A stretch of DNA of 64,000 bases, taken from an uncultured Prevotellaceae bacterium. GTDB taxonomy: Bacteria; Bacteroidota; Bacteroidia; Bacteroidales; Bacteroidaceae. The notes beneath the pieces are model-generated. The model saw only the letters and a program-made list of their open reading frames with translations, did no database searches and was not told where the DNA came from. Shown here one piece after another: positions 1 through 64,000 of the stretch. Positions within the stretch are counted from its first letter, which is position 1, and each line of letters starts with the position of its first letter. The position numbers were made by a program, and so were the translations under genes. The DNA is taken from the NCBI GenBank assembly GCA_902778535.1, contig CACYYG010000009.1, positions 62,001-126,000 on the forward strand. The letters run 5' to 3'.

Positions 1-1298
1 GGCGTCACCTGTTTCGTAGCAATGTCATAGAGGAACAACTCGTTTTCTGTCATACTGGGTGTGACGTCGGCGGGCAACTGACAGCCCATGCGGTCGAAAG
101 CCTCAGGCGTTCCCGTGAAGAGCAGCTGCTTGCCGTCGGGCGAGAACTGAGCACTGCTGAGAAATCCCACACATTGCATCAACGTATCGGCCTTTAGCGT
201 CTGTACATCAAGCAGATAATAGTCCTGCACCTCCGTCGGGCGCTTGACAAGACGGCTATATGACGAAATGACGAGCAGCGTCTTTCCGTCGGGCGAGATG
301 CTGCTGAGATATTCGCCTTTCGTTCCAAAAGTGATGCGCTGGGCAATGCCGGAAGCAAGGTCCATCTTCACAAGATAGTTGCGGTCGCGCCAGCCTGGCT
401 GACGGTCGTCCATCTCCAGCACCTCGAACACCTCCTCGTCCTCCTTCGGTCCTTCTTCCTCGGCAGAGACAATGAGATAATCCTCCGTAGGACTGACGGT
501 ATAGCCGCCCTTCGGCACACCTGCAGCAAAGACGCTGCGCTCCCCCGTCAAGGGATTTACCTTGTAGAGCATACGCTTGCCGTCCTCCGACACCTCTTCT
601 ATATATGCGCACGTATGAGGCATCCAGCGCACGCTCTGTGTAGGACGGCTGAGCACACGTTGGGTCTTGACATCAAGCAATTCATATTCCCAGCGGCTCT
701 GTCCGCCGCGCTCCGTTGTCTGATAGCTGACAGTGGCAAACTGTCCGTCGGCCGAGAGGCTGATGCCCCTCACGCGGCGTCCGTCGGTCAGGTCGTGCAC
801 CATATACGGGTGTTCCCTGGCCAGCGTGGGCACAACGAGGCGACTGGCATCGATGGTAACGCGGATGCTGTCGCTATCGCAGGGTTGAGCCAGGTATTTC
901 ACGGCCAGCGTGTGGTGCTCAGGAGCCAGCTTCAGCTCCGCGCCGGCCTCCTTGCCGTCGATGAAGAGCTTATAGTTGGCCGGGCCTTCCACACTGACGG
1001 TGCCCTTCACATAGTCGCTGTTATTGATGAAAAAGCTGAGCACGCCCACACTCTTCGAGTCGGCGAGCGAGGGCAGCAGCCCGGCTTTGCAGGTCGTGGT
1101 AGGCACGGCATCGTGAGGCAAGGCTTCAAGCAGCGATGTCTCGTCGAACTGCTTACCGCCCACGTTCACCGTGTCGGCGGCAAAGGGCTGGCTCACGGCA
1201 AAGGGTCCCGCCAGGTTAAACTCAGTAACTTCGGTCTTTTCTTGCGCCGTGGCCGTCGTAACCAACAGCGCCGCTAATGGTAGGATGTACTGCTTCAT
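1..1298 (-). CDS. S9 family serine peptidase, N-terminal part (runs off the left edge)
   Basis: First ~432 codons of a secreted prolyl-oligopeptidase/dipeptidyl-peptidase-like enzyme. Seen: ATG at 1298 read leftwards, signal peptide MKQYILPLAALLVTTATAQ, then repeated propeller-blade phrases (SADGQFATVSY, SEDGKRMLYKV, SPTEDYLIVSA, SPDGKTLLVIS, SPDGKQLLFTG). In the S9 family this propeller gates an alpha/beta-hydrolase domain with a Ser-Asp-His triad; that half lies outside the window, so activity cannot be judged. A TAnnTTTG box at 1321-1328 lies upstream. The gene is divergent from the CotH gene, and a palindrome array sits between them. Role in periplasmic or surface peptide trimming is inferred from the family. 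Confidence 0.85.
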   Translation of the reverse strand, partial: MKQYILPLAALLVTTATAQEKTEVTEFNLAGPFAVSQPFAADTVNVGGKQFDETSLLEALPHDAVPTTTCKAGLLPSLADSKSVGVLSFFINNSDYVKGTVSVEGPANYKLFIDGKEAGAELKLAPEHHTLAVKYLAQPCDSDSIRVTIDASRLVVPTLAREHPYMVHDLTDGRRVRGISLSADGQFATVSYQTTERGGQSRWEYELLDVKTQRVLSRPTQSVRWMPHTCAYIEEVSEDGKRMLYKVNPLTGERSVFAAGVPKGGYTVSPTEDYLIVSAEEEGPKEDEEVFEVLEMDDRQPGWRDRNYLVKMDLASGIAQRITFGTKGEYLSSISPDGKTLLVISSYSRLVKRPTEVQDYYLLDVQTLKADTLMQCVGFLSSAQFSPDGKQLLFTGTPEAFDRMGCQLPADVTPSMTENELFLYDIATKQVT

Positions 1299-1320
1299 TA
1301 TCATTGAATTGATTTTGATG

Positions 1321-1328
1321 CAAAAGTA
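1321..1328 (-). promoter_or_regulatory. -7 promoter box of the S9 peptidase gene
   Basis: Minus-strand TACTTTTG matches the Bacteroidetes TAnnTTTG -7 element, 22 bp before the ATG at 1298. Confidence 0.65.
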
Positions 1329-1405
1329 CACACTTTTTTTTACATTTCAGATATTTCTGATAAAAATATGCTGTTCAGGCCAAAATAGCGCTTTGTGACA
1401 AAACA

Positions 1406-1466
1406 GTAACCACGTGGGTTACTGACTGTAACCACGCGGGTTACTGACAGTAACCCACGTGGTTAC
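1406..1466. repeat. Array of three 17-bp palindromes at 22-bp steps (locus 1)
   Basis: Units at 1406-1422 (GTAACCACGTGGGTTAC), 1428-1444 (GTAACCACGCGGGTTAC) and 1450-1466 (GTAACCCACGTGGTTAC), separated by 5-bp spacers TGACT and TGACA, so each step is exactly 22 bp. It lies in the 316-bp divergent gap between the S9 peptidase and CotH genes. The same palindrome family occurs at 37382-37442 and 54864-54946. No T-run follows, so it does not look like a simple terminator. Confidence 0.95.
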
Positions 1467-1523
1467 TAAAATTTTCTTTTGTTAACAAATCGCTGCGATA
1501 GACTTTTCAAAATCATCGATGTT

Positions 1524-1556
1524 CTTTTTCACGGGGATGATGCTCGTGAAAAAAAG
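1524..1556. repeat. Small hairpin of CTTTTTCACG / CGTGAAAAA type
   Basis: Arms CTTTTTCACG (1524-1533) and CGTGAAAAAAAG (1544-1556) flank an ~10-base loop just upstream of the CotH promoter. The arm sequence resembles the hairpin of the elements near 10.2 and 22.0 kb, but the flanks do not clearly match, so kinship is only a suggestion. Confidence 0.45.
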
Positions 1557-1602
1557 TGATTATTTTTTACGGCAAGGCAATTGTTTTTTCACTTTATGTT
1601 TG

Positions 1603-1610
1603 TATCTTTG
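1603..1610 (+). promoter_or_regulatory. -7 promoter box of the CotH gene
   Basis: TATCTTTG, with TTG at 1581-1583 about 20 bp upstream as a -33 candidate. Only four bases (CGCC) separate it from the ATG at 1615, so the predicted transcript starts at or almost at the start codon. Confidence 0.7.
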
Positions 1611-1614
1611 CGCC

Positions 1615-4098
1615 ATGATTGACCCGAGAAACATCATCATTGCATGCCTGCTCATGCTGTGGCACCTGCCTGTGTCGAGTGCCGGCAACGACACATTGGA
1701 AGATTCAGCCAACAGTCTGATGCTGAACGAGCTGATGCAGTCGAACATCGACTGTGTGATGGACGACCTCAAGGACTATCCCGATTCGTGGGTCGAGCTC
1801 TACAATGGGGGCTCAACTGTAGTCAACCTCAACCGCTACAGTCTCGGCATCACGTCCAACGCCACCGAGGCGTGGACGCTGCCCGACAAGGTCCTCAGTC
1901 CCAACTCACGCATCCTTGTCTATTGCGACAAGGCGGGCGACGGCCTCCACACCAATTTCCGCTTAGAGTCGGGCAAGGGCTGTGCCGTCTATCTCTTCTG
2001 CGACGGGCAGATTGTTGACCAGCTATCGGGTCTGAAAAAGCAGCCGGCGCCGAACATCGGCTACGGACGCAGCAGCGACGGCAGCGCAGAATGGGGCTAC
2101 GAGCTGCGCCCCACTCCCGGCGGGCCGAACTCCGGCGGCATCTGCGACCACGACCATCTGCTGGGCGACCCTATCTTCAGTCAGGCGGGAAGCGTCTTTA
2201 CCGACAACCCCACCTTTCAGCTCACCCTCACAGTGCCCGACGGTTCTGCCGACGGAACAGCAATACACTACACCTTAGACGGCACCGAACCCACCAAGTA
2301 CAGCAACCTCTACACCGGCCCGATCACTATCAGCTCAACCACCGTCATCAGGGCACGCCTGTTCTGCGAAGGCTGGATGTCGCCGCGCTCCGTCACTCAG
2401 AGCTACATCTACTTCCCGCGACAGCTGACATTGCCCGTCATATCCATCGTCACCAACGACATCTACCTGAACGGTGCGGAAACCGGCATCTTTGCCAACA
2501 ATACCGACAAGAAAAGGAACGACTGGCGACGCCCCATCAACATCGAGTTCTTCTTCGACGGCGAAAACACGCCCAGCAACCTGAACCAGCTGTGCGAGAC
2601 ACGCGTGGCAGGTGCCGCCTCGCGCGGCGCATTGAAAAAATCGATGGCCATCTATGCCCACAAGCGCTTCGGCACGAAACGATTTGAATATGAGTTCTTT
2701 CCCGACCAGTGTCCCAGCCTCACCGACTTCAAGTCGTTGATGTTGCGCAATGCCGGCAACGACTTCGACTATCTCTATATGCGCGACGCCATCGTGCAGC
2801 GCTCAATGGCCACCTATCAAGACCTCGACTGGCAGGCTTGGCGCCCAGCCATCGTCTACATCAACGGCCAATACCATAGCATGCTGAACATACGCGAGCG
2901 GGGTAACGAGGACAATGTCTACACTCACTACGACGGACTGGAGGACATCGACCTTATTGAAAACTGGTGGGACCTGAAAGAAGGCACATGGGATGCCTAC
3001 AACCAGTTCAAGGACTTCTACAATGAGCATGGCCACACAATGGCGGAGTATGAGCAGTGGATGGACTGCGAGGAGTTTGCCAACCTGATGGCCCTGAACC
3101 TGTTCTTCAACAACTACGACTTTCCCGGCAACAACATCGTTATGTGGCGACCGAGAACGGAGGACGGACGCTGGCGTTGGATAGCTAAGGACTGCGACTA
3201 CACGATGGGTTTGTACGGCGACCCCGTGGAATACAAGATACTGGAGTGGCTCCACAACCCGAATTATGACGGCAACAAGAACTGGGGTGCCAACAGCAGC
3301 AGTAGCACAAGGCTCTTCCGCCGCCTGATGGAAGACAACGACTTCAACCGCATGTTCATCGACCGCACTGCCGTCTTTATGGGCGACATCCTCAGCGAGC
3401 AGAAGGTGCGCCAGCTGTGGGACGCAATGTACGAGCAAATCGAATATGAATATCCCTACCACCGCGAGCGCATCAACCGCTGGTGGCCGAACTATGCCGA
3501 CGAACTGAGTAAAGCACGGACCTGGCTGTCGAAGCGCCCGGCCATATTCTACCAGCAGTTAGCCGATTTCTATAAGTTGGGCTCACCTGTTCCAATGACC
3601 GTCAACTGGGAAAGGACGGAGGCGCCCGACGTGGACATCACGTTCAACGGCGTGCACCTTTCTGACGGCATGTTCGACGGTAAGTTCTTCGCCGGACGCG
3701 ACATCGTTTTGGATGGCTCAGAAGGCGGCGGTATGGAGGTGAAAGGCTGGCAGATAGCGCAGACAGCAGCAAATGGTACTGTTACAAAGCGCGAGGTGGA
3801 AGGGGCGTTGCTGGCTATGACGATGCCACAATGTAAAAAACTGGACGTCACGCCCATTCTGGCCGATGCTTCAGCCATCATTGCCATTGACACGAAACCT
3901 TGGAAATGGCAGTGGGAAGGCCAACAGTTGCGCATCAGCGGTGCAGCAGACGGCACGCGCATAAGCCTCTACGACCTGCGCGGCATCCTCATCAGCAGCA
4001 CCATAGCCCATGGAACCGACGTACTAATGAACGTCGGTAAAGGCTATCGTTTCATTTTAAAGGTAGGTGAAGTCAGCAAAATCGTATGTCGGCAATAA
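1615..4098 (+). CDS. Secreted CotH-kinase family protein with lamin-tail and chitobiase-like domains
   Basis: An 827-residue exported protein. I start it at ATG 1615, directly after the promoter box, because the frame upstream (from 1519) would be untranscribed and because MIDPRNIIIACLLMLWHL makes a signal peptide. Seen in order: lamin-tail-like domain (about 36-140; LMLNELMQSN, WVELYNGG), a chitobiase/hexosaminidase C-terminal-like Ig module (about 205-270; IHYTLDGTEPTKYSNLYTG), and a CotH region (about 290-600; NIRERGNEDNV, RWIAKDCDYTMGLYG). The tail (SLYDLRGILISS...) resembles the beta-sandwich at the end of many Bacteroidetes secreted proteins. CotH is an atypical protein kinase in spore coats; in Bacteroidales its substrate is unknown. 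The 3' end overlaps the convergent DciA-like gene by 26 bp. Confidence 0.85.
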   Translation: MIDPRNIIIACLLMLWHLPVSSAGNDTLEDSANSLMLNELMQSNIDCVMDDLKDYPDSWVELYNGGSTVVNLNRYSLGITSNATEAWTLPDKVLSPNSRILVYCDKAGDGLHTNFRLESGKGCAVYLFCDGQIVDQLSGLKKQPAPNIGYGRSSDGSAEWGYELRPTPGGPNSGGICDHDHLLGDPIFSQAGSVFTDNPTFQLTLTVPDGSADGTAIHYTLDGTEPTKYSNLYTGPITISSTTVIRARLFCEGWMSPRSVTQSYIYFPRQLTLPVISIVTNDIYLNGAETGIFANNTDKKRNDWRRPINIEFFFDGENTPSNLNQLCETRVAGAASRGALKKSMAIYAHKRFGTKRFEYEFFPDQCPSLTDFKSLMLRNAGNDFDYLYMRDAIVQRSMATYQDLDWQAWRPAIVYINGQYHSMLNIRERGNEDNVYTHYDGLEDIDLIENWWDLKEGTWDAYNQFKDFYNEHGHTMAEYEQWMDCEEFANLMALNLFFNNYDFPGNNIVMWRPRTEDGRWRWIAKDCDYTMGLYGDPVEYKILEWLHNPNYDGNKNWGANSSSSTRLFRRLMEDNDFNRMFIDRTAVFMGDILSEQKVRQLWDAMYEQIEYEYPYHRERINRWWPNYADELSKARTWLSKRPAIFYQQLADFYKLGSPVPMTVNWERTEAPDVDITFNGVHLSDGMFDGKFFAGRDIVLDGSEGGGMEVKGWQIAQTAANGTVTKREVEGALLAMTMPQCKKLDVTPILADASAIIAIDTKPWKWQWEGQQLRISGAADGTRISLYDLRGILISSTIAHGTDVLMNVGKGYRFILKVGEVSKIVCRQ

Positions 4099-4363
4099 TC
4101 TGTGCACCGACATGCTGGTTTAATCGCTGTACAAACTCCTGACGGCGCATACTCAGGTCGGCACGCAGGGCAGGAACGGAAAGTCTGACGAATAGCGTCT
4201 GATTCTGTATATGCACACTCGTGGTGAAGCGTGCTATGGCCTCGCCAGCCACCGTAGGCCACGACTCCACAAGACGCTTCTGCAGCAACGGCGTCTCTAA
4301 TCCCAGAAAACGCAACTGCTGCATCACCAGCTTTTCTACAGATTGTTCTCTTCTCTTAAACAT
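4073..4363 (-). CDS. DciA-like DUF721 protein
   Basis: A 96-residue protein of the DUF721 (DciA) family, seen in the MFKRREQSVEKLVMQQLRF start, the WPTVAGEAIARFTT core and the LFVRLSVPALRADLSM strand region. DciA proteins load or assist the replicative helicase DnaB in bacteria without DnaC. The gene begins 2 bp after recF ends on the same strand, so the two are very likely one transcript for replication and repair. Its last 26 bp overlap the end of the CotH gene on the other strand. The helicase role is inferred from the family. Confidence 0.8.
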   Translation of the reverse strand: MFKRREQSVEKLVMQQLRFLGLETPLLQKRLVESWPTVAGEAIARFTTSVHIQNQTLFVRLSVPALRADLSMRRQEFVQRLNQHVGAQIIADIRFC

Positions 4364-4365
4364 CT

Positions 4366-5475
4366 TTATTCAATGACTCCGTCAGATACATGAAACAGGC
4401 GGTAGTCGCAGTCGCCGTGCGAGAGTATCTGGTCCAGATGGTCGCGGTTGGTGTCGGTGATGAAAATCTGACCGAACTGCTGGCTGGCCACCAGACGAAT
4501 AATCTGCTCCACGCGGTGCGCATCGAGTTTGTCGAAAATATCATCGAGCAGCAAAATAGGATGCTCGCCATTCCCATCATTTCCATTCAAAAACAGGTAT
4601 TGAGCCAGCTTCAGCGCAATGACAAAAGTCTTCTGCTGACCCTGACTACCCTCACGCCTCATGGGATGCCCGTCGATGAGAATCTCAAGGTCGTCACGGT
4701 GGACGCCATGCAAGGAGTAGCCCACAGCACGGTCTTTCAGACGGTCGCGACGGATGACATCGAGCAGCGGACCACGCTGGCAGTGAGACACATAGTTGAG
4801 CGACACCTGCTCATGACCGCCGCTCACCGTGTCATAGAAATGCTGGAAACAAGGCGCCAGCTTTTCCACGAAAGCACTGCGACAAGCCGACACTTCCTCG
4901 CCCTGACGCGCCATTTCCTCCTCCAGAAGATCCATCAGCTGTGCATCGGGCTCATGCTCCTCATCGCGCAAGAGGGCGTTGCGCTGCAGCAAGGCTTTGT
5001 TGTAGCGGTTGAGGGCATCAATGTAAGGACGGTTGCGCTGGGCGATGGTCAAATCCATCAGCCGCCGGCGCTCATCGCTGCTGCCCTCAATAAGCAGCAT
5101 GTCGGCAGGCGACACCATCACCAGCGGAATCAGGCCGATATGCTCCGACAACCGCTGATACTCCTTTCCGTTGCGCTTGAAGTGCTTCTTCTGCCCTTTC
5201 TTCATGCCGCAGAACACCTTGAGGGGTGAGCTGTCAGAGGTGAGGGGCGAGAGATATGTTCCCTCGACGACGAAGAATTCCTCATCGTGACGGATGGCGA
5301 GAGTGTCCTGATTACTGTTAGCAGAATGGCAGAAGCTGAGAAAATAAATGGCGTCGAGCACGTTGGTCTTGCCTGCCCCATTGTTGCCGATGAAGCAGTT
5401 GATTTTGGGTGAGAAAGACAGTGTGGCTCCCTCAATATTCTTGTAATTGACGATGGAAAGTTGTTCTAAAACCAT
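4366..5475 (-). CDS. recF: DNA replication/repair protein RecF
   Basis: A 369-residue SMC-like ATPase that helps load RecA at ssDNA gaps. Seen: Walker A GNNGAGKTN near residue 30, the RecF signature region (HGVHRDDLEILIDGHPMRREGSQGQ), and Walker B ILLLDDIFDKLD near residue 315. Length is normal. The start at 5475 is supported by a TAAATTTG box 10 bp upstream. An unusual stretch, YLSPLTSDSSPLKV, is encoded by iterated CTCACCTC-like units at 5221-5252 and looks like an expanded loop. The DciA-like gene follows after 2 bp. Confidence 0.95.
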   Translation of the reverse strand: MVLEQLSIVNYKNIEGATLSFSPKINCFIGNNGAGKTNVLDAIYFLSFCHSANSNQDTLAIRHDEEFFVVEGTYLSPLTSDSSPLKVFCGMKKGQKKHFKRNGKEYQRLSEHIGLIPLVMVSPADMLLIEGSSDERRRLMDLTIAQRNRPYIDALNRYNKALLQRNALLRDEEHEPDAQLMDLLEEEMARQGEEVSACRSAFVEKLAPCFQHFYDTVSGGHEQVSLNYVSHCQRGPLLDVIRRDRLKDRAVGYSLHGVHRDDLEILIDGHPMRREGSQGQQKTFVIALKLAQYLFLNGNDGNGEHPILLLDDIFDKLDAHRVEQIIRLVASQQFGQIFITDTNRDHLDQILSHGDCDYRLFHVSDGVIE

Positions 5476-5485
5476 AAATTTTGTG

Positions 5486-5493
5486 CAAATTTA
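5486..5493 (-). promoter_or_regulatory. -7 promoter box of recF
   Basis: Minus-strand TAAATTTG, 10 bp before the recF ATG; it drives recF and the DciA-like gene. Confidence 0.65.
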
Positions 5494-5557
5494 CGGCTTT
5501 TGGGGCTTAAAAGCAAAAAAAGTGGGAAATAAATTTCACCATCTGCAAGATTTTCAG

Positions 5558-5565
5558 TAATTTTG
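5558..5565 (+). promoter_or_regulatory. -7 promoter box of the TPR-ribH unit
   Basis: TAATTTTG about 107 bp before ATG 5672. The leader between them holds a small hairpin (CATCC/GGATG around 5604-5618) flanked by two GCTTCCAA copies. Function of the leader is unknown. Confidence 0.6.
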
Positions 5566-5671
5566 CGCCCGCAAATTGCATTTTTAGGATTCAACGCTTC
5601 CAAACATCCCTACGCGGATGCTTCCAAGCCTTGCAACATAAAAAGAAAAACAGAACAAAATAAAAATCATA

Positions 5672-6418
5672 ATGGCAGAAAAAATTGCAAGAAAGGCCAA
5701 CGCTGAGACTCAGCCGGCACAGAACAAGAAAGAGGATTTCATCCTCAAGTACAAGAACCTGATCATCGGTGGCGTCATCGCCATCATAGCCATCATTGTG
5801 GGCATCGTCTTCTGGAACAATCACAAGACATCCAAGCTGAATAATGCCCAGACGGCCTCTGCAGTGGCGCAGACAAGTCTGTACGACGCCCAGGAAGCAC
5901 TGATGAACGGCATGAACGACTTCAGCGAGCAGAAGTATCTGACCGCCCTCGTAGGCGACAGCGCTACAAAGAGCGCAGGTTTCCTGAAGATTGCCGACGA
6001 GTATTCCTCAACACCTGCCGGCAACCTGGCCAACCTCTATGCCGGTCTTTGCTACGCTCACCTCGACAAGTGGGAAGACGCCGTGAAGTATTTAGAGAAG
6101 TTTAACGATGCCGGCGACCTGATTATCTCGCCCGCAGCTCATGCTGCTCTTGGCAACGCCTATGCTCACGTGAACAGGCTCGACGACGCCGTGAAGGCTC
6201 TCCAGCAGGCAGGCGACAAGGCCGACAACATCCTGCAGACTCCTATCTACTACATCCAGGCCGGCGAGATTCTGGAAGCCCAGGGCAAGAAGGCCGAGGC
6301 ACTGGAAATGTACAAGAAGGTGAAGAAGTATGAGCGCGTGAAGAACATCAACGGCATTTCGCAGACATCCTACTACGTGGATATCGCCAACGAATATATC
6401 GAGCGTCTGTCGGAATAA
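5672..6418 (+). CDS. Membrane-anchored tetratricopeptide repeat protein
   Basis: A 248-residue protein with a charged N-terminus, one membrane helix at about 29-49 (LIIGGVIAIIAIIVGIVFW) and then TPR-like helix pairs (about 85-245; AGNLANLYAGLCYAHLDKWEDAV, AHAALGNAYAHVNRLDDAV, YIQAGEILEAQGKKAEALEMYKK). It resembles the YfgM-type ancillary TPR proteins of the inner membrane, which face the periplasm and contact the Sec machinery or foldases. It is 6 bp upstream of ribH and shares its promoter at 5558-5565; the pairing with ribH does not by itself explain a function. Confidence 0.8.
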   Translation: MAEKIARKANAETQPAQNKKEDFILKYKNLIIGGVIAIIAIIVGIVFWNNHKTSKLNNAQTASAVAQTSLYDAQEALMNGMNDFSEQKYLTALVGDSATKSAGFLKIADEYSSTPAGNLANLYAGLCYAHLDKWEDAVKYLEKFNDAGDLIISPAAHAALGNAYAHVNRLDDAVKALQQAGDKADNILQTPIYYIQAGEILEAQGKKAEALEMYKKVKKYERVKNINGISQTSYYVDIANEYIERLSE

Positions 6419-6424
6419 AAGAAT

Positions 6425-6895
6425 ATGGCAACAAGCAACCTGTCAGCCTACGACCCGCAGAGTGTGCCCGATGCGTCGAACATGATTTTCGGCATCGTGG
6501 TGGCCGAATGGAACCCTGAGATTACGGGTGCTCTGCTCAGCGGATGTGTCAGCACACTTGAGAAGCACGGCGCACTGCCCGAGAATATTCACGTGAAGCG
6601 CGTGCCCGGCTCCTTCGAGCTCATCTACGGTGCCCACCAGATGACGCTGAACGACGGCTACGACGCCGTCATCATCCTCGGCTCGGTCATACGCGGCGAG
6701 ACACCGCATTTCGACTACATCTGTCAGGGTGTAACCGCTGGTATAGCCCGCCTGAACGCCACGAGCAACATTCCCGTCATTTACGGACTGCTCACCACCA
6801 ACGACATGCAGCAGGCACGCGACCGCGCAGGCGGCCGATTGGGCAACAAAGGCGACGAGTGTGCTATCGTAGCCATCAAGATGGCAAAGTTCTAA
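6425..6895 (+). CDS. ribH: 6,7-dimethyl-8-ribityllumazine synthase
   Basis: A 156-residue riboflavin-pathway enzyme joining 5-amino-6-ribitylaminouracil with 3,4-dihydroxy-2-butanone 4-phosphate. Seen: [13 protein letters not shown] at the N-terminus, [27 protein letters not shown] (with the conserved His) and the [17 protein letters not shown] region that binds phosphate. Length is normal for the family, which assembles into pentamers or 60-mer capsids. It is 6 bp behind the TPR gene. No FMN riboswitch was recognised upstream. Confidence 0.95.
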
Positions 6896-6922
6896 TACTC
6901 GCTGTCAGACACTTAACAGGAA

Positions 6923-7483
6923 TCACCACCTAACCGCAACATCGAGCTGAAGGCCGCTCAGGCTGACGTCGATGTTGCGGTTCTTTATGACCTTACGCTT
7001 CAGCCAATAGGTCAGCTCAGTGGCACAGATACCGATGGCTGCGCCTGCCAACACATCGTGCGCATAGTGGCGGTCGCAACGCACACGGTCGGCAGCCACC
7101 AGCGTAGCCAGCGTATAGCCACCCACAGTAATCCAGGGCGACACCCGACCGTATTCATGCATCAGCACTGTAGCACCGCTGAAAGCCAGCGTAGCATGAC
7201 CCGAGGGCAGCGAGCGGCGGTCGCTTTTATCCGGGCGCAACTCGTTGCACGTATGCTTCAGCCCGTAAGCCACAGCAGCACTCAGAACATAGGCTGAAGC
7301 CGACGTTGCCAACAGCTCCGGCCAAGAATGTGAGTCACTCTGCACACCGCAGGCTCTCAATCCGAAAACCGCTGCCATCGGCACATGCTGCAGCACATCG
7401 TCCAACGCGTCGCTGTGCTGCTGTTGTGCGCCGACATTCATGGTTGTCAGCAGGCAGAGCAAAAAGATGACAATCTTCATCAT
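6923..7483 (-). CDS. PAP2-family membrane-associated phosphatase
   Basis: About 186 residues from the ATG at 7483; the frame is open further upstream but a TAATTTTG box at 7493-7500 fixes the start here. Seen: signal peptide MMKIVIFLLCLLTTMNVGAQ and all three PAP2 motifs, KHTCNELRP, LPSGHAT and DRHYAHD. The family removes phosphate from lipid phosphates such as undecaprenyl pyrophosphate, phosphatidylglycerophosphate or lipid A. Which substrate is used here cannot be told. The gene is convergent with ribH, leaving a 27-bp gap. Confidence 0.85.
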   Translation of the reverse strand: MMKIVIFLLCLLTTMNVGAQQQHSDALDDVLQHVPMAAVFGLRACGVQSDSHSWPELLATSASAYVLSAAVAYGLKHTCNELRPDKSDRRSLPSGHATLAFSGATVLMHEYGRVSPWITVGGYTLATLVAADRVRCDRHYAHDVLAGAAIGICATELTYWLKRKVIKNRNIDVSLSGLQLDVAVRW

Positions 7484-7492
7484 TACAGGCGA

Positions 7493-7500
7493 CAAAATTA
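7493..7500 (-). promoter_or_regulatory. -7 promoter box of the PAP2 gene
   Basis: Minus-strand TAATTTTG, 9 bp before the ATG at 7483. Confidence 0.6.
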
Positions 7501-7595
7501 CAACTTTTCTCACGAAACAACCGACTTTTCTCAATTTTTTCCACAAATCACAATTTTTTCTTGGAGGGAAAGTCCTACTTATACAAGGAATTATG

Positions 7596-7603
7596 TATCT
7601 TTG
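7596..7603 (+). promoter_or_regulatory. -7 promoter box of the DUF1846 gene
   Basis: TATCTTTG about 48 bp upstream of ATG 7652. Confidence 0.6.
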
Positions 7604-7651
7604 CACTTTATTATTGTGATGAGAAAGTAATCGCGTGTACATTACTATATT

Positions 7652-9118
7652 ATGCAGAAAATAGGATTCGACAACGAGAAGTATCTGAAAATACAGTCGG
7701 AGCACATCCGCGAGCGCATTGCACAGTTCGACGGCAAGCTCTATATGGAAATGGGCGGCAAGCTCTTCGACGACCACCACGCCTCGCGCGTACTGCCGGG
7801 CTTCCGTCCCGACTCAAAGCTGCGCATGCTGGCTCACCTGCGCGACGAGCTGGAGATTGTCATCGTCGTCTCAGCCGACGACATTGAGAAGAACAAGGTG
7901 CGTGCCGACCTGGGCATCACCTACGACGAGGACGTGCTGCGCCTGCGCGAGGAGTTTATGAACCGTCAGTTCATGGTGGGCAGCGTTGTCATCACCCACT
8001 ACAACGGCCAGCATGCCGCCGACCAGTTCCGCCACCGTCTGGAACGCATGGGCATACGCGCGTACGTACATTATCTTATTGACGGCTATCCGCACAACGT
8101 CGAGCTGATAGCCAGCGACGAGGGCTTCGGCAAGAACGACTATGTGGAGACTTCGCGCCAGCTGGTCATCGTCACCGCGCCAGGCCCGGGCAGCGGCAAG
8201 ATGGCCGTATGTCTCAGCCAGCTCTACAACGAGAACAAGCGCGGCATTCGTGCCGGCTACGCCAAGTTCGAGACATTCCCTGTTTGGAATTTGCCGCTGA
8301 AACATCCTGTGAACATTGCCTACGAGGCCGCCACCGCCGATTTGAACGACGTGAACATGATCGACCCGTTCCATCTGGAGGCCTACGACAAGATTGCCGT
8401 CAACTACAACCGCGACATCGAGATATTCCCCGTGCTCAACGCCCTCTTTGAAGGCATCTACGGCGGCAGCCCTTACAAGAGCCCTACCGACATGGGCGTC
8501 AATATGGTGGGCTTCTGCATCAGCAACGACGAGGTGTGCTGCAACGCCTCGCGCGAGGAGATTATCCGCCGCTACTACGACGCAACCAACAAGTTGGCCA
8601 AAGGTGCCGACAACGAGCGCGAGGTGAACAAGATTCTCCTGCTCTTCAACCAGGCGAAGATTACCACAGCCTACCGTCGCGTCACCGTAGCTGCCGCTGC
8701 CAAGCAGGAACTCAGCGGCCACACCGCTGCCGCCATCGAGCTTGAAGACGGCACCATCATCACCGCCAAGTCCAGCCCCCTGCTGGGATGCAGTGCCGCC
8801 CTGCTGCTCAATGCCACAAAGCATCTGGCCGGCATCGACCACGAGGCGAAGCTCATTCCCCAGAGCCTCATCGAACCCGTGCAGAAGACGAAGACGGAAT
8901 ACCTGGGCGCCAAAAACCCGCGCCTGCATACCGACGAGGTGCTGGTGGCCCTGAGCGTGGTCTCAGAGAGCGACGAGCGCTGCCGCCGCGCACTCGAGCA
9001 GTTGCCCCGCCTGCGCAACTGTCAGGTGCACAGCACGGTAATGCTCAGCGAGATAGACCGCAAGATATTCAAGAAACTGGGCTGCGGCCTTACCTGCGAC
9101 CCCGTCAAGAAGAAATAG
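7652..9118 (+). CDS. DUF1846 family protein
   Basis: A 488-residue cytoplasmic protein, full length for DUF1846, a family found mainly in Firmicutes and Bacteroidetes. Characteristic segments seen: QKIGFDNEKYLKIQSEHI at the start, FDGKLYMEMGGKLFDDHHA, a phosphate-loop-like TAPGPGSGKMAVCLSQ near residue 180, and KKLGCGLTCDPVKKK at the end. The glycine-rich loop suggests nucleotide or phosphate binding, but the biochemical role of the family is not established. A ketopantoate reductase-like gene follows after 27 bp and may be co-transcribed. Confidence 0.85.
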   Translation: MQKIGFDNEKYLKIQSEHIRERIAQFDGKLYMEMGGKLFDDHHASRVLPGFRPDSKLRMLAHLRDELEIVIVVSADDIEKNKVRADLGITYDEDVLRLREEFMNRQFMVGSVVITHYNGQHAADQFRHRLERMGIRAYVHYLIDGYPHNVELIASDEGFGKNDYVETSRQLVIVTAPGPGSGKMAVCLSQLYNENKRGIRAGYAKFETFPVWNLPLKHPVNIAYEAATADLNDVNMIDPFHLEAYDKIAVNYNRDIEIFPVLNALFEGIYGGSPYKSPTDMGVNMVGFCISNDEVCCNASREEIIRRYYDATNKLAKGADNEREVNKILLLFNQAKITTAYRRVTVAAAAKQELSGHTAAAIELEDGTIITAKSSPLLGCSAALLLNATKHLAGIDHEAKLIPQSLIEPVQKTKTEYLGAKNPRLHTDEVLVALSVVSESDERCRRALEQLPRLRNCQVHSTVMLSEIDRKIFKKLGCGLTCDPVKKK

Positions 9119-9145
9119 AAACGACTCATCAACTCCTCAAACACA

Positions 9146-10051
9146 ATGACCTACGCAGTTATCGGAACAGGAGCCATCGGCGGCTATTACGGCGCACGGC
9201 TGTCACAGAGCGGACAGCAAGTACACTTCCTGCTGCATCGCGACTATGAATACGTGAAGGAACACGGCCTGCAGGTTGACTCCTGCAACGGCTCATTCCA
9301 TCTGGACAAGCCATTCGTCTACAACGACACAAAGCTGATGCCAAAGGCCGATGTGGTGCTGGTGGGCCTGAAGTCGGTAAACAACCACCTGCTTGCCACG
9401 CTCCTCCCTCCCCTGCTCCACGAGCAGACGCTGGTGGTGCTCATACAGAACGGCATCGGCGTAGAGGAAGACGTGCAGCGCACCTTCCCCAATGTGCAGC
9501 TCGCCGCAGGACTGGCCTTCATCTGCTCGGCCAAGACGGAGCCAGGCCGCATCGACCACCAGTGCTACGGGCAGATCAACCTGGCCGACTACTCGTGCCG
9601 TGATGCTTCGCTCATGCAACAGGTCTGTGCCGACTTCAACGCTGCAGGCGTAAAGGCCGAGCTCGTGGAATATCACGAGGCACGATGGAAGAAAGCTGTA
9701 TGGAACATGCCTTTCAACGGTATGACCGTAGCCCTGCACACGCAGACCGATACGCTGCTCAAAAATCCGTCCACGCGCCAGCTCATCAAACAGCAGATGA
9801 TGGAGGTGGTAGGTGCTGCGCAGCACTTGGGCGTGAAGAACATCGACGAGCGCTTCGCCGACCTGATGATCAGCATGACCGACGAAATGACACCCTACTC
9901 GCCCTCCATGCGCCTCGACTACGACTTCCACCGTCCTATGGAGCTGCATTATCTCTATGCCCGTCCCATCCAGATAGCTGCCGAAGCCGGCTTCCCCATG
10001 CCCCGCTTGGAAATGCTCATGCAAGAGCTACAGTTTCTGGAAGCCAACTAA
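9146..10051 (+). CDS. panE: 2-dehydropantoate 2-reductase
   Basis: A 301-residue ketopantoate reductase, making pantoate with NADPH for pantothenate and coenzyme A. Seen: Rossmann motif VIGTGAIGGYYGARL at the very N-terminus, the VLIQNGIG segment, catalytic lysine region EARWKKAVWNMPFNG, and the C-terminal SMRLDYDFHRPMEL region near the substrate-binding serine. Length fits. The family also holds paralogues acting on other 2-oxo acids, so substrate is likely but not proven. The longest gene-free stretch on the plus strand follows, with a repeat element. Confidence 0.85.
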   Translation: MTYAVIGTGAIGGYYGARLSQSGQQVHFLLHRDYEYVKEHGLQVDSCNGSFHLDKPFVYNDTKLMPKADVVLVGLKSVNNHLLATLLPPLLHEQTLVVLIQNGIGVEEDVQRTFPNVQLAAGLAFICSAKTEPGRIDHQCYGQINLADYSCRDASLMQQVCADFNAAGVKAELVEYHEARWKKAVWNMPFNGMTVALHTQTDTLLKNPSTRQLIKQQMMEVVGAAQHLGVKNIDERFADLMISMTDEMTPYSPSMRLDYDFHRPMELHYLYARPIQIAAEAGFPMPRLEMLMQELQFLEAN

Positions 10052-10059
10052 TATTTCTT

Positions 10060-10380
10060 TTTTCTTTACAAAAGAGACAGAAAAACAGGGTTTTGCGAGG
10101 CTGAGATTGGCTCAGAATTCACGACAGGACAATTTGCTGAAAAAAACGCAAAAATGAGAGGGGTTGACTAACTCACTGATTGGCAGTTGCTTAGCTCATA
10201 TTCTTGTTTATCGGGAGCATCCTCGTTTTCAAAAAGGTATATCCGCGTGAAAAAAAGTCAATGCCTTTTTTTCACGCGGAGCCTCTTTTTTAGCAAAAAC
10301 AAGCCGTTCTGGAGTAAATTTAGACCCTTTTAGAGGCTGAAAAGCTGCACAAAACCCATGTGCGTGTGCAATTTTCGCAC
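10060..10380 (+). repeat. Dispersed intergenic element, copy A
   Basis: Related to the stretch at about 21868-22165. Shared landmarks in the same order: TTTCTTTACAAAA, an AAAATGAG..GTTGACTA..ACTGAT block (from 10151), a hairpin at 10243-10279, AGCC.CTTTTT after it, and a CCTTTT..GGCT..TGCACAA block. No open frame is convincing. Most of the 10052-10712 gap is this element; the remainder holds AT-rich sequence and the degP control region. Confidence 0.75.
10243..10279 (+). repeat. Hairpin inside element A
   Basis: Perfect 15-bp arms: CCGCGTGAAAAAAAG at 10243-10257 and its complement at 10265-10279, with a 7-base loop TCAATGC. The copy-B hairpin has the same stem except that the G10247-C10275 pair is an A-T pair. 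Confidence 0.9.
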
Positions 10381-10601
10381 CATATTCGTGTTCATCAGAT
10401 GACCGACTGGCGGCAAAAACCAGTCTTCCCGCTTCTATTTCGCAAATTTTTTTTGTAAAGAAATCGGAATCGTTTTTCTTTACATTTTTCCATACGCACG
10501 ACCCTGCCTTTTGCCAATTTTTGTTTAAATTAAGTTGTTGAACGAATGTAAAATATGGGCGGCGGCTCGCAAACAGAGCTTAAAGGAAGAATTGGAAATG
10601 T

Positions 10602-10650
10602 TAAAATGACGGAAAAGAAACTGACATTTTGTCTGTTTTCCATCATTTTA
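10602..10650. promoter_or_regulatory. 15-bp inverted repeat in the degP control region
   Basis: TAAAATGACGGAAAA (10602-10616) and TTTTCCATCATTTTA (10636-10650) are inverted copies with one mismatch and a 19-bp spacer. The right arm ends 3 bp before the -7 box at 10654 and the spacer covers the -33 zone, so a dimeric regulator bound here would control degP. Regulator unknown. Confidence 0.6.
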
Positions 10651-10653
10651 CCC

Positions 10654-10661
10654 TATATTTG
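10654..10661 (+). promoter_or_regulatory. -7 promoter box of degP
   Basis: TATATTTG, about 51 bp upstream of ATG 10713, with TTTTG at 10627-10631 as a -33 candidate. Confidence 0.7.
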
Positions 10662-10712
10662 CATTGGTGTTTATAGCACGGAAAACAGATATTAACAAAA
10701 ACCAATACGAAC

Positions 10713-12224
10713 ATGAAAAAGATTTTCAATTATTTAGTTCCAGGCACCAGTTTCGCTGCCATTGTCTTTGCCATCGCTGCATTCAGCAGCTCTAACGCAG
10801 CCACACAACCGCTGCCAGTAACAGCCCCCGAAGGTCTTACCCTGACCGATGTGCAGGCCGTGCCCGTGGCTCAGCCCGTCGATCTGACCTACGCCGCCGA
10901 GAAGGCACTGCCGTCGGTGGTGCATATCAAGTACACGCAGAACTCGAAGATTCAGACGGTGGAATACAGCGATCCGTTTGAGGACTTCTTCAGCGATCCC
11001 TTCGGCGGATTCTTCGGACGCGGACAGGGCGGCAACGGCGGCACACGCAGGCGTCAGGTGCAGACTCCGAAGCGCACGGCTGCCGGCAGCGGCGTCATCA
11101 TTCGCAGCGACGGCTACATCGTCACCAACAACCACGTGGTGGAGGGTGCTGACGAGCTGACTGTCACCTTGTCAGACAACAAGGAGTATTCGGCACGCAT
11201 CATCGGTACTGACAAGACCACCGACCTGGCCCTCATCAAGATTGACGGCCGCAACCTGCCTGCCATCGAGATTGCCAACAGCGACCAGGTGAAGGTGGGC
11301 GAGTGGGTGCTGGCCATCGGCAACCCGCTGGGACTTAATAATACTGTGACCGCAGGCATCATCTCGGCCAAGGCCCGCACGCTGGGCGCCAACGGCGTGG
11401 AGAGCTTCATCCAGACCGACGCAGCCATCAACGCCGGCAACTCGGGCGGCGCTCTGGTGAACACCAACGGACAGCTGGTGGGCATCAACGCCATGCTCTA
11501 CTCGCAGACGGGCAGCTACAGCGGCTACGGCTTCGCCATCCCCACGGCAATGATGAACAAGGTGGTGGACGACCTGAAGGAGTACGGCACCGTGCAGCGC
11601 GCCATCCTCGGCATCATGGGCACCGACGTGAAGAACTATGTGGACAAGGAGAAGGAGGAAGGCCGTGAGGTAGACCTGGGCACCATGGAGGGCATCTATG
11701 TAGACAAGGTGACGGAAGAGAGTGCCGCCGAGGATGCCGGTCTTGTGAAGGGTGACGTGATCATCGAGGTGGACGGTCAGAAGGTGACCAAGTTCGGCGA
11801 CCTGACAGGCATCATCGCCCAGAAGCGTCCTGGTGAGAAAATGAGCATTGTCTACCTGCGCGATAAGAAGAAATACTCGAAGACCGTTACGCTGCGCAAC
11901 GAGCAGGGCAACACCGAAGTGGTAAAGAATGCCGACCTGGACATTCTGGGTGCAGACTTCCGCGAACTGACACAGGAGCAGAAGGAACAGCTTGACATTC
12001 AGTACGGTCTGGAGGTAATCAAGGTGAAGGGCGGCAAACTGAAGGACGCAGGCATTGAGCGCGGCTTCGTCATCCGTCAGGTCAACGACCAACCTATCAG
12101 CACCGCAGAAGAACTGGATGCCATTGTGAAGGACGTAAGCACCTCGAAAGACCCCGTGCTCATCATCAAAGGCATCTACCCAACTGGCAAGAAGAAGACC
12201 TTCGTGGTAGAGCTCGGCGAGTAA
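10713..12224 (+). CDS. degP: Periplasmic serine protease/chaperone HtrA (DegP/DegQ)
   Basis: A 503-residue envelope quality-control protease. Seen: signal peptide to about residue 30, a Gly/Arg-rich LA-loop-like insertion (about 95-120), trypsin-like domain with the triad His141 (TNNHVV), Asp171 (TTDLALIK) and Ser244 (AGNSGGAL), then two PDZ domains (about 285-385 and 405-500). Such proteins degrade or refold misfolded outer-membrane proteins and are usually stress-induced. It has its own promoter with a strong inverted repeat over it, and a 29-bp inverted repeat follows the stop codon before rpoD. Confidence 0.95.
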   Translation: MKKIFNYLVPGTSFAAIVFAIAAFSSSNAATQPLPVTAPEGLTLTDVQAVPVAQPVDLTYAAEKALPSVVHIKYTQNSKIQTVEYSDPFEDFFSDPFGGFFGRGQGGNGGTRRRQVQTPKRTAAGSGVIIRSDGYIVTNNHVVEGADELTVTLSDNKEYSARIIGTDKTTDLALIKIDGRNLPAIEIANSDQVKVGEWVLAIGNPLGLNNTVTAGIISAKARTLGANGVESFIQTDAAINAGNSGGALVNTNGQLVGINAMLYSQTGSYSGYGFAIPTAMMNKVVDDLKEYGTVQRAILGIMGTDVKNYVDKEKEEGREVDLGTMEGIYVDKVTEESAAEDAGLVKGDVIIEVDGQKVTKFGDLTGIIAQKRPGEKMSIVYLRDKKKYSKTVTLRNEQGNTEVVKNADLDILGADFRELTQEQKEQLDIQYGLEVIKVKGGKLKDAGIERGFVIRQVNDQPISTAEELDAIVKDVSTSKDPVLIIKGIYPTGKKKTFVVELGE

Positions 12225-12227
12225 ACG

Positions 12228-12320
12228 AGAAGTGAGAAAGAATGAGTGATAAGTGACGAGTTGTTAATAAATGTATTTTTGTACAACTTTTTCACTTATC
12301 ACTCATCTTTTGTCACTTCT
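12228..12320 (+). terminator. 29-bp inverted repeat between degP and rpoD, probable terminator
   Basis: Arms 12228-12256 and 12292-12320 are inverted copies with about three mismatches, built from repeated GAGTGATAAGTGA-like units; the loop carries a second inner stem (GTTGT/ACAAC). It starts 4 bp after the degP stop. The right arm runs into the rpoD promoter zone, so it may end the degP transcript and also influence rpoD. Confidence 0.6.
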
Positions 12321-12326
12321 TTTTCT

Positions 12327-12334
12327 TACTTTTG
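12327..12334 (+). promoter_or_regulatory. -7 promoter box of rpoD
   Basis: TACTTTTG, 36 bp before ATG 12371. Confidence 0.65.
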
Positions 12335-12370
12335 CAGTTCGAAAAGCTTAAAACACCTATACCACACAAA

Positions 12371-13234
12371 ATGAGACAGCTCAAAATCACAAAATCGATA
12401 ACGAATCGTGAGAGTGAAGCCCTGGAGAAATATCTGCAGGAAATCAGTAAGGAAGAGCTTATCAGTGTTGATGAGGAGATTGAACTGGCTCAGCGCATCC
12501 GTCAAGGCGACCACAAAGCGGTGGACAGGCTGGTCAAGGCTAATCTTCGTTTTGTGGTATCAGTTGCCAAGCAATATCAGAATCAGGGACTGTCGCTGCC
12601 CGACCTCATCAACGAGGGCAACCTGGGCCTGCTGCGTGCCGCAGAGAAATTCGACGAGACACGCGGATTCAAGTTCATCAGCTACGCCGTGTGGTGGATC
12701 AGGCAGAGCATTCTGCAAGCACTGGCCGAGCAAAGCCGCATAGTACGCCTGCCCCTGAACCAGGTGGGAGCCGTCAACAAAATCAGCCGGGCTGCCAATA
12801 AGTTCGAGCAGGTACACGAGCGCAAGCCGTCAGCCGAAGAATTGTCGGCCAACACTGACCTGCCGGTGGATAAGATTGACGAGGCAATGGCGGCCAACAC
12901 CCGCCACGTGTCGATGGATGCGCCCTTCAGCGAGAGCGACGACGGCTCGTTGCTCGACTTGCTGCCCAACGACGACATTCCCGAGACCGACAGCATACTG
13001 GTGGACGAGTCGCTGAAGACGGAGGTGAGTCAGGCGCTGAAGATGCTCAGCGAGCGAGAGCGCAACATTGTGAAGGCTTTCTTCGGCATCGGACAGCCGG
13101 AGCTGACGCTCGACGAAATTGGCATGAAGTTCGGACTGACACGCGAGCGCGTCAGACAGATCAAGGAAAAAGCGCTGCGCAATCTGCGCACCAACAACAA
13201 GTACCACATTCTGAAAGGATATCTGGGAAAGTGA
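12371..13234 (+). CDS. rpoD: Primary RNA polymerase sigma factor (short Bacteroidetes RpoD)
   Basis: A 287-residue housekeeping sigma factor without the long region 1.1 of proteobacterial sigma70, as is normal in Bacteroidetes. The frame is open from 12332 but the promoter box overlaps that part, so MRQLKITKSITNRES at 12371 is the start. Seen: region 1.2, region 2 (LVKANLRFVVSVAKQYQNQG, LPDLINEGNLGLLRAAEKFD, FKFISYAVWWIRQSI), region 3, and region 4 helix-turn-helix (LTLDEIGMKFGLTRERVRQIKEKAL). It recognises the TAnnTTTG promoters marked throughout. A small exported protein gene follows after 27 bp. Confidence 0.95.
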   Translation: MRQLKITKSITNRESEALEKYLQEISKEELISVDEEIELAQRIRQGDHKAVDRLVKANLRFVVSVAKQYQNQGLSLPDLINEGNLGLLRAAEKFDETRGFKFISYAVWWIRQSILQALAEQSRIVRLPLNQVGAVNKISRAANKFEQVHERKPSAEELSANTDLPVDKIDEAMAANTRHVSMDAPFSESDDGSLLDLLPNDDIPETDSILVDESLKTEVSQALKMLSERERNIVKAFFGIGQPELTLDEIGMKFGLTRERVRQIKEKALRNLRTNNKYHILKGYLGK

Positions 13235-13261
13235 GGAAATTGAAAATTGAAAATTGTGAGA

Positions 13262-13696
13262 ATGATTAGATATATAATTGTTGTATTGAGTCTGGCGGTG
13301 GGCATTGGAACGGCCAGCGCCAAGAAACAGCAGGTTGAGAAAATGTATATGTTCGGAATGGCGGCTGCCTTTACCGACACTATCGTGCACTTCACCAACA
13401 TACAGATTGTAGACAGCGCGTGGATAGACTCGAAGACCAATTTCCTGCAAGACCGCGACATCTATTCCAACCAGTTGCGTACCTTCCTACGTGATAAACA
13501 GCAGGCACCCAACCGCACCTGCATCGTCTTCTATTCAACCAAACGCGAGAAGCTGGAGAAGAAATACCAGAAGATGCGGCGCCTCTATGGCAAGGACAAA
13601 CACGGAGTGGAGCACTTCGACGTGAGATACATCATGGATTCTGACTTCAAGTTTCAGCCAGTAAAACAGAAGGAGGAGGAAAAGCAGGATGAGTAG
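13262..13696 (+). CDS. Small exported protein of unknown function
   Basis: A 144-residue protein with a clear signal peptide (MIRYIIVVLSLAVGIGTASA) and a basic, charged mature part ending in a Lys/Glu-rich tail. I take ATG 13262; the leader just before it is made of iterated AAATTG units. I recognise no catalytic motif: segments such as HFTNIQIVDSAWIDSK and NRTCIVFYSTKREKLEKK are typical of uncharacterised Bacteroidales proteins in this position. The 3' end overlaps the start of the HPr-kinase-like gene by 8 bp, so the two are translated together. Whether it is a partner or substrate of the following cassette is open. Confidence 0.7.
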   Translation: MIRYIIVVLSLAVGIGTASAKKQQVEKMYMFGMAAAFTDTIVHFTNIQIVDSAWIDSKTNFLQDRDIYSNQLRTFLRDKQQAPNRTCIVFYSTKREKLEKKYQKMRRLYGKDKHGVEHFDVRYIMDSDFKFQPVKQKEEEKQDE

Positions 13697-14606
13697 CAGC
13701 CACTACTTCTGTATTGCCGGACACAACATCCGTATCAGTTTTAACGACGACGACAGTCAGAACAACATGGGGCTGCTGCCGTCGTTTCAGCCTTTTGCTA
13801 TTAAGGATGAGCCAGAAAACTCTACATACCTCCTTACTATAGACGTAGACGACAGCCTGCGCCCTGCAAAGGAGAAGAAGCTGGTGAGGAAATTCGACAC
13901 AGGCAACGGCGACACCGTCGTGCACCAGTTGGCTGACGGCGGCTACCAGTATATCGTGCGCGACATCATGGGCAACGACTGCTGCCTGCTCATCACAAAC
14001 GACAAATTCAGCCACTGCCGTTGTGCCCTCAACGGCGACTGGACAATGCGATCCTTCGGCCTGAACAATGCCATGATGATGACCTTCGCCTTTGCCGGCG
14101 CCTATCATCAGACAATGCTCATCCACGCCTCTGCCACAATGATTACCATAGGAGACGAAGAGATTGGTTTCCCCTTCATTGCCGCCAGCGGCACAGGAAA
14201 GAGCACGCACACCTCGCTGTGGCTCAAACACATTGAAGGCGTACAACTGCTCAACGACGACAACCCCATCATACGCATCATCGACGGCCAGCCTTATCTC
14301 TTCGGCTCGCCCTGGAGCGGCAAGACGCCCTGCTACCGCAACCGTAAAACGCGTCTTGGAGCCGTCACACGCATAGAACGTGCCCCTGAGAACAGCATCG
14401 AGCGCCTGTCACCCATCGAGGCTTTCGCCTCACTCCTACCCGCCTGCTCCAGCATGAAATGGGACGAGGGCAGCTATCGTCCGCTATGCGACGCTATCAC
14501 CCGTATCATTGAGACGACGCCTATCTATACCCTTCATTGCCTGCCCGACGAGGAAGCAGCACGACTGTCTTACCAAACTCTGACCGAACAATGGAAGAAA
14601 GCGTGA
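13689..14606 (+). CDS. HPr kinase/PEP-carboxykinase-like protein
   Basis: A 305-residue protein with a P-loop AASGTGKST (about 165-173), acidic LLNDDNP (about 187-192) and GSPWSGK (206-212), the order seen in HPr-kinase/PEPCK-fold proteins. The usual HPr partner and the CAP-like N-terminal domain are absent. Families of this type occur beside PqqD proteins, including in some lasso-peptide clusters, where a related kinase phosphorylates the precursor. Here it is followed by an S26 peptidase-like gene (1-nt overlap at TGATG) and a PqqD gene. Kinase activity is likely from the loop; the substrate is unknown and nothing in the window is a clear precursor peptide. Confidence 0.75.
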   Translation: MSSSHYFCIAGHNIRISFNDDDSQNNMGLLPSFQPFAIKDEPENSTYLLTIDVDDSLRPAKEKKLVRKFDTGNGDTVVHQLADGGYQYIVRDIMGNDCCLLITNDKFSHCRCALNGDWTMRSFGLNNAMMMTFAFAGAYHQTMLIHASATMITIGDEEIGFPFIAASGTGKSTHTSLWLKHIEGVQLLNDDNPIIRIIDGQPYLFGSPWSGKTPCYRNRKTRLGAVTRIERAPENSIERLSPIEAFASLLPACSSMKWDEGSYRPLCDAITRIIETTPIYTLHCLPDEEAARLSYQTLTEQWKKA

Positions 14607-15082
14607 TGTATCTGCCAAATGATGTGTTCCTGCCGCTGGTGCTCGACGAGCTGAAACAACATCCAGACAAGACAGCTACCATCAACCTGCGCGGACGCAG
14701 TATGAGGCCTTTCCTCGAGGACGGACGCGACAAAGCCATTCTGAAGCTCGTTTCCATTGACGACATTCGCAAGGGCGACGCCGTGCTGGCCGAGATACAG
14801 CCTGGTCACTACGTGCTGCATCGCATCGATACAATCAGCAGCGACGGCGCTGTCACGCTGATGGGCGACGGCAACCTGGGCTACGAGCATTGCCGCAAAG
14901 AGGACATCAGGGCTAAGGCCATAGGCTTCTTGCGAAAGGGACGCGACAAGGCCGATATGACCACAGGCCGCAAATGGCGCGTCTACTCCTGGCTATGGAC
15001 ACGCCTCAAACCCGTGCGCCGCTATCTGCTCTTCGCACGCCACCCACACATTCCGCAATCACTAAAACGCAATAAGAAATGA
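14606..15082 (+). CDS. S24/S26-type signal-peptidase-like protein
   Basis: About 158 residues. Seen: the nucleophile motif LRGRSMRPFLEDGRD and, about 50 residues on, YVLHRID followed by LMGDGN. In bacterial signal peptidase I the second residue of the dyad is Lys; the His here matches the ER/SipW-type arrangement (Ser-His). There is no N-terminal membrane helix, so it may be soluble or partner-bound. I prefer ATG 14606, which overlaps the preceding stop as TGATG and follows a GGAAGAA stretch; ATG 14591 would add five residues. The PqqD gene overlaps its end by 4 nt. A role in maturing a product of this cassette is inference. Confidence 0.7.
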   Translation: MYLPNDVFLPLVLDELKQHPDKTATINLRGRSMRPFLEDGRDKAILKLVSIDDIRKGDAVLAEIQPGHYVLHRIDTISSDGAVTLMGDGNLGYEHCRKEDIRAKAIGFLRKGRDKADMTTGRKWRVYSWLWTRLKPVRRYLLFARHPHIPQSLKRNKK

Positions 15083-15348
15083 AAGTTAAGAAAGGATTCA
15101 ACCTGAGAACTGTCTGCGGCGAAAACATCATCGTGGCAGAAGGTCTTTCCAACATCGATTTCAGTCGCATCATCAGTCTCAACGAGAGTGCCGCCTATCT
15201 CTGGAAGAACATTCAAGACAAGGATTTCGACGCCGACATGCTGGTAAGCCTGCTGACTGAAGAGTATGAAGTCAGCAACGAAAAAGCCCAAGAAGACGCT
15301 GAGGCGCTCATTGGGCAGTGGAAGGATGCCGGTCTGATTGAGGAGTAA
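15079..15348 (+). CDS. PqqD-family protein (peptide-chaperone-like)
   Basis: An 89-residue PqqD-fold protein: KKGFNLRTVCGENIIVA, ISLNESAAYLWKNIQ and EDAEALIGQWKDAGLIEE match the family's beta-strands and winged helices. PqqD proteins and the related RiPP recognition elements bind leader peptides and hand them to modifying enzymes. It overlaps the S26-like gene by 4 nt (ATGA) and is the last gene of this unit. No radical SAM enzyme, transporter or small precursor gene is visible nearby. Its 3' end overlaps the convergent phosphatase gene by 41 bp. Confidence 0.8.
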   Translation: MKVKKGFNLRTVCGENIIVAEGLSNIDFSRIISLNESAAYLWKNIQDKDFDADMLVSLLTEEYEVSNEKAQEDAEALIGQWKDAGLIEE

Positions 15349-15994
15349 TATCTTTAAGCAGTTGGAGCGGATTTGAAACGAAGGCTGCGGCTCCATGAGC
15401 TTGCAGGAAGTCGCGGCTTCTAAATCCCCAAAGCACACTAATGCAAGGCAAGCCGGCATTGCGGGCAGTGAGGATGTCTACATCGCTGTCGCCTACGTAG
15501 ACAGCATTTTCCTTCGTCACGCCCAACTGGCGCAACGCCTCTTCTACAGTATCGGGAGCAGGCTTCTTGCGGATGCCTTCCGCCTCATGCTCACCAACAG
15601 CCACTTCAATTGTGTCGGCAAAGAAATGCCGGCACAATTCTTTTGTAGCAGCATCAAACTTATTGCTTACCACAGCAGTGCGACAGCCTCGAAGGCGCAA
15701 CTCTCTGAGAAGCTCGGGAATGTCGTCGTACGGTCGCGTGGTGTCAAGTGAGTGTTCCAGATAATATTGGCGGAAAGTGTCAAGCACCTTTTCAAACAGC
15801 GGATTGTTCTCGCCTTCGGGCACGGCACGCTGCATGAGCACACGAACGCCATTGCCCACAAAGCTGCGCACCTCATCAATGCTGCGTTCGGGCAAACGAT
15901 GCATGCGCAGGGCATAGTTCACAGCAGCAGCCAAGTCACCAAGCGTATCGAGCAGCGTGCCGTCAAGGTCGAAAATATAAGTGCTGTAACTCAT
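15308..15994 (-). CDS. gph: HAD-family phosphatase, phosphoglycolate phosphatase-like
   Basis: A 228-residue HAD hydrolase. Seen: motif I IFDLDGTLLDT with nucleophile Asp, motif II VVSNKF, Lys in IRKKPAPDTV, and motif IV VYVGDSDVDI. The cap domain (about 15-90) is of the helical Gph/PGMB kind. It dephosphorylates small phosphoesters, classically 2-phosphoglycolate from oxidative DNA repair; substrate assignment within this family is weak. The start overlaps the malQ stop by 4 nt, so it is the distal gene of the his-malQ unit. Confidence 0.8.
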   Translation of the reverse strand: MSYSTYIFDLDGTLLDTLGDLAAAVNYALRMHRLPERSIDEVRSFVGNGVRVLMQRAVPEGENNPLFEKVLDTFRQYYLEHSLDTTRPYDDIPELLRELRLRGCRTAVVSNKFDAATKELCRHFFADTIEVAVGEHEAEGIRKKPAPDTVEEALRQLGVTKENAVYVGDSDVDILTARNAGLPCISVLWGFRSRDFLQAHGAAAFVSNPLQLLKDITPQSDRHPSTAQ

Positions 15995-18507
15995 CGCTTA
16001 CTGCGAGTAATCATCGTCTTTAGCTTCTTATTGTATCGGGCAGCTTCCATCAGCTGTTCGATGGTGAGGTGCATGCGCCACTGCCAGCGGTTGTAGGCAT
16101 CGCTGGGCGTATTGATGCGCTCATCACGCGGATTCTTCGCACGCAGCTCGTGGTCCATCGCCAGCCAGTCCTGCAGCGAGAGGATGCAGAGCATGGAGGG
16201 CGAGTAGAGGTGGCGGGCGATGATTTCCTCAGCCAGATGAGCGGGCAACTGCTCAGGAGCGCGTCCCTGCTTCTGCAGCATTGTGGTGTAAAACCGCTGG
16301 GCACGCTCGGGCTGCTCCTGCCACCATAGACGGAGCGGCGCCATATCATGGGTAGTGATGGTGGCTACGCTGCGAATGGGATTACCGTCCAAGTGAGTGA
16401 ACTCCACACCTGGCAGTTTGGGCATCTGTTGTATTTCAAGCGTAAGGATGCGCAGGCTGTCGAGCACTGGCTGGACACAGTCGGGCAACATGCCCAGGTC
16501 TTCGGCACAGAGCAGCATGTGGGTGGATTGCTGCAAACGGCTCAGGCGGTCATAGCCCGTCTTTCCCCAGAACATATTGTGACGCTGGTAGAAGAAGTGG
16601 TTATAGATGCGCATATAGGCGTCCTTTTCTTCGGAAGAGAGCGCATCATAAACGGGTTCCTGCCAAGCCTGAATACGCGGATGGTACATCTCAGGCTGAC
16701 GCGGGTCTTCAAGGAAGAGCACGTTAGCCACCAACCGGCAGAGAGCATCGCGAATCCACAGGCTGTTCTCATCGCCTCGACCGTCGAAATGCTCCATCAC
16801 CCGACGCTGCGTACTCACCTCGTCCTTCAGGTCGTAGAGACCGTATGCCTTCTGCACAAGGAACGTGTCGCGCACATACTGTGCATGAATGCCGAAAAGG
16901 CGGTCGATGACGCGGTCGTTGATGAAGGAACGAGTGAGGAAGTCGCGGCGGAAAGGCAGACCGAAATATTCTATCTCGCCTGCAGTCATTGGCAAAGCGG
17001 GCGAGAAGTGCCCCAAGGTGCCGAAGACTTGTTCCTGCGGAATCTCCCAGATACGGAAGAAGCCCAGTACGTGGTCAATGCGCAAAGCATCGAAATACTG
17101 CTCCATGTTGTGCAGACGCTCGTCAAACCACTCTTCGATGCCTTCCGCCTGCCAGTTATAGGTGGGAAATCCCCAATTCTGCCCTTGCTGAGAGAAAGTA
17201 TCGGGAGGAGCTCCCGTCTGTCCGTCGAGGTGGAAGAAAGTGGGATGTTCCTTCACCTCATTACTGTTTCGGCTGACGCCAATGGGCAGGTCGCCCATGA
17301 GAATAATGCCAAGAGAACGGGCGTGGTCGGCAGCACGCTGCAACTGCAGGTGCAGGTGGTGCTGGACGAATTCCGAAAAGCTCAACTTTTCAGCACCCTG
17401 CTGCTCTTCATACAAGGTCTTCAGGTATTCAGTCTTCACACGGTCAACAGCCTCATAGTCGCTGTAGTTCAAGGCGTTGAGCTCACGCTGTTGGCGACGG
17501 AAGGCAGTCATGCGCTTCTTGTCCTTCAGCGGCGGCAGCTGGTTGAGGTCGATATAATGCGGATGCAAGTCGAAAGCCGACATGATGTTGTAGGGATAGG
17601 AATCGCCCCACTGATGCGTGTCGGTCGTATCGTTGACGGGCAAGAGCTGAATAACCTTCATGCCAACCTCAGCGGCCCAGTCGATAAAGCGGTAAAGGTC
17701 GCCGAAGTCCCCTACCCCACAGCTCTGCTCCGAGCGCAGGGAGAAGACAGGCACGCAGACGCCGGCAGCACGCCAGGGTTTCTCTGGCAAACGCAGCGGC
17801 TCTCCGTAAGCGACGTAAACCTCGCCATCGTTCAGCTCATCAGGCGAAATGCGATTGTCGCCCTCTTCCCAAGCCACCAGCTCATGCTTCTCTTCGTCTA
17901 CCACCACATACTTGTATTCGAAGGGCAGCCCCAGCCAGTCGACATTCAGCGTCAGCATCCAGTCACCCTTTCCTGCCGGTACCATCGGCATATAGCGCAT
18001 TGGATTCCAAGAGCCCAAGGCGGGATGACTGCCGATGACGGCCAACGTCTGACCCGTCAGCAACTGTGGCGCAGAGACGCGGAACAGCACCGTCTTGCGG
18101 AAGAAAGGCAGCGTGAGAGGTGAAAGTTGTGAGATAACAGGTGCGAGGTGAGCTGTCACTTGATACGCACTGCTATAGAGATGTGCAGGCAGTGGCAGAT
18201 CACGCCAAATGTCAGAGAGAATAAAGGTTTTCGTGGAATCGAAGGCATAGAGGCGCTGCACACCGTTCCATTCACGGCGCAGTTCCTTACCATCGGCATC
18301 TTCCACAGTATAGATATATGAGAAAGCTTCTACAGGACTGCGGCGACTCTCCAGCACAACAGTCTCCGCGGTCCAGAAGTCGCCGTCGTCAGTAAGCATA
18401 GGAAGGCGCTCCTGACGCACGGAGCCGTCGTGGGAATGATAGCTGATGAGCACGGTCATCTGCTGTCCCCACTCTGTCCGGTAATGTATAGAAAACCTAA
18501 GTTTCAT
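15991..18507 (-). CDS. malQ: 4-alpha-glucanotransferase with tandem CBM20 domains
   Basis: An 838-residue GH77 enzyme of the DPE2-like type. Two starch-binding CBM20-like domains open the protein (about 1-110 and 130-240; [28 protein letters not shown]... region), then GH77. Catalytic signs: [17 protein letters not shown] (nucleophile Asp), [11 protein letters not shown] (Glu) and [11 protein letters not shown]. It transfers alpha-1,4-glucan segments in maltodextrin and glycogen turnover in the cytoplasm. A stretch at 18112-18159 ([16 protein letters not shown]), between the two CBM20 modules, is encoded by iterated TCACCTC-like units. It overlaps hisC upstream and gph downstream, each by 4 nt. 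Confidence 0.9.
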
Positions 18508-19544
18508 ACTTCAAATTTTCGCAGCGCACTGAGCAGCTCGGTATTCTCATTGCGTGTGCCAACGGTAATGCGCAAGCAATTCTGACAAAGCTGCACGCGA
18601 TGGCGGTTGCGCACGATGATGCCCTGTTCCACCAGATAATTGTAGATGGCCTGCGCATCGGTGACACGCGTCAGGAAGAAATTGGCATCCGAAGGGAACA
18701 CCTCTTTGCAAATTGGCAACTGGCGGAAAGCATCCATCATCTGCACACGCTCCCGAAGGATGAGCTGCACCCATGCCTCTACGTCAAAGCGGGCCTGCAA
18801 AGCCGTCATAGCCTGCTGCTGCGTGAGCTGATTGATGTTGTAAGGATATTTCACTTTGTTGAAAAGGCCGATGATGTCGGGCGATGCGAAGGCCATTCCC
18901 AGACGAATGGCGGCGCTGGCCCACGCCTTACTCATCGTGTTGAGCACCACGAGATTAGGATGCTGCGGCAGCTCAAAGCGCAAAGGGCGCTGTCGGGAGA
19001 AGTCGCTATATGCTTCGTCAACTACGACGATACCCTGGAATTTGCTGATAACCTTCAACACCTCCTCGCGATTCATATCATTGCCCGTAGGATTGTTGGG
19101 GCTGCATATCCAGACGAGTTTCGTCTTGTCATCACAGGCGGCCAGCAGCTTGTCGGCCTGCATCTGGAAATGCTCATCGAGCAGCACGGGCCGGTAGTCC
19201 ACATCGTTGATGTCGGCACAGACGCGATACATGCCGTAGGTAGGCTCAATGGCCACTACATTGTCGACGCCAGGGCGGCAGAAGCAGCGATAGAGCAGGT
19301 CGATGGCTTCGTCGCTGCCGTTGCCTAAGAACGTATAGTTGGCGGGTATGCCCTTTACCGATGCCATCAGCTCTTTCAGCTCGCGCTGCAAAGGATCGGG
19401 ATAGCGGTTCATCGGCGTGTTGTAGGGACTCTCGTTGGCATCGAGGAAGACGTGCGCCTCGTGACCGGAGTATTCGTCGCGTGCCGAGCTATAGGGCGCG
19501 AGGCTCCATATATTAGGTCTTACCAGTTGTTCTAATGGTTTCAT
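18504..19544 (-). CDS. hisC: Histidinol-phosphate aminotransferase
   Basis: A 346-residue PLP-dependent class I/II aminotransferase of histidine synthesis. Seen: [12 protein letters not shown] at the N-terminus, [26 protein letters not shown], and the PLP lysine in [16 protein letters not shown]. Length is normal. It starts 3 bp after the hisD stop and its end overlaps the malQ start by 4 nt, so translation is coupled along hisG-hisD-hisC-malQ-gph. Confidence 0.95.
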
Positions 19545-19547
19545 CTT

Positions 19548-20828
19548 TTATAGGCTTTTCAGTCTGATTGTCATCGCATTCTTGTGGGCATCAAGCTGTT
19601 CGGCCTCAGCCATCAGCTCAACGGCAGGCCCTATGCGGCGCACGCCCTCTTCGTTGAGGTGCTGGAAAGTGACCTTGCGGCAATAGCTGTCGAGATTGAC
19701 GCCGCTATAGGCTGTGGCATAACCATGCGTAGGCAGTGTGTGATTGGTGCCGCTGGCATAGTCGCCGGCACTCTCGCAAGCGTATGGGCCGAGGAAGACG
19801 CTGCCGGCATTGATGACCTTCGTGGCCAACTCATCGTAGTCGTGTGTCTGAATGATCAGATGTTCAGGTGCGTAGGCATTGCTCAGAGCCATCATTTCAT
19901 CGGCAGAACCGACGAGCACACTGCGGCTGTTGTCAAGGGCTTTCTGGGCGATGTCCTTGCGTGGAAGGAGATTCAGCTGACGCTCTACTTCGACCTGAAC
20001 ATCAGCGAGGAGCTGTTCACTCGTCGTGATGAGCAGCACCTGCGAATCGATGCCATGCTCGGCCTGCGACAGCAAATCAGCAGCGACAAAGGCAGCGTTG
20101 GCACTTTCATCAGCCAACACGCAGACTTCTGAAGGGCCTGCAGGCATATCGATGGCGACGTCGCCAAGACTCACCTGCTGCTTGGCAGCCATCACATACT
20201 GATTGCCCGGGCCGAAAATCTTGAAGACCTTGGGCACGCTCTCAGTGCCGTAAGCCATTGCTCCGATAGCCTGTACGCCGCCGGCCTTGTAGATGGCACT
20301 GACGCCAGCCGTACGAGCAGCGACAAGGATGGCAGGATTCACCTTGCCCTCACGGTTGGGCGGTGTGCAGAGCACACACTCCTGACATCCGGCAATCTTG
20401 GCCGGCGTAGCCAGCATGAGCACAGTGCTGAAAAGCGGTGCCGTGCCGCCTGGGATGTAGAGGCCCACCTTCTCGATGGCCACGCTCTTCTGCCAGCAGA
20501 CGACGCCCGGCTGCGTCTCTACGCGTACCTCGCTGAAGCGCTGCGCCTCGTGGAACTTATAAATATTCTGGTGGGCCAGACGGATGGCGTCCTTCAGTTC
20601 AGTACTGACCAGCTGCTCGGCCTCGTCCATCTCAGCCTCGGTAACGGCAAGTGACTGCAGGCGCACATGGTCGAAGCGCTCCTCATAGTCGAGCACTGCC
20701 TCGTCGCCACGCTGACGCACATCGCTGAGCACAGCGCTCACCGTCTGCTGCAGCTGCGTGTGGTCGAGGTGCGGACGTGCCGTTATCTCAGCCCACTGCT
20801 CCCTTTGCGGATATTTGTATATCTTCAT
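19548..20828 (-). CDS. hisD: Histidinol dehydrogenase
   Basis: A 426-residue enzyme making histidine from histidinol with two NAD+ steps. Seen: GLYIPGGTAPLFSTVLM, VFKIFGPGNQYVMAAKQ, IDMPAGPSEVCVLAD, the zinc-ligand LSQAEHGIDSQ, and the active-site YAPEHLIIQT with TNHTLPTHG further on. Length and motifs are complete. It lies 54 bp downstream of hisG and 3 bp upstream of hisC. Confidence 0.95.
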   Translation of the reverse strand: MKIYKYPQREQWAEITARPHLDHTQLQQTVSAVLSDVRQRGDEAVLDYEERFDHVRLQSLAVTEAEMDEAEQLVSTELKDAIRLAHQNIYKFHEAQRFSEVRVETQPGVVCWQKSVAIEKVGLYIPGGTAPLFSTVLMLATPAKIAGCQECVLCTPPNREGKVNPAILVAARTAGVSAIYKAGGVQAIGAMAYGTESVPKVFKIFGPGNQYVMAAKQQVSLGDVAIDMPAGPSEVCVLADESANAAFVAADLLSQAEHGIDSQVLLITTSEQLLADVQVEVERQLNLLPRKDIAQKALDNSRSVLVGSADEMMALSNAYAPEHLIIQTHDYDELATKVINAGSVFLGPYACESAGDYASGTNHTLPTHGYATAYSGVNLDSYCRKVTFQHLNEEGVRRIGPAVELMAEAEQLDAHKNAMTIRLKSL

Positions 20829-20882
20829 TTTCGTTTTTTATCTGTATGAACATCCTCTCCTTAGGAGGGACTTGGGAGGCCT

Positions 20883-21737
20883 TTACAGAATCATTTTCTC
20901 AATCGGAGTAACAAGGATGCCCTGAGCGCCGAGTTCCTTCAGCTGTCCAATGATTTCCCAGAAGCGGTGTTCGTCCAGCACGGTGTGCACAGAGCACCAT
21001 TCGTCGTCGGCCAAGGGAATCACAGTAGGACTCTTCAGGCCGGGCAGCACGTTGATGATTTCCTGCAGACGGGCTTTCGGTGCATTCATGCGAACATACT
21101 TCTTATCCTCGGCCTGACGCACGGCCTCGAAGCGGAACAGCATCTGCTCCAGAATGTCGCGCTTCTCCTGCTCCATCTTGGGATATCCGATGAGCAGGGC
21201 CTCGCTCTGCATCACCACCTCCACCTCGCGCAGGTTGTTGCTGACGAGCGTCGAGCCGCTACTGACAATGTCGAAGATGGCATCGGCCAAGCCTATGCCC
21301 GGGCTGATTTCCACGCTGCCGGTAATGACGTGTATCTCGGCATGGATATGATGGTCGTCGAGGAACTTCTGAAGAATGACGGGATAGGATGTGGCTATCT
21401 TCTTACCTTCGAACCACTCTAATCCTGAGTAGTCGATGTCCTTAGGAATGGCCAGCGACAAACGGCAGCGGCTGAAACCCAGACGCGAAACGATGTCGGC
21501 TTCGGCACCGCGCTCCACGAACTCATTCTCGCCCACCACGCCGATGTCGGCAACGCCAGTAGCCACACTCTGAGGGATGTCGTCGTCGCGCAGGTAAAGC
21601 ACTTCCAGCGGGAAGTTCTGAGCGCCGACAAGCAGGGTACGCTTCGAGCCGCCCACCTTGATGTCAGCTTCGGTCAGCAGGTGCATCGTGTCCTCGAAGA
21701 GGCGTCCCTTTGATTGAACAGCAATTCTAATTACCAT
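20883..21737 (-). CDS. hisG: ATP phosphoribosyltransferase, long form
   Basis: A 284-residue HisG, the first and feedback-controlled enzyme of histidine synthesis. Start set at 21737 (MVIRIAVQSKGRLFEDT); the frame is open to 21773 but the promoter box at 21760-21767 leaves the extension untranscribed or leader-only. Seen: GVADIGVVGENEFVERG, the PRPP loop-type segment DAIFDIVSSGSTLVSNNL, and the C-terminal ACT-like domain (about 210-284) that marks the long, histidine-sensitive form. No leader peptide with histidine codons was seen in the short 5' region. Confidence 0.95.
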   Translation of the reverse strand: MVIRIAVQSKGRLFEDTMHLLTEADIKVGGSKRTLLVGAQNFPLEVLYLRDDDIPQSVATGVADIGVVGENEFVERGAEADIVSRLGFSRCRLSLAIPKDIDYSGLEWFEGKKIATSYPVILQKFLDDHHIHAEIHVITGSVEISPGIGLADAIFDIVSSGSTLVSNNLREVEVVMQSEALLIGYPKMEQEKRDILEQMLFRFEAVRQAEDKKYVRMNAPKARLQEIINVLPGLKSPTVIPLADDEWCSVHTVLDEHRFWEIIGQLKELGAQGILVTPIEKMIL

Positions 21738-21759
21738 AATAAACATTGATAAAACGCTG

Positions 21760-21767
21760 CAAAGGTA
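21760..21767 (-). promoter_or_regulatory. -7 promoter box of hisG
   Basis: Minus-strand TACCTTTG, 22 bp before ATG 21737; it drives the his-malQ-gph unit. Confidence 0.7.
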
Positions 21768-21867
21768 CAACAATTATGCGAACAAGCCAAAAATGCGCCC
21801 TTGTTTTTTCCTGCTGTAAGTGTATGGCCGCGCGCAGACTTTTGGAACCGGTTTTGTCATTTTTCTT

Positions 21868-22165
21868 TACAAAAACGGCAATCATCTACCCTCATAACTC
21901 GAAAATTCTCCACCAAACAATTCCTTGGCCGTTTTTTTTGCAAAATGAGCATAGTTGACTATTCGACTGATAGACAATGAGTTAAAGCATTTTTGTGCTC
22001 ATAGCGAGCTTTCCCGCAAAAAAAACCATCATCCGCATGAAAAAAACCCATTGACTTTTTTTCATGCGGAGCCGCTTTTTGAATATAAAGAGCCTACAAA
22101 AAATCAAAAATAACCCCTTTTCGACGCTAAAAAATTGCACAATTGTCACGAATTGTGCAGATTTT
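21868..22165 (+). repeat. Dispersed intergenic element, copy B
   Basis: Counterpart of 10060-10380, in the same orientation: TTTCTTTACAAAA, an AAAATGAG..GTTGACTA..ACTGAT block (from about 21942), hairpin 22033-22069, AGCCGCTTTTT, a CCCTTTT..CGCT..TGCACAA block. It fills much of the 690-bp gap between hisG and the lytic transglycosylase. Short frames such as 22064-22306 run through it but lack family, start signal or codon support. From 22166 to 22400 I see nothing recognisable. Confidence 0.75.
22033..22069 (+). repeat. Hairpin inside element B
   Basis: Perfect 14-bp arms CCGCATGAAAAAAA (22033-22046) and complement (22056-22069), loop CCCATTGAC. Compared with copy A the stem has A22037-T22065 in place of G-C, a compensatory change, and the loop reads as the reverse complement of copy A's (CATTG against CAATG). 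Confidence 0.9.
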
Positions 22166-22408
22166 CAGCTTTTCTACTGCTCGGAGGAGCCCATGAAAGT
22201 CTGTGTAATCAAGAAAAACGTCCGTTTTCGGGTGTCGTATTCACCCTCATTCTCTCCAGATTGGCTTTTTCCGAAGACCTGTTTTTTTGGTAAAAAATCT
22301 TTATAAAATGTTGCGGAGGTGATACCCCGTCTAGTTAATACATTCGACAGGGTCGGACTGATTGGGCATTTCGTAGACAAAAAATTTGCGTGGATTATTC
22401 TTTTTTGC

Positions 22409-22416
22409 TACTTTTG
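22409..22416 (+). promoter_or_regulatory. -7 promoter box of the lytic transglycosylase gene
   Basis: TACTTTTG, 11 bp before ATG 22428. Confidence 0.7.
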
Positions 22417-22427
22417 CGGCCGAATAA

Positions 22428-23480
22428 ATGAAAAGAATCATCCTTTTAATCATCGTCTTGACGGCAGTGGCGGCCTGCACAAAGCGGAAGGAAAGCACAG
22501 TGCCTCCTTGGCAGGGCGAGACAACGGCAAGCGACATCTATGACTTGCCGCAGATTGAGCAGACGGGCGAGATGATTGCCCTGACGCTGACAGGCCCCGA
22601 CACTTACTACGACTACCAGGGCTCGCATCTTGGCGTGCACTACCTGCTGGCAGAGCAGTTCGCCAGCCATCTCGGCGTGCGCCTGCGCATAGAGGTGTGC
22701 CGCGACACTACCGAACTGCTGCGGCGTCTCCATGCCGGCAAAGATGCTGATTTCGGTGCACTGTCAATCACTTCTGACAGTACGGCGTTTGGCTGGATGA
22801 TAGGCAACGGCAAGCCTGAACTGCAGAATGCCTTGAACGAATGGTACCACCCACAGCTCCTGGCCGACGCCAAAGAAACGGAGCGCCAGATGCTGACACA
22901 GCGCCGAGTGACACGCCGAGTTCATGCGCCGATGCTGCGCCGTGGCGTCATCTCGCTCTACGACGAAATGTTCAAGCGCTACAGCCGAGGCATAGGATGG
23001 GACTGGCGTCTGCTGGCAGCGCAGTGCTATCAGGAGTCGACCTTCGACCCCGAGGCTGTTTCATGGGCAGGTGCAAAGGGTCTGATGCAAATCATGCCGA
23101 AGACCGCCGACCATCTCGGCTTGCCACGCGACATGATTTACGACCCTGAGCAGAACATTGCCGCCGCCACACGCTATCTGCACGAATTGGAGCACGAGTT
23201 CAACTACATCCACGACCGCACCGAGCGGCAGAACATGGTGTTGGCCAGCTACAACGGCGGCATCTCACACATACAGGATGCCATGCGCTTAGCTGCCCGC
23301 GACAACCGCAACGCGCAGCGATGGGACGACGTGCGGGAATATGTGCTGAAGCTGAAAGACCCGCAGTATTACCAGGACACGCTGGTGCACTACGGCTATA
23401 TGCGCGGCACCGAAACGGCTGACTACGTCGACCGCATCCGTGCACGCTACAATGAATATGCACGAAAAGTCAGACAATAA
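22428..23480 (+). CDS. Lytic murein transglycosylase (MltF-like lipoprotein)
   Basis: A 350-residue lipoprotein: MKRIILLIIVLTAVAACTKRK gives a lipobox ending at Cys17. Residues about 45-150 resemble a reduced substrate-binding (PBP-type) domain as in MltF; about 175-340 is an SLT domain with catalytic Glu in CYQESTFDPEAVSWAGAKGL, followed by QIMPKTADHLG and VLASYNGG. It cleaves the MurNAc-GlcNAc bond of peptidoglycan to form anhydro ends. The BadF-type kinase gene starts 1 bp after its stop, which suggests joint wall-sugar metabolism. Confidence 0.9.
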   Translation: MKRIILLIIVLTAVAACTKRKESTVPPWQGETTASDIYDLPQIEQTGEMIALTLTGPDTYYDYQGSHLGVHYLLAEQFASHLGVRLRIEVCRDTTELLRRLHAGKDADFGALSITSDSTAFGWMIGNGKPELQNALNEWYHPQLLADAKETERQMLTQRRVTRRVHAPMLRRGVISLYDEMFKRYSRGIGWDWRLLAAQCYQESTFDPEAVSWAGAKGLMQIMPKTADHLGLPRDMIYDPEQNIAAATRYLHELEHEFNYIHDRTERQNMVLASYNGGISHIQDAMRLAARDNRNAQRWDDVREYVLKLKDPQYYQDTLVHYGYMRGTETADYVDRIRARYNEYARKVRQ

Positions 23481-23481
23481 T

Positions 23482-24309
23482 ATGAGTAACGGGACCATCA
23501 TAGCTGACAGCGGCAGCACAAAGACCGACTGGCTCATTGGCAGCAAGCGCATCAGTACACAGGGCATCAACCCCATCCATCAGGACGACGACACCATCAT
23601 CGCCATCCTCAACAATGAACTGCTCTCTCACCTCTCACCTCTCACCTCTCACCCCCAAACCATCCGCTTCTACGGTGCAGGCGTCCGTCCTGAACAGGAA
23701 GAGCGGATGGAGCGACTGCTGGCGCAGGTATTCCCCAAGGCCACCAGCATCGAGGCGAAGAGCGACATGCTGGGTGCCGCCCGTGCCCTCTGCGGCAAGG
23801 AGGAGGGACTGGCGTGCATCCTCGGCACAGGGGCCAACTCATGTCTTTTCGATGGCAAGCACATCATTCAGAACACGCCGCCACTGGGCTATATCTTAGG
23901 CGATGAGGGTAGCGGTGCCGTGATGGGCCGGATGTTCCTCAATGCGCTCTACAAGAACAGGTTATACGAAGGAGCCAAAGAAGAGTTTGAGCAATTTCTC
24001 AAACTGAATATGGCCAACGTCATCGAGCGTGTTTACCGGCAACCGATGGCTAACCGATGGCTCGCCTCGCTCTGCCCCTACATCCGCCAGCATCTCGACC
24101 AGCCATCGGTGCAGGAGGTTGTCGTGCAGAATTTCCAACTGTTCATCCGGCACAACCTTGCGCCCTACCGTCGTCCCCATCTGCCCATCAACGCCGTGGG
24201 TAGCGTGGCACACTTCTTCCGGCCACAGCTGGAACAGGCAGCCGCTGCTGAAGGCTACACCATAGGACAAATACTCCGCTCGCCCCTTGATGCAGCCCAG
24301 CACCTTTGA
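23482..24309 (+). CDS. BadF/BadG-type ATPase, N-acetylglucosamine-kinase-like
   Basis: A 275-residue ASKHA-fold protein. I start it at ATG 23482 (MSNGTIIADSGSTKTDWL), 1 bp behind the transglycosylase stop. Seen: phosphate-1 loop ADSGSTKTDW, phosphate-2 region CILGTGANSCLFDG, LGDEGSGAVMGRMFLN and the NAVGSVAHFF adenosine-type motif. Members of this group phosphorylate N-acetylglucosamine or related amino sugars. With the adjacent transglycosylase it plausibly recycles wall sugars; that is inference. LLSHLSPLTSHPQ (about 47-59) is encoded by four tandem CTCTCAC-type units at 23624-23652 and looks like a repeat-derived surface loop. Confidence 0.85.
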   Translation: MSNGTIIADSGSTKTDWLIGSKRISTQGINPIHQDDDTIIAILNNELLSHLSPLTSHPQTIRFYGAGVRPEQEERMERLLAQVFPKATSIEAKSDMLGAARALCGKEEGLACILGTGANSCLFDGKHIIQNTPPLGYILGDEGSGAVMGRMFLNALYKNRLYEGAKEEFEQFLKLNMANVIERVYRQPMANRWLASLCPYIRQHLDQPSVQEVVVQNFQLFIRHNLAPYRRPHLPINAVGSVAHFFRPQLEQAAAAEGYTIGQILRSPLDAAQHL

Positions 24310-24321
24310 CAGAATGGCATC

Positions 24322-25083
24322 TTACTGGTTTTTCCTTACTATCACGCTGCCACTGGCCTGATGGGTGGCCAGAATCAGCACCTCGGCTATCTGGACATGA
24401 GCAGGTGCATTGGCGGCATAGACGGCCACGTCTGCGATGTCATCGCCAGTCAGCGGCTGGATGCCTTTATAGACATTGGCGGCACGGTCGTTGTCGCCAT
24501 GAAAGCGGATATTGCTGAAATTCGTCTCTACGAGGCCGGGCTTCAGGTTGGTGACGCGGATAGCAGTGTTGGCCACGTCAATGCGCAAGCCGTCAGTGAG
24601 TGCCTTCACGGCAGCCTTTGTGGCGCAATAGACATTGCCGCCGGCATAGGCAGCATCGCCAGCTACTGAACCCACATTGATGATATGACCGCGATTGCGT
24701 TCCACCATGCCTGGCACGATAAGACGGGTCATTGTGAGCAGACCCTTGATGTTCGTGTCAATCATTGTCTCCCATTCATCAAGGTTGCCTTCATACTCTG
24801 GCTCCAGCCCCAATGCAAGCCCGGCATTGTTGACCAGCACGTCAATCTGCTGCCATTCGACAGGCAGGGCGCTGATCATTCTTGCGGCCTCCTCACGGTC
24901 TCTCACGTCGAAGGCAAGCGTCAGCACCTCCGTTCCTTTCTCTGTCAATTCTTTCCTGATGTCGGCCAGACGGCGCTCGTTTCTACCTGTCAGAATCAGT
25001 TTGTCGCCATTCTCAGCGAATTTCTTTGCACAAGCCAGGCCGATGCCGCTTGTTGCTCCTGTTATCAATACTATTTTCTTCAT
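24322..25083 (-). CDS. Short-chain dehydrogenase/reductase (YdfG-like)
   Basis: A 253-residue SDR from ATG 25083; ATG 25098 would add five residues. Seen: TGATSGIG at the N-terminus, NNAGLA, Asn111, and the catalytic set Ser139, Tyr152 and Lys156 (GSVAGDAAYAGGNVYCATKAA). The sequence is closest in feel to NADP-dependent YdfG, which oxidises 3-hydroxy acids and serine; exact substrate is unproven. It is convergent with the BadF-like gene, 12 bp away, and lies downstream of the OB-fold lipoprotein genes on the same strand. Confidence 0.85.
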   Translation of the reverse strand: MKKIVLITGATSGIGLACAKKFAENGDKLILTGRNERRLADIRKELTEKGTEVLTLAFDVRDREEAARMISALPVEWQQIDVLVNNAGLALGLEPEYEGNLDEWETMIDTNIKGLLTMTRLIVPGMVERNRGHIINVGSVAGDAAYAGGNVYCATKAAVKALTDGLRIDVANTAIRVTNLKPGLVETNFSNIRFHGDNDRAANVYKGIQPLTGDDIADVAVYAANAPAHVQIAEVLILATHQASGSVIVRKNQ

Positions 25084-25190
25084 CGTTTCTGTGTTCATAA
25101 ACAAAAATCTCCAAAAACCTAACACAAATGCGACATTCCATTGCTTTTATATTAGATTCTTGGAGATTTCTAATCTCTATCAATTTAGTT

Positions 25191-27641
25191 CTATGGCTTA
25201 GTACCTATTTGCTGTCCATTACTTTCGGCGTATGTGACACTTTTAATGCCTGCGGCTCCGAAATACTTCTCCAGATTTCCATATAGTACAACCTCCTTAC
25301 CATAGAATTCCGGATGATCCTGCAGGTTAAGGCCTGTTCGCACGGCGTTGTTTGGAAGCTGCACTGGTACACAGTTATTCACATCTGTTTCAGAAGCTTT
25401 GTCCGCTATCAGAATATTAGTCTTTACCGTACATTCGCTATTAAACGCTGCACCTGAAGCAAGCACCTGTCCGCTAACCCATCCAACGATGTATCCCTTG
25501 ACGTACACACCAGTCTTGGTGTTTGAAGTGCCGTTAGCTATAACTGCAGCGACATTGTATGGCTGAGAATATGAGCCTTCACCTGCCGTTTCTCCACCGC
25601 CTGTATTGTCGCCGCCACCAGAATTATCGCCGCCGCCTGCCTCGATGCTCACAAAGTAGGCGTTCATCACCTCAATCTTACCATTATATTCGCCACGATT
25701 GCCAATAATAGTAATGGTGCTTCCTTCCTTGATGCCCTTGGCGGCCACCAAATCCTGGAACTTCTTCTTCTCGCCGCCCTTCTCTGACAGCAGACCGTAG
25801 ACATAGACAGTGCCTGTCTCGTCGACCAAGTCGAAGTTACCATACTGGTCGTTATCCTTCAGATTGGCCACCTTGCCCTTCAGCTGATACCACACGTCAT
25901 TGCTCACTGCAGCAGCATTGAACTGTGCTACGGTGACCGACTGGACTTCGCCGCCAGGATTCGGGTTGGGGTTATCGCCGCCACCAGCCTCGATGCTGAC
26001 GAAGTAGGCGTTCATCACCTCAATCTTGCCATTGTACTCGCCACGGTTGCCGATGATGGTGATGGTGCTTCCTTCCTTGATGCCCTTGGCGGCCACCAAA
26101 TCCTGGAACAGTTTCTTCTCACCGCCCTTCTCTGACAGCAGGCCGTAGACATAGACGGAGCCAGACTCGTCAACCAGGTCGAAGTTGCCGTAGATATCGC
26201 CTTCCTTCAGGTTCGTGACCTTGCCCTTCAGCTCGTACCACACGTCGTTGCTGACAGCTGCAGCATTGAACTCAGCCACCGTCACCTTCTTCACCTCACC
26301 GCCGGGCTGCGGATTGGTGCCGCCGCCTTCGGTCTTACCGTTGAGTGAGTAGATATAACTCTCGTTCTGCGCGGTTTCGGGAGTGTTGCCCTTGTAGTTG
26401 GTCACCTTGCCGCAGATAATGACCTCGTCGCCCTTCTTCGGCAGGTCGCCACCTGTGTACTTCACGTTGCCGAGGTAGAGTGTGCGGAAGACGTAGAACT
26501 TGTCGCCGCTGTCGGTGCCGTCGTCAGAGATGTAGAACGTGCAGTTGCCATACTGGGTGTTGAACTGGTTCTTCTCCTCGATGTCGATAATCTTACCCTT
26601 GATATAAATGTCCTTGTCAGACTTAGCATCGGCAGCCAGTGCATTCGTAAAGGCATTGGCAGCAGCAGCGTTGTAGGGGTCTTCCAGCGTGCCAGAACCC
26701 TTGGCCTCACCACCGGGCTGCGGAGTGTCACCGCCCTCGCTCTTGCCATTCAGCGAGTAGAGGAATGCCTTGTTCTGCACGGTCTCAGGCGTGTTGCCAC
26801 GATAGTTGGTCACCTTGCCACAGACTATCACTTCGTCGCCCTCCTTGATCTGGTCGCCGCTGGTGTACTTCTTGTTGCCCAGATAGAGAGCGCGGAAGAC
26901 TGTGAAACCAGTTGTAGCGGCTGTGCCGTCGTCGCTGATGACAAACGTTGCATTGCCATACTGCGTGCTATACGACTCGGTGACGCTGACCACCTTGCCC
27001 TTGATGTAGACATCCTTCGGACTCTCGGTGTCGCCCACTTCTTTACAGTAGGCAATAGCTGCAGCTGCATTGTAGGGATTCTCGAGGGTGCCGTCGCCAG
27101 TGGGAGTGCCCTCATTGTCGCTGCTATTGTTAGGCTCGCCGCCGCGGTTCTCGCCGTTGAGTTCATAGAGGAAGCCCTCCTTCTGCACGGTCTCGATGGT
27201 ACCGTTGTAGTTGGTAATCTTTGCACAGACAACCACATCGTCACCCACTGCAATCTGTGTGTCGCCGTTGGCAAACTTCTTGTTGCCAAGATACATCACA
27301 CGGTAGGCATAGAACTGGTTGGTGGAGGTGCCGTCCTCAGAAATGTAGAACGTGCCGTTGCCGTATTGCGTAGTGAACTCCTCCTTTACGCTGACCACTT
27401 TTCCCTTGATGTAGTAGTAGTCGCCAGAAATCTCGCCTGATGCCAGGCCGTTGCCATAGTTCAGGGCAGCGATAGCGTTGAAGGGATCGTCCTTCGTACC
27501 CGTGCCCTTGGCACCCTCGATCTCTGTGTTTCCGCCTCCCTTTTCGTAAGGCTTGCCATAAGGCTCAGGCACATCCTCACAAGCGGTGAATGTCATGGCC
27601 GCCATGGCCACAAGCATCAATTTGCTGAATAGTTTTTTCAT
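25191..27641 (-). CDS. Multi-domain surface lipoprotein with DUF6359/OB-fold-like repeats
   Basis: An 816-residue lipoprotein (MKKLFSKLMLVAMAAMTFTA, lipobox Cys near 21). Six modules follow. Three, at about 40-160, 175-295 and 310-425, share G.GT.EDPYNAAAA, YIKGKVVSV, TQYGN.TFYISDDGT and GDEVI.CGKVTNY. Two near-identical modules (about 435-545 and 555-660) share VSNDVWY.LKGKV, YGNFDLVDE, YVYGLLSEKGGEKK and IIGNRGEYNGKIEVMNAYF. A sixth ends the protein. They are joined by Gly/Asn/Pro linkers. The folds look like OB-type beta-barrels, as in extracellular nuclease accessory domains; binding to nucleic acid is inference. It follows a TonB receptor and a DUF5689 lipoprotein on one strand. Confidence 0.75.
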   Translation of the reverse strand: MKKLFSKLMLVAMAAMTFTACEDVPEPYGKPYEKGGGNTEIEGAKGTGTKDDPFNAIAALNYGNGLASGEISGDYYYIKGKVVSVKEEFTTQYGNGTFYISEDGTSTNQFYAYRVMYLGNKKFANGDTQIAVGDDVVVCAKITNYNGTIETVQKEGFLYELNGENRGGEPNNSSDNEGTPTGDGTLENPYNAAAAIAYCKEVGDTESPKDVYIKGKVVSVTESYSTQYGNATFVISDDGTAATTGFTVFRALYLGNKKYTSGDQIKEGDEVIVCGKVTNYRGNTPETVQNKAFLYSLNGKSEGGDTPQPGGEAKGSGTLEDPYNAAAANAFTNALAADAKSDKDIYIKGKIIDIEEKNQFNTQYGNCTFYISDDGTDSGDKFYVFRTLYLGNVKYTGGDLPKKGDEVIICGKVTNYKGNTPETAQNESYIYSLNGKTEGGGTNPQPGGEVKKVTVAEFNAAAVSNDVWYELKGKVTNLKEGDIYGNFDLVDESGSVYVYGLLSEKGGEKKLFQDLVAAKGIKEGSTITIIGNRGEYNGKIEVMNAYFVSIEAGGGDNPNPNPGGEVQSVTVAQFNAAAVSNDVWYQLKGKVANLKDNDQYGNFDLVDETGTVYVYGLLSEKGGEKKKFQDLVAAKGIKEGSTITIIGNRGEYNGKIEVMNAYFVSIEAGGGDNSGGGDNTGGGETAGEGSYSQPYNVAAVIANGTSNTKTGVYVKGYIVGWVSGQVLASGAAFNSECTVKTNILIADKASETDVNNCVPVQLPNNAVRTGLNLQDHPEFYGKEVVLYGNLEKYFGAAGIKSVTYAESNGQQIGTKP
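25641..26300 (-). repeat. Tandem near-identical module pair inside the DUF6359-type gene
   Basis: The two OB-like modules align at a 348-bp (116-codon) offset. A long core around CTTGATGCCCTTGGCGGCC is identical at DNA level while flanks differ mainly by synonymous bases, the pattern expected from recent duplication or gene conversion. Confidence 0.8.
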
Positions 27642-27652
27642 ATCTTTTTGCA

Positions 27653-27689
27653 TTTTACAGTTTTCAATCTTCAATTATCAATATTCAAT
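27653..27689. repeat. Iterated TTCAATC/TTCAAT intergenic units
   Basis: Between the two lipoprotein genes the sequence reads as several TTCAAT-type hexamer/heptamer units. Related runs lie at 28581-28619, 44526-44556 and (other orientation) 13239-13257. Confidence 0.8.
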
Positions 27690-28580
27690 CTACTCCAACA
27701 CCTCGATGTCACTCTCTTGGCGAATGAGAATCTGCCAGGTGTCGTTGCTGCCGCTGGCATAGCGTGTGGCAATGCCGGTGATGTTGCACCTCTTAGGCTT
27801 CTTGTTTACGTTATCGTAAGGAAGCGTGAGGGAAGCAAACCTGGCGTAGGTGCTGGTGCGGATGACCACATTCGACTTTTCGTCGTTGATCTTGATGTTG
27901 CGGTTGACACAGCCACCCACCACGGTAGCGCTGCCGTCGCTGGGAGCGAAAGTGTTGGTGCCGTTGGCGTCGGTAAAGGTGACATTCTTGATGACAACCA
28001 GTTTGCCGCAGTTCTCATCCTTATTCATCTTCTCGTCAAACTCGATGGGAGTAAGCTTCGAGGGATCGGGCGTGCCGACAATTCTGAAGTGTTTCTGGAA
28101 GATGTCCTTATTCATGCGGCCTATGCTGGAGCCGTTGTAGGGCTGTCCTAACTCGGGCTGCTTGCGATAGCCGCCGATGTAGAGGTCTTTCAAGTCGATG
28201 ATGATTTCCTGTCCGAGGGCAAGGAATCCGCTCAGGCCGCTCTGGTTGACGGCGACGATGAGCGCGCCCGTCTCGTCCTGCAAGGAGAACTGCTTGTAAA
28301 GGTTGCTGCCGATGTCGTTGCCAGAAACGAGTCCGCGAATCTTGATGTTCTCGGTAATCTGCTTGTTGGCGTCGGTCGAGGCAAAGACATTGGGATACAG
28401 GGTCTTCAGCTCAGCAATAGTGATGATATTCTCTTCGCTGATATTGTTGTTGCCGTAGGGAACGTTCACCGGGTCTTCCCAGTCTTTCTGACAAGAGGTC
28501 AGCGCTAAGCTGAATGACAAATGACAAATGATTAATGATAAACCTATCACCCACTGTCTGCTCTTTATCTTCGTTTTCAT
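27690..28580 (-). CDS. DUF5689 surface lipoprotein
   Basis: A 296-residue lipoprotein from ATG 28580 with a lipobox at LALTSC. DUF5689 signs: ITIAELKTLYPNVFA, IRGLVSGNDIGSNLYKQFSL, DETGALIVAVNQSGL and a second half LVVIKNVTFTDANGT..., consistent with one or two OB-like barrels. The hydrophobic core of the signal peptide (GLSLIICHLSFSLA) is encoded by iterated ATTTGTC/ATCATT units at 28513-28544. It sits between the TonB receptor (41 bp upstream) and the multi-domain lipoprotein (48 bp downstream). Families of this kind travel with TonB receptors in Bacteroidales; ligand unknown. Confidence 0.8.
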   Translation of the reverse strand: MKTKIKSRQWVIGLSLIICHLSFSLALTSCQKDWEDPVNVPYGNNNISEENIITIAELKTLYPNVFASTDANKQITENIKIRGLVSGNDIGSNLYKQFSLQDETGALIVAVNQSGLSGFLALGQEIIIDLKDLYIGGYRKQPELGQPYNGSSIGRMNKDIFQKHFRIVGTPDPSKLTPIEFDEKMNKDENCGKLVVIKNVTFTDANGTNTFAPSDGSATVVGGCVNRNIKINDEKSNVVIRTSTYARFASLTLPYDNVNKKPKRCNITGIATRYASGSNDTWQILIRQESDIEVLE

Positions 28581-28619
28581 AATTTTCAATTTTCAATCTT
28601 CAATCTTCAATCTTCAATT
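28581..28619. repeat. Iterated TTCAATC units between receptor and DUF5689 genes
   Basis: The whole 41-bp gap consists of AATTTTCAATTTTCAAT followed by repeated CTTCAAT units. Translation of the DUF5689 gene therefore starts directly from an AAATTG/GATTGAA-rich leader. Confidence 0.85.
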
Positions 28620-28621
28620 AC

Positions 28622-31186
28622 TTAGAAGTAGTAGGTGGCCATGAACATGCCGTTGGCACCATTAGCGTAGAACTTGTAGGGACTGTTCTGGAACGAGTAG
28701 TTGCGAATGGTGGCTCCTGTCTCGTCCAAATCGATACGGCTCTGCTCACGTCCGCCAGTCACAATGCTCGTGTTGTTGAGGATGTTGGTGAGCATGAGGT
28801 TGAAGCCGAGGCGGCGTCCGTGTCCGAGGCGGAACTGGCGACCGATGCTGGCATCGAGCATGAATCCTCCGTGTCCCTTAGCCTGGTCGGGAATGTTGGT
28901 AAGGTTGCCCTCATTGTCATAGGCATTCATCTGACCTATAAGATACTTGTACATACGCGTAACAGGCGTATAGTATAGGTAGATGCGGTCGTAGTAGTTA
29001 CCAATGAGGTCGATATACCAGCCATTGGCGTGGTAACTGAGGTCAAGGCTGAAAGCGCTGAGCGGGGTATTGCCCTCGCGCATGCCCTTGTTCAGACATT
29101 TGTCAATGTATTCGTGACCGTCGCTGGCCTGCACAAAGTTCAGGTCGGCGTTATTGGTGTACTTGGCTTCGCCGATAGTGGCCAGGGCCTTGATGTTCAG
29201 CCATTCAGTGGCCTTGATGTTCAAGCCAGCCTCCACGCCGTAATATTCCTTTTCGATACCAGTCAGCGAGACGTAGGTGAAGGTGTTGTAATTGTCATTG
29301 TAGAACATGTTCTGCTCGGTGACATCCTTCAGCTTGCTGTAGTATCCGTTGATGTTCAATTTGACGATTGAGTTCTTCAGCTGGTAGCCCACCTCGGCCG
29401 AGAGCACCTTTTCGTTCTTCAGGTTGCGCACGAAGTCGTTGTTGATCTGTTCGGCCTGGAAGGCGGTGCGCGGCGCAGGCGTCTTCAGCTCATAGCCGCC
29501 GCCCAGCATGAAGGCGTGGCCCTTGCCCAAGTTGAAGTGGATGCCGGCCTTGCCGCCTCCGTCGAGGAAGCTGGCCGTCTTGCTCTTGCCGTAGGAGTTG
29601 TCTACCCACTGCTGAGTGTTCTCGTCGAAGAAATAGGCCAAGCCGTGGCGCATCTTACCTTCGCGCTGCATGGTTGTGCCGGCAATGCGTCCGTTGACGA
29701 AGACGTGTGCACGGCTCAGGTCGACAGAGTATCCAGCCCAGGCCTGTGCCTTGTTGACGAAGATGTTGTAGTCGTAGCCGAAGCGGTCGCCCTCCTTGAC
29801 AGACTTGTTGGGGTTGTTCAGGTCATACTGAGCCTCATTGCCGCCTTCGCCGAAGTCCTTGATGACGTAGGTGTTGACATTGTGGAACGACCATGCGCCC
29901 AGCAGGTCATCCATCGTCTGATAGTGCATGCCCTTGTTGGTCGAGAGCTGGATGCCGGCGTGCAGCTGCGAGTTCTTCGAAAGCTGCTTGTCGAGATAGC
30001 TTGAGAGCGAGAGTGCCATCTGGTCGTCGTGATAGCGCTGTACGTAGTACATAGCATCGGCACCCTGGTAGTTGGCCATGCGGTTGGCATAGTACATCTT
30101 GTCCCACTGCACCTGACGGTTCTCCTTCGAAGCGGTGAAATAGTCGTAGGCAGCCTGCCAGTTGGCCACTGCAATAGCATCCTGGTCACCCTGGAACGGC
30201 TCCCATACATCGTAGTAGGCGCTGGGCATGCCGCTGTAGTAGTCGGGTGCGGGATTTGACGTATTGTTATAGTTCAGTCGGCTGCTGCTGTACATAGAAT
30301 ACTTGCCCAAGAGCGACGTGACGAGCTTTGTGTCCTGGTCGATGTTCCAGTCCCAGGTAAAGAGTGCCGCGGGTGCAAAGTCCTTCACAATACGCGAGTT
30401 ACGCTTCTTGCCGTCCTGATAGCCCCACACGGAATTATACTGGCGGTCGTTGGCCATCCAATACATCTCGTCGGTCGAAGCTGCCTGCGTGCCGCGCTCT
30501 GTGGGATTGCCAAAAGTGACCAGCGACACGGAGTGTGCGTCGTTCAGGCGTTTTTCAGCGCCAAGGAAATAACTCAGCGAATTGTAGCTCGTGCCCTCAA
30601 CGAAGCCGATACCGTCGCCCCAGCGGTAGGTGAGACTGCCGGTCAGCGCCCATCCGTTCTCCATCAGGCCCGTGTTGTAGGTGTACATCACGCGAGTGTT
30701 GTAGTTACGGTTGGCTCCTGCCACGCTGGCCCTTCCTCCAGTAGCAAAGCTCGACGGCCGGAAATTGTAGTTGCTGGCTCCGCCCATGCCGCTCATTGCG
30801 AAGGTGTTGTCCTCGAAAGGCAGCGCCGACTCCTGCGAGCGTGTCTGATTGTTCAGTCCGCCGACGAAGGAGTAGCGAAACTCACCGCGCTCAATGTCGT
30901 TTACGGGATTGCCGTTGATGTACATGTCGTTGTACTTCGAGCCGAAAGCGCGGTATTTGAACCTTGCAGGCGAGAAGCGATAACCCACCTCGCTGGCATA
31001 GACATTGCGGTTGGAGGAGATGACGGTGACATTCTGCGCCACGTTGTCCTCCTCAACTAACTGTGCCTCCGTAAAGGTGAACGCCTGCTCGTTCTGCACG
31101 TCGATGGCCAGCGAGTCCACCTCCTGAGCCTGCAAGGCCGAGGTGGCACATAGTGCCATCGCCGCAAGTAACAGCTTTTTGTCCAT
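28622..31186 (-). CDS. TonB-dependent outer-membrane receptor
   Basis: An 854-residue outer-membrane barrel from ATG 31186 (MDKKLLLAAMALCATSALQA). There is no carboxypeptidase-like N-terminal domain; a plug-like region (about 40-150; NVTVISSNRNVYASEVGY, MYINGNPVNDIERGEF) leads into a long beta-rich barrel with alternating aromatic pattern, ending ANGANGMFMATYYF with a C-terminal Phe as usual for barrel insertion. No SusD-like partner is present; instead two OB-fold-type lipoproteins follow. The ligand cannot be read from sequence; see findings. A TATCTTTG box at 31223-31230 precedes it. Confidence 0.85.
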   Translation of the reverse strand: MDKKLLLAAMALCATSALQAQEVDSLAIDVQNEQAFTFTEAQLVEEDNVAQNVTVISSNRNVYASEVGYRFSPARFKYRAFGSKYNDMYINGNPVNDIERGEFRYSFVGGLNNQTRSQESALPFEDNTFAMSGMGGASNYNFRPSSFATGGRASVAGANRNYNTRVMYTYNTGLMENGWALTGSLTYRWGDGIGFVEGTSYNSLSYFLGAEKRLNDAHSVSLVTFGNPTERGTQAASTDEMYWMANDRQYNSVWGYQDGKKRNSRIVKDFAPAALFTWDWNIDQDTKLVTSLLGKYSMYSSSRLNYNNTSNPAPDYYSGMPSAYYDVWEPFQGDQDAIAVANWQAAYDYFTASKENRQVQWDKMYYANRMANYQGADAMYYVQRYHDDQMALSLSSYLDKQLSKNSQLHAGIQLSTNKGMHYQTMDDLLGAWSFHNVNTYVIKDFGEGGNEAQYDLNNPNKSVKEGDRFGYDYNIFVNKAQAWAGYSVDLSRAHVFVNGRIAGTTMQREGKMRHGLAYFFDENTQQWVDNSYGKSKTASFLDGGGKAGIHFNLGKGHAFMLGGGYELKTPAPRTAFQAEQINNDFVRNLKNEKVLSAEVGYQLKNSIVKLNINGYYSKLKDVTEQNMFYNDNYNTFTYVSLTGIEKEYYGVEAGLNIKATEWLNIKALATIGEAKYTNNADLNFVQASDGHEYIDKCLNKGMREGNTPLSAFSLDLSYHANGWYIDLIGNYYDRIYLYYTPVTRMYKYLIGQMNAYDNEGNLTNIPDQAKGHGGFMLDASIGRQFRLGHGRRLGFNLMLTNILNNTSIVTGGREQSRIDLDETGATIRNYSFQNSPYKFYANGANGMFMATYYF

Positions 31187-31222
31187 AAGTAGATTTTTAG
31201 TGATTAATAGATAATATTTGTG

Positions 31223-31230
31223 CAAAGATA
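31223..31230 (-). promoter_or_regulatory. -7 promoter box of the TonB receptor operon
   Basis: Minus-strand TATCTTTG, 36 bp before ATG 31186. A palindrome array lies about 120 bp further upstream. Confidence 0.7.
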
Positions 31231-31352
31231 AAACAAAAAAACGAAACTGCCAACCTTTTGGAGAAAAAAAAATAAGCGACAAAGAAAAAAATAGCTTTGC
31301 AAAAATTCACTGCAAAGCCGTACTGTCGTTAAAAGGATGATGGTTTCATTTC

Positions 31353-31435
31353 GTACACACCGTGTGTACGAAAAATACACACCGTGTGTACTAAAAATAC
31401 ACACCGTGTGTACGAAAGATACACACGGTGTGTAC
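31353..31435. repeat. Array of four 17-bp palindromes at 22-bp steps (second sequence type)
   Basis: Units at 31353-31369 (GTACACACCGTGTGTAC), 31375-31391, 31397-31413 and 31419-31435, the last three starting AT instead of GT and the last with CACGGTG at the centre. Spacers are GAAAA, TAAAA and GAAAG. Every step is exactly 22 bp. It lies between the Gly-rich protein gene and the TonB receptor promoter. Confidence 0.95.
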
Positions 31436-31459
31436 GAAATTAAAGCATACGCCTGACAA

Positions 31460-32572
31460 TTATCTGCGTGATCCGCCGAATCCTCCGCGATGTCCGCCGC
31501 CTCCTGCGCCGCCTCCGCGTGTGGCACCGCCGCCTACAGAGCCGCCCGTAGAACGGCCGCCGCCGAAGGAGCCACCGGAACGACTGCCGGTGCTGGGAGT
31601 GCTGCCGCCTACTGAACCGCCAGTGGAACGGGTGCCACCGAAGGAACCGCTGGAACGACTGCCGCCGAAGGAACCAGAGCCACCACCGGGGTTACCGCTG
31701 CCGAAGCTGCCGCGAGTGCCAGGGCCTGCGCCGCCACCATTGTTGCCGGGGCCGCCGCCGGGGTTACCGCTGCCGAAGCTGCCGCGATTGCCAGAACCAC
31801 CGTCATAGTTGCCGCGATTGCCGGGACCGCCGCCAGGGTTGCCGTTGCCGAAGCTGCCGCGATTGCCGGGACCACCGCCAGGGTTGCCGTTGCCGAAGCT
31901 GCCGCGATTGCCGTTGCCGAAGCTGCCGCGATTGCCGTTGCCGAAGCTGCCGCGATTGCCGTTGCCAGCAGGAGGATTGCCGGGGCCACCGCCAGTGATG
32001 TGCGTCGAGCTGTGACGGCCTCCACCGGGCTGCGGGCGGTAGTCGCCACGATCCCATCCGCTGCGCATACCGAAGTGGGTGTCGCGAGTGACATGACCGG
32101 GACGGTAGAAGTCACGACGGCCCTCATAGAAGCTGCGGCCGTTGTTCATGCGCCAGCTGTGACCGCCACGGTAGGTGTTGTAGAAGTGCGGACGTCCGAA
32201 GTAGAAGTAGTCGCGATGCGGATAGCGGGCGTAGATGCCGAAATGCCAATAGCCGCGCTCCCAGAACAACGGACGGTAGAAATAGTGGGCTGCACGATAC
32301 AAATCCCACTGCCATGAGAACAGGATGTAGCTGAGGTCGAGGTTGCGGCGCTCCCAGTAGGGACCGTACACGTCGTACTCGCTGGTGACACCCATCAGGT
32401 AGTCGAGGTTTATCTCGTAGGCGGCCTCATACTGAGCATCCGTCAGATTGAGCTCATAAGCCATCTTGTCGGTGAGGAAGAGGGCCTCCTCGCGAGCCTG
32501 CTCGTAGGACATGGCGCTGGCGTTCACTGCTATCGTCAGGAAAGCCATCAGGGTAAACATCATCTTCTTCAT
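31460..32572 (-). CDS. Secreted Gly-rich low-complexity protein
   Basis: A 370-residue exported protein: signal peptide MKKMMFTLMAFLTIAVNASA, a conserved aromatic head (about 20-165; YEQAREEALFLTDKMAYELN, YWERRNLDLSYILF, PLFWERGYWHFGIYARYPHRD) and a long tail (about 185-370) of Gly/Asn/Arg/Ser repeats such as NRGSFGNG and NPGGGPG. The head is typical of an uncharacterised Bacteroides/Prevotella family. The tail, very rich in Gly and Arg, suggests an unstructured, possibly surface-binding segment; no function is established. Promoter at 32621-32628. Confidence 0.75.
   Translation of the reverse strand: MKKMMFTLMAFLTIAVNASAMSYEQAREEALFLTDKMAYELNLTDAQYEAAYEINLDYLMGVTSEYDVYGPYWERRNLDLSYILFSWQWDLYRAAHYFYRPLFWERGYWHFGIYARYPHRDYFYFGRPHFYNTYRGGHSWRMNNGRSFYEGRRDFYRPGHVTRDTHFGMRSGWDRGDYRPQPGGGRHSSTHITGGGPGNPPAGNGNRGSFGNGNRGSFGNGNRGSFGNGNPGGGPGNRGSFGNGNPGGGPGNRGNYDGGSGNRGSFGSGNPGGGPGNNGGGAGPGTRGSFGSGNPGGGSGSFGGSRSSGSFGGTRSTGGSVGGSTPSTGSRSGGSFGGGRSTGGSVGGGATRGGGAGGGGHRGGFGGSRR
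31700..31975 (-). repeat. Short in-frame tandem repeats in the Gly-rich tail
   Basis: Units encoding GNRGSFGN and GNPGGGPG recur with near-identical codons (for example GCCGAAGCTGCCGCGATTGC repeated several times on the plus strand). Such arrays expand and contract easily, so tail length should vary between strains. Confidence 0.85.
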
Positions 32573-32620
32573 AGTTGTATTGTTTAAATGGTTTGACATG
32601 CTGTTTTATTGTTTCTGTTG

Positions 32621-32628
32621 CAAAAGTA
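32621..32628 (-). promoter_or_regulatory. -7 promoter box of the Gly-rich protein gene
   Basis: Minus-strand TACTTTTG, 48 bp before ATG 32572. Confidence 0.65.
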
Positions 32629-32714
32629 GCGTGTTTTTTGCACCCCCGCAAAGGATTTTCCCTAATTTGGCGGGGGAAAATCCCTAAAAATTTGGATATT
32701 CTCTCGCTTATTAG

Positions 32715-32722
32715 TATCTTTG
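32715..32722 (+). promoter_or_regulatory. -7 promoter box of the Wzi-like gene
   Basis: TATCTTTG, 20 bp before ATG 32743; back to back with the promoter at 32621-32628. Confidence 0.7.
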
Positions 32723-32742
32723 CACGTCCTTTATAATAAATA

Positions 32743-34287
32743 ATGAGAAGAAGGCTCTTTTCAGCGCTGTTAGGACTGATACTCACACTGACGGTCAGCG
32801 CACAGCTGCAGCTGCGAACAGAGGCAGAACTCACCACGTCTTCAGGTGAGTACACTCCGCTGTGGCTACAAGCCAACCGCTACGGACTGAGTTCGCTGGA
32901 AAAGACCAACGGTTACCTTCGTGTTGCACTGTCACGTCCCGCCGAGGCCGATTCGCTGCGCCAGTGGCGGCGCGGCGTCTGTGCCGATGTGGCCGCAGCT
33001 ACGGGCTTCACCAGCAAGATGGTGGTGCAGCAGCTCTACGGCGAGATAGGCTGGAAGAAAGGCCTGCTGACCATTGGCGCCAAGGAGCAGCCTATGGAGC
33101 TGAGGAATCAGGAGCTGAGCAGCGGAGCACAGACGCTGGGCATCAATGCCCGTCCTGTTCCAGGAGTGCGCATAGAGCTGGAAGACTACTGGGACGTGCC
33201 CGGGCTAAACCACTGGCTTGGCTTCAAGGGGTTTATCTTCTACGGCAAGACCACCGACGACGACTGGCAGGTTGACTTCACCCACCGTCAGGAGCGCTAT
33301 ACTGAGAAGACCATGCTACACACGAAGGCCGGCTACCTGCGCATCGGCCCCGACGACAAGCCGCTGCAACTGGAGCTCGGCCTGGAAATGGGCTGTCAGT
33401 TTGCCGGAACCAGCTACATGAAAAGGGTCACTAAGGGCATTCTCAAAAACGAGTCGGGGTTTATGAGTTATCTGCACGCCTTCTTCCCAAGCAGCTCCGA
33501 AGCCAATGAAACCGATTACCGCAACAAGGAGGGTAACCACGTGGGCAGTCTGCTGGCACGCGTCAACTACGAAGGCAAGGCTTTCGGTGCCTCAATCTAT
33601 GTCGACCATTTCTTCGAAGACCAGTCTGGTCTGTTCTTCCTCGACTACGACGGCTACGGCACAGGTGAGAAGTGGGACAAATGGGAGCACTTCAACTGGC
33701 TCGTGTATGACCTGTGTGACATGCAGATTGGCTTGGAACTGCGCCTGAAGCGCTGTCGCTGGGTGCAGACAGTGGTGGCCGAATATCTCACGACAAAGTA
33801 TCAGAGCGGTCCCGTCTACCATGACCATACACGCATTATGAGCGACCATGTGAGCGGCATCGACGACAACTACAATCACTTCATCTTTACCGGCTGGCAG
33901 CACTGGGGACAGGTGATGGGCAATCCGCTCTACCGCTCGCCACTCTACAACGGCGACGGCACCATCTACGTACAGAACAACCGCTTCACAGCCTGGCATT
34001 TCGGTATCAGCGGTACGCCCTTCGAAGGCCTTCACTACCGTCTGCTGGCCACTTGGCAGCATGGCCTCGGCACCTACAAAATCCCTTATGCCGACCCACG
34101 CCGCAATGTCAGTCTGCTGGCAGAAGCCGCCTACGTCTTTCCGCAGCACAGCAAACTCAAGGGATGGAGCGTGCGCGGCGCCGTGGCCACCGACCATGGC
34201 AGGCTGTTGGGCAACAATACCGGTGTGCAGCTGACCATTGGCCGCCAGATGAATATCAACTTCAAAAAGAAAAAGCCAGCATTCTGA
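32743..34287 (+). CDS. Wzi-like capsule assembly outer-membrane protein
   Basis: A 514-residue outer-membrane barrel with signal peptide MRRRLFSALLGLILTLTVSA. The sequence matches the Bacteroidales capsule-assembly Wzi family: LRTEAELTTSSGEYTPLWLQ at the mature N-terminus, GWKKGLLTIGAKEQPMEL, GVRIELEDYWDVPGLNHW, and HDHTRIMSDHVSGIDDNYNH near the end. Wzi holds capsule polysaccharide at the cell surface in enterobacteria; in Bacteroidales the role is inferred. No capsule-synthesis genes lie nearby. A small lipoprotein gene follows after 2 bp. Confidence 0.8.
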   Translation: MRRRLFSALLGLILTLTVSAQLQLRTEAELTTSSGEYTPLWLQANRYGLSSLEKTNGYLRVALSRPAEADSLRQWRRGVCADVAAATGFTSKMVVQQLYGEIGWKKGLLTIGAKEQPMELRNQELSSGAQTLGINARPVPGVRIELEDYWDVPGLNHWLGFKGFIFYGKTTDDDWQVDFTHRQERYTEKTMLHTKAGYLRIGPDDKPLQLELGLEMGCQFAGTSYMKRVTKGILKNESGFMSYLHAFFPSSSEANETDYRNKEGNHVGSLLARVNYEGKAFGASIYVDHFFEDQSGLFFLDYDGYGTGEKWDKWEHFNWLVYDLCDMQIGLELRLKRCRWVQTVVAEYLTTKYQSGPVYHDHTRIMSDHVSGIDDNYNHFIFTGWQHWGQVMGNPLYRSPLYNGDGTIYVQNNRFTAWHFGISGTPFEGLHYRLLATWQHGLGTYKIPYADPRRNVSLLAEAAYVFPQHSKLKGWSVRGAVATDHGRLLGNNTGVQLTIGRQMNINFKKKKPAF

Positions 34288-34289
34288 CC

Positions 34290-34730
34290 ATGAAGATTCT
34301 TTCACGTATCATCATTTTTGCGCTATTGAGCGTGCTCTGCGCCTGCGACAAGTTCCACACCTCCCACAACGGGGCACTGGACGGCTTCTGGCAGCTCACC
34401 TCTGTTGACACGCTGGCCAACGGACACAGCACCGACATGAAGGAGAAGATGATTTTCTGGGCTGTGCAGACCGACCTGCTGGAAATACGCGACCTGACGA
34501 ACAATCAACCACAGATCATCTTCCACTTCAAGCATGACGGCAACACGCTGACACTCATAGATCCCGTGGCCAACAACCGCGTCATCTCCGACAGCATCGT
34601 CACCAACCCCGCCACACTCTACTACTACGGCCTGACCCATCTCAGCGAGACGCTGCAGGTGCTGCATCTCTCGTCCTCCAACATGACGCTGCAGAGCGAG
34701 TTGCTCCGAATGTTCTTCCGCAAATACTGA
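34290..34730 (+). CDS. Small lipocalin-like lipoprotein
   Basis: A 146-residue lipoprotein from ATG 34290; MKILSRIIIFALLSVLCACD gives a lipobox with Cys19. The mature part starts LDGFWQLTSVDTLANG and continues as beta-strands (IIFHFKHDGNTLTLIDP), the pattern of small lipocalin-like Bacteroidales proteins (DUF4488-like). It begins 2 bp after the Wzi-like stop, so the pair is probably one transcript; a surface or periplasmic accessory role is inferred only. Confidence 0.7.
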   Translation: MKILSRIIIFALLSVLCACDKFHTSHNGALDGFWQLTSVDTLANGHSTDMKEKMIFWAVQTDLLEIRDLTNNQPQIIFHFKHDGNTLTLIDPVANNRVISDSIVTNPATLYYYGLTHLSETLQVLHLSSSNMTLQSELLRMFFRKY

Positions 34731-34781
34731 TTCACGCGTACATATAATATAATATAAATAACAACTAAAAAACAAATCATC

Positions 34782-36320
34782 ATGTTCGAAAACCAACCTA
34801 AAGGACTTTTCGCGTTGGCACTGGCCAACACCGGCGAGCGCTTCGGCTATTACACCATGCTCGCTGTCTTTGCACTGTTCCTGAGAGCGAACTACGGACT
34901 GTCGGCAGGCATGGCCGGCACCATCTACAGCTCGTTCCTCATGCTCGTCTACTTCTTCCCGCTCATCGGCGGCATCATGGCCGACAAGTTCGGCTTCGGC
35001 AAAATGGTCACCACGGGCATCATCATCATGTTCCTCGGCTACCTGCTGCTCTCTGTTCCTCTGGGCGGCGACACCACGGCCCTCGTGGTCATGCTGGCAG
35101 CCCTGCTGCTCATCGGCTTCGGCACCGGCCTGTTCAAGGGCAACCTGCAGGTGATGGTGGGCGACCTCTACAACGACCCGAAGTATGCCGACAAGCGCGA
35201 TGCCGGCTTCTCCATCTTCTACATGGCCATCAACATCGGCGCACTCTTTGCTCCGACTGCAGCCATCAAGATCAAGGAGTGGGCTGAGACATCGCTGGGC
35301 TACTCCAGCAACGACGCCTACCATTTCTCGTTTGCCGTGGCCTGCGCCTCGCTCATTCTCTCCATCGCCATCTACTACATCTTCCGCAGCACCTTCCGCC
35401 ACACTGAGGGAGGAAAGAAGAAAGCGGAAAGTGGAAAGCTGAAAGAGGAGAATGTGCCTGAGCTGACGAAGGAAGAGACCAAGCAGCGCATCGTGGCACT
35501 GTGCCTGGTGTTCGCCGTGGTCATCTTCTTCTGGATGGCATTCCACCAGAACGGCCTGTCGCTGACCTACTTCGCCGACGAGTTTACCGACCACACCGTG
35601 GAAGGTGTACAGAGCATGGCCTTCGACGTGTGGAACCTCGTGCTTATCATCTTCATCGTCTATGCAGGCTTCGCCCTGTTCCAGAGCAAGACGCCGAAGG
35701 GGCGCTACATTGCCGCCGCTATCATTATCGTGGCTGTAGGCCTGCTGGTGTGGAAGTACACGCAGCTGGAAGGCGAGCTGGGCATCAAGGCTCCCATTTT
35801 CCAGCAGTTTAATCCCTTCTACGTGGTGGCGCTGACGCCCGTTTCAATGGCAATCTTCGGTGCCCTGTCTGCCAAAGGCAAGGAACCGTCGGCACCGCGC
35901 AAGATTGCCTACGGCATGATTGTGGCCGCTGCCGCCTACGCCCTGATGGCCTTCGGGTCGATGGGCCTGCCCATGCCTCAGACGGAGATAGGACCTGACG
36001 GCGAGCCCGTGGCTATGCATGTGGCCGAAGTAACTCCCAACCTGCTCATCGGCACCTATCTCATCCTCACCTTCGGCGAGCTGTTGCTCTCGCCGATGGG
36101 AATCTCATTCGTGTCGAAGGTGGCACCGCCGAAGTACAAGGGCATGATGATGGGCGGCTGGTTCGTAGCCACCGCCATTGGCAACCAGCTCGTCGTCGTT
36201 GGCGGTCTGCTGTGGGGCGCCGTACCCCTCTGGGTGTGCTGGAGCGTCTTCCTCGTCATCTGCCTCGTTGCCGCCATCTTCATGTTTGCCATGATGAAAC
36301 GGCTTGAGAAAGTCTGCTAA
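34782..36320 (+). CDS. POT-family proton-coupled oligopeptide transporter
   Basis: A 512-residue inner-membrane MFS protein with about 12-14 helices. POT signatures seen: NTGERFGYYTMLAVFALFL (the ExxER-type motif) in helix 1, GFGTGLFKGNLQVMVGDLY, and FSIFYMAINIGALFAP. It imports di- and tripeptides with protons. The cytoplasmic linker after helix 6 (KKKAESGKLKEENV; 35408-35450) is encoded by iterated GGAAAG/GTGGAAAG units. It lies near secreted peptidases that could supply peptides. No clear own promoter was found in the 51-bp gap upstream. Confidence 0.9.
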   Translation: MFENQPKGLFALALANTGERFGYYTMLAVFALFLRANYGLSAGMAGTIYSSFLMLVYFFPLIGGIMADKFGFGKMVTTGIIIMFLGYLLLSVPLGGDTTALVVMLAALLLIGFGTGLFKGNLQVMVGDLYNDPKYADKRDAGFSIFYMAINIGALFAPTAAIKIKEWAETSLGYSSNDAYHFSFAVACASLILSIAIYYIFRSTFRHTEGGKKKAESGKLKEENVPELTKEETKQRIVALCLVFAVVIFFWMAFHQNGLSLTYFADEFTDHTVEGVQSMAFDVWNLVLIIFIVYAGFALFQSKTPKGRYIAAAIIIVAVGLLVWKYTQLEGELGIKAPIFQQFNPFYVVALTPVSMAIFGALSAKGKEPSAPRKIAYGMIVAAAAYALMAFGSMGLPMPQTEIGPDGEPVAMHVAEVTPNLLIGTYLILTFGELLLSPMGISFVSKVAPPKYKGMMMGGWFVATAIGNQLVVVGGLLWGAVPLWVCWSVFLVICLVAAIFMFAMMKRLEKVC

Positions 36321-36352
36321 GCAGGCTTCGGCCTAAAGAACAAATGAGAAAT

Positions 36353-36404
36353 GATAAATGATAAAGCCATGCGGACTTTTTTCCTGACAGTTTTATCATT
36401 TATC
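36353..36404 (+). promoter_or_regulatory. Perfect 13-bp inverted repeat around the start codon of the nuclease-fold gene
   Basis: GATAAATGATAAA (36353-36365) pairs with TTTATCATTTATC (36392-36404). ATG 36369 lies in the loop. If it forms in mRNA it would gate translation; the arms are made of the ATGATAA units seen elsewhere. Confidence 0.6.
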
Positions 36405-37322
36405 CTTTTTCATTTGACATCTAACAGCGTAGCTGCGCAGGTGTTCGTGGAGCTGAACTGTGAAAACCTGTTCGACACGCGTCACGATGAGGGGAAACAG
36501 GACGAAGAGTTCACGCCCGAGGGCTCGCGCCGCTGGACGCCTACGCGCTACTGGCGTAAGCTAAACGCCACGGGCCAGGAGATTCTCTCATGCAGTGAGG
36601 AGTTGCCTGCACTGGTGGCAATCATCGAGATAGAAAACGACACGGTGGCCAGAGACCTGACGCGGCGTTCGCTGCTGCGCAATGCGGGCTATGAGTATCT
36701 GATGACCGAATCGCCCGACGTACGCGGTCTGGACGTGGCATTGCTCTATCTTCCTGCACGCTTCCGCCCGCTGTGCTACGACGTCCTGGATGTGCCGACT
36801 TTGCCCAACATGCGTCCCACGCGACAGATTCTCTACGTGCAGGGCGAGACACAGCGACGAGACACATTGCATCTCTTCATAGTACACGCCCCAAGCCGCT
36901 ATAACGGCGAATTGGAGACACGTCCGCATCGGCAGCAGGTCACCAACATCCTCACGGCAGCCCTCGACACGCTCATCACGAAGAATGTCATCGTGGCTGG
37001 CGATTTCAACGACTATGCCGACAGTCCCTCGCTCGCGGCACTGGAAGCAACCGGCCTTGTCAACATCAGCGCCAAGGCCACAGGAGCTTCAGGCCGCGCC
37101 AAGGGCACGTACCGATACCACGGCGAATGGCAATCCTTAGACCATATTCTGCTCTCTCCCACCCTATCCGAGCGAATGGACACCGTCTACATCAACGACG
37201 CCACCTTTCTCCTTGAACCAGAAAATACCTATGGAGGTTGGAAGCCTCGCCGCACTTACAACGGCTACCGCTATCAGCGCGGTTTCAGCGACCATCTGCC
37301 CTTAGTGCTCCGCCTGCACTAA
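36369..37322 (+). CDS. Secreted endonuclease/exonuclease/phosphatase-fold protein
   Basis: About 317 residues from ATG 36369 (MRTFFLTVLSFILFHLTSNS signal peptide); ATG 36351 would add six residues. EEP-fold signs: ELNCENLFDTRHDEG (Asn and metal ligand), VAIIEIENDTV (Glu ligand), HAPSRYNGE, IVAGDFNDYADSPS and a final FSDHLPLVLRLH, so all catalytic elements are present. The family includes DNases, phosphodiesterases and sphingomyelinases; an exported member is likely a nuclease or phosphodiesterase. Co-transcription with the POT gene 48 bp upstream is possible. Confidence 0.8.
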   Translation: MRTFFLTVLSFILFHLTSNSVAAQVFVELNCENLFDTRHDEGKQDEEFTPEGSRRWTPTRYWRKLNATGQEILSCSEELPALVAIIEIENDTVARDLTRRSLLRNAGYEYLMTESPDVRGLDVALLYLPARFRPLCYDVLDVPTLPNMRPTRQILYVQGETQRRDTLHLFIVHAPSRYNGELETRPHRQQVTNILTAALDTLITKNVIVAGDFNDYADSPSLAALEATGLVNISAKATGASGRAKGTYRYHGEWQSLDHILLSPTLSERMDTVYINDATFLLEPENTYGGWKPRRTYNGYRYQRGFSDHLPLVLRLH

Positions 37323-37381
37323 ATCATTCTTCCTCTCGTCCGTACCTCTTTCGCACAAATAGTTAAATTTTGGAAATTTTA

Positions 37382-37442
37382 GTAACCACGTGGGTTACTG
37401 CCAGTAACCCGCATGGTTACAGTCAGTAACCCACGTGGTTAC
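37382..37442. repeat. Array of three 17-bp palindromes at 22-bp steps (locus 3)
   Basis: Units 37382-37398 (GTAACCACGTGGGTTAC), 37404-37420 (GTAACCCGCATGGTTAC, imperfect) and 37426-37442 (GTAACCCACGTGGTTAC), spacers TGCCA and AGTCA. It lies in a convergent gap between the EEP-fold gene and the C25 peptidase, so it cannot be a promoter operator for either. Confidence 0.95.
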
Positions 37443-37511
37443 TGTTTTAGAGAATTTGGTTGGGTACAAAAAAAACCGCCGCAAAGCGACGGTTATTGTA
37501 AATGCATTTGG

Positions 37512-37610
37512 AGCTCAGGTCTTCTCTCACTTAATCACGACCTTGAGCTTTGCTCGAGCTCGTTCCCGTTCGGAAGACCTCGAGCAAGCTCAGGTCTTCT
37601 CTCACTTAAT
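37512..37610. repeat. 75-bp direct repeat and palindrome at the end of the C25 gene
   Basis: AGCTCAGGTCTTCTCTCACTTAAT occurs at 37512-37535 and 37587-37610. Between them lies a palindrome-rich stretch (GGAAGACCTCGAGCAAGCTC.. against AGGTCTTC). It overlaps the last ~25 codons of the peptidase gene. Confidence 0.85.
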
Positions 37611-40600
37611 TGCTGTTCGAGCTTCTTGCCGTCAACAGTGTACCAACCGCTCTCGTTCAATTTTTCATTGTCAATTGAAATGATGCCCGTAGTCACGTCG
37701 CCGCCGAAATCGAGCACGAACTGCTGGATTCTCTTCATAGCTTCCGCTGAGAACTGGAAGTAGGCGCGGCAGGCCTTCAGCGTGCGGTTTACACCCGTAT
37801 GCTTCAGCGTGCTGCCAGCGGTCATGTAGTAGATGTCGGTGTCGTCAGGAGTAATGTCAAAGGCATCGTAGTAGCCGATGAACTTCACATTTCCATTGAC
37901 AAACGAGAGGGTCTGGCCCACAGGCTCGCTGATGGTGACGTTTTTAAACTCGGGGTTCACAATGTTGTCGCCGCCCTCCCACTTGATGATGTAGGGCACG
38001 CCAGCTTCGAGTTCCGTTACAGCCTCGCCGAAGGTCAGCGACACATGTGTATTGTTCATCGTGGCATCGGCCAGCGTCTTGGCCGTGGCACCACTGAGCG
38101 GGCTGTCGGCCAGCGTCACGTTGAAGGGCAGGCAGAGGGTGTTCCATTCGCCGTCCTTATAGAGCGTGCGGCCAACCAGCATCACGTCTTTGTTGACGTC
38201 ACTGTTGTTGACAAGAGTGTTGATAAGGGTGCTGTTGTTAGTGGCGTTGTCGGCAAGTACCAGACCGCTGAAAGTGGTAAAGTCTATAGTACTCCATTTG
38301 CTTTCACCATCTTCGCCACACAGCGACTTCACCTTCACTGCATACTCAGCGCCTGGCTCAAGGTTGGTCAAGGTGCATGGGCTAGCAGCCGGGTTCACCG
38401 TTGTCCATGTCATCTCTTCTCCAACAACGGTAACATCGTCGATATAGAGCAGGTGCTGGTCGTTGCAGTCGTAGTGGCGGATGGCCACATAGCCATTGCC
38501 GCTGTAAGCACTCAGGTCAACGGTGTATTCTTTCCAGCTGTTATTAGTCAACGTCACTGTCAGCTCAGTATTCGTGAAGTCACTGATGCTGTTGCCTGTC
38601 GTTGACACCAACACTGAGAACTTCTCGGCAGGATAGTTGCTCATTCGTGATGCTGCATAGAAGGTGATGCTTCCGCCTAAAGGTATCTGCGGAGAAACGA
38701 GGTAGTTGTCGGGAGTGACAGCTGAACCAGAACCATTTGGCGTACTGGCGGAAATATAGGATTCCGACAGCATCATTCCGGAGGAAGAATTGTGACATAC
38801 GGGAACTATCTGGCTTCCGTTGGAGTCGTATGCTACATACTCTGTGTTGTGCATCCAGTTGTGTGGCGAAGTTCCTGTAGTACCTTTAAGAAGGGTCCAT
38901 CCTTGTGTACCGTCTTCAAAATCATAGGAAAGCGTCTTTTGGGCTTTTGCATATTGCAACTCGTAGCTGTCGGCTTCGCCTTCCCAACTTACGATGGCAG
39001 AGCTGTTAGTGATGTCAGAGACGCTCAAACCCGTAGGAGCCGGACAAGCCACGGCGCTTGACTCCTTGGTGATGATGAGCTGGTTCTTTACCTTTAAGAC
39101 ATTATTGTAACTTTCTGAAGAAGTCGGTGGTGACAACGGATTATAATTGGTATCGTCACTGTACGCATAGATGGCCTGATTTGAATTTGTACTGAACACA
39201 CGACAAGTCATATGAGGAGAACCGGTCCAAGCGCCACTATTGTCATCAGTCACGAGAACAACGTTGGATGTACCGTCATATTCAAACGGAGTATCGAGGG
39301 TGATGGTTGTCCAGGCACCGGCCACCATGGTGACACTGCCGCTAAACACCTTATCAGAAGCCGAAACAGCAATCCAGTCGGCCTTACTCGAGAAAGAGTT
39401 CTTGTCGGTAGCCTTCAGATAGAATTCGAGGGTACGCGTCTTCACGGCACCGCCATTATAGAAGGCTATGCTAGTGATGCTGCCAGCGTTGCCCAACTCG
39501 GCTGCAGTGTAAATCTGCTCGGAAAGAGAGTATTTATAATAGTTGTAGCTCGGCAGATACTCGTTAGTTGTAGTACCGCTGCCAATCATCACGCCTTCAG
39601 CAAAGTTAGCCACCAAGTTTGCATTGCTGGTGACGTTGAAGGTGTATACAGCATCGGTGGAAACCACCTGCCCATTCTGAGTCCAGTTGACAAACATATA
39701 GCCATCGGCAGGCATGGCGGTCACGGTGCATGGTGCGTTGTAGTTGTATTCGTCACTACTGCTGACAGTGCCGTAGTTGGCGTTGTTGGGAGCGACATTC
39801 ACTGTGAAAATCTGGTCGGAAACAATGGAGAAGCTGCCTTCCCAAGTGTTGTCGCCATTGACTGCGGTGTAGTTCAAAATGACAGGAGCACCCAAGGTCA
39901 CAGCCGAATTAAGACGGAACCTGAAGCCGCTCAGTGTAGTGGTGGCATCGGCACCGAGAGCATCGAAGGTAGCGGTATTGGCACCATCGACAAAGGTGAC
40001 ATTGTTATCGCTTGAAGACAAGGTAACAGTGGTGAGACCCGTAGTAGCATTGGTACCTACATTCTTGAAGGTAAGGCTCAGGTCGGTGTCTATGCCAACC
40101 AGAGCGCTGTTTGGCGTAAAGCCGGCAAGGCTGAGGTATGGACCATCGGGGGCGATGACGCTAATAGTGCTGAGACTGGTAACCTTATTATAGCCGAAGA
40201 CGCAGAGCGTGAGTTCTGAGCCGACGGCTGGAGAGCCGCTTAGGGTGATGGTAGCCACGCCGTTGCTGACGGTAGCTTTGCCCAAAATGTTGTGATCAGC
40301 ATCGGTGATAGTGGCCAAAGCGCCGTCGCCATTGCTGACAGTCACGTTGTAGGTAGATGCTCCTGGAAAAACCACGCCATCATGGCTGACAGTCATTGCC
40401 TGCGGCGTTTTGGTGCGCAGCATCAACGACGGGTCACCATAGAGAATCCAAGCTTGATAGGTACCGACGGCTGAGGCATCTGAAGTGCTGTAATGGTCGA
40501 AGATACCAAACAGACCATTGATAGCCGTTCCGCCAAGAGTGCGTTTGATGTTGTTGCTTTTCTGTTCGGTGAGAATGTCAACAAACTCGTCCTGGGCCCA

Positions 40601-42199
40601 CATGGGCGGAACCCAAGGCTGTGAAATGTAGGAGAACATGCCGCCGACAGCACCGGTAAGCGCACCATTTTTTGTAGCATGCATCCAAGTCTCGGCAAAA
40701 CAGTCACCACTGGAGTAATCATACTTGCCCACCAAACAGGCAACCGAGAAGATAAACGGCAGCTTATTGCTGTTGGTCAAGGCGTTGACGTTGGAATTCA
40801 TGTAATAATGCGACTGCCATCCGGTCTCTTCACCGTGGTTGCAGTAGTTAATGATACCGACACCGCTGTTGATGTGGTTGCTGATAGTGGTTGTCGTTGA
40901 CGAGGGGAATCCGCTTACATTTTTATAATCCTGATAGACGGTTGAATAACCAAAGTTCAAAAGGTCAGTGCGCAGGTTCTCAATATGCTCGTAGTCATCT
41001 TCACCGTTATGACCGCCACTGCCTTCCGTAGTACTGATGCCCAAACCGTTTTGGCACCATGTGTCATTGGTGGTCAAGTCGCGCTCGTAAGTGATGACTT
41101 TGTTTACCTGAGTGGTTACTTGAGCGACCGAACTGGCAGAGAAGCGGCCAATGAAGACATCGTTGTAGAGGTCGTTGCCAACAATCTGTCCGTAAGCGTT
41201 ATCGCCCTTGCCCTCATAACCTGAAGCTCCTGTGTAGGTATAGCCAGGAATCTGAGCCACATCGCCAACGAGCAGCACGTGCGTCAGATTGTTGTTGGCG
41301 TTGTACTGATTTTGGATATAAGTCTTGAGTTTCGCATAGGTAAGACTACTGTTGACAGTGCTGGTTCCCACAATCGTTGTATTCACACCGCGAGTCTTTT
41401 TCCAGTTGACGAAATCAGTCATCGCGTTGATAAAATTATCGTAGCAGATGATCAAAAGGTCACCATCTTCGTCCACAGGCGTGTATTTGGTCTGCGTGGC
41501 CTCATAGTTGATGAAATGACGCCCATAGAGATTCTTGAAATCCGGGTCTGTTTTCACAACTTTGCTTTGACGAGACGTCAGGGGGTTCTGGCCGTTATCG
41601 TCCACCTTGTACATCTCCACGGTTAAATCATAATACACACGGAGAGTCTTCGTGACGGGATTGTAGACAAAAGGATGAACCGCCATGTTCTGTCCGCGAT
41701 AGTCGCGGAGGATATACGGATCGTACAGCTCTGCGCTGCTGGCCGGGAAGAAGGCGTCCTTATTGTAGCTGTCGCCGTAGGTATAAGGCACAGTGGCCGG
41801 GTCGATGGTACGAGGGAAGTCACCCTTTGAGGGGGCAACCATCATGTTATTGAAGTCCATGTACTTGGCTTCAACCACACGGACATTCATACGGGCCTGA
41901 TCGCCGATGATAGCGGGGATGCCAATCATGGGCACGTCCGGCTCGCCTGCTTTAGCAGTGCTAACCGACTTGGGCACAGAGATGATGTTGGCCTCTCCTT
42001 TAGGAGTAGTAACGGTTGTGGTGTAGAAACCTGCTACCTGAAGGTGCACCTTGATGCTTTCCTCGGATGAGGAAACCAACTGCAATTTCATCGAAGCAGG
42101 TGTATCGTCGAGGATTTTCGTCCACTCCGGCTTCGCGTTTTGTGAGAAGGTCGTGGTACTGATTACCAGGGCCAAGAGAATAAGCCAATGTCTTTTCAT
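37535..42199 (-). CDS. Gingipain-type C25 cysteine peptidase, large secreted protein
   Basis: A 1554-residue secreted protein. Seen: signal peptide MKRHWLILLALVISTTTFS, a propeptide region (about 25-240), a C25 domain (about 245-610) with likely catalytic His455 (NYCNHGEETGW) and Cys488 (FSVACLVGKYDY), then Ig-like and fibronectin-like modules, a jelly-roll-type region near 1130-1290, and a sorting-domain-like tail (TGIISIDNEKLNESGWYTVDGKKLE). The final 25 residues are encoded by repeat DNA and do not match the usual ending; see findings. Family members digest host or dietary proteins and are exported by the type IX system in Porphyromonas. It starts 35 bp after RNase G. Confidence 0.85.
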   Translation of the reverse strand: MKRHWLILLALVISTTTFSQNAKPEWTKILDDTPASMKLQLVSSSEESIKVHLQVAGFYTTTVTTPKGEANIISVPKSVSTAKAGEPDVPMIGIPAIIGDQARMNVRVVEAKYMDFNNMMVAPSKGDFPRTIDPATVPYTYGDSYNKDAFFPASSAELYDPYILRDYRGQNMAVHPFVYNPVTKTLRVYYDLTVEMYKVDDNGQNPLTSRQSKVVKTDPDFKNLYGRHFINYEATQTKYTPVDEDGDLLIICYDNFINAMTDFVNWKKTRGVNTTIVGTSTVNSSLTYAKLKTYIQNQYNANNNLTHVLLVGDVAQIPGYTYTGASGYEGKGDNAYGQIVGNDLYNDVFIGRFSASSVAQVTTQVNKVITYERDLTTNDTWCQNGLGISTTEGSGGHNGEDDYEHIENLRTDLLNFGYSTVYQDYKNVSGFPSSTTTTISNHINSGVGIINYCNHGEETGWQSHYYMNSNVNALTNSNKLPFIFSVACLVGKYDYSSGDCFAETWMHATKNGALTGAVGGMFSYISQPWVPPMWAQDEFVDILTEQKSNNIKRTLGGTAINGLFGIFDHYSTSDASAVGTYQAWILYGDPSLMLRTKTPQAMTVSHDGVVFPGASTYNVTVSNGDGALATITDADHNILGKATVSNGVATITLSGSPAVGSELTLCVFGYNKVTSLSTISVIAPDGPYLSLAGFTPNSALVGIDTDLSLTFKNVGTNATTGLTTVTLSSSDNNVTFVDGANTATFDALGADATTTLSGFRFRLNSAVTLGAPVILNYTAVNGDNTWEGSFSIVSDQIFTVNVAPNNANYGTVSSSDEYNYNAPCTVTAMPADGYMFVNWTQNGQVVSTDAVYTFNVTSNANLVANFAEGVMIGSGTTTNEYLPSYNYYKYSLSEQIYTAAELGNAGSITSIAFYNGGAVKTRTLEFYLKATDKNSFSSKADWIAVSASDKVFSGSVTMVAGAWTTITLDTPFEYDGTSNVVLVTDDNSGAWTGSPHMTCRVFSTNSNQAIYAYSDDTNYNPLSPPTSSESYNNVLKVKNQLIITKESSAVACPAPTGLSVSDITNSSAIVSWEGEADSYELQYAKAQKTLSYDFEDGTQGWTLLKGTTGTSPHNWMHNTEYVAYDSNGSQIVPVCHNSSSGMMLSESYISASTPNGSGSAVTPDNYLVSPQIPLGGSITFYAASRMSNYPAEKFSVLVSTTGNSISDFTNTELTVTLTNNSWKEYTVDLSAYSGNGYVAIRHYDCNDQHLLYIDDVTVVGEEMTWTTVNPAASPCTLTNLEPGAEYAVKVKSLCGEDGESKWSTIDFTTFSGLVLADNATNNSTLINTLVNNSDVNKDVMLVGRTLYKDGEWNTLCLPFNVTLADSPLSGATAKTLADATMNNTHVSLTFGEAVTELEAGVPYIIKWEGGDNIVNPEFKNVTISEPVGQTLSFVNGNVKFIGYYDAFDITPDDTDIYYMTAGSTLKHTGVNRTLKACRAYFQFSAEAMKRIQQFVLDFGGDVTTGIISIDNEKLNESGWYTVDGKKLEQQLSERRPELARGLPNGNELEQSSRS

Positions 42200-42234
42200 A
42201 TTTCTATCGGTTTTTTCTAAGGATCAAGATGGCT

Positions 42235-43812
42235 CTATGATGCCACCTCATGCTCTTCTTGCATGTCGATGAACTGACGCTTCGAGTCGTAGAACTCATA
42301 CTGCAGGAAGGCCAGCTTCTGACTGGGAATGACGCGTACGCCCAAACCGTATTTCATCTGCCAGCGACGCTTCAGCGACCAGACACCCTGGTTGATGAAG
42401 GCAGCCACATAGGGATGGACGTGCAACGTAAAGCGCTTAATACCTATCTTGTTGACGAGACGGTCAATCTTGCTCTCTAACTGGTCGGTAAACAGGATGC
42501 TCGATTTGATTTTGCCGGTGCCGTGGCACGTAGGACAGCTCTCGTCGACGGCGACATCCATAGCGGGCCGCACGCGCTGACGAGTAATCTGCATAAGTCC
42601 GAACTTACTGAGTGGCAGGATGTTGTGGCGTGCGCGGTCTTTCTTCATATTCTCGCACATGCGCTCGTAGAGCATCTGCCGGTCTTCGGCTAAGTTCATG
42701 TCAATGAAGTCGACGACGATGATGCCGCCCATGTCGCGCAGTCTCAACTGGCGGGCGAGTTCGTCGGCAGCACCGAGATTGGTCTCCAAGGCATTAGCTT
42801 CCTGTCCGTTTTCTTTCTTAATGCGTGTACCGCTATTGACGTCTACCACGTGCATGGCCTCTGTGTGCTCAATGATGAGGTAGGCTCCCCGTTTGTAGTT
42901 GACGGTGCGTCCGAAGCCTGACTTGAGCTGCTTCGTGACGTTGAAATTGTCGAAGATGGGAACGTTGCCGCCGTAGAGTTTGACAATGTCGGTCTTTTCG
43001 GGTGCAATCATGCCGACATAGTCGCGAATCTGCTGATGAATCTCGGCGTCGTTCACGTAAATTCCGTCGTAGGTGGGGTTGAAGAGGTCGCGCAGCAGTG
43101 CCACGGCTCGTGTCTCCTCCTCATAGACGAGCTGCGGGGCCTGTGCGGTCTTCTGTACACGGGTAATCATGTCCTCCCATCGGCGCAACAGCGCCTTTAG
43201 CTCCTGGTCGAGCTCGGCAGCGCGCTTGCCTTCAGCCACGGTGCGGACGATGACGCCGAAATTCTTGGGCTTCATGCTCTGCACCAGCTGCTTGAGTCGC
43301 GAGCGCTCCTCGCCACGCTTAATTTTGCTTGAAACGGAGACCTTGTCGCCAAAGGGTATGAGCACCATGTAACGGCCAGCAAAACTGAGGTCACAGGTAA
43401 GGCGTGGGCCTTTGGTGTTGATAGGCTCCTTCACAATCTGCACCATCACCTCCTGACCAACCTTGACGTAATTCTGAATGGTACCGTCCTTGGGTAGCTC
43501 GGGCTGAATGGTGGCTTTCTGGATGGGATAGAGACGTTTGCGGTCGCTCTGTACCTGCTTGAGGTATTTCTCGAAAGAGCTGAACTGTAGTCCCAGATCA
43601 AGATAGTGCAGGAAAGCGTCTTTTTCGCTTCCCACATCGACAAAGCAAGCATTCAGTCCAGGCATGAGCTTGCGCACACGCCCCAAGTAGATGTTGCCCA
43701 CGGCAAACGAGGCCTCGCGAGGCTCGTTCTGATACTCCACCAGGCTCTTGTCTTCTAGCAGTGCAATGGAGATTTCCTTGGGTTGGACATCGATGATTAC
43801 TTCGCTTGTCAT
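42235..43812 (-). CDS. rng: Ribonuclease E/G family protein (RNase G)
   Basis: A 525-residue endoribonuclease acting in rRNA 5' end maturation and mRNA decay. Seen: N-terminal S1-domain (GNIYLGRVRKLMPGLNACFVDVG), catalytic metal-binding VDVNSGTR and IIVVDFIDM, and the zinc-link CPTCHGTGK that joins subunits. The long C-terminal scaffold of RNase E is absent, as in RNase G. No TAnnTTTG box is visible in its leader; it lies behind a 29-residue basic gene and a hairpin terminator, so it may depend on read-through. Confidence 0.95.
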   Translation of the reverse strand: MTSEVIIDVQPKEISIALLEDKSLVEYQNEPREASFAVGNIYLGRVRKLMPGLNACFVDVGSEKDAFLHYLDLGLQFSSFEKYLKQVQSDRKRLYPIQKATIQPELPKDGTIQNYVKVGQEVMVQIVKEPINTKGPRLTCDLSFAGRYMVLIPFGDKVSVSSKIKRGEERSRLKQLVQSMKPKNFGVIVRTVAEGKRAAELDQELKALLRRWEDMITRVQKTAQAPQLVYEEETRAVALLRDLFNPTYDGIYVNDAEIHQQIRDYVGMIAPEKTDIVKLYGGNVPIFDNFNVTKQLKSGFGRTVNYKRGAYLIIEHTEAMHVVDVNSGTRIKKENGQEANALETNLGAADELARQLRLRDMGGIIVVDFIDMNLAEDRQMLYERMCENMKKDRARHNILPLSKFGLMQITRQRVRPAMDVAVDESCPTCHGTGKIKSSILFTDQLESKIDRLVNKIGIKRFTLHVHPYVAAFINQGVWSLKRRWQMKYGLGVRVIPSQKLAFLQYEFYDSKRQFIDMQEEHEVAS

Positions 43813-43907
43813 GTTTTGCTCTTGAACTTTTTGATTTAGAATTAGAAGTAGATAGAAGTCATTAATTTATGCCATCTTACTGTACTCCTAATAATTAAAA
43901 CAATAAA

Positions 43908-43960
43908 AAAAGGAGCATCGCCTCATACAGCGTCTGGCTGTACTCGGACTCTGCTCCTTT
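43908..43960 (-). terminator. Rho-independent terminator/attenuator between the basic gene and rng
   Basis: Read on the minus strand, AAAGGAGCA (43960-43952) pairs with TGCTCCTTT (43917-43909) and is followed by a T-run; the loop holds an inner ACAGCCAGACGCTGT stem. It lies between HU/basic-protein genes and rng on one strand, so partial read-through would set RNase G level. Confidence 0.75.
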
Positions 43961-43982
43961 CATCTTCTTACTTCCGCCACAT

Positions 43983-44072
43983 TTACTTGCTCTTATGGCG
44001 GTTCTTGCGCAGGCGCTTCTTGCGCTTGTGCGTGGCCATCTTGTGGCCCTTCTTCTTCTTTCCGTTAGGCAT
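43983..44072 (-). CDS. 29-residue basic ribosome-associated-type protein
   Basis: A very short gene: MPNGKKKKGHKMATHKRKKR followed by LRKNRHKSK, about two thirds Lys/Arg/His. It fits the AURKAIP1/COX24-type (bS22/bTHX-like) small ribosomal proteins common in Bacteroidetes, which bind rRNA. It sits between HU (45 bp upstream) and rng. Start and stop are clear and a terminator follows; the assignment rests on composition and the THKRKKRLRKNRHK core. Confidence 0.8.
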   Translation of the reverse strand: MPNGKKKKGHKMATHKRKKRLRKNRHKSK

Positions 44073-44117
44073 TTTCTGTAATTTTAAATGAAATGAATAT
44101 CTGTATAGTATATTTTA

Positions 44118-44402
44118 TCAATCATTCTGGACCATCTTCTCAACGAAACTTTTGCAAGGCTTAAAAGCCGGCAGGTCATGAGCCTCGATGACGAGGGTAG
44201 TGTTCTTTGAAATGTTGCGTGCTGTTTTCTTTGCACGGTGTTTTACGATAAAACTGCCGAATCCGCGCAGGTAGACGTTCTCCTTGTTCACAGCCAGACT
44301 GGTGCGAATCTCGTCCATGAAGGCTTCTACGGTAGCGGCCACTTCGGGCTTGGCAATACCGGTGCGCTGGGCAATAGAGTTGACTATTTCTGCCTTTGTC
44401 AT
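44118..44402 (-). CDS. HU-family DNA-binding protein
   Basis: A 94-residue HU/IHF protein: MTKAEIVNSIAQRTGIAK dimerisation helices, VYLRGFGSFIVKHRAKKTARN beta-arm base, and a C-terminal FKPCKSFVEKM. The tip of the DNA-bending arm is NISKNTTLVIEAHDLPAFK. It compacts the nucleoid and assists recombination and replication. A TATCTTTG promoter sits 47 bp upstream at 44449-44456. Downstream genes are the basic protein and rng. Confidence 0.95.
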   Translation of the reverse strand: MTKAEIVNSIAQRTGIAKPEVAATVEAFMDEIRTSLAVNKENVYLRGFGSFIVKHRAKKTARNISKNTTLVIEAHDLPAFKPCKSFVEKMVQND

Positions 44403-44448
44403 AATGTTCTTTTCTTAAAAAATTTAACTGTCTTTCAATTTCGGACTG

Positions 44449-44456
44449 CAAAGATA
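44449..44456 (-). promoter_or_regulatory. -7 promoter box of the HU gene
   Basis: Minus-strand TATCTTTG, 46 bp before ATG 44402. Confidence 0.7.
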
Positions 44457-44525
44457 CTCATTTTCAGTGGGATATGAAAATATTTTCCAGTCTTTTTTCA
44501 AAAAAACTTTATTTCCGCCTTATTT

Positions 44526-44556
44526 TTCAATTTTCATTATTCAATTTTCAATATCT
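44526..44556. repeat. Iterated TTTTCAAT units after the ABC ATPase gene
   Basis: TTTTCAATTTTCATTATTCAATTTTCAAT-type run in the gap between the ABC gene end and the HU promoter; same unit type as at 27653 and 28581. Confidence 0.75.
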
Positions 44557-44559
44557 ATT

Positions 44560-45270
44560 TCACGCCTTTTCCTCAAAATAGTCGACCAACTGCTGGCGTG
44601 CCTCATCGCTGTCGTTGACGATGTCGCTGATGACGTGACCTTTCTCCAAGAGCACAATGCGCGAAGAAATGTCGATGGTGTGCTGCAGGTTGTGGCTGCT
44701 CAGCAGGATGGTGGCTCCTGTCTGCTTGTTGTAGTCGGTGAGCATACGCTTAAGGATGCTCTGGCTGGTGGGATCGAGGAAATTGAAAGGCTCATCGAGG
44801 ATGACCAGCTTGGGCTGGCGTATGAGTGCGGCAATGATGCCAACCTTCTGCTTGTTTCCTGCCGAGAGATTGCGGATAAGTTTTTTCTGCCCCAGCACCT
44901 CGCCTCCAGCGAAATGCTCAAACGTGGTAAGACGCTCGTCCACCTCCCGCTGCGGAATGCCGCTGAGTTTGGCCAGGAAGGCGAAATATTCCTCGGGTGT
45001 AAGATAGTCGATGAGGAAGCTGTCGTCGATATGGGCGGCTGTTGCCTGTTTCCAGTCCTCCGACACCGAAGGGTCGATGCCATCGAGCAGCACATGGCCA
45101 TTGTCGGCCTGCAGCAGATCAAGCATCAGGCGGAAGAGCGTGGTCTTGCCCGCTCCGTTATTTCCTACAAGTCCCAGCAGGTCACCGTCGTGGATGGCCA
45201 GCGAAGGGATGTCACAGGCCGTTGTCTCGCCGAAGGATTTCTTCAGATTCTGTATCTCTATCATAGTCAT
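44560..45270 (-). CDS. ABC transporter ATP-binding protein without a nearby permease
   Basis: A 236-residue ATPase (ATG 45270; ATG 45264 also possible). Seen: Walker A GNNGAGKTTL, Q-loop region, signature LSAGNKQKV, Walker B KLVILDEPF and the switch His in LLSSHNLQHT. The sequence is of the multidrug/YhaQ-like ABC-2 exporter class. No membrane subunit lies next to it, which is unusual; the partner must be elsewhere or the protein is regulatory. It has its own promoter (TACATTTG at 45288-45295). Confidence 0.85.
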   Translation of the reverse strand: MTMIEIQNLKKSFGETTACDIPSLAIHDGDLLGLVGNNGAGKTTLFRLMLDLLQADNGHVLLDGIDPSVSEDWKQATAAHIDDSFLIDYLTPEEYFAFLAKLSGIPQREVDERLTTFEHFAGGEVLGQKKLIRNLSAGNKQKVGIIAALIRQPKLVILDEPFNFLDPTSQSILKRMLTDYNKQTGATILLSSHNLQHTIDISSRIVLLEKGHVISDIVNDSDEARQQLVDYFEEKA

Positions 45271-45287
45271 ATACTGTTAAACAGCTG

Positions 45288-45295
45288 CAAATGTA
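45288..45295 (-). promoter_or_regulatory. -7 promoter box of the ABC ATPase gene
   Basis: Minus-strand TACATTTG, 17 bp before ATG 45270. Confidence 0.6.
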
Positions 45296-45424
45296 GGGAA
45301 AAAAAACGAGATAACGCAGATGCGGCAATATAAATATTATTAAAGAGCAATTATTTCTGGTTTTTCCACTTTTTAGCTGGTCGGTGTGCTCGAATACGTG
45401 CACCACGCGACCTGTGCCATTAAC

Positions 45425-48265
45425 TTATTTCTTCGGCTTGATGTTCAGTTTATAGATGGCCGAGAGCATCAGATAGCGTGGTATGCAGTTGTTCCAGGTC
45501 TCAGTCCTGCCTTGTGCGTTCACGCTGTACTGCTTGCTGGAGAGCTGATGCAGCAGGTCGAAGGCTGTCAGCTTCAGAGTGAGCTTTTCTTTAAATAAGG
45601 TACGCGCAAGCTCAGCGTTCCACACCAGGTCGTCGGTGTTCATCATGTCGCTGCTGTAGCCTCGCCGGCTGAACATACGGATGTCAGTGCCTAGCGACAG
45701 CTTCACCCACGGTATGACATAGCGCAGCAGCCCGCCGTAGTTGTAGTCGAAGGCCGAGATACGCTCGAAGTCCTGGCGCTTGCTGGTAGACGAGCGCCAG
45801 CTTATCTCGCCGCTAATGCCGATGGTGAGCTTGTCCTTCTGGTACTCCAGCCCCAGCTTGTCGTGGAGCGTCCAGTTGTTGACGGTGCTCTTTGGGGCGG
45901 GTGGTTGCGACAGAGTCGCAACATACTGAATGCCGAAGTCGACGCTGTGGATGTAGTTGACATCGAAGTGCTGCTGCAGGGTGAGCAGTTTCTTCTTGTC
46001 CAAGGGCCGCTCGTAGCTGGTGCCCATGGTCCACGACCAGTTGCCATTGATATTGTCCTTCTGGTAGGTGTAGGCACCTGTGACCTGGTTGTAGGTGGTG
46101 CGTGTGCCCCAGGCGTTCTGTGTCACGCTGGCATTGGACCAGAGGCGGACGAAACGGCGCGTGGAGTCGTTGTTGAAGACGAAGGCAATGCCGAGGTTGT
46201 GGGTGATGTGCGCCTTCAACTCAGGGTTGTTGACCCAGGTGACGAGCGGGTTGGTGGTGTCATCTTTGGGAATGAGGGTCGTCAGCTCAGGGCGAGTGAT
46301 ATTGGAATGATAGCTAAGACTCTGCAGTCCACTCTTGCTGATGCCCCAGCGGTACCAAACGAACTCAGGCGAGAAATTAGTGTAGTTGCGCCGCGCTATG
46401 GTGTCAATGCCGTGCCCGATGTAGTGCACGCGCTCATCGTTGTTGTCGATGGGCAACTGCAGCGACATGTACTCATCGTCAGTCGAGTGATGAATCTCCA
46501 GTCCACCTTGGTAGCCGTGGGTTATATGCAGCTGTGTGTCACTATTGTTTCCGTCAAGCGTCGTGGCAAGGGCATCGCGAGTAGACGGCAGCCAGCTGAT
46601 TTGCTGGCGGTCGTTCACCGCGTCCTGCAGCCAGTCGAGGCGGTAGTTCAGGTTGTGGCTCTTGCTCATGGTCTGTGCATACGAGACGTAGGGCTGCACA
46701 TACCATCTGTTCAGCAGCTGCAGCGTATAAGTGGTCTTGGCTTGGTACTGGTAGTTGTGGCCGTGGGCGTCGGCGTAGTAGTGGCGCAGTTCGTCGCTGC
46801 CAGTCAGTGCGTAGTAGGTGCGTTGCAGGCTAAAGTTCTCGGCAGGTTTCTGGTTAGCGTAGTTGACAGTGAAGTTCAGCATGAAAGCATCGCCCCAGTC
46901 GAACTTATGGTGATAGTTCAGGCTGCCTGTCATGTTCAGCTGCCGGTATTTGTTCAGTCCGTCGTTCAGCGTGCGGTTGATGAGCGTGCTGCGCAGGGTG
47001 CTGTCCTGACTGCCGGTACTGCGGTCGCCATTGGAGTAGTTTATATAGATGGAGCTCCACAGCGTGAAAGGCTTTTTCATCTGGAACCAGCTGTTGGCAT
47101 TGAAACTGAAATCCTTCTGCCGGATCCACGACTCTGAGCCTCCCGTGATATTACCATCGGTGGCAAAGCGCTCCGTGGCCGTGCGGCTCCAGTTGTCGGC
47201 GTCGCTCCAGTTGAGCGTGGCGTCAAATTCCTCTTCCCAGTTCTTGTCTTTGTCCTCAGTCTCCAAATGCAAGCCCGTCTGCTTGGTCGACATCAGTCCC
47301 TGCGGCATGTCGCTGGGCCGCCAGTCGCCATCGCTGCCAGGTGTGCGGTTCTCATTCACATTGTTTAGGTTGGCGAAGACCGACGCCCGCGAGTGGTCGT
47401 CGTAGTAGAGACCGAAGAAACGGGCCAAATAGCGTGAGTCGGTGCCTGCGCCCGTCTCTACATTCCCCAGGTAGCCGCGGTTGTACTCGCGCTTCAGCTG
47501 AACGTCCATCACATAGTCCTTCTGCGACACGTCATGGCCCACAAGCTGACTTTCCTTTGTGCTTTTGTCATAGACCTTCAGTTCCTTCACGGTAAAATAA
47601 GGCAGGTTTTCGAGCATCACCTTGTTCTGTCCCTTGAAGAAGTCCTTGCCGTTCAGTGTCAGATAGTCCACCTTCTTGCCGTTGATGTAGATGTCGCCGT
47701 TCTCCTTCAGCTCGGCACCCGGCATCTGCCTGATGAGTCCGTCGAGCATCGAGCCTTCGGGCAGGTTGAATGCCGAGGCGTTGTAAACCAGCGTATCGCC
47801 CCGGTAGGCCAGCTTTACCTTAGTGCCCCTAACCACCACGCCTTCCATGCCCAACTCCTGATAGATGTCGTCATCCTGTCGTTGTTTCTTCTTCATCAGC
47901 AGGCGTGGCAGTTCAAAGTAGCTGTTGCGGGCAATGTGGCGCAGCGCGTAGTTCATAGTGGTGTCCTCATAGCCGTCGGCCGTGGCCTTGACAATGAAGT
48001 CAGCCTGACGTGCCGGCACCTTGAACTCATAGTAGCTCGAGGTGCTCCATGTCCAGCACGTCATCGTGTCGACGACGGCTGAGTCAGCGGCCTGCATCAG
48101 GGTGACGAAGGCTTTCACCTTCGCCTTCGTGAACGAGTCGTAGACCTCACCATAGAGTTGTATTGTGCGTTCCTTCTTCTTCGGCTTCGCTTGCAGGGAA
48201 TCAGTCTGAGCAGCCATCGTAAGCGAGAGTGCCAGACTAACGGTTAACCAAAACAATCTTTTCAT
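45425..48265 (-). CDS. Outer-membrane beta-barrel protein, TonB-receptor-like
   Basis: A 946-residue outer-membrane protein from ATG 48265 (MKRLFWLTVSLALSLTMAA). Seen: a carboxypeptidase-regulatory-like domain (about 30-120; IQLYGEVYDSFTKAKVKAFV), a plug-like domain (about 135-250; EGVVVRGTKVKLAYRGDTLV, LDGLIRQMPGAELKENGDIY, VDYLTLNGKDFFKGQNKVML) and a long barrel. This is the Bacteroidetes outer-membrane barrel group that lacks a SusD partner and has no assigned ligand. Its promoter box is only 5 bp from the ATG, so a leaderless or near-leaderless transcript is predicted. Confidence 0.85.
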   Translation of the reverse strand: MKRLFWLTVSLALSLTMAAQTDSLQAKPKKKERTIQLYGEVYDSFTKAKVKAFVTLMQAADSAVVDTMTCWTWSTSSYYEFKVPARQADFIVKATADGYEDTTMNYALRHIARNSYFELPRLLMKKKQRQDDDIYQELGMEGVVVRGTKVKLAYRGDTLVYNASAFNLPEGSMLDGLIRQMPGAELKENGDIYINGKKVDYLTLNGKDFFKGQNKVMLENLPYFTVKELKVYDKSTKESQLVGHDVSQKDYVMDVQLKREYNRGYLGNVETGAGTDSRYLARFFGLYYDDHSRASVFANLNNVNENRTPGSDGDWRPSDMPQGLMSTKQTGLHLETEDKDKNWEEEFDATLNWSDADNWSRTATERFATDGNITGGSESWIRQKDFSFNANSWFQMKKPFTLWSSIYINYSNGDRSTGSQDSTLRSTLINRTLNDGLNKYRQLNMTGSLNYHHKFDWGDAFMLNFTVNYANQKPAENFSLQRTYYALTGSDELRHYYADAHGHNYQYQAKTTYTLQLLNRWYVQPYVSYAQTMSKSHNLNYRLDWLQDAVNDRQQISWLPSTRDALATTLDGNNSDTQLHITHGYQGGLEIHHSTDDEYMSLQLPIDNNDERVHYIGHGIDTIARRNYTNFSPEFVWYRWGISKSGLQSLSYHSNITRPELTTLIPKDDTTNPLVTWVNNPELKAHITHNLGIAFVFNNDSTRRFVRLWSNASVTQNAWGTRTTYNQVTGAYTYQKDNINGNWSWTMGTSYERPLDKKKLLTLQQHFDVNYIHSVDFGIQYVATLSQPPAPKSTVNNWTLHDKLGLEYQKDKLTIGISGEISWRSSTSKRQDFERISAFDYNYGGLLRYVIPWVKLSLGTDIRMFSRRGYSSDMMNTDDLVWNAELARTLFKEKLTLKLTAFDLLHQLSSKQYSVNAQGRTETWNNCIPRYLMLSAIYKLNIKPKK

Positions 48266-48270
48266 AGCTG

Positions 48271-48278
48271 CAAAAGTA
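48271..48278 (-). promoter_or_regulatory. -7 promoter box of the outer-membrane barrel gene
   Basis: Minus-strand TACTTTTG with only CAGCT between it and ATG 48265. Confidence 0.7.
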
Positions 48279-48375
48279 CGAAAAAAACGTGATGAAGACA
48301 AAAGAATTGTGTTTCTAACTATTTGTTTGTTTGTACAAAAGCCACAAACTCAGTTTGTAACAGCGGTTACTAAAT

Positions 48376-48414
48376 AAAGAGGTGAACAATGCTGATGAAT
48401 GTTCACCTCTTTTA
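48376..48414 (-). terminator. Hairpin terminator after secA
   Basis: AAAGAGGTGAACA pairs with TGTTCACCTCTTT around a ~10-base loop, about 30-70 bp past the secA stop. The stem is perfect and flanked by T/A-rich sequence on both sides. Confidence 0.8.
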
Positions 48415-48443
48415 CTCGATTCACCCGATAGTTTAGTGTAAAA

Positions 48444-51400
48444 TCAGACGATGCCTCTTCCGTGGCAGTTCTTGAATTTCTTGCCGCTGCCGCAGGGGCA
48501 GGGATCATTGCGGCCGGGCAGCTTGTCCTTGATGATGGGGTTGCGGGGCTGCTGGGCACGGGTGTCATGCTGGGCGGCAGCACGCTGGTTCTGGTCAACA
48601 AGCTGTTCCTGCTCTGACGACGACTGTTTGTTCTCAGTATAGCCACGACGGTCGGTGTGCTGCTCAGGAGCAGCCTCCTGCACCTCTCGGTTCTGAATCT
48701 CAGGAATCTGGGCACGGGTGAGGATGGTGACCTGACGGTTGAACATCTCGTTCACCATGTTGTCAAACAGCTTGGCACTCTCCAACTTGAAGATGAGCAA
48801 CGGATCCTTCTGCTCATAGCTGGCGTTCTGCACAGAGTGCTTCAGCTCGTCCAATTCGCGCAGGTTCTCCTTCCAGGCCTCGTCGATGATGTGCAGCAGC
48901 ATCTGCTTCTCAAACTCCTTCACCACGCTCTTGCACTCTGTGTCGTAAGCCTCCTTCAGGTTGCAGGCAATGTTATAGGTGCGGCGTCCGTCAGTAATGG
49001 GCACGAGAATGCGCTCGTACATGTGACCCTGGTTTTCATAGACATTCTTGATAATGGGCATAGCCACTTCACGAATGCGGTCCATGCGGCGGTTGAAGTG
49101 TGCCAGCACTTCCTGGAAAGCATTCTCAGTCATCTCATCACGCTGGCGCACATCGAGGAACTGCTCTTCGGTGAAGGGCACCTCCATGCCGAAGAGGCGG
49201 ATAAACTCTTCCTTGCAGCCGATGTAGTCAGTACGCTCAATAATGGTGCTGACGCGATCCCAAATGGTGTTAGCGATGTCCATGCCGATGCGCTCACCCA
49301 TCAGAGCGTGGCGGCGCTTCTCGTAGATGACGGTGCGCTGCTTGTTCATCACGTCGTCGTATTCCAGCAGGCGCTTACGCACGCCGAAGTGGTTCTCCTC
49401 CACTTTCTTCTGAGCACGCTCGATGCTGTTGCTGATCATCGAGCTCTCAATCATGTCGCCCTCCTTGAAGCCCAGTTTGTCCATGACGCGGGCAATGCGC
49501 TCAGAGGCGAACAGACGCATCAGTTTGTCCTCCAAAGAGACGAAGAACACTGACGAGCCCGGGTCTCCCTGACGTCCTGAACGACCACGCAACTGGCGGT
49601 CCACGCGACGGCTCTCGTGACGTTCTGTACCGATGATGGCCAGACCGCCGGCAGCCTTTACTTCGGGCGAAAGCTTGATATCAGTACCACGGCCAGCCAT
49701 GTTGGTGGCGATGGTCACGGCACCCTTGCCGTTGCTGTCCTGCTGACCAGCCAGAGCCACGATGTCGGCCTCCTTCTGGTGCAGCTTGGCGTTCAGCACC
49801 TGATGAGGAATACCCTCACGCTGGCCTGTCTCAGGATTGACATACATCGACAGCATACGACTGAGCAACTCAGATATTTCCACCGATGTCGTACCAATCA
49901 GTGTCGGGCGGCCTGCGTTACGCATTTTTACAACTTCAGCAATGACGGCACGGTATTTCTCGCGCTGGGTCTTGTAGACGCGGTCGTCCATATCGTTGCG
50001 GATGACAGGGCGGTTGGTAGGAATCTCCACGACATCGAGCTTGTAGATGTCCCAGAACTCACCTGCCTCTGTGATAGCGGTACCAGTCATACCTGCCAGC
50101 TTGTGGTACATGCGGAAATAGTTCTGCAGGGTGATGGTGGCAAAGGTCTGTGTGGCAGCCTCTACCTTCACGTGCTCTTTCGCTTCCACAGCCTGATGCA
50201 GTCCGTCGCTCCAGCGGCGGCCTTCCATGATACGGCCTGTCTGCTCATCCACAATCTTCACTTCGCCATCAATGACAACGTATTCGTCGTCGCGGTTGAA
50301 CATACAGTAGGCCTTCAGCAGCTGCTGCAGGGTGTGCACACGCTCACTCTGCACGGCGTAATGGGCCATCAGCTCGTCTTTCTTGTTCACGCGCTCCTCG
50401 TCGGTGAGGCCAGTCTCGGCTTCGAGGGCCGACAGCTGTGCGGCGATGTCGGGCAGCACGAACAGCTCAGGGTCGTTCACCTGTTTTGCCAACCAGGCAG
50501 TACCTTTGTCGGTGAGGTCGCAGCTGTTCAGCTTCTCGTCCACGACAAAGTAAAGCGGCTCCACAGCCTCGGGCATACGGCGGTTGTTGTTCTCCATGTA
50601 GGTCTCCTCGGTCTTCAACATACCTGCCTTGATACCCTCTTCCGAGAGGTATTTGATGAGCGGTTTGTTCTTCGGAAGGGCCTTGTGCGAGCGGAAGAGC
50701 GAGAGGAAGCCCTCTTCGAGCATCTTCTTGTCGTCGTTCTCCTGTCCGGCTGTAATCTTCTGCTTGGCATCGGCCAGATACTGCGTAGCCAGCTGACGCT
50801 GTACGCCCACAATCTTCTCCACCAGCGGCTGATACTCCTCAAACATCTGCACCTCGCCCTTTGGCACGGGTCCGCTGATGATAAGAGGTGTACGGGCATC
50901 GTCAATCAACACAGAGTCAACCTCGTCGACGATGGCATAGTTATGGGCACGCTGCACAAGGTCGGCAGGCGATGTGGCCATGTTGTCGCGCAGATAGTCG
51001 AAGCCGAACTCGTTGTTGGTTCCGAAGGTGATGTCAGCCTGATAGGCCTGACGTCGCTCAGGCGAGTTGGGACGATGCTTGTCGATGCAGTCGACGCTGA
51101 GTCCGTGGAACATATAGAGCGGTCCCATCCACTCTGAGTCACGCTTGGCCAGATAGTCGTTGACGGTGACGACGTGGACACCGTTGCCCGTGAGTGCATT
51201 GAGGAAGACAGGCAGCGTTGCGACGAGCGTCTTACCTTCACCCGTAGCCATCTCAGCAATCTTACCCTGATGCAGCACGACGCCGCCGAAGAGCTGCACG
51301 TCGTAGTGAACCATCTCCCATTTCAGGTCGTTGCCGCCTGCCGTCCAGTGGTTGTGGTAGATGGCCTTGTCGCCGTCGATGGTGATAAAGTCTTTCTTGG

Positions 51401-51824
51401 GGTCGCCGGCCAGGTCGCGGTCGAAGTCGGTGGCTGTGACGACGGTCTCTTCGTTTTCGGCGAAGCGCTTGGCCGTTTCTTTTACGATGGCGAAGACCTC
51501 GGGCATCACCTCGTTGAGGGCCTTTTCATATTCCTCTAACGCCTCCTTCTCGAGTTTGTCCACCTTGGCAAAGATGTCGGCACGCTCGTCCAATGGTGTA
51601 TTCTCGATGGTAGCCTTCAATTTCTCAATCTCGGCTTTCTGCTCAGTAGCAGCGGCCTGCACCTGCTTTCTTATTTCCTGAGTGCGGGCGCGCAGTGCGT
51701 CGTTGTCAAGCGCCTCTACCTTTGGAGTCTGAGCCTTCACCTTCTCCACGAAGGGCTGTATGAGTTTCATGTCGCGCGATGATTTGTCGCCGAACAATGA
51801 CTTAAGAATCTTGGTAAAATTCAT
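48444..51824 (-). CDS. secA: Preprotein translocase ATPase SecA
   Basis: A 1126-residue SecA, long because of Bacteroidetes insertions in the nucleotide-binding and preprotein-binding regions. Seen: [20 protein letters not shown] start, Walker [35 protein letters not shown], the second ATPase domain ([30 protein letters not shown]), and the C-terminal zinc-binding SEC-C tail [14 protein letters not shown]. It drives export through SecYEG. Promoter TACCTTTG at 51878-51885, terminator at 48376-48414; monocistronic. Confidence 0.97.
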
Positions 51825-51877
51825 TTTTTATTTACGATTTACGAATTGACAATTTGCGATTTATTTCTTTGAGGGTG

Positions 51878-51885
51878 CAAAGGTA
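51878..51885 (-). promoter_or_regulatory. -7 promoter box of secA
   Basis: Minus-strand TACCTTTG, 53 bp before ATG 51824; the leader contains ATTTACG-type iterated units (51832-51865). Confidence 0.7.
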
Positions 51886-51895
51886 CACATTTTTA

Positions 51896-51935
51896 GGGAG
51901 TTAAATGAGTTAAAGGAGTTAAAGGGAGTTAAAGG
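51896..51935. repeat. Four iterated GGAGTTAAA units
   Basis: GGGAGTTAAATGAGTTAAAG and two further GGAGTTAAAG-type units in tandem, between the degenerate phosphatase gene and the secA promoter. Same style of short-unit iteration as elsewhere in the window. Confidence 0.85.
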
Positions 51936-51958
51936 ACATGTGTTTCCCCATTTTCTTC

Positions 51959-53536
51959 CTAAAACAACGGCTCGGAATAGCAGGCATTGGGTGCACGGAT
52001 ACGAATGGAGCGTGCAATGGTAGGCGCAATGCGGTCGGTAGTGGCAGGTGCAGTGATGCGTTCCGGCTCCGTTCCTGCTCCATAAATGATGATGGGGAAC
52101 AGTATGGACGAGGCTGTCGACACCTGACTCTGCTGTGTTTCTTCGTTCAACACATTCCAGCCTGGAGCGGCCTCGACAATGATGTCGCCGCAGCGCTGTG
52201 GATGGAAGGCGTTGCGAATTTTCTCCATCTGCGGATTCTGCGCAGTGAGCAGTTGCAACGAGGTGTAGACATTGCGCACGCCCTGCATCATTGACACAAG
52301 TTCCTGAGCACGGGAGGTAGCCTCGCCGAGGCTGATCTTCTTCGTTTCTAACAGTTTATGGTTGAGGAAGATATGATTCTGATAAGTAGTCTCCACGTAG
52401 GCATCATGTCCCCATATACCTCCCAAGTACATGTTGAGCAGATAGGCGGTGCGTGTCATGTTCAGCGTACCCGTAGGTATGCGGAATGTGGTATAGTCGG
52501 CTGCCTCAACGTCGCTGTAGCCCGTGGAAGTGATGACGAAGAGCACGCCGTCGGTGCCGAAACAGCGGTCGGTGTAGGCCATCAGTCGGCTCAGCTCGCG
52601 GTCAATGCGCAGATAAGTGTCTTGCAGCTCCATCTGACAGTCTGTCACGCGCTGCTTTCCAAACGGTCCGGCATAGTAGGTGAGACACAGCAGGTCTGTC
52701 ACCATGTCATTGCCTATGCCTGTGCTGTTGATACAGTGACAGGCCATTTCGGTAATGTCGGCGTTGACCAGTGCGCTTTCCTTGTAGCTGTTAAAGCGAT
52801 AATTGCCTGTGAATTTGTGGTGGAAGGGCTTGTAGCCGCCGCTATTGAGATAATAGTTGTACGTCCCGGTCACGTCGTAGAGCGGTTCCCACTGGGTGTT
52901 ACCGATTTTGCGTGCTGGGGCTTTTGTCTCGTTGTAAGAACTGACCCACGCGGGCAGCAGCTTTGTGTAGTAGGTTGAGGTGCACCAGTCGCCATAGACG
53001 TTGTCAATCCACAGCGCAATGTCGGCAGCATGGCCGGCGGAGAGCAGGGCAGCCTCGCGATAAGGCGCGATGGCATAGACCAGCGCCTTGCCGCCAGTAG
53101 CCATCTTCAGCTCGTCGCCGAGCGTCGATGTGAGCATAGCGTCGGGCGAGGTCATCTCATGTGTGAGCAGACCGGCAAAGCGGCTGTCGTCAACACAGCC
53201 CACAGGGCGCAGCGTCTCGCGATTGAGCCACTGATTGCCCACGATACTGTTATAATAGGGAGTGGTGCCCGTGCTCAGTGCAGCAATGGCCGAGGCACGG
53301 TCGACGGGTGCAAAGGGATAGGAGGCATTGACAAAGACCCTGCCGCCATTCATCAGTCGTTTCAGGCCGCCTTCGCTGTAGAGCGGGGTAAAGGCTTCAA
53401 GATAGTCGGAGCGCAGCTGGTCGATGGTGATGTTGATGACAAGTCGCGGCACCGTGCGTGTCGTATCCTGGGCTGCTGCGTCGGTGGTAAAGCCAAGAAG
53501 CGCCAGCAGTGTGATATAGAGGTGTTTATTTGTCAT
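51959..53536 (-). CDS. PafA-like alkaline phosphatase superfamily protein with degenerate active site
   Basis: A 525-residue exported protein (MTNKHLYITLLALLGFTTDA signal peptide) of the alkaline phosphatase/PafA family. Retained landmarks: LVINITIDQLRSDYL (first metal Asp) and TTPYYNSIVGNQW. Lost landmarks: the nucleophile Thr region reads VDRASAIAALSTGTT, the D..H motif region reads LTYYAGPFGK, and the usual T-A-D-H-G metal motif reads ITSTGYSDVE. From family knowledge these losses should abolish two-zinc catalysis, so I infer a pseudo-enzyme. It overlaps the upstream DUF4105/Lnb gene by 11 bp, a sign of coupled expression. Confidence 0.8.
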   Translation of the reverse strand: MTNKHLYITLLALLGFTTDAAAQDTTRTVPRLVINITIDQLRSDYLEAFTPLYSEGGLKRLMNGGRVFVNASYPFAPVDRASAIAALSTGTTPYYNSIVGNQWLNRETLRPVGCVDDSRFAGLLTHEMTSPDAMLTSTLGDELKMATGGKALVYAIAPYREAALLSAGHAADIALWIDNVYGDWCTSTYYTKLLPAWVSSYNETKAPARKIGNTQWEPLYDVTGTYNYYLNSGGYKPFHHKFTGNYRFNSYKESALVNADITEMACHCINSTGIGNDMVTDLLCLTYYAGPFGKQRVTDCQMELQDTYLRIDRELSRLMAYTDRCFGTDGVLFVITSTGYSDVEAADYTTFRIPTGTLNMTRTAYLLNMYLGGIWGHDAYVETTYQNHIFLNHKLLETKKISLGEATSRAQELVSMMQGVRNVYTSLQLLTAQNPQMEKIRNAFHPQRCGDIIVEAAPGWNVLNEETQQSQVSTASSILFPIIIYGAGTEPERITAPATTDRIAPTIARSIRIRAPNACYSEPLF

Positions 53537-54695
53537 GTCGGCGATGTATCCAGTATCTTAAAAGCAAACTTAGTGCCACAAGCTCCATGCCTTCGGCATA
53601 GTCCTGCCAGATGCCTCCGACGAAGAAGGCGATGAGGCAGAAGAGGCTGATGGTGAACCAGCGTGTGCGGCGGCGCCTCAGCACAGAGGGAATGAACAGC
53701 AGGGCAACGGGATTGAGCAGCAGAATCTGCAGGTTGGTGCTGGTGGCGGGATGCTCGGAGAAGAACATCAGCAACAGCAGCATGCCTGGCAGACCCGTGA
53801 GCAGCATCAGCAGGGCATCCCACCACACGAAGGTGCGCCCGCGGCGCCACTCCAAGACGAAGATGCCAATACTTATTAATAATATAAATAATGTACACGC
53901 GAGAGGCGACAACGGGAACCCGCCGCTTACCGGCTGCTGACGCAAGGGTGCAGTCACCACGTGGCGCAGCACCAGCGGGCGCGTCTCGCCCTGGCGGACA
54001 ACGGTGGCATGGTCGAAGTCGTAGCACAGGTTGTCAGGCAGAAACTCCTGCTCGCGCTGCGTGGTCTTCAAGTCGGCACGCAGGCCCAGCAGCAGGTCGT
54101 TGCCGAAGGCTGCCCAGGGATGGTCCTTAGTGCATGCGTGAATCATCTCGCGGAAGGTAGGGTTGTAGTCGGGCCGTGCAGCGTAACTCACCTTGCCGTC
54201 CAAGCAGCGCTCCACGATGTCCCTGGGGCGGGTGCAGCAGTTGTCGAAGAAGAAGTTGTAGCGATAAACCGGATAGTTGTGCAGATTCTCTTCCAATGCC
54301 TTGATGAGGCGCAGTTTTTCCTCATTAGTGAGGTTGAGAACCTGCTCCTCCATCTTGCAGCCCCACTTCTTATAATAGTTTGCCCAGCGCTCATAATCAC
54401 TGTAGCACTCCAGACGGTAGTCAGTCTGCCCCATAATGAAGCGCCACACGAAATGAGGCTTCTTGAAGTCGAAGACGCCGTAGTTGTAAACTAGATGGCG
54501 GTCGGTGCGCAGGTCGTGCACGTGCAGTGCGGAGTGTCCGTAAAGGCTGTATATCTCGTCATGCGGCGAACAAGTGACAAGCCCTGTCTCGATGCTGTCC
54601 ATGTCCTCTACGGTCATGGTCTGTGCCTCTGCCAGCAGGCAGGCACAGAGCATAACAAGAAGTCCGCAGAGCCTGCGGAAAACCTTTATCTTCAT
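53526..54695 (-). CDS. lnb: DUF4105 membrane protein, probable lipoprotein N-acyltransferase Lnb
   Basis: A 389-residue protein from ATG 54695 (a GTG two codons earlier is possible). Seen: signal/anchor segment, a periplasmic DUF4105 domain (about 20-235; SLYGHSALHVHD, YNYGVFDFKKPHFVWRFIMG, YRYNFFFDNCCTRPRDIVE) and a C-terminal half with about five membrane helices. DUF4105 is the N-terminal domain of Lnb, described as the Bacteroides enzyme adding the third acyl chain to lipoproteins; the conserved His and Cys above are the likely catalytic residues. The window encodes many lipoproteins that would be substrates. Assignment is by domain layout. Confidence 0.75.
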   Translation of the reverse strand: MKIKVFRRLCGLLVMLCACLLAEAQTMTVEDMDSIETGLVTCSPHDEIYSLYGHSALHVHDLRTDRHLVYNYGVFDFKKPHFVWRFIMGQTDYRLECYSDYERWANYYKKWGCKMEEQVLNLTNEEKLRLIKALEENLHNYPVYRYNFFFDNCCTRPRDIVERCLDGKVSYAARPDYNPTFREMIHACTKDHPWAAFGNDLLLGLRADLKTTQREQEFLPDNLCYDFDHATVVRQGETRPLVLRHVVTAPLRQQPVSGGFPLSPLACTLFILLISIGIFVLEWRRGRTFVWWDALLMLLTGLPGMLLLLMFFSEHPATSTNLQILLLNPVALLFIPSVLRRRRTRWFTISLFCLIAFFVGGIWQDYAEGMELVALSLLLRYWIHRRHDK

Positions 54696-54715
54696 TTTCA
54701 CGGTGCAAAATTACG

Positions 54716-54723
54716 TTCTTTTT
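54716..54723 (-). promoter_or_regulatory. -7 promoter box of the Lnb-like gene
   Basis: Minus-strand TAATTTTG, 20 bp before ATG 54695; it would drive both the Lnb-like gene and the overlapping phosphatase-like gene. Confidence 0.65.
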
Positions 54724-54863
54724 TTCACATTCAGCTCATTTCCCGCGTTTTTTTGTCTTAGTGATGTTAAATAATATCGATGAGCGAACCAATGTTCGTC
54801 GCATACTCAATCGTTTTTTGAAGACGATTTAGGACACAGATGCCAAAATGCTTCAAAACATCG

Positions 54864-54946
54864 GTAACATCGCGGGTTACTGTCAGTAACCACGTGGGTT
54901 ACTGACAGTAACCACGGTGGTTACAGTTAGTAACCCACGTGGTTAC
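54864..54946. repeat. Array of four 17-bp palindromes at 22-bp steps (locus 4)
   Basis: Units 54864-54880 (GTAACATCGCGGGTTAC, decayed left half), 54886-54902 (GTAACCACGTGGGTTAC), 54908-54924 (GTAACCACGGTGGTTAC) and 54930-54946 (GTAACCCACGTGGTTAC), spacers TGTCA, TGACA, AGTTA. It lies in the 476-bp divergent gap before the outer-membrane protein gene. Apart from this array, the leader hairpin and promoters I see nothing else in the gap. Confidence 0.95.
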
Positions 54947-55052
54947 AAATAGGGCACTGCACGTTTTTACGCAAAAACAATTCAGAAATCTTAACCAACG
55001 TTAGATTTTTGCGGAAAAACATAAAAAATTTGGTTTTTAACTCACTTCTTCG

Positions 55053-55060
55053 TACCTTTG
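55053..55060 (+). promoter_or_regulatory. -7 promoter box of the outer-membrane protein gene
   Basis: TACCTTTG, about 111 bp upstream of ATG 55172, giving a ~105-nt leader. Confidence 0.7.
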
Positions 55061-55070
55061 CAGCGCCAAA

Positions 55071-55137
55071 TAGGAGCCGACGCTTCCCAGCGCCGGAATT
55101 TATGACTTGTTGCGACGCTGGGAAGCGCCGGCTCCTA
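55071..55137 (+). promoter_or_regulatory. Long hairpin in the mRNA leader of the outer-membrane protein gene
   Basis: Arms 55071-55095 and 55113-55137 are 25-nt inverted copies with two mismatches, GC-rich (GGAGCCG.CGCTTCCCAGCG core), around a 17-nt loop. Position just after the predicted transcript start means nearly the whole leader folds. It could block or protect the transcript, or be a mobile repeat. Confidence 0.7.
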
Positions 55138-55171
55138 CGTAAGGCAGACAAACAATGGCAGTTATTACGAA

Positions 55172-56476
55172 ATGAAAAAGATATTTGTGTGCGGCCTCAT
55201 CGCCGCAAGCATATTTGCGACAACGGCCGCATGGGCGCAGAGCAACACGCAGAGCAGTACCTTCTCACCCTATAGCCAGTATGGGCTGGGGGTGCTGGCC
55301 GACCAGTCGCAGAGCTTCAACCGAGGCATGAACGGCACAGGCATCGCCATGCGCAACGGCACACTGGTGAACACGCTTAACCCCGCCTCCTACTCGGCCG
55401 TCGACTCGCTGACGATGCTCTTCGACGCTGGTCTTTCGGTGCAGTTTACCAATTTCAAGGAGGGCAACACCAGCGTCAACGCCAGCAAGGGCACCTTCGA
55501 CTATGTGGTGGGTCTTTTCCGCATCAGACGTCATTTTGGCGTCAGCTTCGGCGTGCTGCCCTTCAGTGATGTGGGCTACAACTACAGTACCAGCACCTAC
55601 CTGAACACCACCATCGGACGCATCACCGAAACCTTCGACGGCAAGGGCGGCCTGCATCAGGCCTTGATCGGCGCTGGCTGGAATCCCATAAAACCGCTCT
55701 CAATAGGCGTGAACTTCGGCTACCTCTGGGGCAGCTATACACGCAGTGCCACATCGTCGGCCACTGCCACTGTCAACTCGCTGTCGAAGACCTACAAGGC
55801 AACCGTCAGCAACTACACCCTCACGCTCGGTTTGCAGTGGCAGCAGAAAATCGGCCAGAAAGACCTCGTGACAGTGGGCGCCACTTGGGGACTGGGACAC
55901 AAGCTGAATGCCGACCCTACGTGCGACATCGTCAATATCAACACCTCAACAATGGTGAGCGACACCACCTCCTTCTCCATCAAGAACGGTCTGGAGCTTC
56001 CCAACAGCTTTGGAGCGGGCCTGGCATGGGAGCATAAGAACAAGCTCACCATAGCAGCCGACTTTACCATGCAGCAGTGGGGCAAAGTGAGCTATCCCAA
56101 CTACGACGAGGCCAGAAAGACCTATGCTTTGCGCAGCGGACTGCTGAAGGACCGCACACGCATCAGCGTCGGCGCCGACTACGTGCCAGACGCCAACAGC
56201 CGCCGCAACTATCTGGAGCGAGTGCACTACCGCATAGGAGCCGCCTACACCACTCCATATTATAAAATCAACGGACAGGACGGTCCCAAGGAAATGAGCC
56301 TCAGCGCCGGTTTCGGACTGCCCCTGCAGAACAAATGGAACGACCGCTCGGTGCTGAACGTCAGTGCCCAGTGGGTGCGCTCATCGGCCAAGGATCTCAT
56401 CACCGACAACACCTTCCGCATCAGCGTAGGCCTGACCTTTAACGAGAAGTGGTTCGACAAGTGGAGAATCAACTAA
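55172..56476 (+). CDS. FadL/OMPP1-like outer-membrane protein of unknown ligand
   Basis: A 434-residue outer-membrane protein: signal peptide MKKIFVCGLIAASIFATTAA, then SPYSQYGLGVLADQSQSF and NRGMNGTGIAMRNGTLVNTLNPASY, the N-terminal hatch-like pattern of FadL/PorV-type barrels, followed by amphipathic beta-strands and a final FNEKWFDKWRIN. In Bacteroidales this protein commonly precedes lptC, a CNNM/CorC protein and a PpiD-like foldase, as here; it may be part of the envelope-assembly set. Ligand or partner is unknown. Confidence 0.75.
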   Translation: MKKIFVCGLIAASIFATTAAWAQSNTQSSTFSPYSQYGLGVLADQSQSFNRGMNGTGIAMRNGTLVNTLNPASYSAVDSLTMLFDAGLSVQFTNFKEGNTSVNASKGTFDYVVGLFRIRRHFGVSFGVLPFSDVGYNYSTSTYLNTTIGRITETFDGKGGLHQALIGAGWNPIKPLSIGVNFGYLWGSYTRSATSSATATVNSLSKTYKATVSNYTLTLGLQWQQKIGQKDLVTVGATWGLGHKLNADPTCDIVNINTSTMVSDTTSFSIKNGLELPNSFGAGLAWEHKNKLTIAADFTMQQWGKVSYPNYDEARKTYALRSGLLKDRTRISVGADYVPDANSRRNYLERVHYRIGAAYTTPYYKINGQDGPKEMSLSAGFGLPLQNKWNDRSVLNVSAQWVRSSAKDLITDNTFRISVGLTFNEKWFDKWRIN

Positions 56477-56521
56477 ACAATAAAAAAATAAGAAAACAGG
56501 GGAGACAGGTGAAAGCCGCTT

Positions 56522-57253
56522 ATGTTTATGGAAACATCAGGCATTAACAGTTGGCAAGAGGCGAAGGACGGGCTGGACGGCAGCACGCGTTCAAGTCTAC
56601 TTAACTTCACACATTTCCGCTCACCTCTCTTTTTATTCTTTTATTCTTTCATTTTTTTATTTTTCTCCTGCTCTGAGGCTCAGGAGCACATTGCTGCCGC
56701 CGTGAACCCCGAAGACTCGACATCGGTGATGACCACCTACGGCGTAAACACGCTCATCAGCGACTCGGGCGTCATCAAATACCGCATCGTCACCGAGCGC
56801 TGGGATGTCAACACCGTGCGCCATCCTTCGCGATGGGAGTTTATAAAGGGCATCTTCTTCGAACAGTTTGACGAGCAGTTCCACGTGCAGGCCTACATAC
56901 AGGCCGACACGGCGTGGTACTTCGACCAGATGCGTTTGTGGCTGTTGCGCGGCAGGGTGAGCATCCGCAATGTCAAAGGCCTCGTCTACACCAGTGAGGA
57001 ACTGTATTGGGACGGCATCAAGCACGAGTTCTACAGCACTGTCTTTTCACGGGTCGTCACGCCAGAGCGTACGATGGAAGGCACCTATTTCCGCAGCGAC
57101 GAGAAAATGGAGCACTATGTGGTGAGCAACAGTGTGGGCTCGTTTGTTGCCTCCGACATGGAAGGCGACGAGCAGCAGCCCGCCACTGGCAATGAGGGCG
57201 AAGAGGAAATGGAGCCGCTGCGCCCCGCACCCGAAAAGCACCGCAGATATTAG
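56522..57253 (+). CDS. lptC: LPS-transport periplasmic protein LptC
   Basis: A 243-residue LptC homologue: conserved part from ISDSGVIKYRIVTERWDV, with FFEQFDEQFHVQAYIQADTA and LLRGRVSIRNVKGLVYTSEELYWD, forming the OstA/LptC beta-jellyroll that passes LPS from LptBFG to LptA. The N-terminus is odd: about 30 polar residues precede a Phe-rich hydrophobic run (LFLFFYSFIFLFFSC) whose Cys may be a lipobox. That run is encoded by TTTTATTCTT-type low-complexity DNA with a CTCACCTC unit at its start. ATG 56528 is an alternative. The CNNM/CorC gene follows after 7 bp. Confidence 0.8.
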   Translation: MFMETSGINSWQEAKDGLDGSTRSSLLNFTHFRSPLFLFFYSFIFLFFSCSEAQEHIAAAVNPEDSTSVMTTYGVNTLISDSGVIKYRIVTERWDVNTVRHPSRWEFIKGIFFEQFDEQFHVQAYIQADTAWYFDQMRLWLLRGRVSIRNVKGLVYTSEELYWDGIKHEFYSTVFSRVVTPERTMEGTYFRSDEKMEHYVVSNSVGSFVASDMEGDEQQPATGNEGEEEMEPLRPAPEKHRRY

Positions 57254-57260
57254 CCAGACT

Positions 57261-58535
57261 ATGACGTCATTGATTATAGGAATTGTGATAGCGATGATGT
57301 TCTCCGCGTTCTTCTCGGGCATGGAGATAGCGTTCGTGTCGAGTAACCGGCTGCTGGCCGAGGTTGCCCGCGAGAAGAACGGACTGAGCCAGCGCGCCAT
57401 CGACCTGTTCTACCGTCATCCCAGCAACTTCCTATCCACGATGCTTGTGGGCAACAACATCGCTCTGGTCATCTACGGCATCCTCTTCGCGCAAATCTTC
57501 GACCAGACGCTCTTCAGCGGCCTCGATGACGCTGGCCGCGTCACCGCCGACACCCTGCTCTCAACACTCATCGTGCTCTTCACGGGCGAGTTCCTGCCGA
57601 AAACCATCTTCAAGGCCAATCCCAACGCCATGCTCACGTTCTTCGCTGTTCCCGCAGCAGCGTGCTACATCGTGCTGTGGCCCATCTCTCGCTTCGCCAC
57701 AATGCTGTCGAAAGGACTGCTGCGGCTGGTGGGCATCAAGATGGACAAGGACAGCGACGACAAGGAGTTTACCAAAGTCGACCTTGATTACCTGGTGCAG
57801 AGCAGCATCGACAACGCACGCGACGACAACGAGATAGAAGAAGAGGTGAAAATCTTCCAGAACGCGCTGGAATTCTCTGACACCAAAGTTCGCGACTGCA
57901 TGGTTCCCCGCACAGAGATTGACGCAGTAGCCGACACGGCCACCATCGAACAGCTCAAGCAGGTGTTCATCGAGTCGGGACACTCCAAGATATTAGTCTT
58001 CCACGAAGACATCGACCACGTCATCGGCTACATCCACTCCTCCGACATGTTCACCGTCAAGGATCAGCAGTGCGTCGACCTCGTACGCGAAATATCCTTC
58101 GTGCCCGAGACCATGCTGGCATCGAGGCTGATGAAACAGCTGATGCAGCAGAAACGCTCACTGGCAGTGGTCGTCGATGAGTTTGGAGGCACCAGCGGAC
58201 TGGTATCGCTTGAAGACATCATGGAAGAGATTACAGGCGACATTGAAGACGAGCACGACTCCACGAACTATGTGGCCAAGCGGCTCGACAACGGCGAGTA
58301 TATGCTGTCAGCCCGGTTGGAGATAGAAAAGGTAAACGAACTGTTCGACATCGGCCTGCCCGAGAGCGACGACTATATGACCGTGGGCGGCTTCATCCTG
58401 CACGAATATCAGAGCTTCCCAAAACTCAACGAAGTAGTGCACATCGGGCGCTTTGAATTCAAAATTATCAAGAACACAGCCACAAAAATAGAGCTTGTGA
58501 GACTAAAAGTGAACGAAAATGACAATTTTTCATAA
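57261..58535 (+). CDS. CNNM/CorC (HlyC) family membrane protein
   Basis: A 424-residue inner-membrane protein from ATG 57261. Seen: DUF21/CNNM helices (about 1-185; FSAFFSGMEIAFVSSNRLL, MLVGNNIALVIYGILFAQI), a CBS pair (about 200-330; VRDCMVPRTEIDAV, SLAVVVDEFGGTSGLVSLED) and the CorC_HlyC domain (about 345-424). Members are linked to Mg2+/Co2+ efflux; in Bacteroidetes the paralogue GldE belongs to gliding/T9SS loci, but neighbours here are lptC and a foldase. It starts 7 bp after lptC. Confidence 0.85.
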   Translation: MTSLIIGIVIAMMFSAFFSGMEIAFVSSNRLLAEVAREKNGLSQRAIDLFYRHPSNFLSTMLVGNNIALVIYGILFAQIFDQTLFSGLDDAGRVTADTLLSTLIVLFTGEFLPKTIFKANPNAMLTFFAVPAAACYIVLWPISRFATMLSKGLLRLVGIKMDKDSDDKEFTKVDLDYLVQSSIDNARDDNEIEEEVKIFQNALEFSDTKVRDCMVPRTEIDAVADTATIEQLKQVFIESGHSKILVFHEDIDHVIGYIHSSDMFTVKDQQCVDLVREISFVPETMLASRLMKQLMQQKRSLAVVVDEFGGTSGLVSLEDIMEEITGDIEDEHDSTNYVAKRLDNGEYMLSARLEIEKVNELFDIGLPESDDYMTVGGFILHEYQSFPKLNEVVHIGRFEFKIIKNTATKIELVRLKVNENDNFS

Positions 58536-58564
58536 AAATTTGCCGTTGTTTCACGCAAAATTTG

Positions 58565-58572
58565 TAATTTTG
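58565..58572 (+). promoter_or_regulatory. -7 promoter box of the PpiD-like gene
   Basis: TAATTTTG, 61 bp upstream of ATG 58634. Confidence 0.7.
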
Positions 58573-58633
58573 CAGGCTGAATTTGGAAAAACGAGAAAAT
58601 AAAAAAATAAAAACAAAAAAACAAACAAATTAA

Positions 58634-60847
58634 ATGGCAGCAATTGGTAAAATCAGAAGCTGGGGACCTTGGCTGGTGGGTATCATCGGCCTGGCTCTGT
58701 TCGGCTTCATTGCAACAGACTTTACAAGGCAGTGCGAGACCTCGAGCAATCAGGCCCGCCAGCAAGTAGGAAAAGTATTGGGCGAAAAGCTCTCTATCCA
58801 AGACCTTCAGCAGCGTTCGGAAGAGTATAAGGCTCTGTTCGGAAAAGACGCCAACGAGGAATTTATCCGCAATTTGGTGTGGGACGACTTCGTGAAGAAC
58901 ACCGTCATGGAGGAAGAGGCCGAGAAACTCGGACTCGGTGTCACCGACGAAGAGGTGAAAGCCGTACTGGCCATGCCCAACCACCCCGCCCTGCCCCGCG
59001 ACTTCATGCCGCAGGATTTCTTCAACCAAGCCGGTGAGTTCGACTACAACAATGTCGCACAGATTTACAGCGCTTTGCAGCAGCAGGCTCCCGAGCAGTT
59101 CAGAGACTTCGAGGCCTACTGGACAATGATTGAGAAGATGCTGCGCCAGAACCTGCTGCGCCAGAAGTTTGAGACACTGCTGCAGGCCTGCATGCTCAGC
59201 AACGAATATTCAGCCAAGCTCGTCTTCGACGGCACCGCCACGACGAAAAACGCCGAGCTCGTCGCCTTCCCCTATACCTCCATCAACGATAACGAGGTGC
59301 AGGTTTCCGAGGCCGACCTGAAGGCAAAGTACGAGGAGATGAAGGAGATGCTGAAGTGGAACAAGGAAACACGCGACATCAAGTACGTTGTCTGCAAGGT
59401 ACAGCCCTCCGACGCCGACATGGAAGCACTTACCAACAGCTTGCTGGAAGCTGCTGCTCAGTTTGACGCTGACAGCTTGAAGATTAGTAACATTGTGGCT
59501 ATGCACCGTTCCACAATTGCTTACAGCGCCGACCGTCCATATAATAAGAACGGCATCCGCAACATCTCTGCAGCCCTGCTCGACAGCCTCAACAACATGA
59601 AGGACAGCACCGTCACCGCTCCCTTCCGCTTTATGATCATGCGTGCCAACAAGCCCGTAGAGTATATGGCCATTGCACGTTTGAACCGCCGCTATCAGGA
59701 TATCGACTCCATCCACTACCAGTTGGTAGCCGTTCCCGGCAACAGCATTGAAGACGCTACTCAGCGTGCCGACAGCATCATCGGCGTCATCAACGCCGGA
59801 ACCGACATCGACACTCTTATCACCAAGATGAACCTTAGGTCGGGTGAGGAATGGTTCAGCGCCGACAGCTATCAGAACGGCCAGACCATCAATGCCGACC
59901 AGAAGACCATCATCGCTGCCATCAAGTCAGCCAAGATTGGCGAGCTGCAGCACATCGCCCTCACCAACGCTGTTCTCATCGCCAAGGTGACCGAGCGCAA
60001 GATGAACACCCTCTACGACGTGGCCATTGTCAGCAACGAGATTGCTCCATCTTCAGAAACCGAGGACAATACCTATAATAGATTCAGCGCCTACGTGAGT
60101 TCCTGCTCCAATGCTGCTGATCTGGAGAAGAAAGCCGCTGAGGCCGGCTATGAGATTGTGGAACAGAAGAACCTGCTCAGCGACGCCAACACCATCGGCG
60201 CTCCCGCACCTCTTGCCAACACCCGCGACGCAGTGAAGTGGGCTTTTGCCAAGGCTGAGGAAGGCAGCATCTCTGAAATCTACCGCGACCCCGCAGAGCG
60301 TCGTTTCCTGACCGTTGCCGTCACGAAGATCAATCCCGTGGGCTATCTCGACATCAAGGGTGCAGAACAGCTGCTGCGTGCCGAGGTTATCAAAGACAAG
60401 AAGGCCGACATGCTGATGAAGAAGCTCGAGGGTGTGAAGACCGTGGAAGAAGCTACAGAGAAAGGCGGCACATCGCAGACGCTCAACAGCGTACGCTTCC
60501 CCGCTACTCTCCCTGTGATGAATATGGAAGAGCCCGGTCTTGACGGCGCCATCGCCGCTACTGCCGTAGGACAGAACGCCAAGAAGCCCTTCAAGGGACA
60601 GAATGGTGTGTACTTCTACAAGGTGGTCAGCAGTGAGAGCGATTCCACCCGCACCTTTGACCGTCGCGCCATGGAGGCCGACCTGATGCGCCAGCAGGTA
60701 TGGATTGTTACGCCTACGAAGACCGATGCAGCCGGCAACCCGAGGACTGACCGCTCTGGACGTCCCATGCATGTCAATCCCTTCACCAGTTTCTGGGATG
60801 TGCTCTTAGAGAAGGCAGCTCTCACTGACAGCCGCTACCAGTTCTAA
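58634..60847 (+). CDS. SurA/PpiD-like periplasmic peptidyl-prolyl isomerase
   Basis: A 737-residue inner-membrane-anchored foldase: one N-terminal helix (about 12-28; GPWLVGIIGLALFGFIATDF region), a SurA_N-type chaperone domain (about 40-250; VGKVLGEKLSIQDLQQRSEE), a PPIC-like domain (about 345-460; SIEDATQRADSIIGVINAGTD), and a second degenerate one (about 470-590). PpiD-like proteins sit by SecYEG and fold exported proteins, including outer-membrane barrels. It has its own promoter; a perfect 28-bp hairpin separates it from nth. Confidence 0.9.
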   Translation: MAAIGKIRSWGPWLVGIIGLALFGFIATDFTRQCETSSNQARQQVGKVLGEKLSIQDLQQRSEEYKALFGKDANEEFIRNLVWDDFVKNTVMEEEAEKLGLGVTDEEVKAVLAMPNHPALPRDFMPQDFFNQAGEFDYNNVAQIYSALQQQAPEQFRDFEAYWTMIEKMLRQNLLRQKFETLLQACMLSNEYSAKLVFDGTATTKNAELVAFPYTSINDNEVQVSEADLKAKYEEMKEMLKWNKETRDIKYVVCKVQPSDADMEALTNSLLEAAAQFDADSLKISNIVAMHRSTIAYSADRPYNKNGIRNISAALLDSLNNMKDSTVTAPFRFMIMRANKPVEYMAIARLNRRYQDIDSIHYQLVAVPGNSIEDATQRADSIIGVINAGTDIDTLITKMNLRSGEEWFSADSYQNGQTINADQKTIIAAIKSAKIGELQHIALTNAVLIAKVTERKMNTLYDVAIVSNEIAPSSETEDNTYNRFSAYVSSCSNAADLEKKAAEAGYEIVEQKNLLSDANTIGAPAPLANTRDAVKWAFAKAEEGSISEIYRDPAERRFLTVAVTKINPVGYLDIKGAEQLLRAEVIKDKKADMLMKKLEGVKTVEEATEKGGTSQTLNSVRFPATLPVMNMEEPGLDGAIAATAVGQNAKKPFKGQNGVYFYKVVSSESDSTRTFDRRAMEADLMRQQVWIVTPTKTDAAGNPRTDRSGRPMHVNPFTSFWDVLLEKAALTDSRYQF

Positions 60848-60864
60848 GCTCTCGGAGTTAGAGA

Positions 60865-60944
60865 AGTACAGAAGTTTCTGGAGTTACAGACAATAGACTT
60901 TCAGTAAAGAAAGTAATGTCTGTAACTCCAGAAACTTCTGTACT
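60865..60944. terminator. Perfect 28-bp inverted repeat, probable bidirectional terminator
   Basis: Arms 60865-60892 and 60917-60944 are exact inverted copies around a 24-base loop with a further ACTTTC/GAAAGT stem. The arms are made of GGAGTTACAGAAGT-type units that continue past the right arm. It lies between convergent ppiD-like and nth genes. Confidence 0.7.
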
Positions 60945-60962
60945 CCTGTACTTCTGTAACTC

Positions 60963-61601
60963 CTATTTCCCCATCTGCTTGGCACAATAGGGCTCGAGGG
61001 AACAGCGGCTACAATGTGGAGCACGTGAAGTGCAGACATAGCGGCCATGCAGCAACAGCCAGTGGTGAGCCTGCGGTATGTCGGCCTCGGGAATATACTT
61101 CACCAGCTGCTGCTCCACCTTCAGCGGCGTGTTGGCACTCTTGGTGACAAGACCAAGGCGGTGACTCACGCGAAACACATGCGTGTCGACAGCCATCGCA
61201 GCACGTCCGAAAGCCACAGCCTGCATCACATTGGCAGTCTTGCGTCCTACGCCGGGCAGCTGCAACAACGCATCCATGTCGCTGGGCACCTTGCCGCCGT
61301 GCTGCTCGGTGATAATGCGAGAGAGCTGCACCAAGTGCTGTGCCTTGGAGTTGGGATAGCTCACGCTCTTCACATATTCGTAGACCTCTTCCGGCTCGGC
61401 AGCACCCATTGTGGCGGCATCGGGGAAACGGCGGAACAACTCAGGCGTCACCATGTTAACACGTTTGTCAGTACATTGCGCACTAAGTACCACAGCCACC
61501 AGCAACTGGAATTCACTGGCATACTCCAGCTCCGTAGTTACCACGGGCATCTCGCGCCGGAAATAATCCAGCACAAGGCGATATCGTTCTTCTCTTTTCA
61601 T
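60963..61601 (-). CDS. nth: Endonuclease III
   Basis: A 212-residue base-excision repair glycosylase/lyase removing oxidised pyrimidines. Start at ATG 61601; the frame is open to 61640 but the promoter TAAATTTG at 61610-61617 lies inside the extension. Seen: helix-hairpin-helix LLQLPGVGRKTANVM with the catalytic Lys, VDTHVFRVSHRLG with the catalytic Asp, and the iron-sulfur cluster cysteines CTSRAPHCSRCSLEPYC (spacing 6-2-5). Confidence 0.95.
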   Translation of the reverse strand: MKREERYRLVLDYFRREMPVVTTELEYASEFQLLVAVVLSAQCTDKRVNMVTPELFRRFPDAATMGAAEPEEVYEYVKSVSYPNSKAQHLVQLSRIITEQHGGKVPSDMDALLQLPGVGRKTANVMQAVAFGRAAMAVDTHVFRVSHRLGLVTKSANTPLKVEQQLVKYIPEADIPQAHHWLLLHGRYVCTSRAPHCSRCSLEPYCAKQMGK

Positions 61602-61609
61602 AGCAGGTG

Positions 61610-61617
61610 CAAATTTA
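61610..61617 (-). promoter_or_regulatory. -7 promoter box of nth
   Basis: Minus-strand TAAATTTG, 8 bp before ATG 61601. Confidence 0.65.
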
Positions 61618-61650
61618 ACCATTTTTTTCGTACACGTCAATTTTTATTCG

Positions 61651-61658
61651 TACTTTTG
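61651..61658 (+). promoter_or_regulatory. -7 promoter box of the DUF2461 gene
   Basis: TACTTTTG, 19 bp before ATG 61678. Confidence 0.65.
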
Positions 61659-61677
61659 CACACGAAAAACAAAAAAT

Positions 61678-62376
61678 ATGGACGCAAAGAGAATACTGAA
61701 CTACCTACGCCAAATTATGGCAAACAACACCCGCGAATGGTTTCATGCCAATCACAAGGAGTATGAGGCAGTGCGGGCCGAATGGGAGCATGGTGTACAG
61801 CAGGCCCTGCAGCGCATCATCAGCTTTGACCCCACCGTGGCCACCCAGACAGTGAAGGACTGCACCTACCGTTTCAATCGCGACACACGTTTTTCGTCTG
61901 ACAAGTCTCCCTACAAAAACCACTTCGGCGCTTACATCAACGCCAAAGGGAAGAAAGCTTTGCGTGGAGGCTATTATATCCACATGGAGCCCGATGCCTG
62001 CCTGCTCGCCGTGGGCAACTACTGGCTGCCAACCAATATACTCACTGCTTGTCGCAACGAGCTAATGGCCAACGAGGAGCAATGGTTGCATTGTGTTGAT
62101 AACCCCGCCTTCAAGAGTCTCTTCGGTGACGACGGAAACGCCAGCTGGGACAGTGCCCAGGGCTTCGGCCTCACGAAGCTGAAGACCTGCCCGTCAGGAT
62201 TCCCCCGCGACTATGCCTACGTCAACTTCCTCCGACAGAAGGACTATTGTGCCTGGCACCGTGTCAGCAATGACTTTTTTGAGGGCGATGCCTGGCTTGA
62301 CGCTATGGAACACATCTTCCGCACAGCCAAGCCGATGATGGACTTTATGAACGCCGTCATCGACGACTACGAGTAG
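61678..62376 (+). CDS. DUF2461 family protein
   Basis: A 232-residue cytoplasmic protein of the DUF2461 (TIGR02453) family, seen in NNTREWFHANHKEYEAVRAE, YRFNRDTRFSSDKSPYKNHF, GYYIHMEPDACLLAVGNYWL and LKTCPSGFPRDYAYVNFL. Length is typical. No biochemical function is established for the family. It has its own promoter back to back with nth, and a GH3 gene follows after 48 bp. Confidence 0.85.
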   Translation: MDAKRILNYLRQIMANNTREWFHANHKEYEAVRAEWEHGVQQALQRIISFDPTVATQTVKDCTYRFNRDTRFSSDKSPYKNHFGAYINAKGKKALRGGYYIHMEPDACLLAVGNYWLPTNILTACRNELMANEEQWLHCVDNPAFKSLFGDDGNASWDSAQGFGLTKLKTCPSGFPRDYAYVNFLRQKDYCAWHRVSNDFFEGDAWLDAMEHIFRTAKPMMDFMNAVIDDYE

Positions 62377-62424
62377 CTCTGCGCGTGACCTCCTAAATCG
62401 TCTAACTGTTAATAATATAGCTTT

Positions 62425-63624
62425 ATGAAAAAGGTAATAAAAAACCTGATATTTTTAACCGTTGCCATCCTCACCAGTGGCTTTATACTGACCTCATGTA
62501 GTGACGACGAGGACCTCTCGGATTCCTCATTCACCGACAAGGTGGAGGCGCAGTTGCAGAAGATGACGCTACGCGAAAAGGTTGGACAACTCTTCTTCGT
62601 ACGCCCCGAAGTGCTCGACACCACTATCCATTATGGCCATACCGGCGGAATAGATGCCAGCACCGCAGACCTTACAAAAATCAAGCTGCAGGCTGTAAAT
62701 GCCACGATGCTGGCCGTAAATGAGAAATACCCGGTAGGCGGCATCATCCTCTACGCTCACAATATTGAAGACGAGGCGCAGCTGACAGCTTTCATACCCC
62801 AAATCCGTGCCCTTAAAGGCTCGCCCTTACTCTGCATCGACGAGGAGGGAGGTCGTGTGGCACGCATCGGCAACAACCCTAATTTCAACGTAGAGAAGTT
62901 TGAGTCAATGGACGCCATCGGCCAGACAGGCGATCCTGCCAATGCCTACCATTGCGGCAATGCCATCGGCACCTATCTGAAGAAATACGGCTTCGACATC
63001 GATTTTGCCCCCGTAGCCGATGTGAATACCAACCCCGAAAACATTGTAATCGGCAAACGCGCCTTCAGCGATGATCCTGCTGTGGCTGCCCCGATGGTTA
63101 CCAACTACCTGCAGGGCTTGAAGGATGCTGGCATTACAGGCTGCATCAAACACTTCCCCGGTCATGGCGATACCAAGGCCGATACCCACTACGGCTACGC
63201 CCAAAGCCTGAAGACTTGGGATGAGATGATGAACTGCGAGATGATTACCTTCAAGGCAGGCATTGAATGGGGATGCCAGCTGATTATGACTGCCCATATT
63301 GGTACGCCCAACGTGACAGGCTCGGAAATACCCGCCACAATGTCTTCAATCATCTTGCAAGACAAACTGCGCGGCGTGCTGGGTTTTCAGAACATCATTA
63401 TAACCGACGCAATGGAGATGGGCGCTATTACACAGCAGTACACCAGTGCCGAGGCCGCCGTGGGCTGTATAGTGGCAGGTGCCGACATCGTCCTTGGTCC
63501 ACAAAACTTCATCGAAGCCTTCGATGCCGTGGTGAAGGCCGTAGAGAAAGGCACAATCTCCGAGGCACGCTTAGACCAAAGTGTCCGCCGCATACTGAGA
63601 CTCAAAATGGAAAAAGGAATATGA
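62425..63624 (+). CDS. GH3 lipoprotein, beta-N-acetylhexosaminidase-like
   Basis: A 399-residue GH3-family enzyme anchored as a lipoprotein (MKKVIKNLIFLTVAILTSGF, lipobox Cys in LTSCSDDED). Seen: TLREKVGQLFFVRPE, CIDEEGGRVARIG, FAPVADVN, the NagZ-type acid/base loop KHFPGHGDTKADTHYGY, and nucleophile Asp in IIITDAMEMGAI. The single-domain, NagZ-like layout suggests removal of terminal N-acetylglucosamine from wall or host glycans at the periplasmic or outer surface, rather than cytoplasmic recycling as in E. coli. It may share the promoter at 61651-61658. Confidence 0.9.
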   Translation: MKKVIKNLIFLTVAILTSGFILTSCSDDEDLSDSSFTDKVEAQLQKMTLREKVGQLFFVRPEVLDTTIHYGHTGGIDASTADLTKIKLQAVNATMLAVNEKYPVGGIILYAHNIEDEAQLTAFIPQIRALKGSPLLCIDEEGGRVARIGNNPNFNVEKFESMDAIGQTGDPANAYHCGNAIGTYLKKYGFDIDFAPVADVNTNPENIVIGKRAFSDDPAVAAPMVTNYLQGLKDAGITGCIKHFPGHGDTKADTHYGYAQSLKTWDEMMNCEMITFKAGIEWGCQLIMTAHIGTPNVTGSEIPATMSSIILQDKLRGVLGFQNIIITDAMEMGAITQQYTSAEAAVGCIVAGADIVLGPQNFIEAFDAVVKAVEKGTISEARLDQSVRRILRLKMEKGI

Positions 63625-63641
63625 AAAGTACAGCTCCCTAT

Positions 63642-64000
63642 TCATGAAGTCTTAGACTTATGATTTGCGGGTTTCCAGACAAACAGCCCTTCTGAGGCGG
63701 CCAATGAGCCTAACAGCTTCAAAACCACATTAGTAGGCCCATATACTGTCATATAGGTGTCATCGCCGGCGATAGTAATCATTGCATCCGATGGTTTCAG
63801 GATGACGTAGAGCATTTCCTTGCTGGCCAGGCACTTCATCACCATCGCTTCAATATTCTGTGGGGAGGGATTCGTTGTCCACGTTTCTCCGTCGGAGCTG
63901 AAGTTCATTTCATCATAGCAATTCAGCTTCAGCAGGATATTTACGAACTTCCTGCAGAGGACATCAATCTGAGGGTACTGCAGATAGTATTCCTCTACTT
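63642..64000 (-). CDS. C-terminal part of an unrecognised protein (runs off the right edge)
   Basis: The minus frame is open from the window edge to a stop at 63642, giving at least 119 residues (VEEYYLQYPQIDVLCRKF...SLAASEGLFVWKPANHKSKT). The inner ATG at 63908 is probably not the start because the reading continues upstream with similar composition. I recognise no family. The mixed alpha/beta pattern and acidic, Trp-containing strands (DGETWTTNP, DDTYMTVYGP) resemble small cytoplasmic immunity-type proteins, but this is only an impression. It is convergent with the GH3 gene (17-bp gap). Confidence 0.5.
   Translation of the reverse strand, partial: VEEYYLQYPQIDVLCRKFVNILLKLNCYDEMNFSSDGETWTTNPSPQNIEAMVMKCLASKEMLYVILKPSDAMITIAGDDTYMTVYGPTNVVLKLLGSLAASEGLFVWKPANHKSKTS

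Follow-up and report, generated by a model that had tools for sequence, protein, structure and literature searches.

The window (the whole 64-kb stretch of DNA analysed here) carries three arrays of palindromic units repeated with a period of 22 bp. The first array (1406..1466, plus strand; three units, at 1406, 1428 and 1450) lies in a divergent gap, between the genes of an S9 peptidase and a CotH protein. It belongs to the class designated A below, and is bordered by two flanks common to other copies: about 40 bp on the left (1366..1405, plus strand), ending ...TTTGTGACAAAACA, and about 31 bp on the right (1467..1497, plus strand), starting TAAAATTTTCTTTTGTTAACAAAT... The second class A array (37382..37442, minus strand; units at 37382, 37404 and 37426) has degenerate flanks and occupies a convergent gap, between the genes of a protein of the endonuclease-exonuclease-phosphatase family and a C25 peptidase. 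The third array (54864..54946, minus strand; four units, at 54864, 54886, 54908 and 54930) belongs to class B and lies in a divergent gap, between the genes of an Lnb-type protein and a protein without a Pfam family. Its right flank (54770..54863, minus strand), CGATGTTTTGAAGC...TGGCATC..., is common to other copies over about 94 bp, and its left end (54947..54960, minus strand) reads TGCCCTATTT, the consensus being TGCCATTTTT.

Allowing up to two mismatches, the window holds 12 unit matches versus 1.06 expected (maximum of 100 shuffles: 4); the two matches outside the arrays (31679 and 41103) are isolated and carry two mismatches each. The positions, the gene contexts and the constant 22-bp steps given by an initial annotation of this DNA were all confirmed for the ten units (3, 3 and 4 per locus), as was the near-perfect palindromy: nine units are exact GTAACC-N5-GGTTAC sequences, and the unit at 54864 has one mismatch. 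The remark that no T-runs follow the arrays holds for the most part, the exception being the array ending at 37442, which is followed by TGTTTT. Two other features of the window were noted. The C25 (gingipain-family) peptidase gene (37535-42199), which adjoins the convergent array, encodes propeptide and cleaved-adhesin domains. A promoter-region block (54985-55063) is 91% identical to the genome G121, and its 50-60 bp core also matches contigs of G130, G136 and G035; could it be a promoter or leader module of wide occurrence?

In the source genome (3.90 Mb in 55 contigs, listed as 100% complete), we counted 234 exact GTAACC-N5-GGTTAC units, versus 1 match for the reversed control, and 189 two-unit matches. 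This supports a genome-wide family, of which the initial annotation had described three loci. The pattern searches pointed to at least 69 places, including a flank that retains a lone unit as a remnant (C16:219005), and 68 arrays (36 of four units and 32 of three units) were recovered from the stretches around the matches. These arrays contain 207 exact units; the other 27 suggest about nine more arrays, and thus a total of about 70-80, a figure in which the copies with decayed arrays are under-counted and the heavily decayed ones missed, as the collection was based on array similarity.

The initial annotation, which covered 3 of the 70-80 or so loci, missed that the arrays are the cores of longer dispersed elements with conserved flanks common to several copies and variously truncated. 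We grouped the arrays by a flank score made in this analysis, on which some members score weakly, into class B (39 of the 68 arrays, 35 of them with four units), class A (26 arrays) and class S (3 arrays, with an AAAACA end on both sides). In class B, the two sides of the array carry TGCCATTTTT and CGATGTTTTGAAGC...TGGCATCATCG, respectively, with a similarity that extends up to about 98 bp; in class A they carry ...CGCTTTGTGATAAAACA and TAAAATTTTCTTTTGTTAACAAAT, similar over up to about 120 and 77 bp, respectively, figures that rise to 155 bp within one group for the former and to 104 bp within one pair for the latter. The truncation points differ between copies, and some copies, such as L115, have mixed ends. 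The nine identical class A arrays suggest recent copying. As to terminal inverted repeats, class B shows only a partial match (GATGCCA/TGGCATC) and class A none that is clear. With their many intergenic copies and common flanks, the elements belong to the general kind of the dispersed intergenic repeats.

The core obeys strict sequence rules. In 240 units, the GTAAC arm is intact 240 times and the GTTAC arm 239 times, whereas the loops and spacers are variable (mean entropy, in bits: arms, 0.01-0.05; loops, about 0.6; spacers, 0.45-0.56). Positions 6 and 12, which would close the stem of a hairpin, are changed in 32 of the 240 units, and in none of these to another Watson-Crick pair: as read, seven of the changed pairs form a T-G wobble and 25 a mismatch, and five of these mismatches (C-A) would be wobbles on the opposite strand. 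Altogether, one change was found in 2400 arm positions versus 32 in 480 at positions 6 and 12 (p about 1e-24, a value not calculated over independent events, the units being copies of one another). The detection limit, up to three mismatches of 12, weighted positions 6 and 12 as the other ten, and so it is not by itself the source of this contrast. The 567 kb made up of the array surroundings and the window contain 239 instances of GTAAC-N7-GTTAC and 172 of GTTAC-N5-GTAAC, always inside arrays, whereas every other gap between GTAAC and GTTAC, from 3 to 12, occurs once or not at all. Successive half-sites are therefore 12 and 10 bp apart in alternation, which comes close to one for each turn of the helix. 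In two arrays common to other genomes (L155/L062 and L116/L055; 89-91% identity), differences affect none of 70 arm positions and 6 of 74 other bases (p=0.03), with 2 of 49 in N7 and 4 of 25 in spacers in matching orientation. Such near-invariant arms and 12/10 phase agree better with a protein that recognises specific bases than with selection for hairpins. Together with the lack of compensatory changes, they lend indirect support to the view of the initial annotation that the arrays are one-face platforms for a sequence-specific dimer, the protein itself being a putative one.

The distribution of the arrays is patchy; as one genome per species was compared, it describes differences between species, not strains. 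The two-unit pattern with up to three mismatches matched 7 of 398 same-genus genomes, source genome included, and the single three-mismatch matches of G367 and G159 look like chance, G159 having an equal number of control matches. Profile searches, the strict filters of which lose weak matches, retrieved 6 of the 398 same-genus genomes and 2 of 393 genomes across the order (source genome included in both cases), the second match in the order being weak. An exact scan of a one-genome-per-species collection, which may omit the source genome itself, returned 17 stretches: 14 in Prevotella-type records and three elsewhere, two of them with another spacing. The named public records carrying arrays are Prevotella-type MAGs, some of them rumen-titled. 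No match was found in viral contigs scanned with the exact two-unit pattern, nor in phage and plasmid records searched with an 83-base query. A Gastranaerophilales contig (L061:6934-7180) has GTAACC..GGTTAC-like units at 22-23 bp spacing, which are possibly an independent array.

Where Prevotella genomes other than the source bear arrays, the rigid 22-bp period is kept, whereas a spacing not conserved in relatives would have refuted the initial annotation in its own terms, and the core resides in other shells. First, G064 (positions are those of the CAMKTS records) possesses seven elements, each about 440-500 bp long and 75-91% similar to one another, in which the array lies between long inverted ends of the type AAGCCTACATAA. 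Second, G399 has two elements with ends like those of G064, whose GTAAC/GTTAC words follow one another at 10 and 12 bp, in one orientation or the other. Third, two of the three loci of JAFUDJ (RGIG4392) lie within a common repeat of 480 bp, the ends of which are inverted. A distant array, also of 22-bp period, is present in G287. The G064, G399 and JAFUDJ elements show that the core is common to shells unlike classes A and B, and the terminal inverted repeats of G064 and G399 are clear and long, unlike those of the source-genome classes.

G121, which a single locus identified as the nearest relative out of 120 genomes, has no array detectable by the two-unit pattern with up to three mismatches. 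In the 0.68 Mb of G121 compared, the gaps orthologous to three arrays (both flanks matched next to each other, 78-89% identical) lack the array; depending on the gap, there are two PDDEXK_2 genes, another type of dispersed repeat or no additional sequence. That repeat, with words such as CACGAAT...ATTCGTG, sits in the array's slot in L252, the G121 gap orthologous to L142, and also occurs in L114. Neither a target-site duplication nor a clean insertion boundary was found in the three G121 gaps, two of which could be aligned, these being too diverged to place ends. G121 may have lost its arrays rather than never had them. At least two array-bearing gaps are common to other genomes, which implies that some copies are not very recent, or moved along with their neighbours. 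RUI529 and the source genome share about 2.4 kb at 97% identity (L058 versus L115), which ends at an array with no match beyond; this break reads as a transfer or recombination with its junction at the array.

None of the 68 arrays lies within a predicted gene, and six predicted gene ends overlap an array by 4-26 bp. According to gene calls made in this analysis with a simple hexamer model, 21 arrays are in divergent gaps, 16 in convergent gaps, 28 in tandem gaps and three at contig ends. Among 34 hand-picked proteins encoded beside or near arrays, Pfam identified many as housekeeping or metabolic and left three with no or an unknown family. About 1.25 kb from a class A array, an open frame with Cas12a (Cpf1) REC1, REC2 and RuvC domains runs to the end of the locus (L114:5374-8100, contig C2 of the source genome). 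The arrays could be operators or anchors of a host DNA-binding protein kept for the benefit of the host, for example upstream activating sites or domain boundaries, a reading that we regard as doubtful. It would account for the near-invariant arms and for the preference of class B for divergent gaps (17 of 39 arrays versus 4 of 29 for classes A and S; p=0.016), where the hand-picked neighbours include RelA/SpoT and trigger factor, along with an S1-domain protein, a PurL-type protein and an arginyl-tRNA synthetase. It also suits the location, between array and gene start, of the TAnnTTTG motif, which we take to be the Bacteroidota promoter box, at 53 of the 64 starts facing an array at 40-400 bp (6.0 expected; nearest box at 57 bp from the array, median 128 bp). 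However, an operator does not need conserved flanks, and the 16 arrays in convergent gaps (4 of 39 in class B versus 12 of 29 in classes A and S; p=0.004) support the statement of the initial annotation that promoter control cannot be the whole explanation. In addition, the arrays are missing from nearly all sampled same-genus genomes, G121 included, and the 68 positions along contigs look random (CV 0.99, inside the simulated 0.73-1.18), which led us to reject a regular chromosomal spacing. These last two points argue against a conserved organiser, and the nucleoid or boundary role initially suggested was not borne out.

The arrays might alternatively act at the RNA level, as terminators or mRNA-stabilising hairpins. 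We hold this to be unlikely, even though folding energies from -45 to -61 kcal/mol (z from -6.6 to -13.9) were obtained for six array stretches, the distances to gene 3' ends are short, and AAAACA/TGTTTT borders each of the three class S copies on either side, two of these copies occupying convergent gaps. The complementarity of loops 1 and 3 exceeds expectation in arrays of three units (14 of 32 versus a mean of 10.0; p=0.005) but equals chance in class B (20 of 35, mean 19.9; p=0.65), and we rejected long-hairpin covariation, absent in class B and weak in three-unit arrays. No gene end exists in the divergent gaps that harbour 21 of the arrays; whichever way class B arrays are read, no consensus T-run follows in their flanks; and none of the 32 changed stem-closing pairs is compensated, pairs 1-5 being silent as they hardly vary (one change). 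The hairpin trains proposed in the initial annotation are consequently not supported as a general reason for the arrays. A hairpin with a T-run after a gene is not the rule either: T-runs, on one or both sides, occur only at ends of the class A/S type. Some class S and A copies may thus qualify as intrinsic terminators, and the class S copies may double as bidirectional ones. Rfam returned no match in the window and, in 13 loci, a single match, a tRNA, none being at arrays. The family is not a general terminator.

That the arrays are sites of a tyrosine recombinase, related to the promoter invertases of Bacteroidales, seems improbable to us. The inverton repeats of B. xylanisolvens and B. thetaiotaomicron contain GTTAC-N7-GTAAC, i.e. 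the same pentamers and 7-bp gap, in the excerpted account of them (PMC12118408), and the mixed ends of L115 and the L058/L115 homology break would suggest exchanges through arrays. However, the polarity is the opposite here (GTAAC-N7-GTTAC), GTTAC-N7-GTAAC being absent from the 567 kb, and homologous recombination accounts for mixed ends equally well. An unsystematic look revealed no bracketed invertible segment, and the genome has six integrase-family matches, four over the cut-off. Furthermore, synteny with G121 is kept at 3 of 6 array gaps versus 3 of 8 other gaps of at least 150 bp, numbers that do not show an excess of breaks at arrays (17 of 29 are kept at shorter gaps).

It is very improbable that the elements form a REP/REPIN family moved by a RAYT (Y1 transposase). 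Such a family would fit the many intergenic palindromes, the many whole arrays that are near inverted repeats, and the TnpA-REP subclass of Bacteroidetes, in which atypical structures flank the genes and have copies at other places of the genome (in the excerpted description; PMC6006769). However, PF01797 gave no match at E 0.001 in the source genome, whereas the control search was positive for 5 of 14 genomes; array ends were not seen to bear a GTAG or CGTC tag; the units come several together at a fixed 22 bp; and pairing is not compensated. We rejected this reading for the source genome unless the Y1 transposase is very divergent. Because the G121 gap that corresponds to the array at 54864 is occupied by two PDDEXK_2 (Rpn-type) genes, this nuclease-transposase was also considered as the mobiliser, and rejected: there are 0-3 such genes in six array-bearing genomes and 0-23 in eight array-free ones. 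The array-free G121, G083 and G096 have 23, 20 and 17 of them, the other array-free genomes 0 to 13, and the source genome 1.

The rules that the core obeys, the number of copies, their location between genes, the classes of flanks, the uneven distribution and the occurrence of the core in different shells were all observed. From these, the array-less gaps of G121 and the TAnnTTTG boxes between arrays and gene starts, we propose, with moderate confidence, that the arrays are the phased, sequence-specific protein-binding core of short non-coding dispersed intergenic elements (MITE/BOX-like), present in about 70-80 copies in this Prevotella and spread by copying. The constant core, GTAAC-N7-GTTAC dyads with 5-bp spacers, would present its half-sites on one face of the DNA to a sequence-specific, probably dimeric protein, which would bind the units side by side and thereby keep the core while the flanks erode. 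The elements would spread most likely by transposition or recombination-like copying, and persist where they are least harmful, upstream of promoters and soon after stop codons. We infer that propagation, rather than host regulation, is their main role. It is worth noting that recognition of the arms alone does not account for the frequency of CACGT/ACGTG loops (113 of 240 units), which counts against this proposal, as does the outcome of the Y1 and PDDEXK_2 searches, which revealed no transposase for the elements. More speculatively, the ladder of half-sites could be a portable binding module for a putative oligomerising protein, captured by several Prevotella mobile shells: either a new mobilisation system that recognises the internal ladder and not the ends, or the nucleating site of a filament-forming DNA-binding protein. 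A near-invariant, helically phased core in freely changing shells makes pull-down a direct route to the binding partner. Should a protein be recovered, it would reveal by what means a small non-coding element can spread when no REP-type transposase is present, or how a Prevotella marks some 70-80 intergenic sites.

Our search of open-licence papers found no described element with the phased GTAAC/GTTAC layout. By analogy, the closest systems appear to be BrickBuilt and BOX in architecture, and REP/BIME in palindromy. BOX elements have the module structure A-B(n)-C; to our knowledge they have no phased palindromic core, which sets the present core apart from them, as does their different phylum. 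Like our elements, the BOX of Streptococcus pneumoniae are modular dispersed repeats, nearly species-restricted, and their authors judged them parasitic, according to the excerpted text (PMC3049150). BrickBuilt, a MITE of Porphyromonas gingivalis, comprises 19 elements with 1 to 22.8 direct copies of 23-nt repeats and IS5-family-like ends; it is also found in Bacteroidales, intergenic, lineage-restricted, and made of a short tandem repeat within an often truncated leader and tail, whereas our elements, set apart on the excerpted description, have 3-4 palindromic 22-nt units, about 70-80 copies and no identified IS ends (PMC4596501). REP/BIME/REPIN are likewise high-copy palindromes, mostly outside genes, with units often close together; in the excerpted account, REP units measure 20-40 bp and most are tagged GTAG or CGTC, the GTAG ones being linked to RAYTs, unlike the present units with their fixed phase, no tag noticed and no Y1 transposase found (PMC3733652). 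PINSR of Prevotella intermedia is another amplified intergenic repeat confined to a Prevotella sublineage, but we rejected identity with it on the described length, its unit being 188 bp and, in the excerpted description, without terminal inverted repeats (PMC4755523). As for the Bacteroidales inverton repeats, they are single sites bracketing invertible promoters, in the part of the source describing them (PMC12118408), and their pentamer likeness may hint at the type of the protein, or be a coincidence. The dispersed intergenic repeats are as such of a known kind; the interesting part is the phased core common to different element shells.
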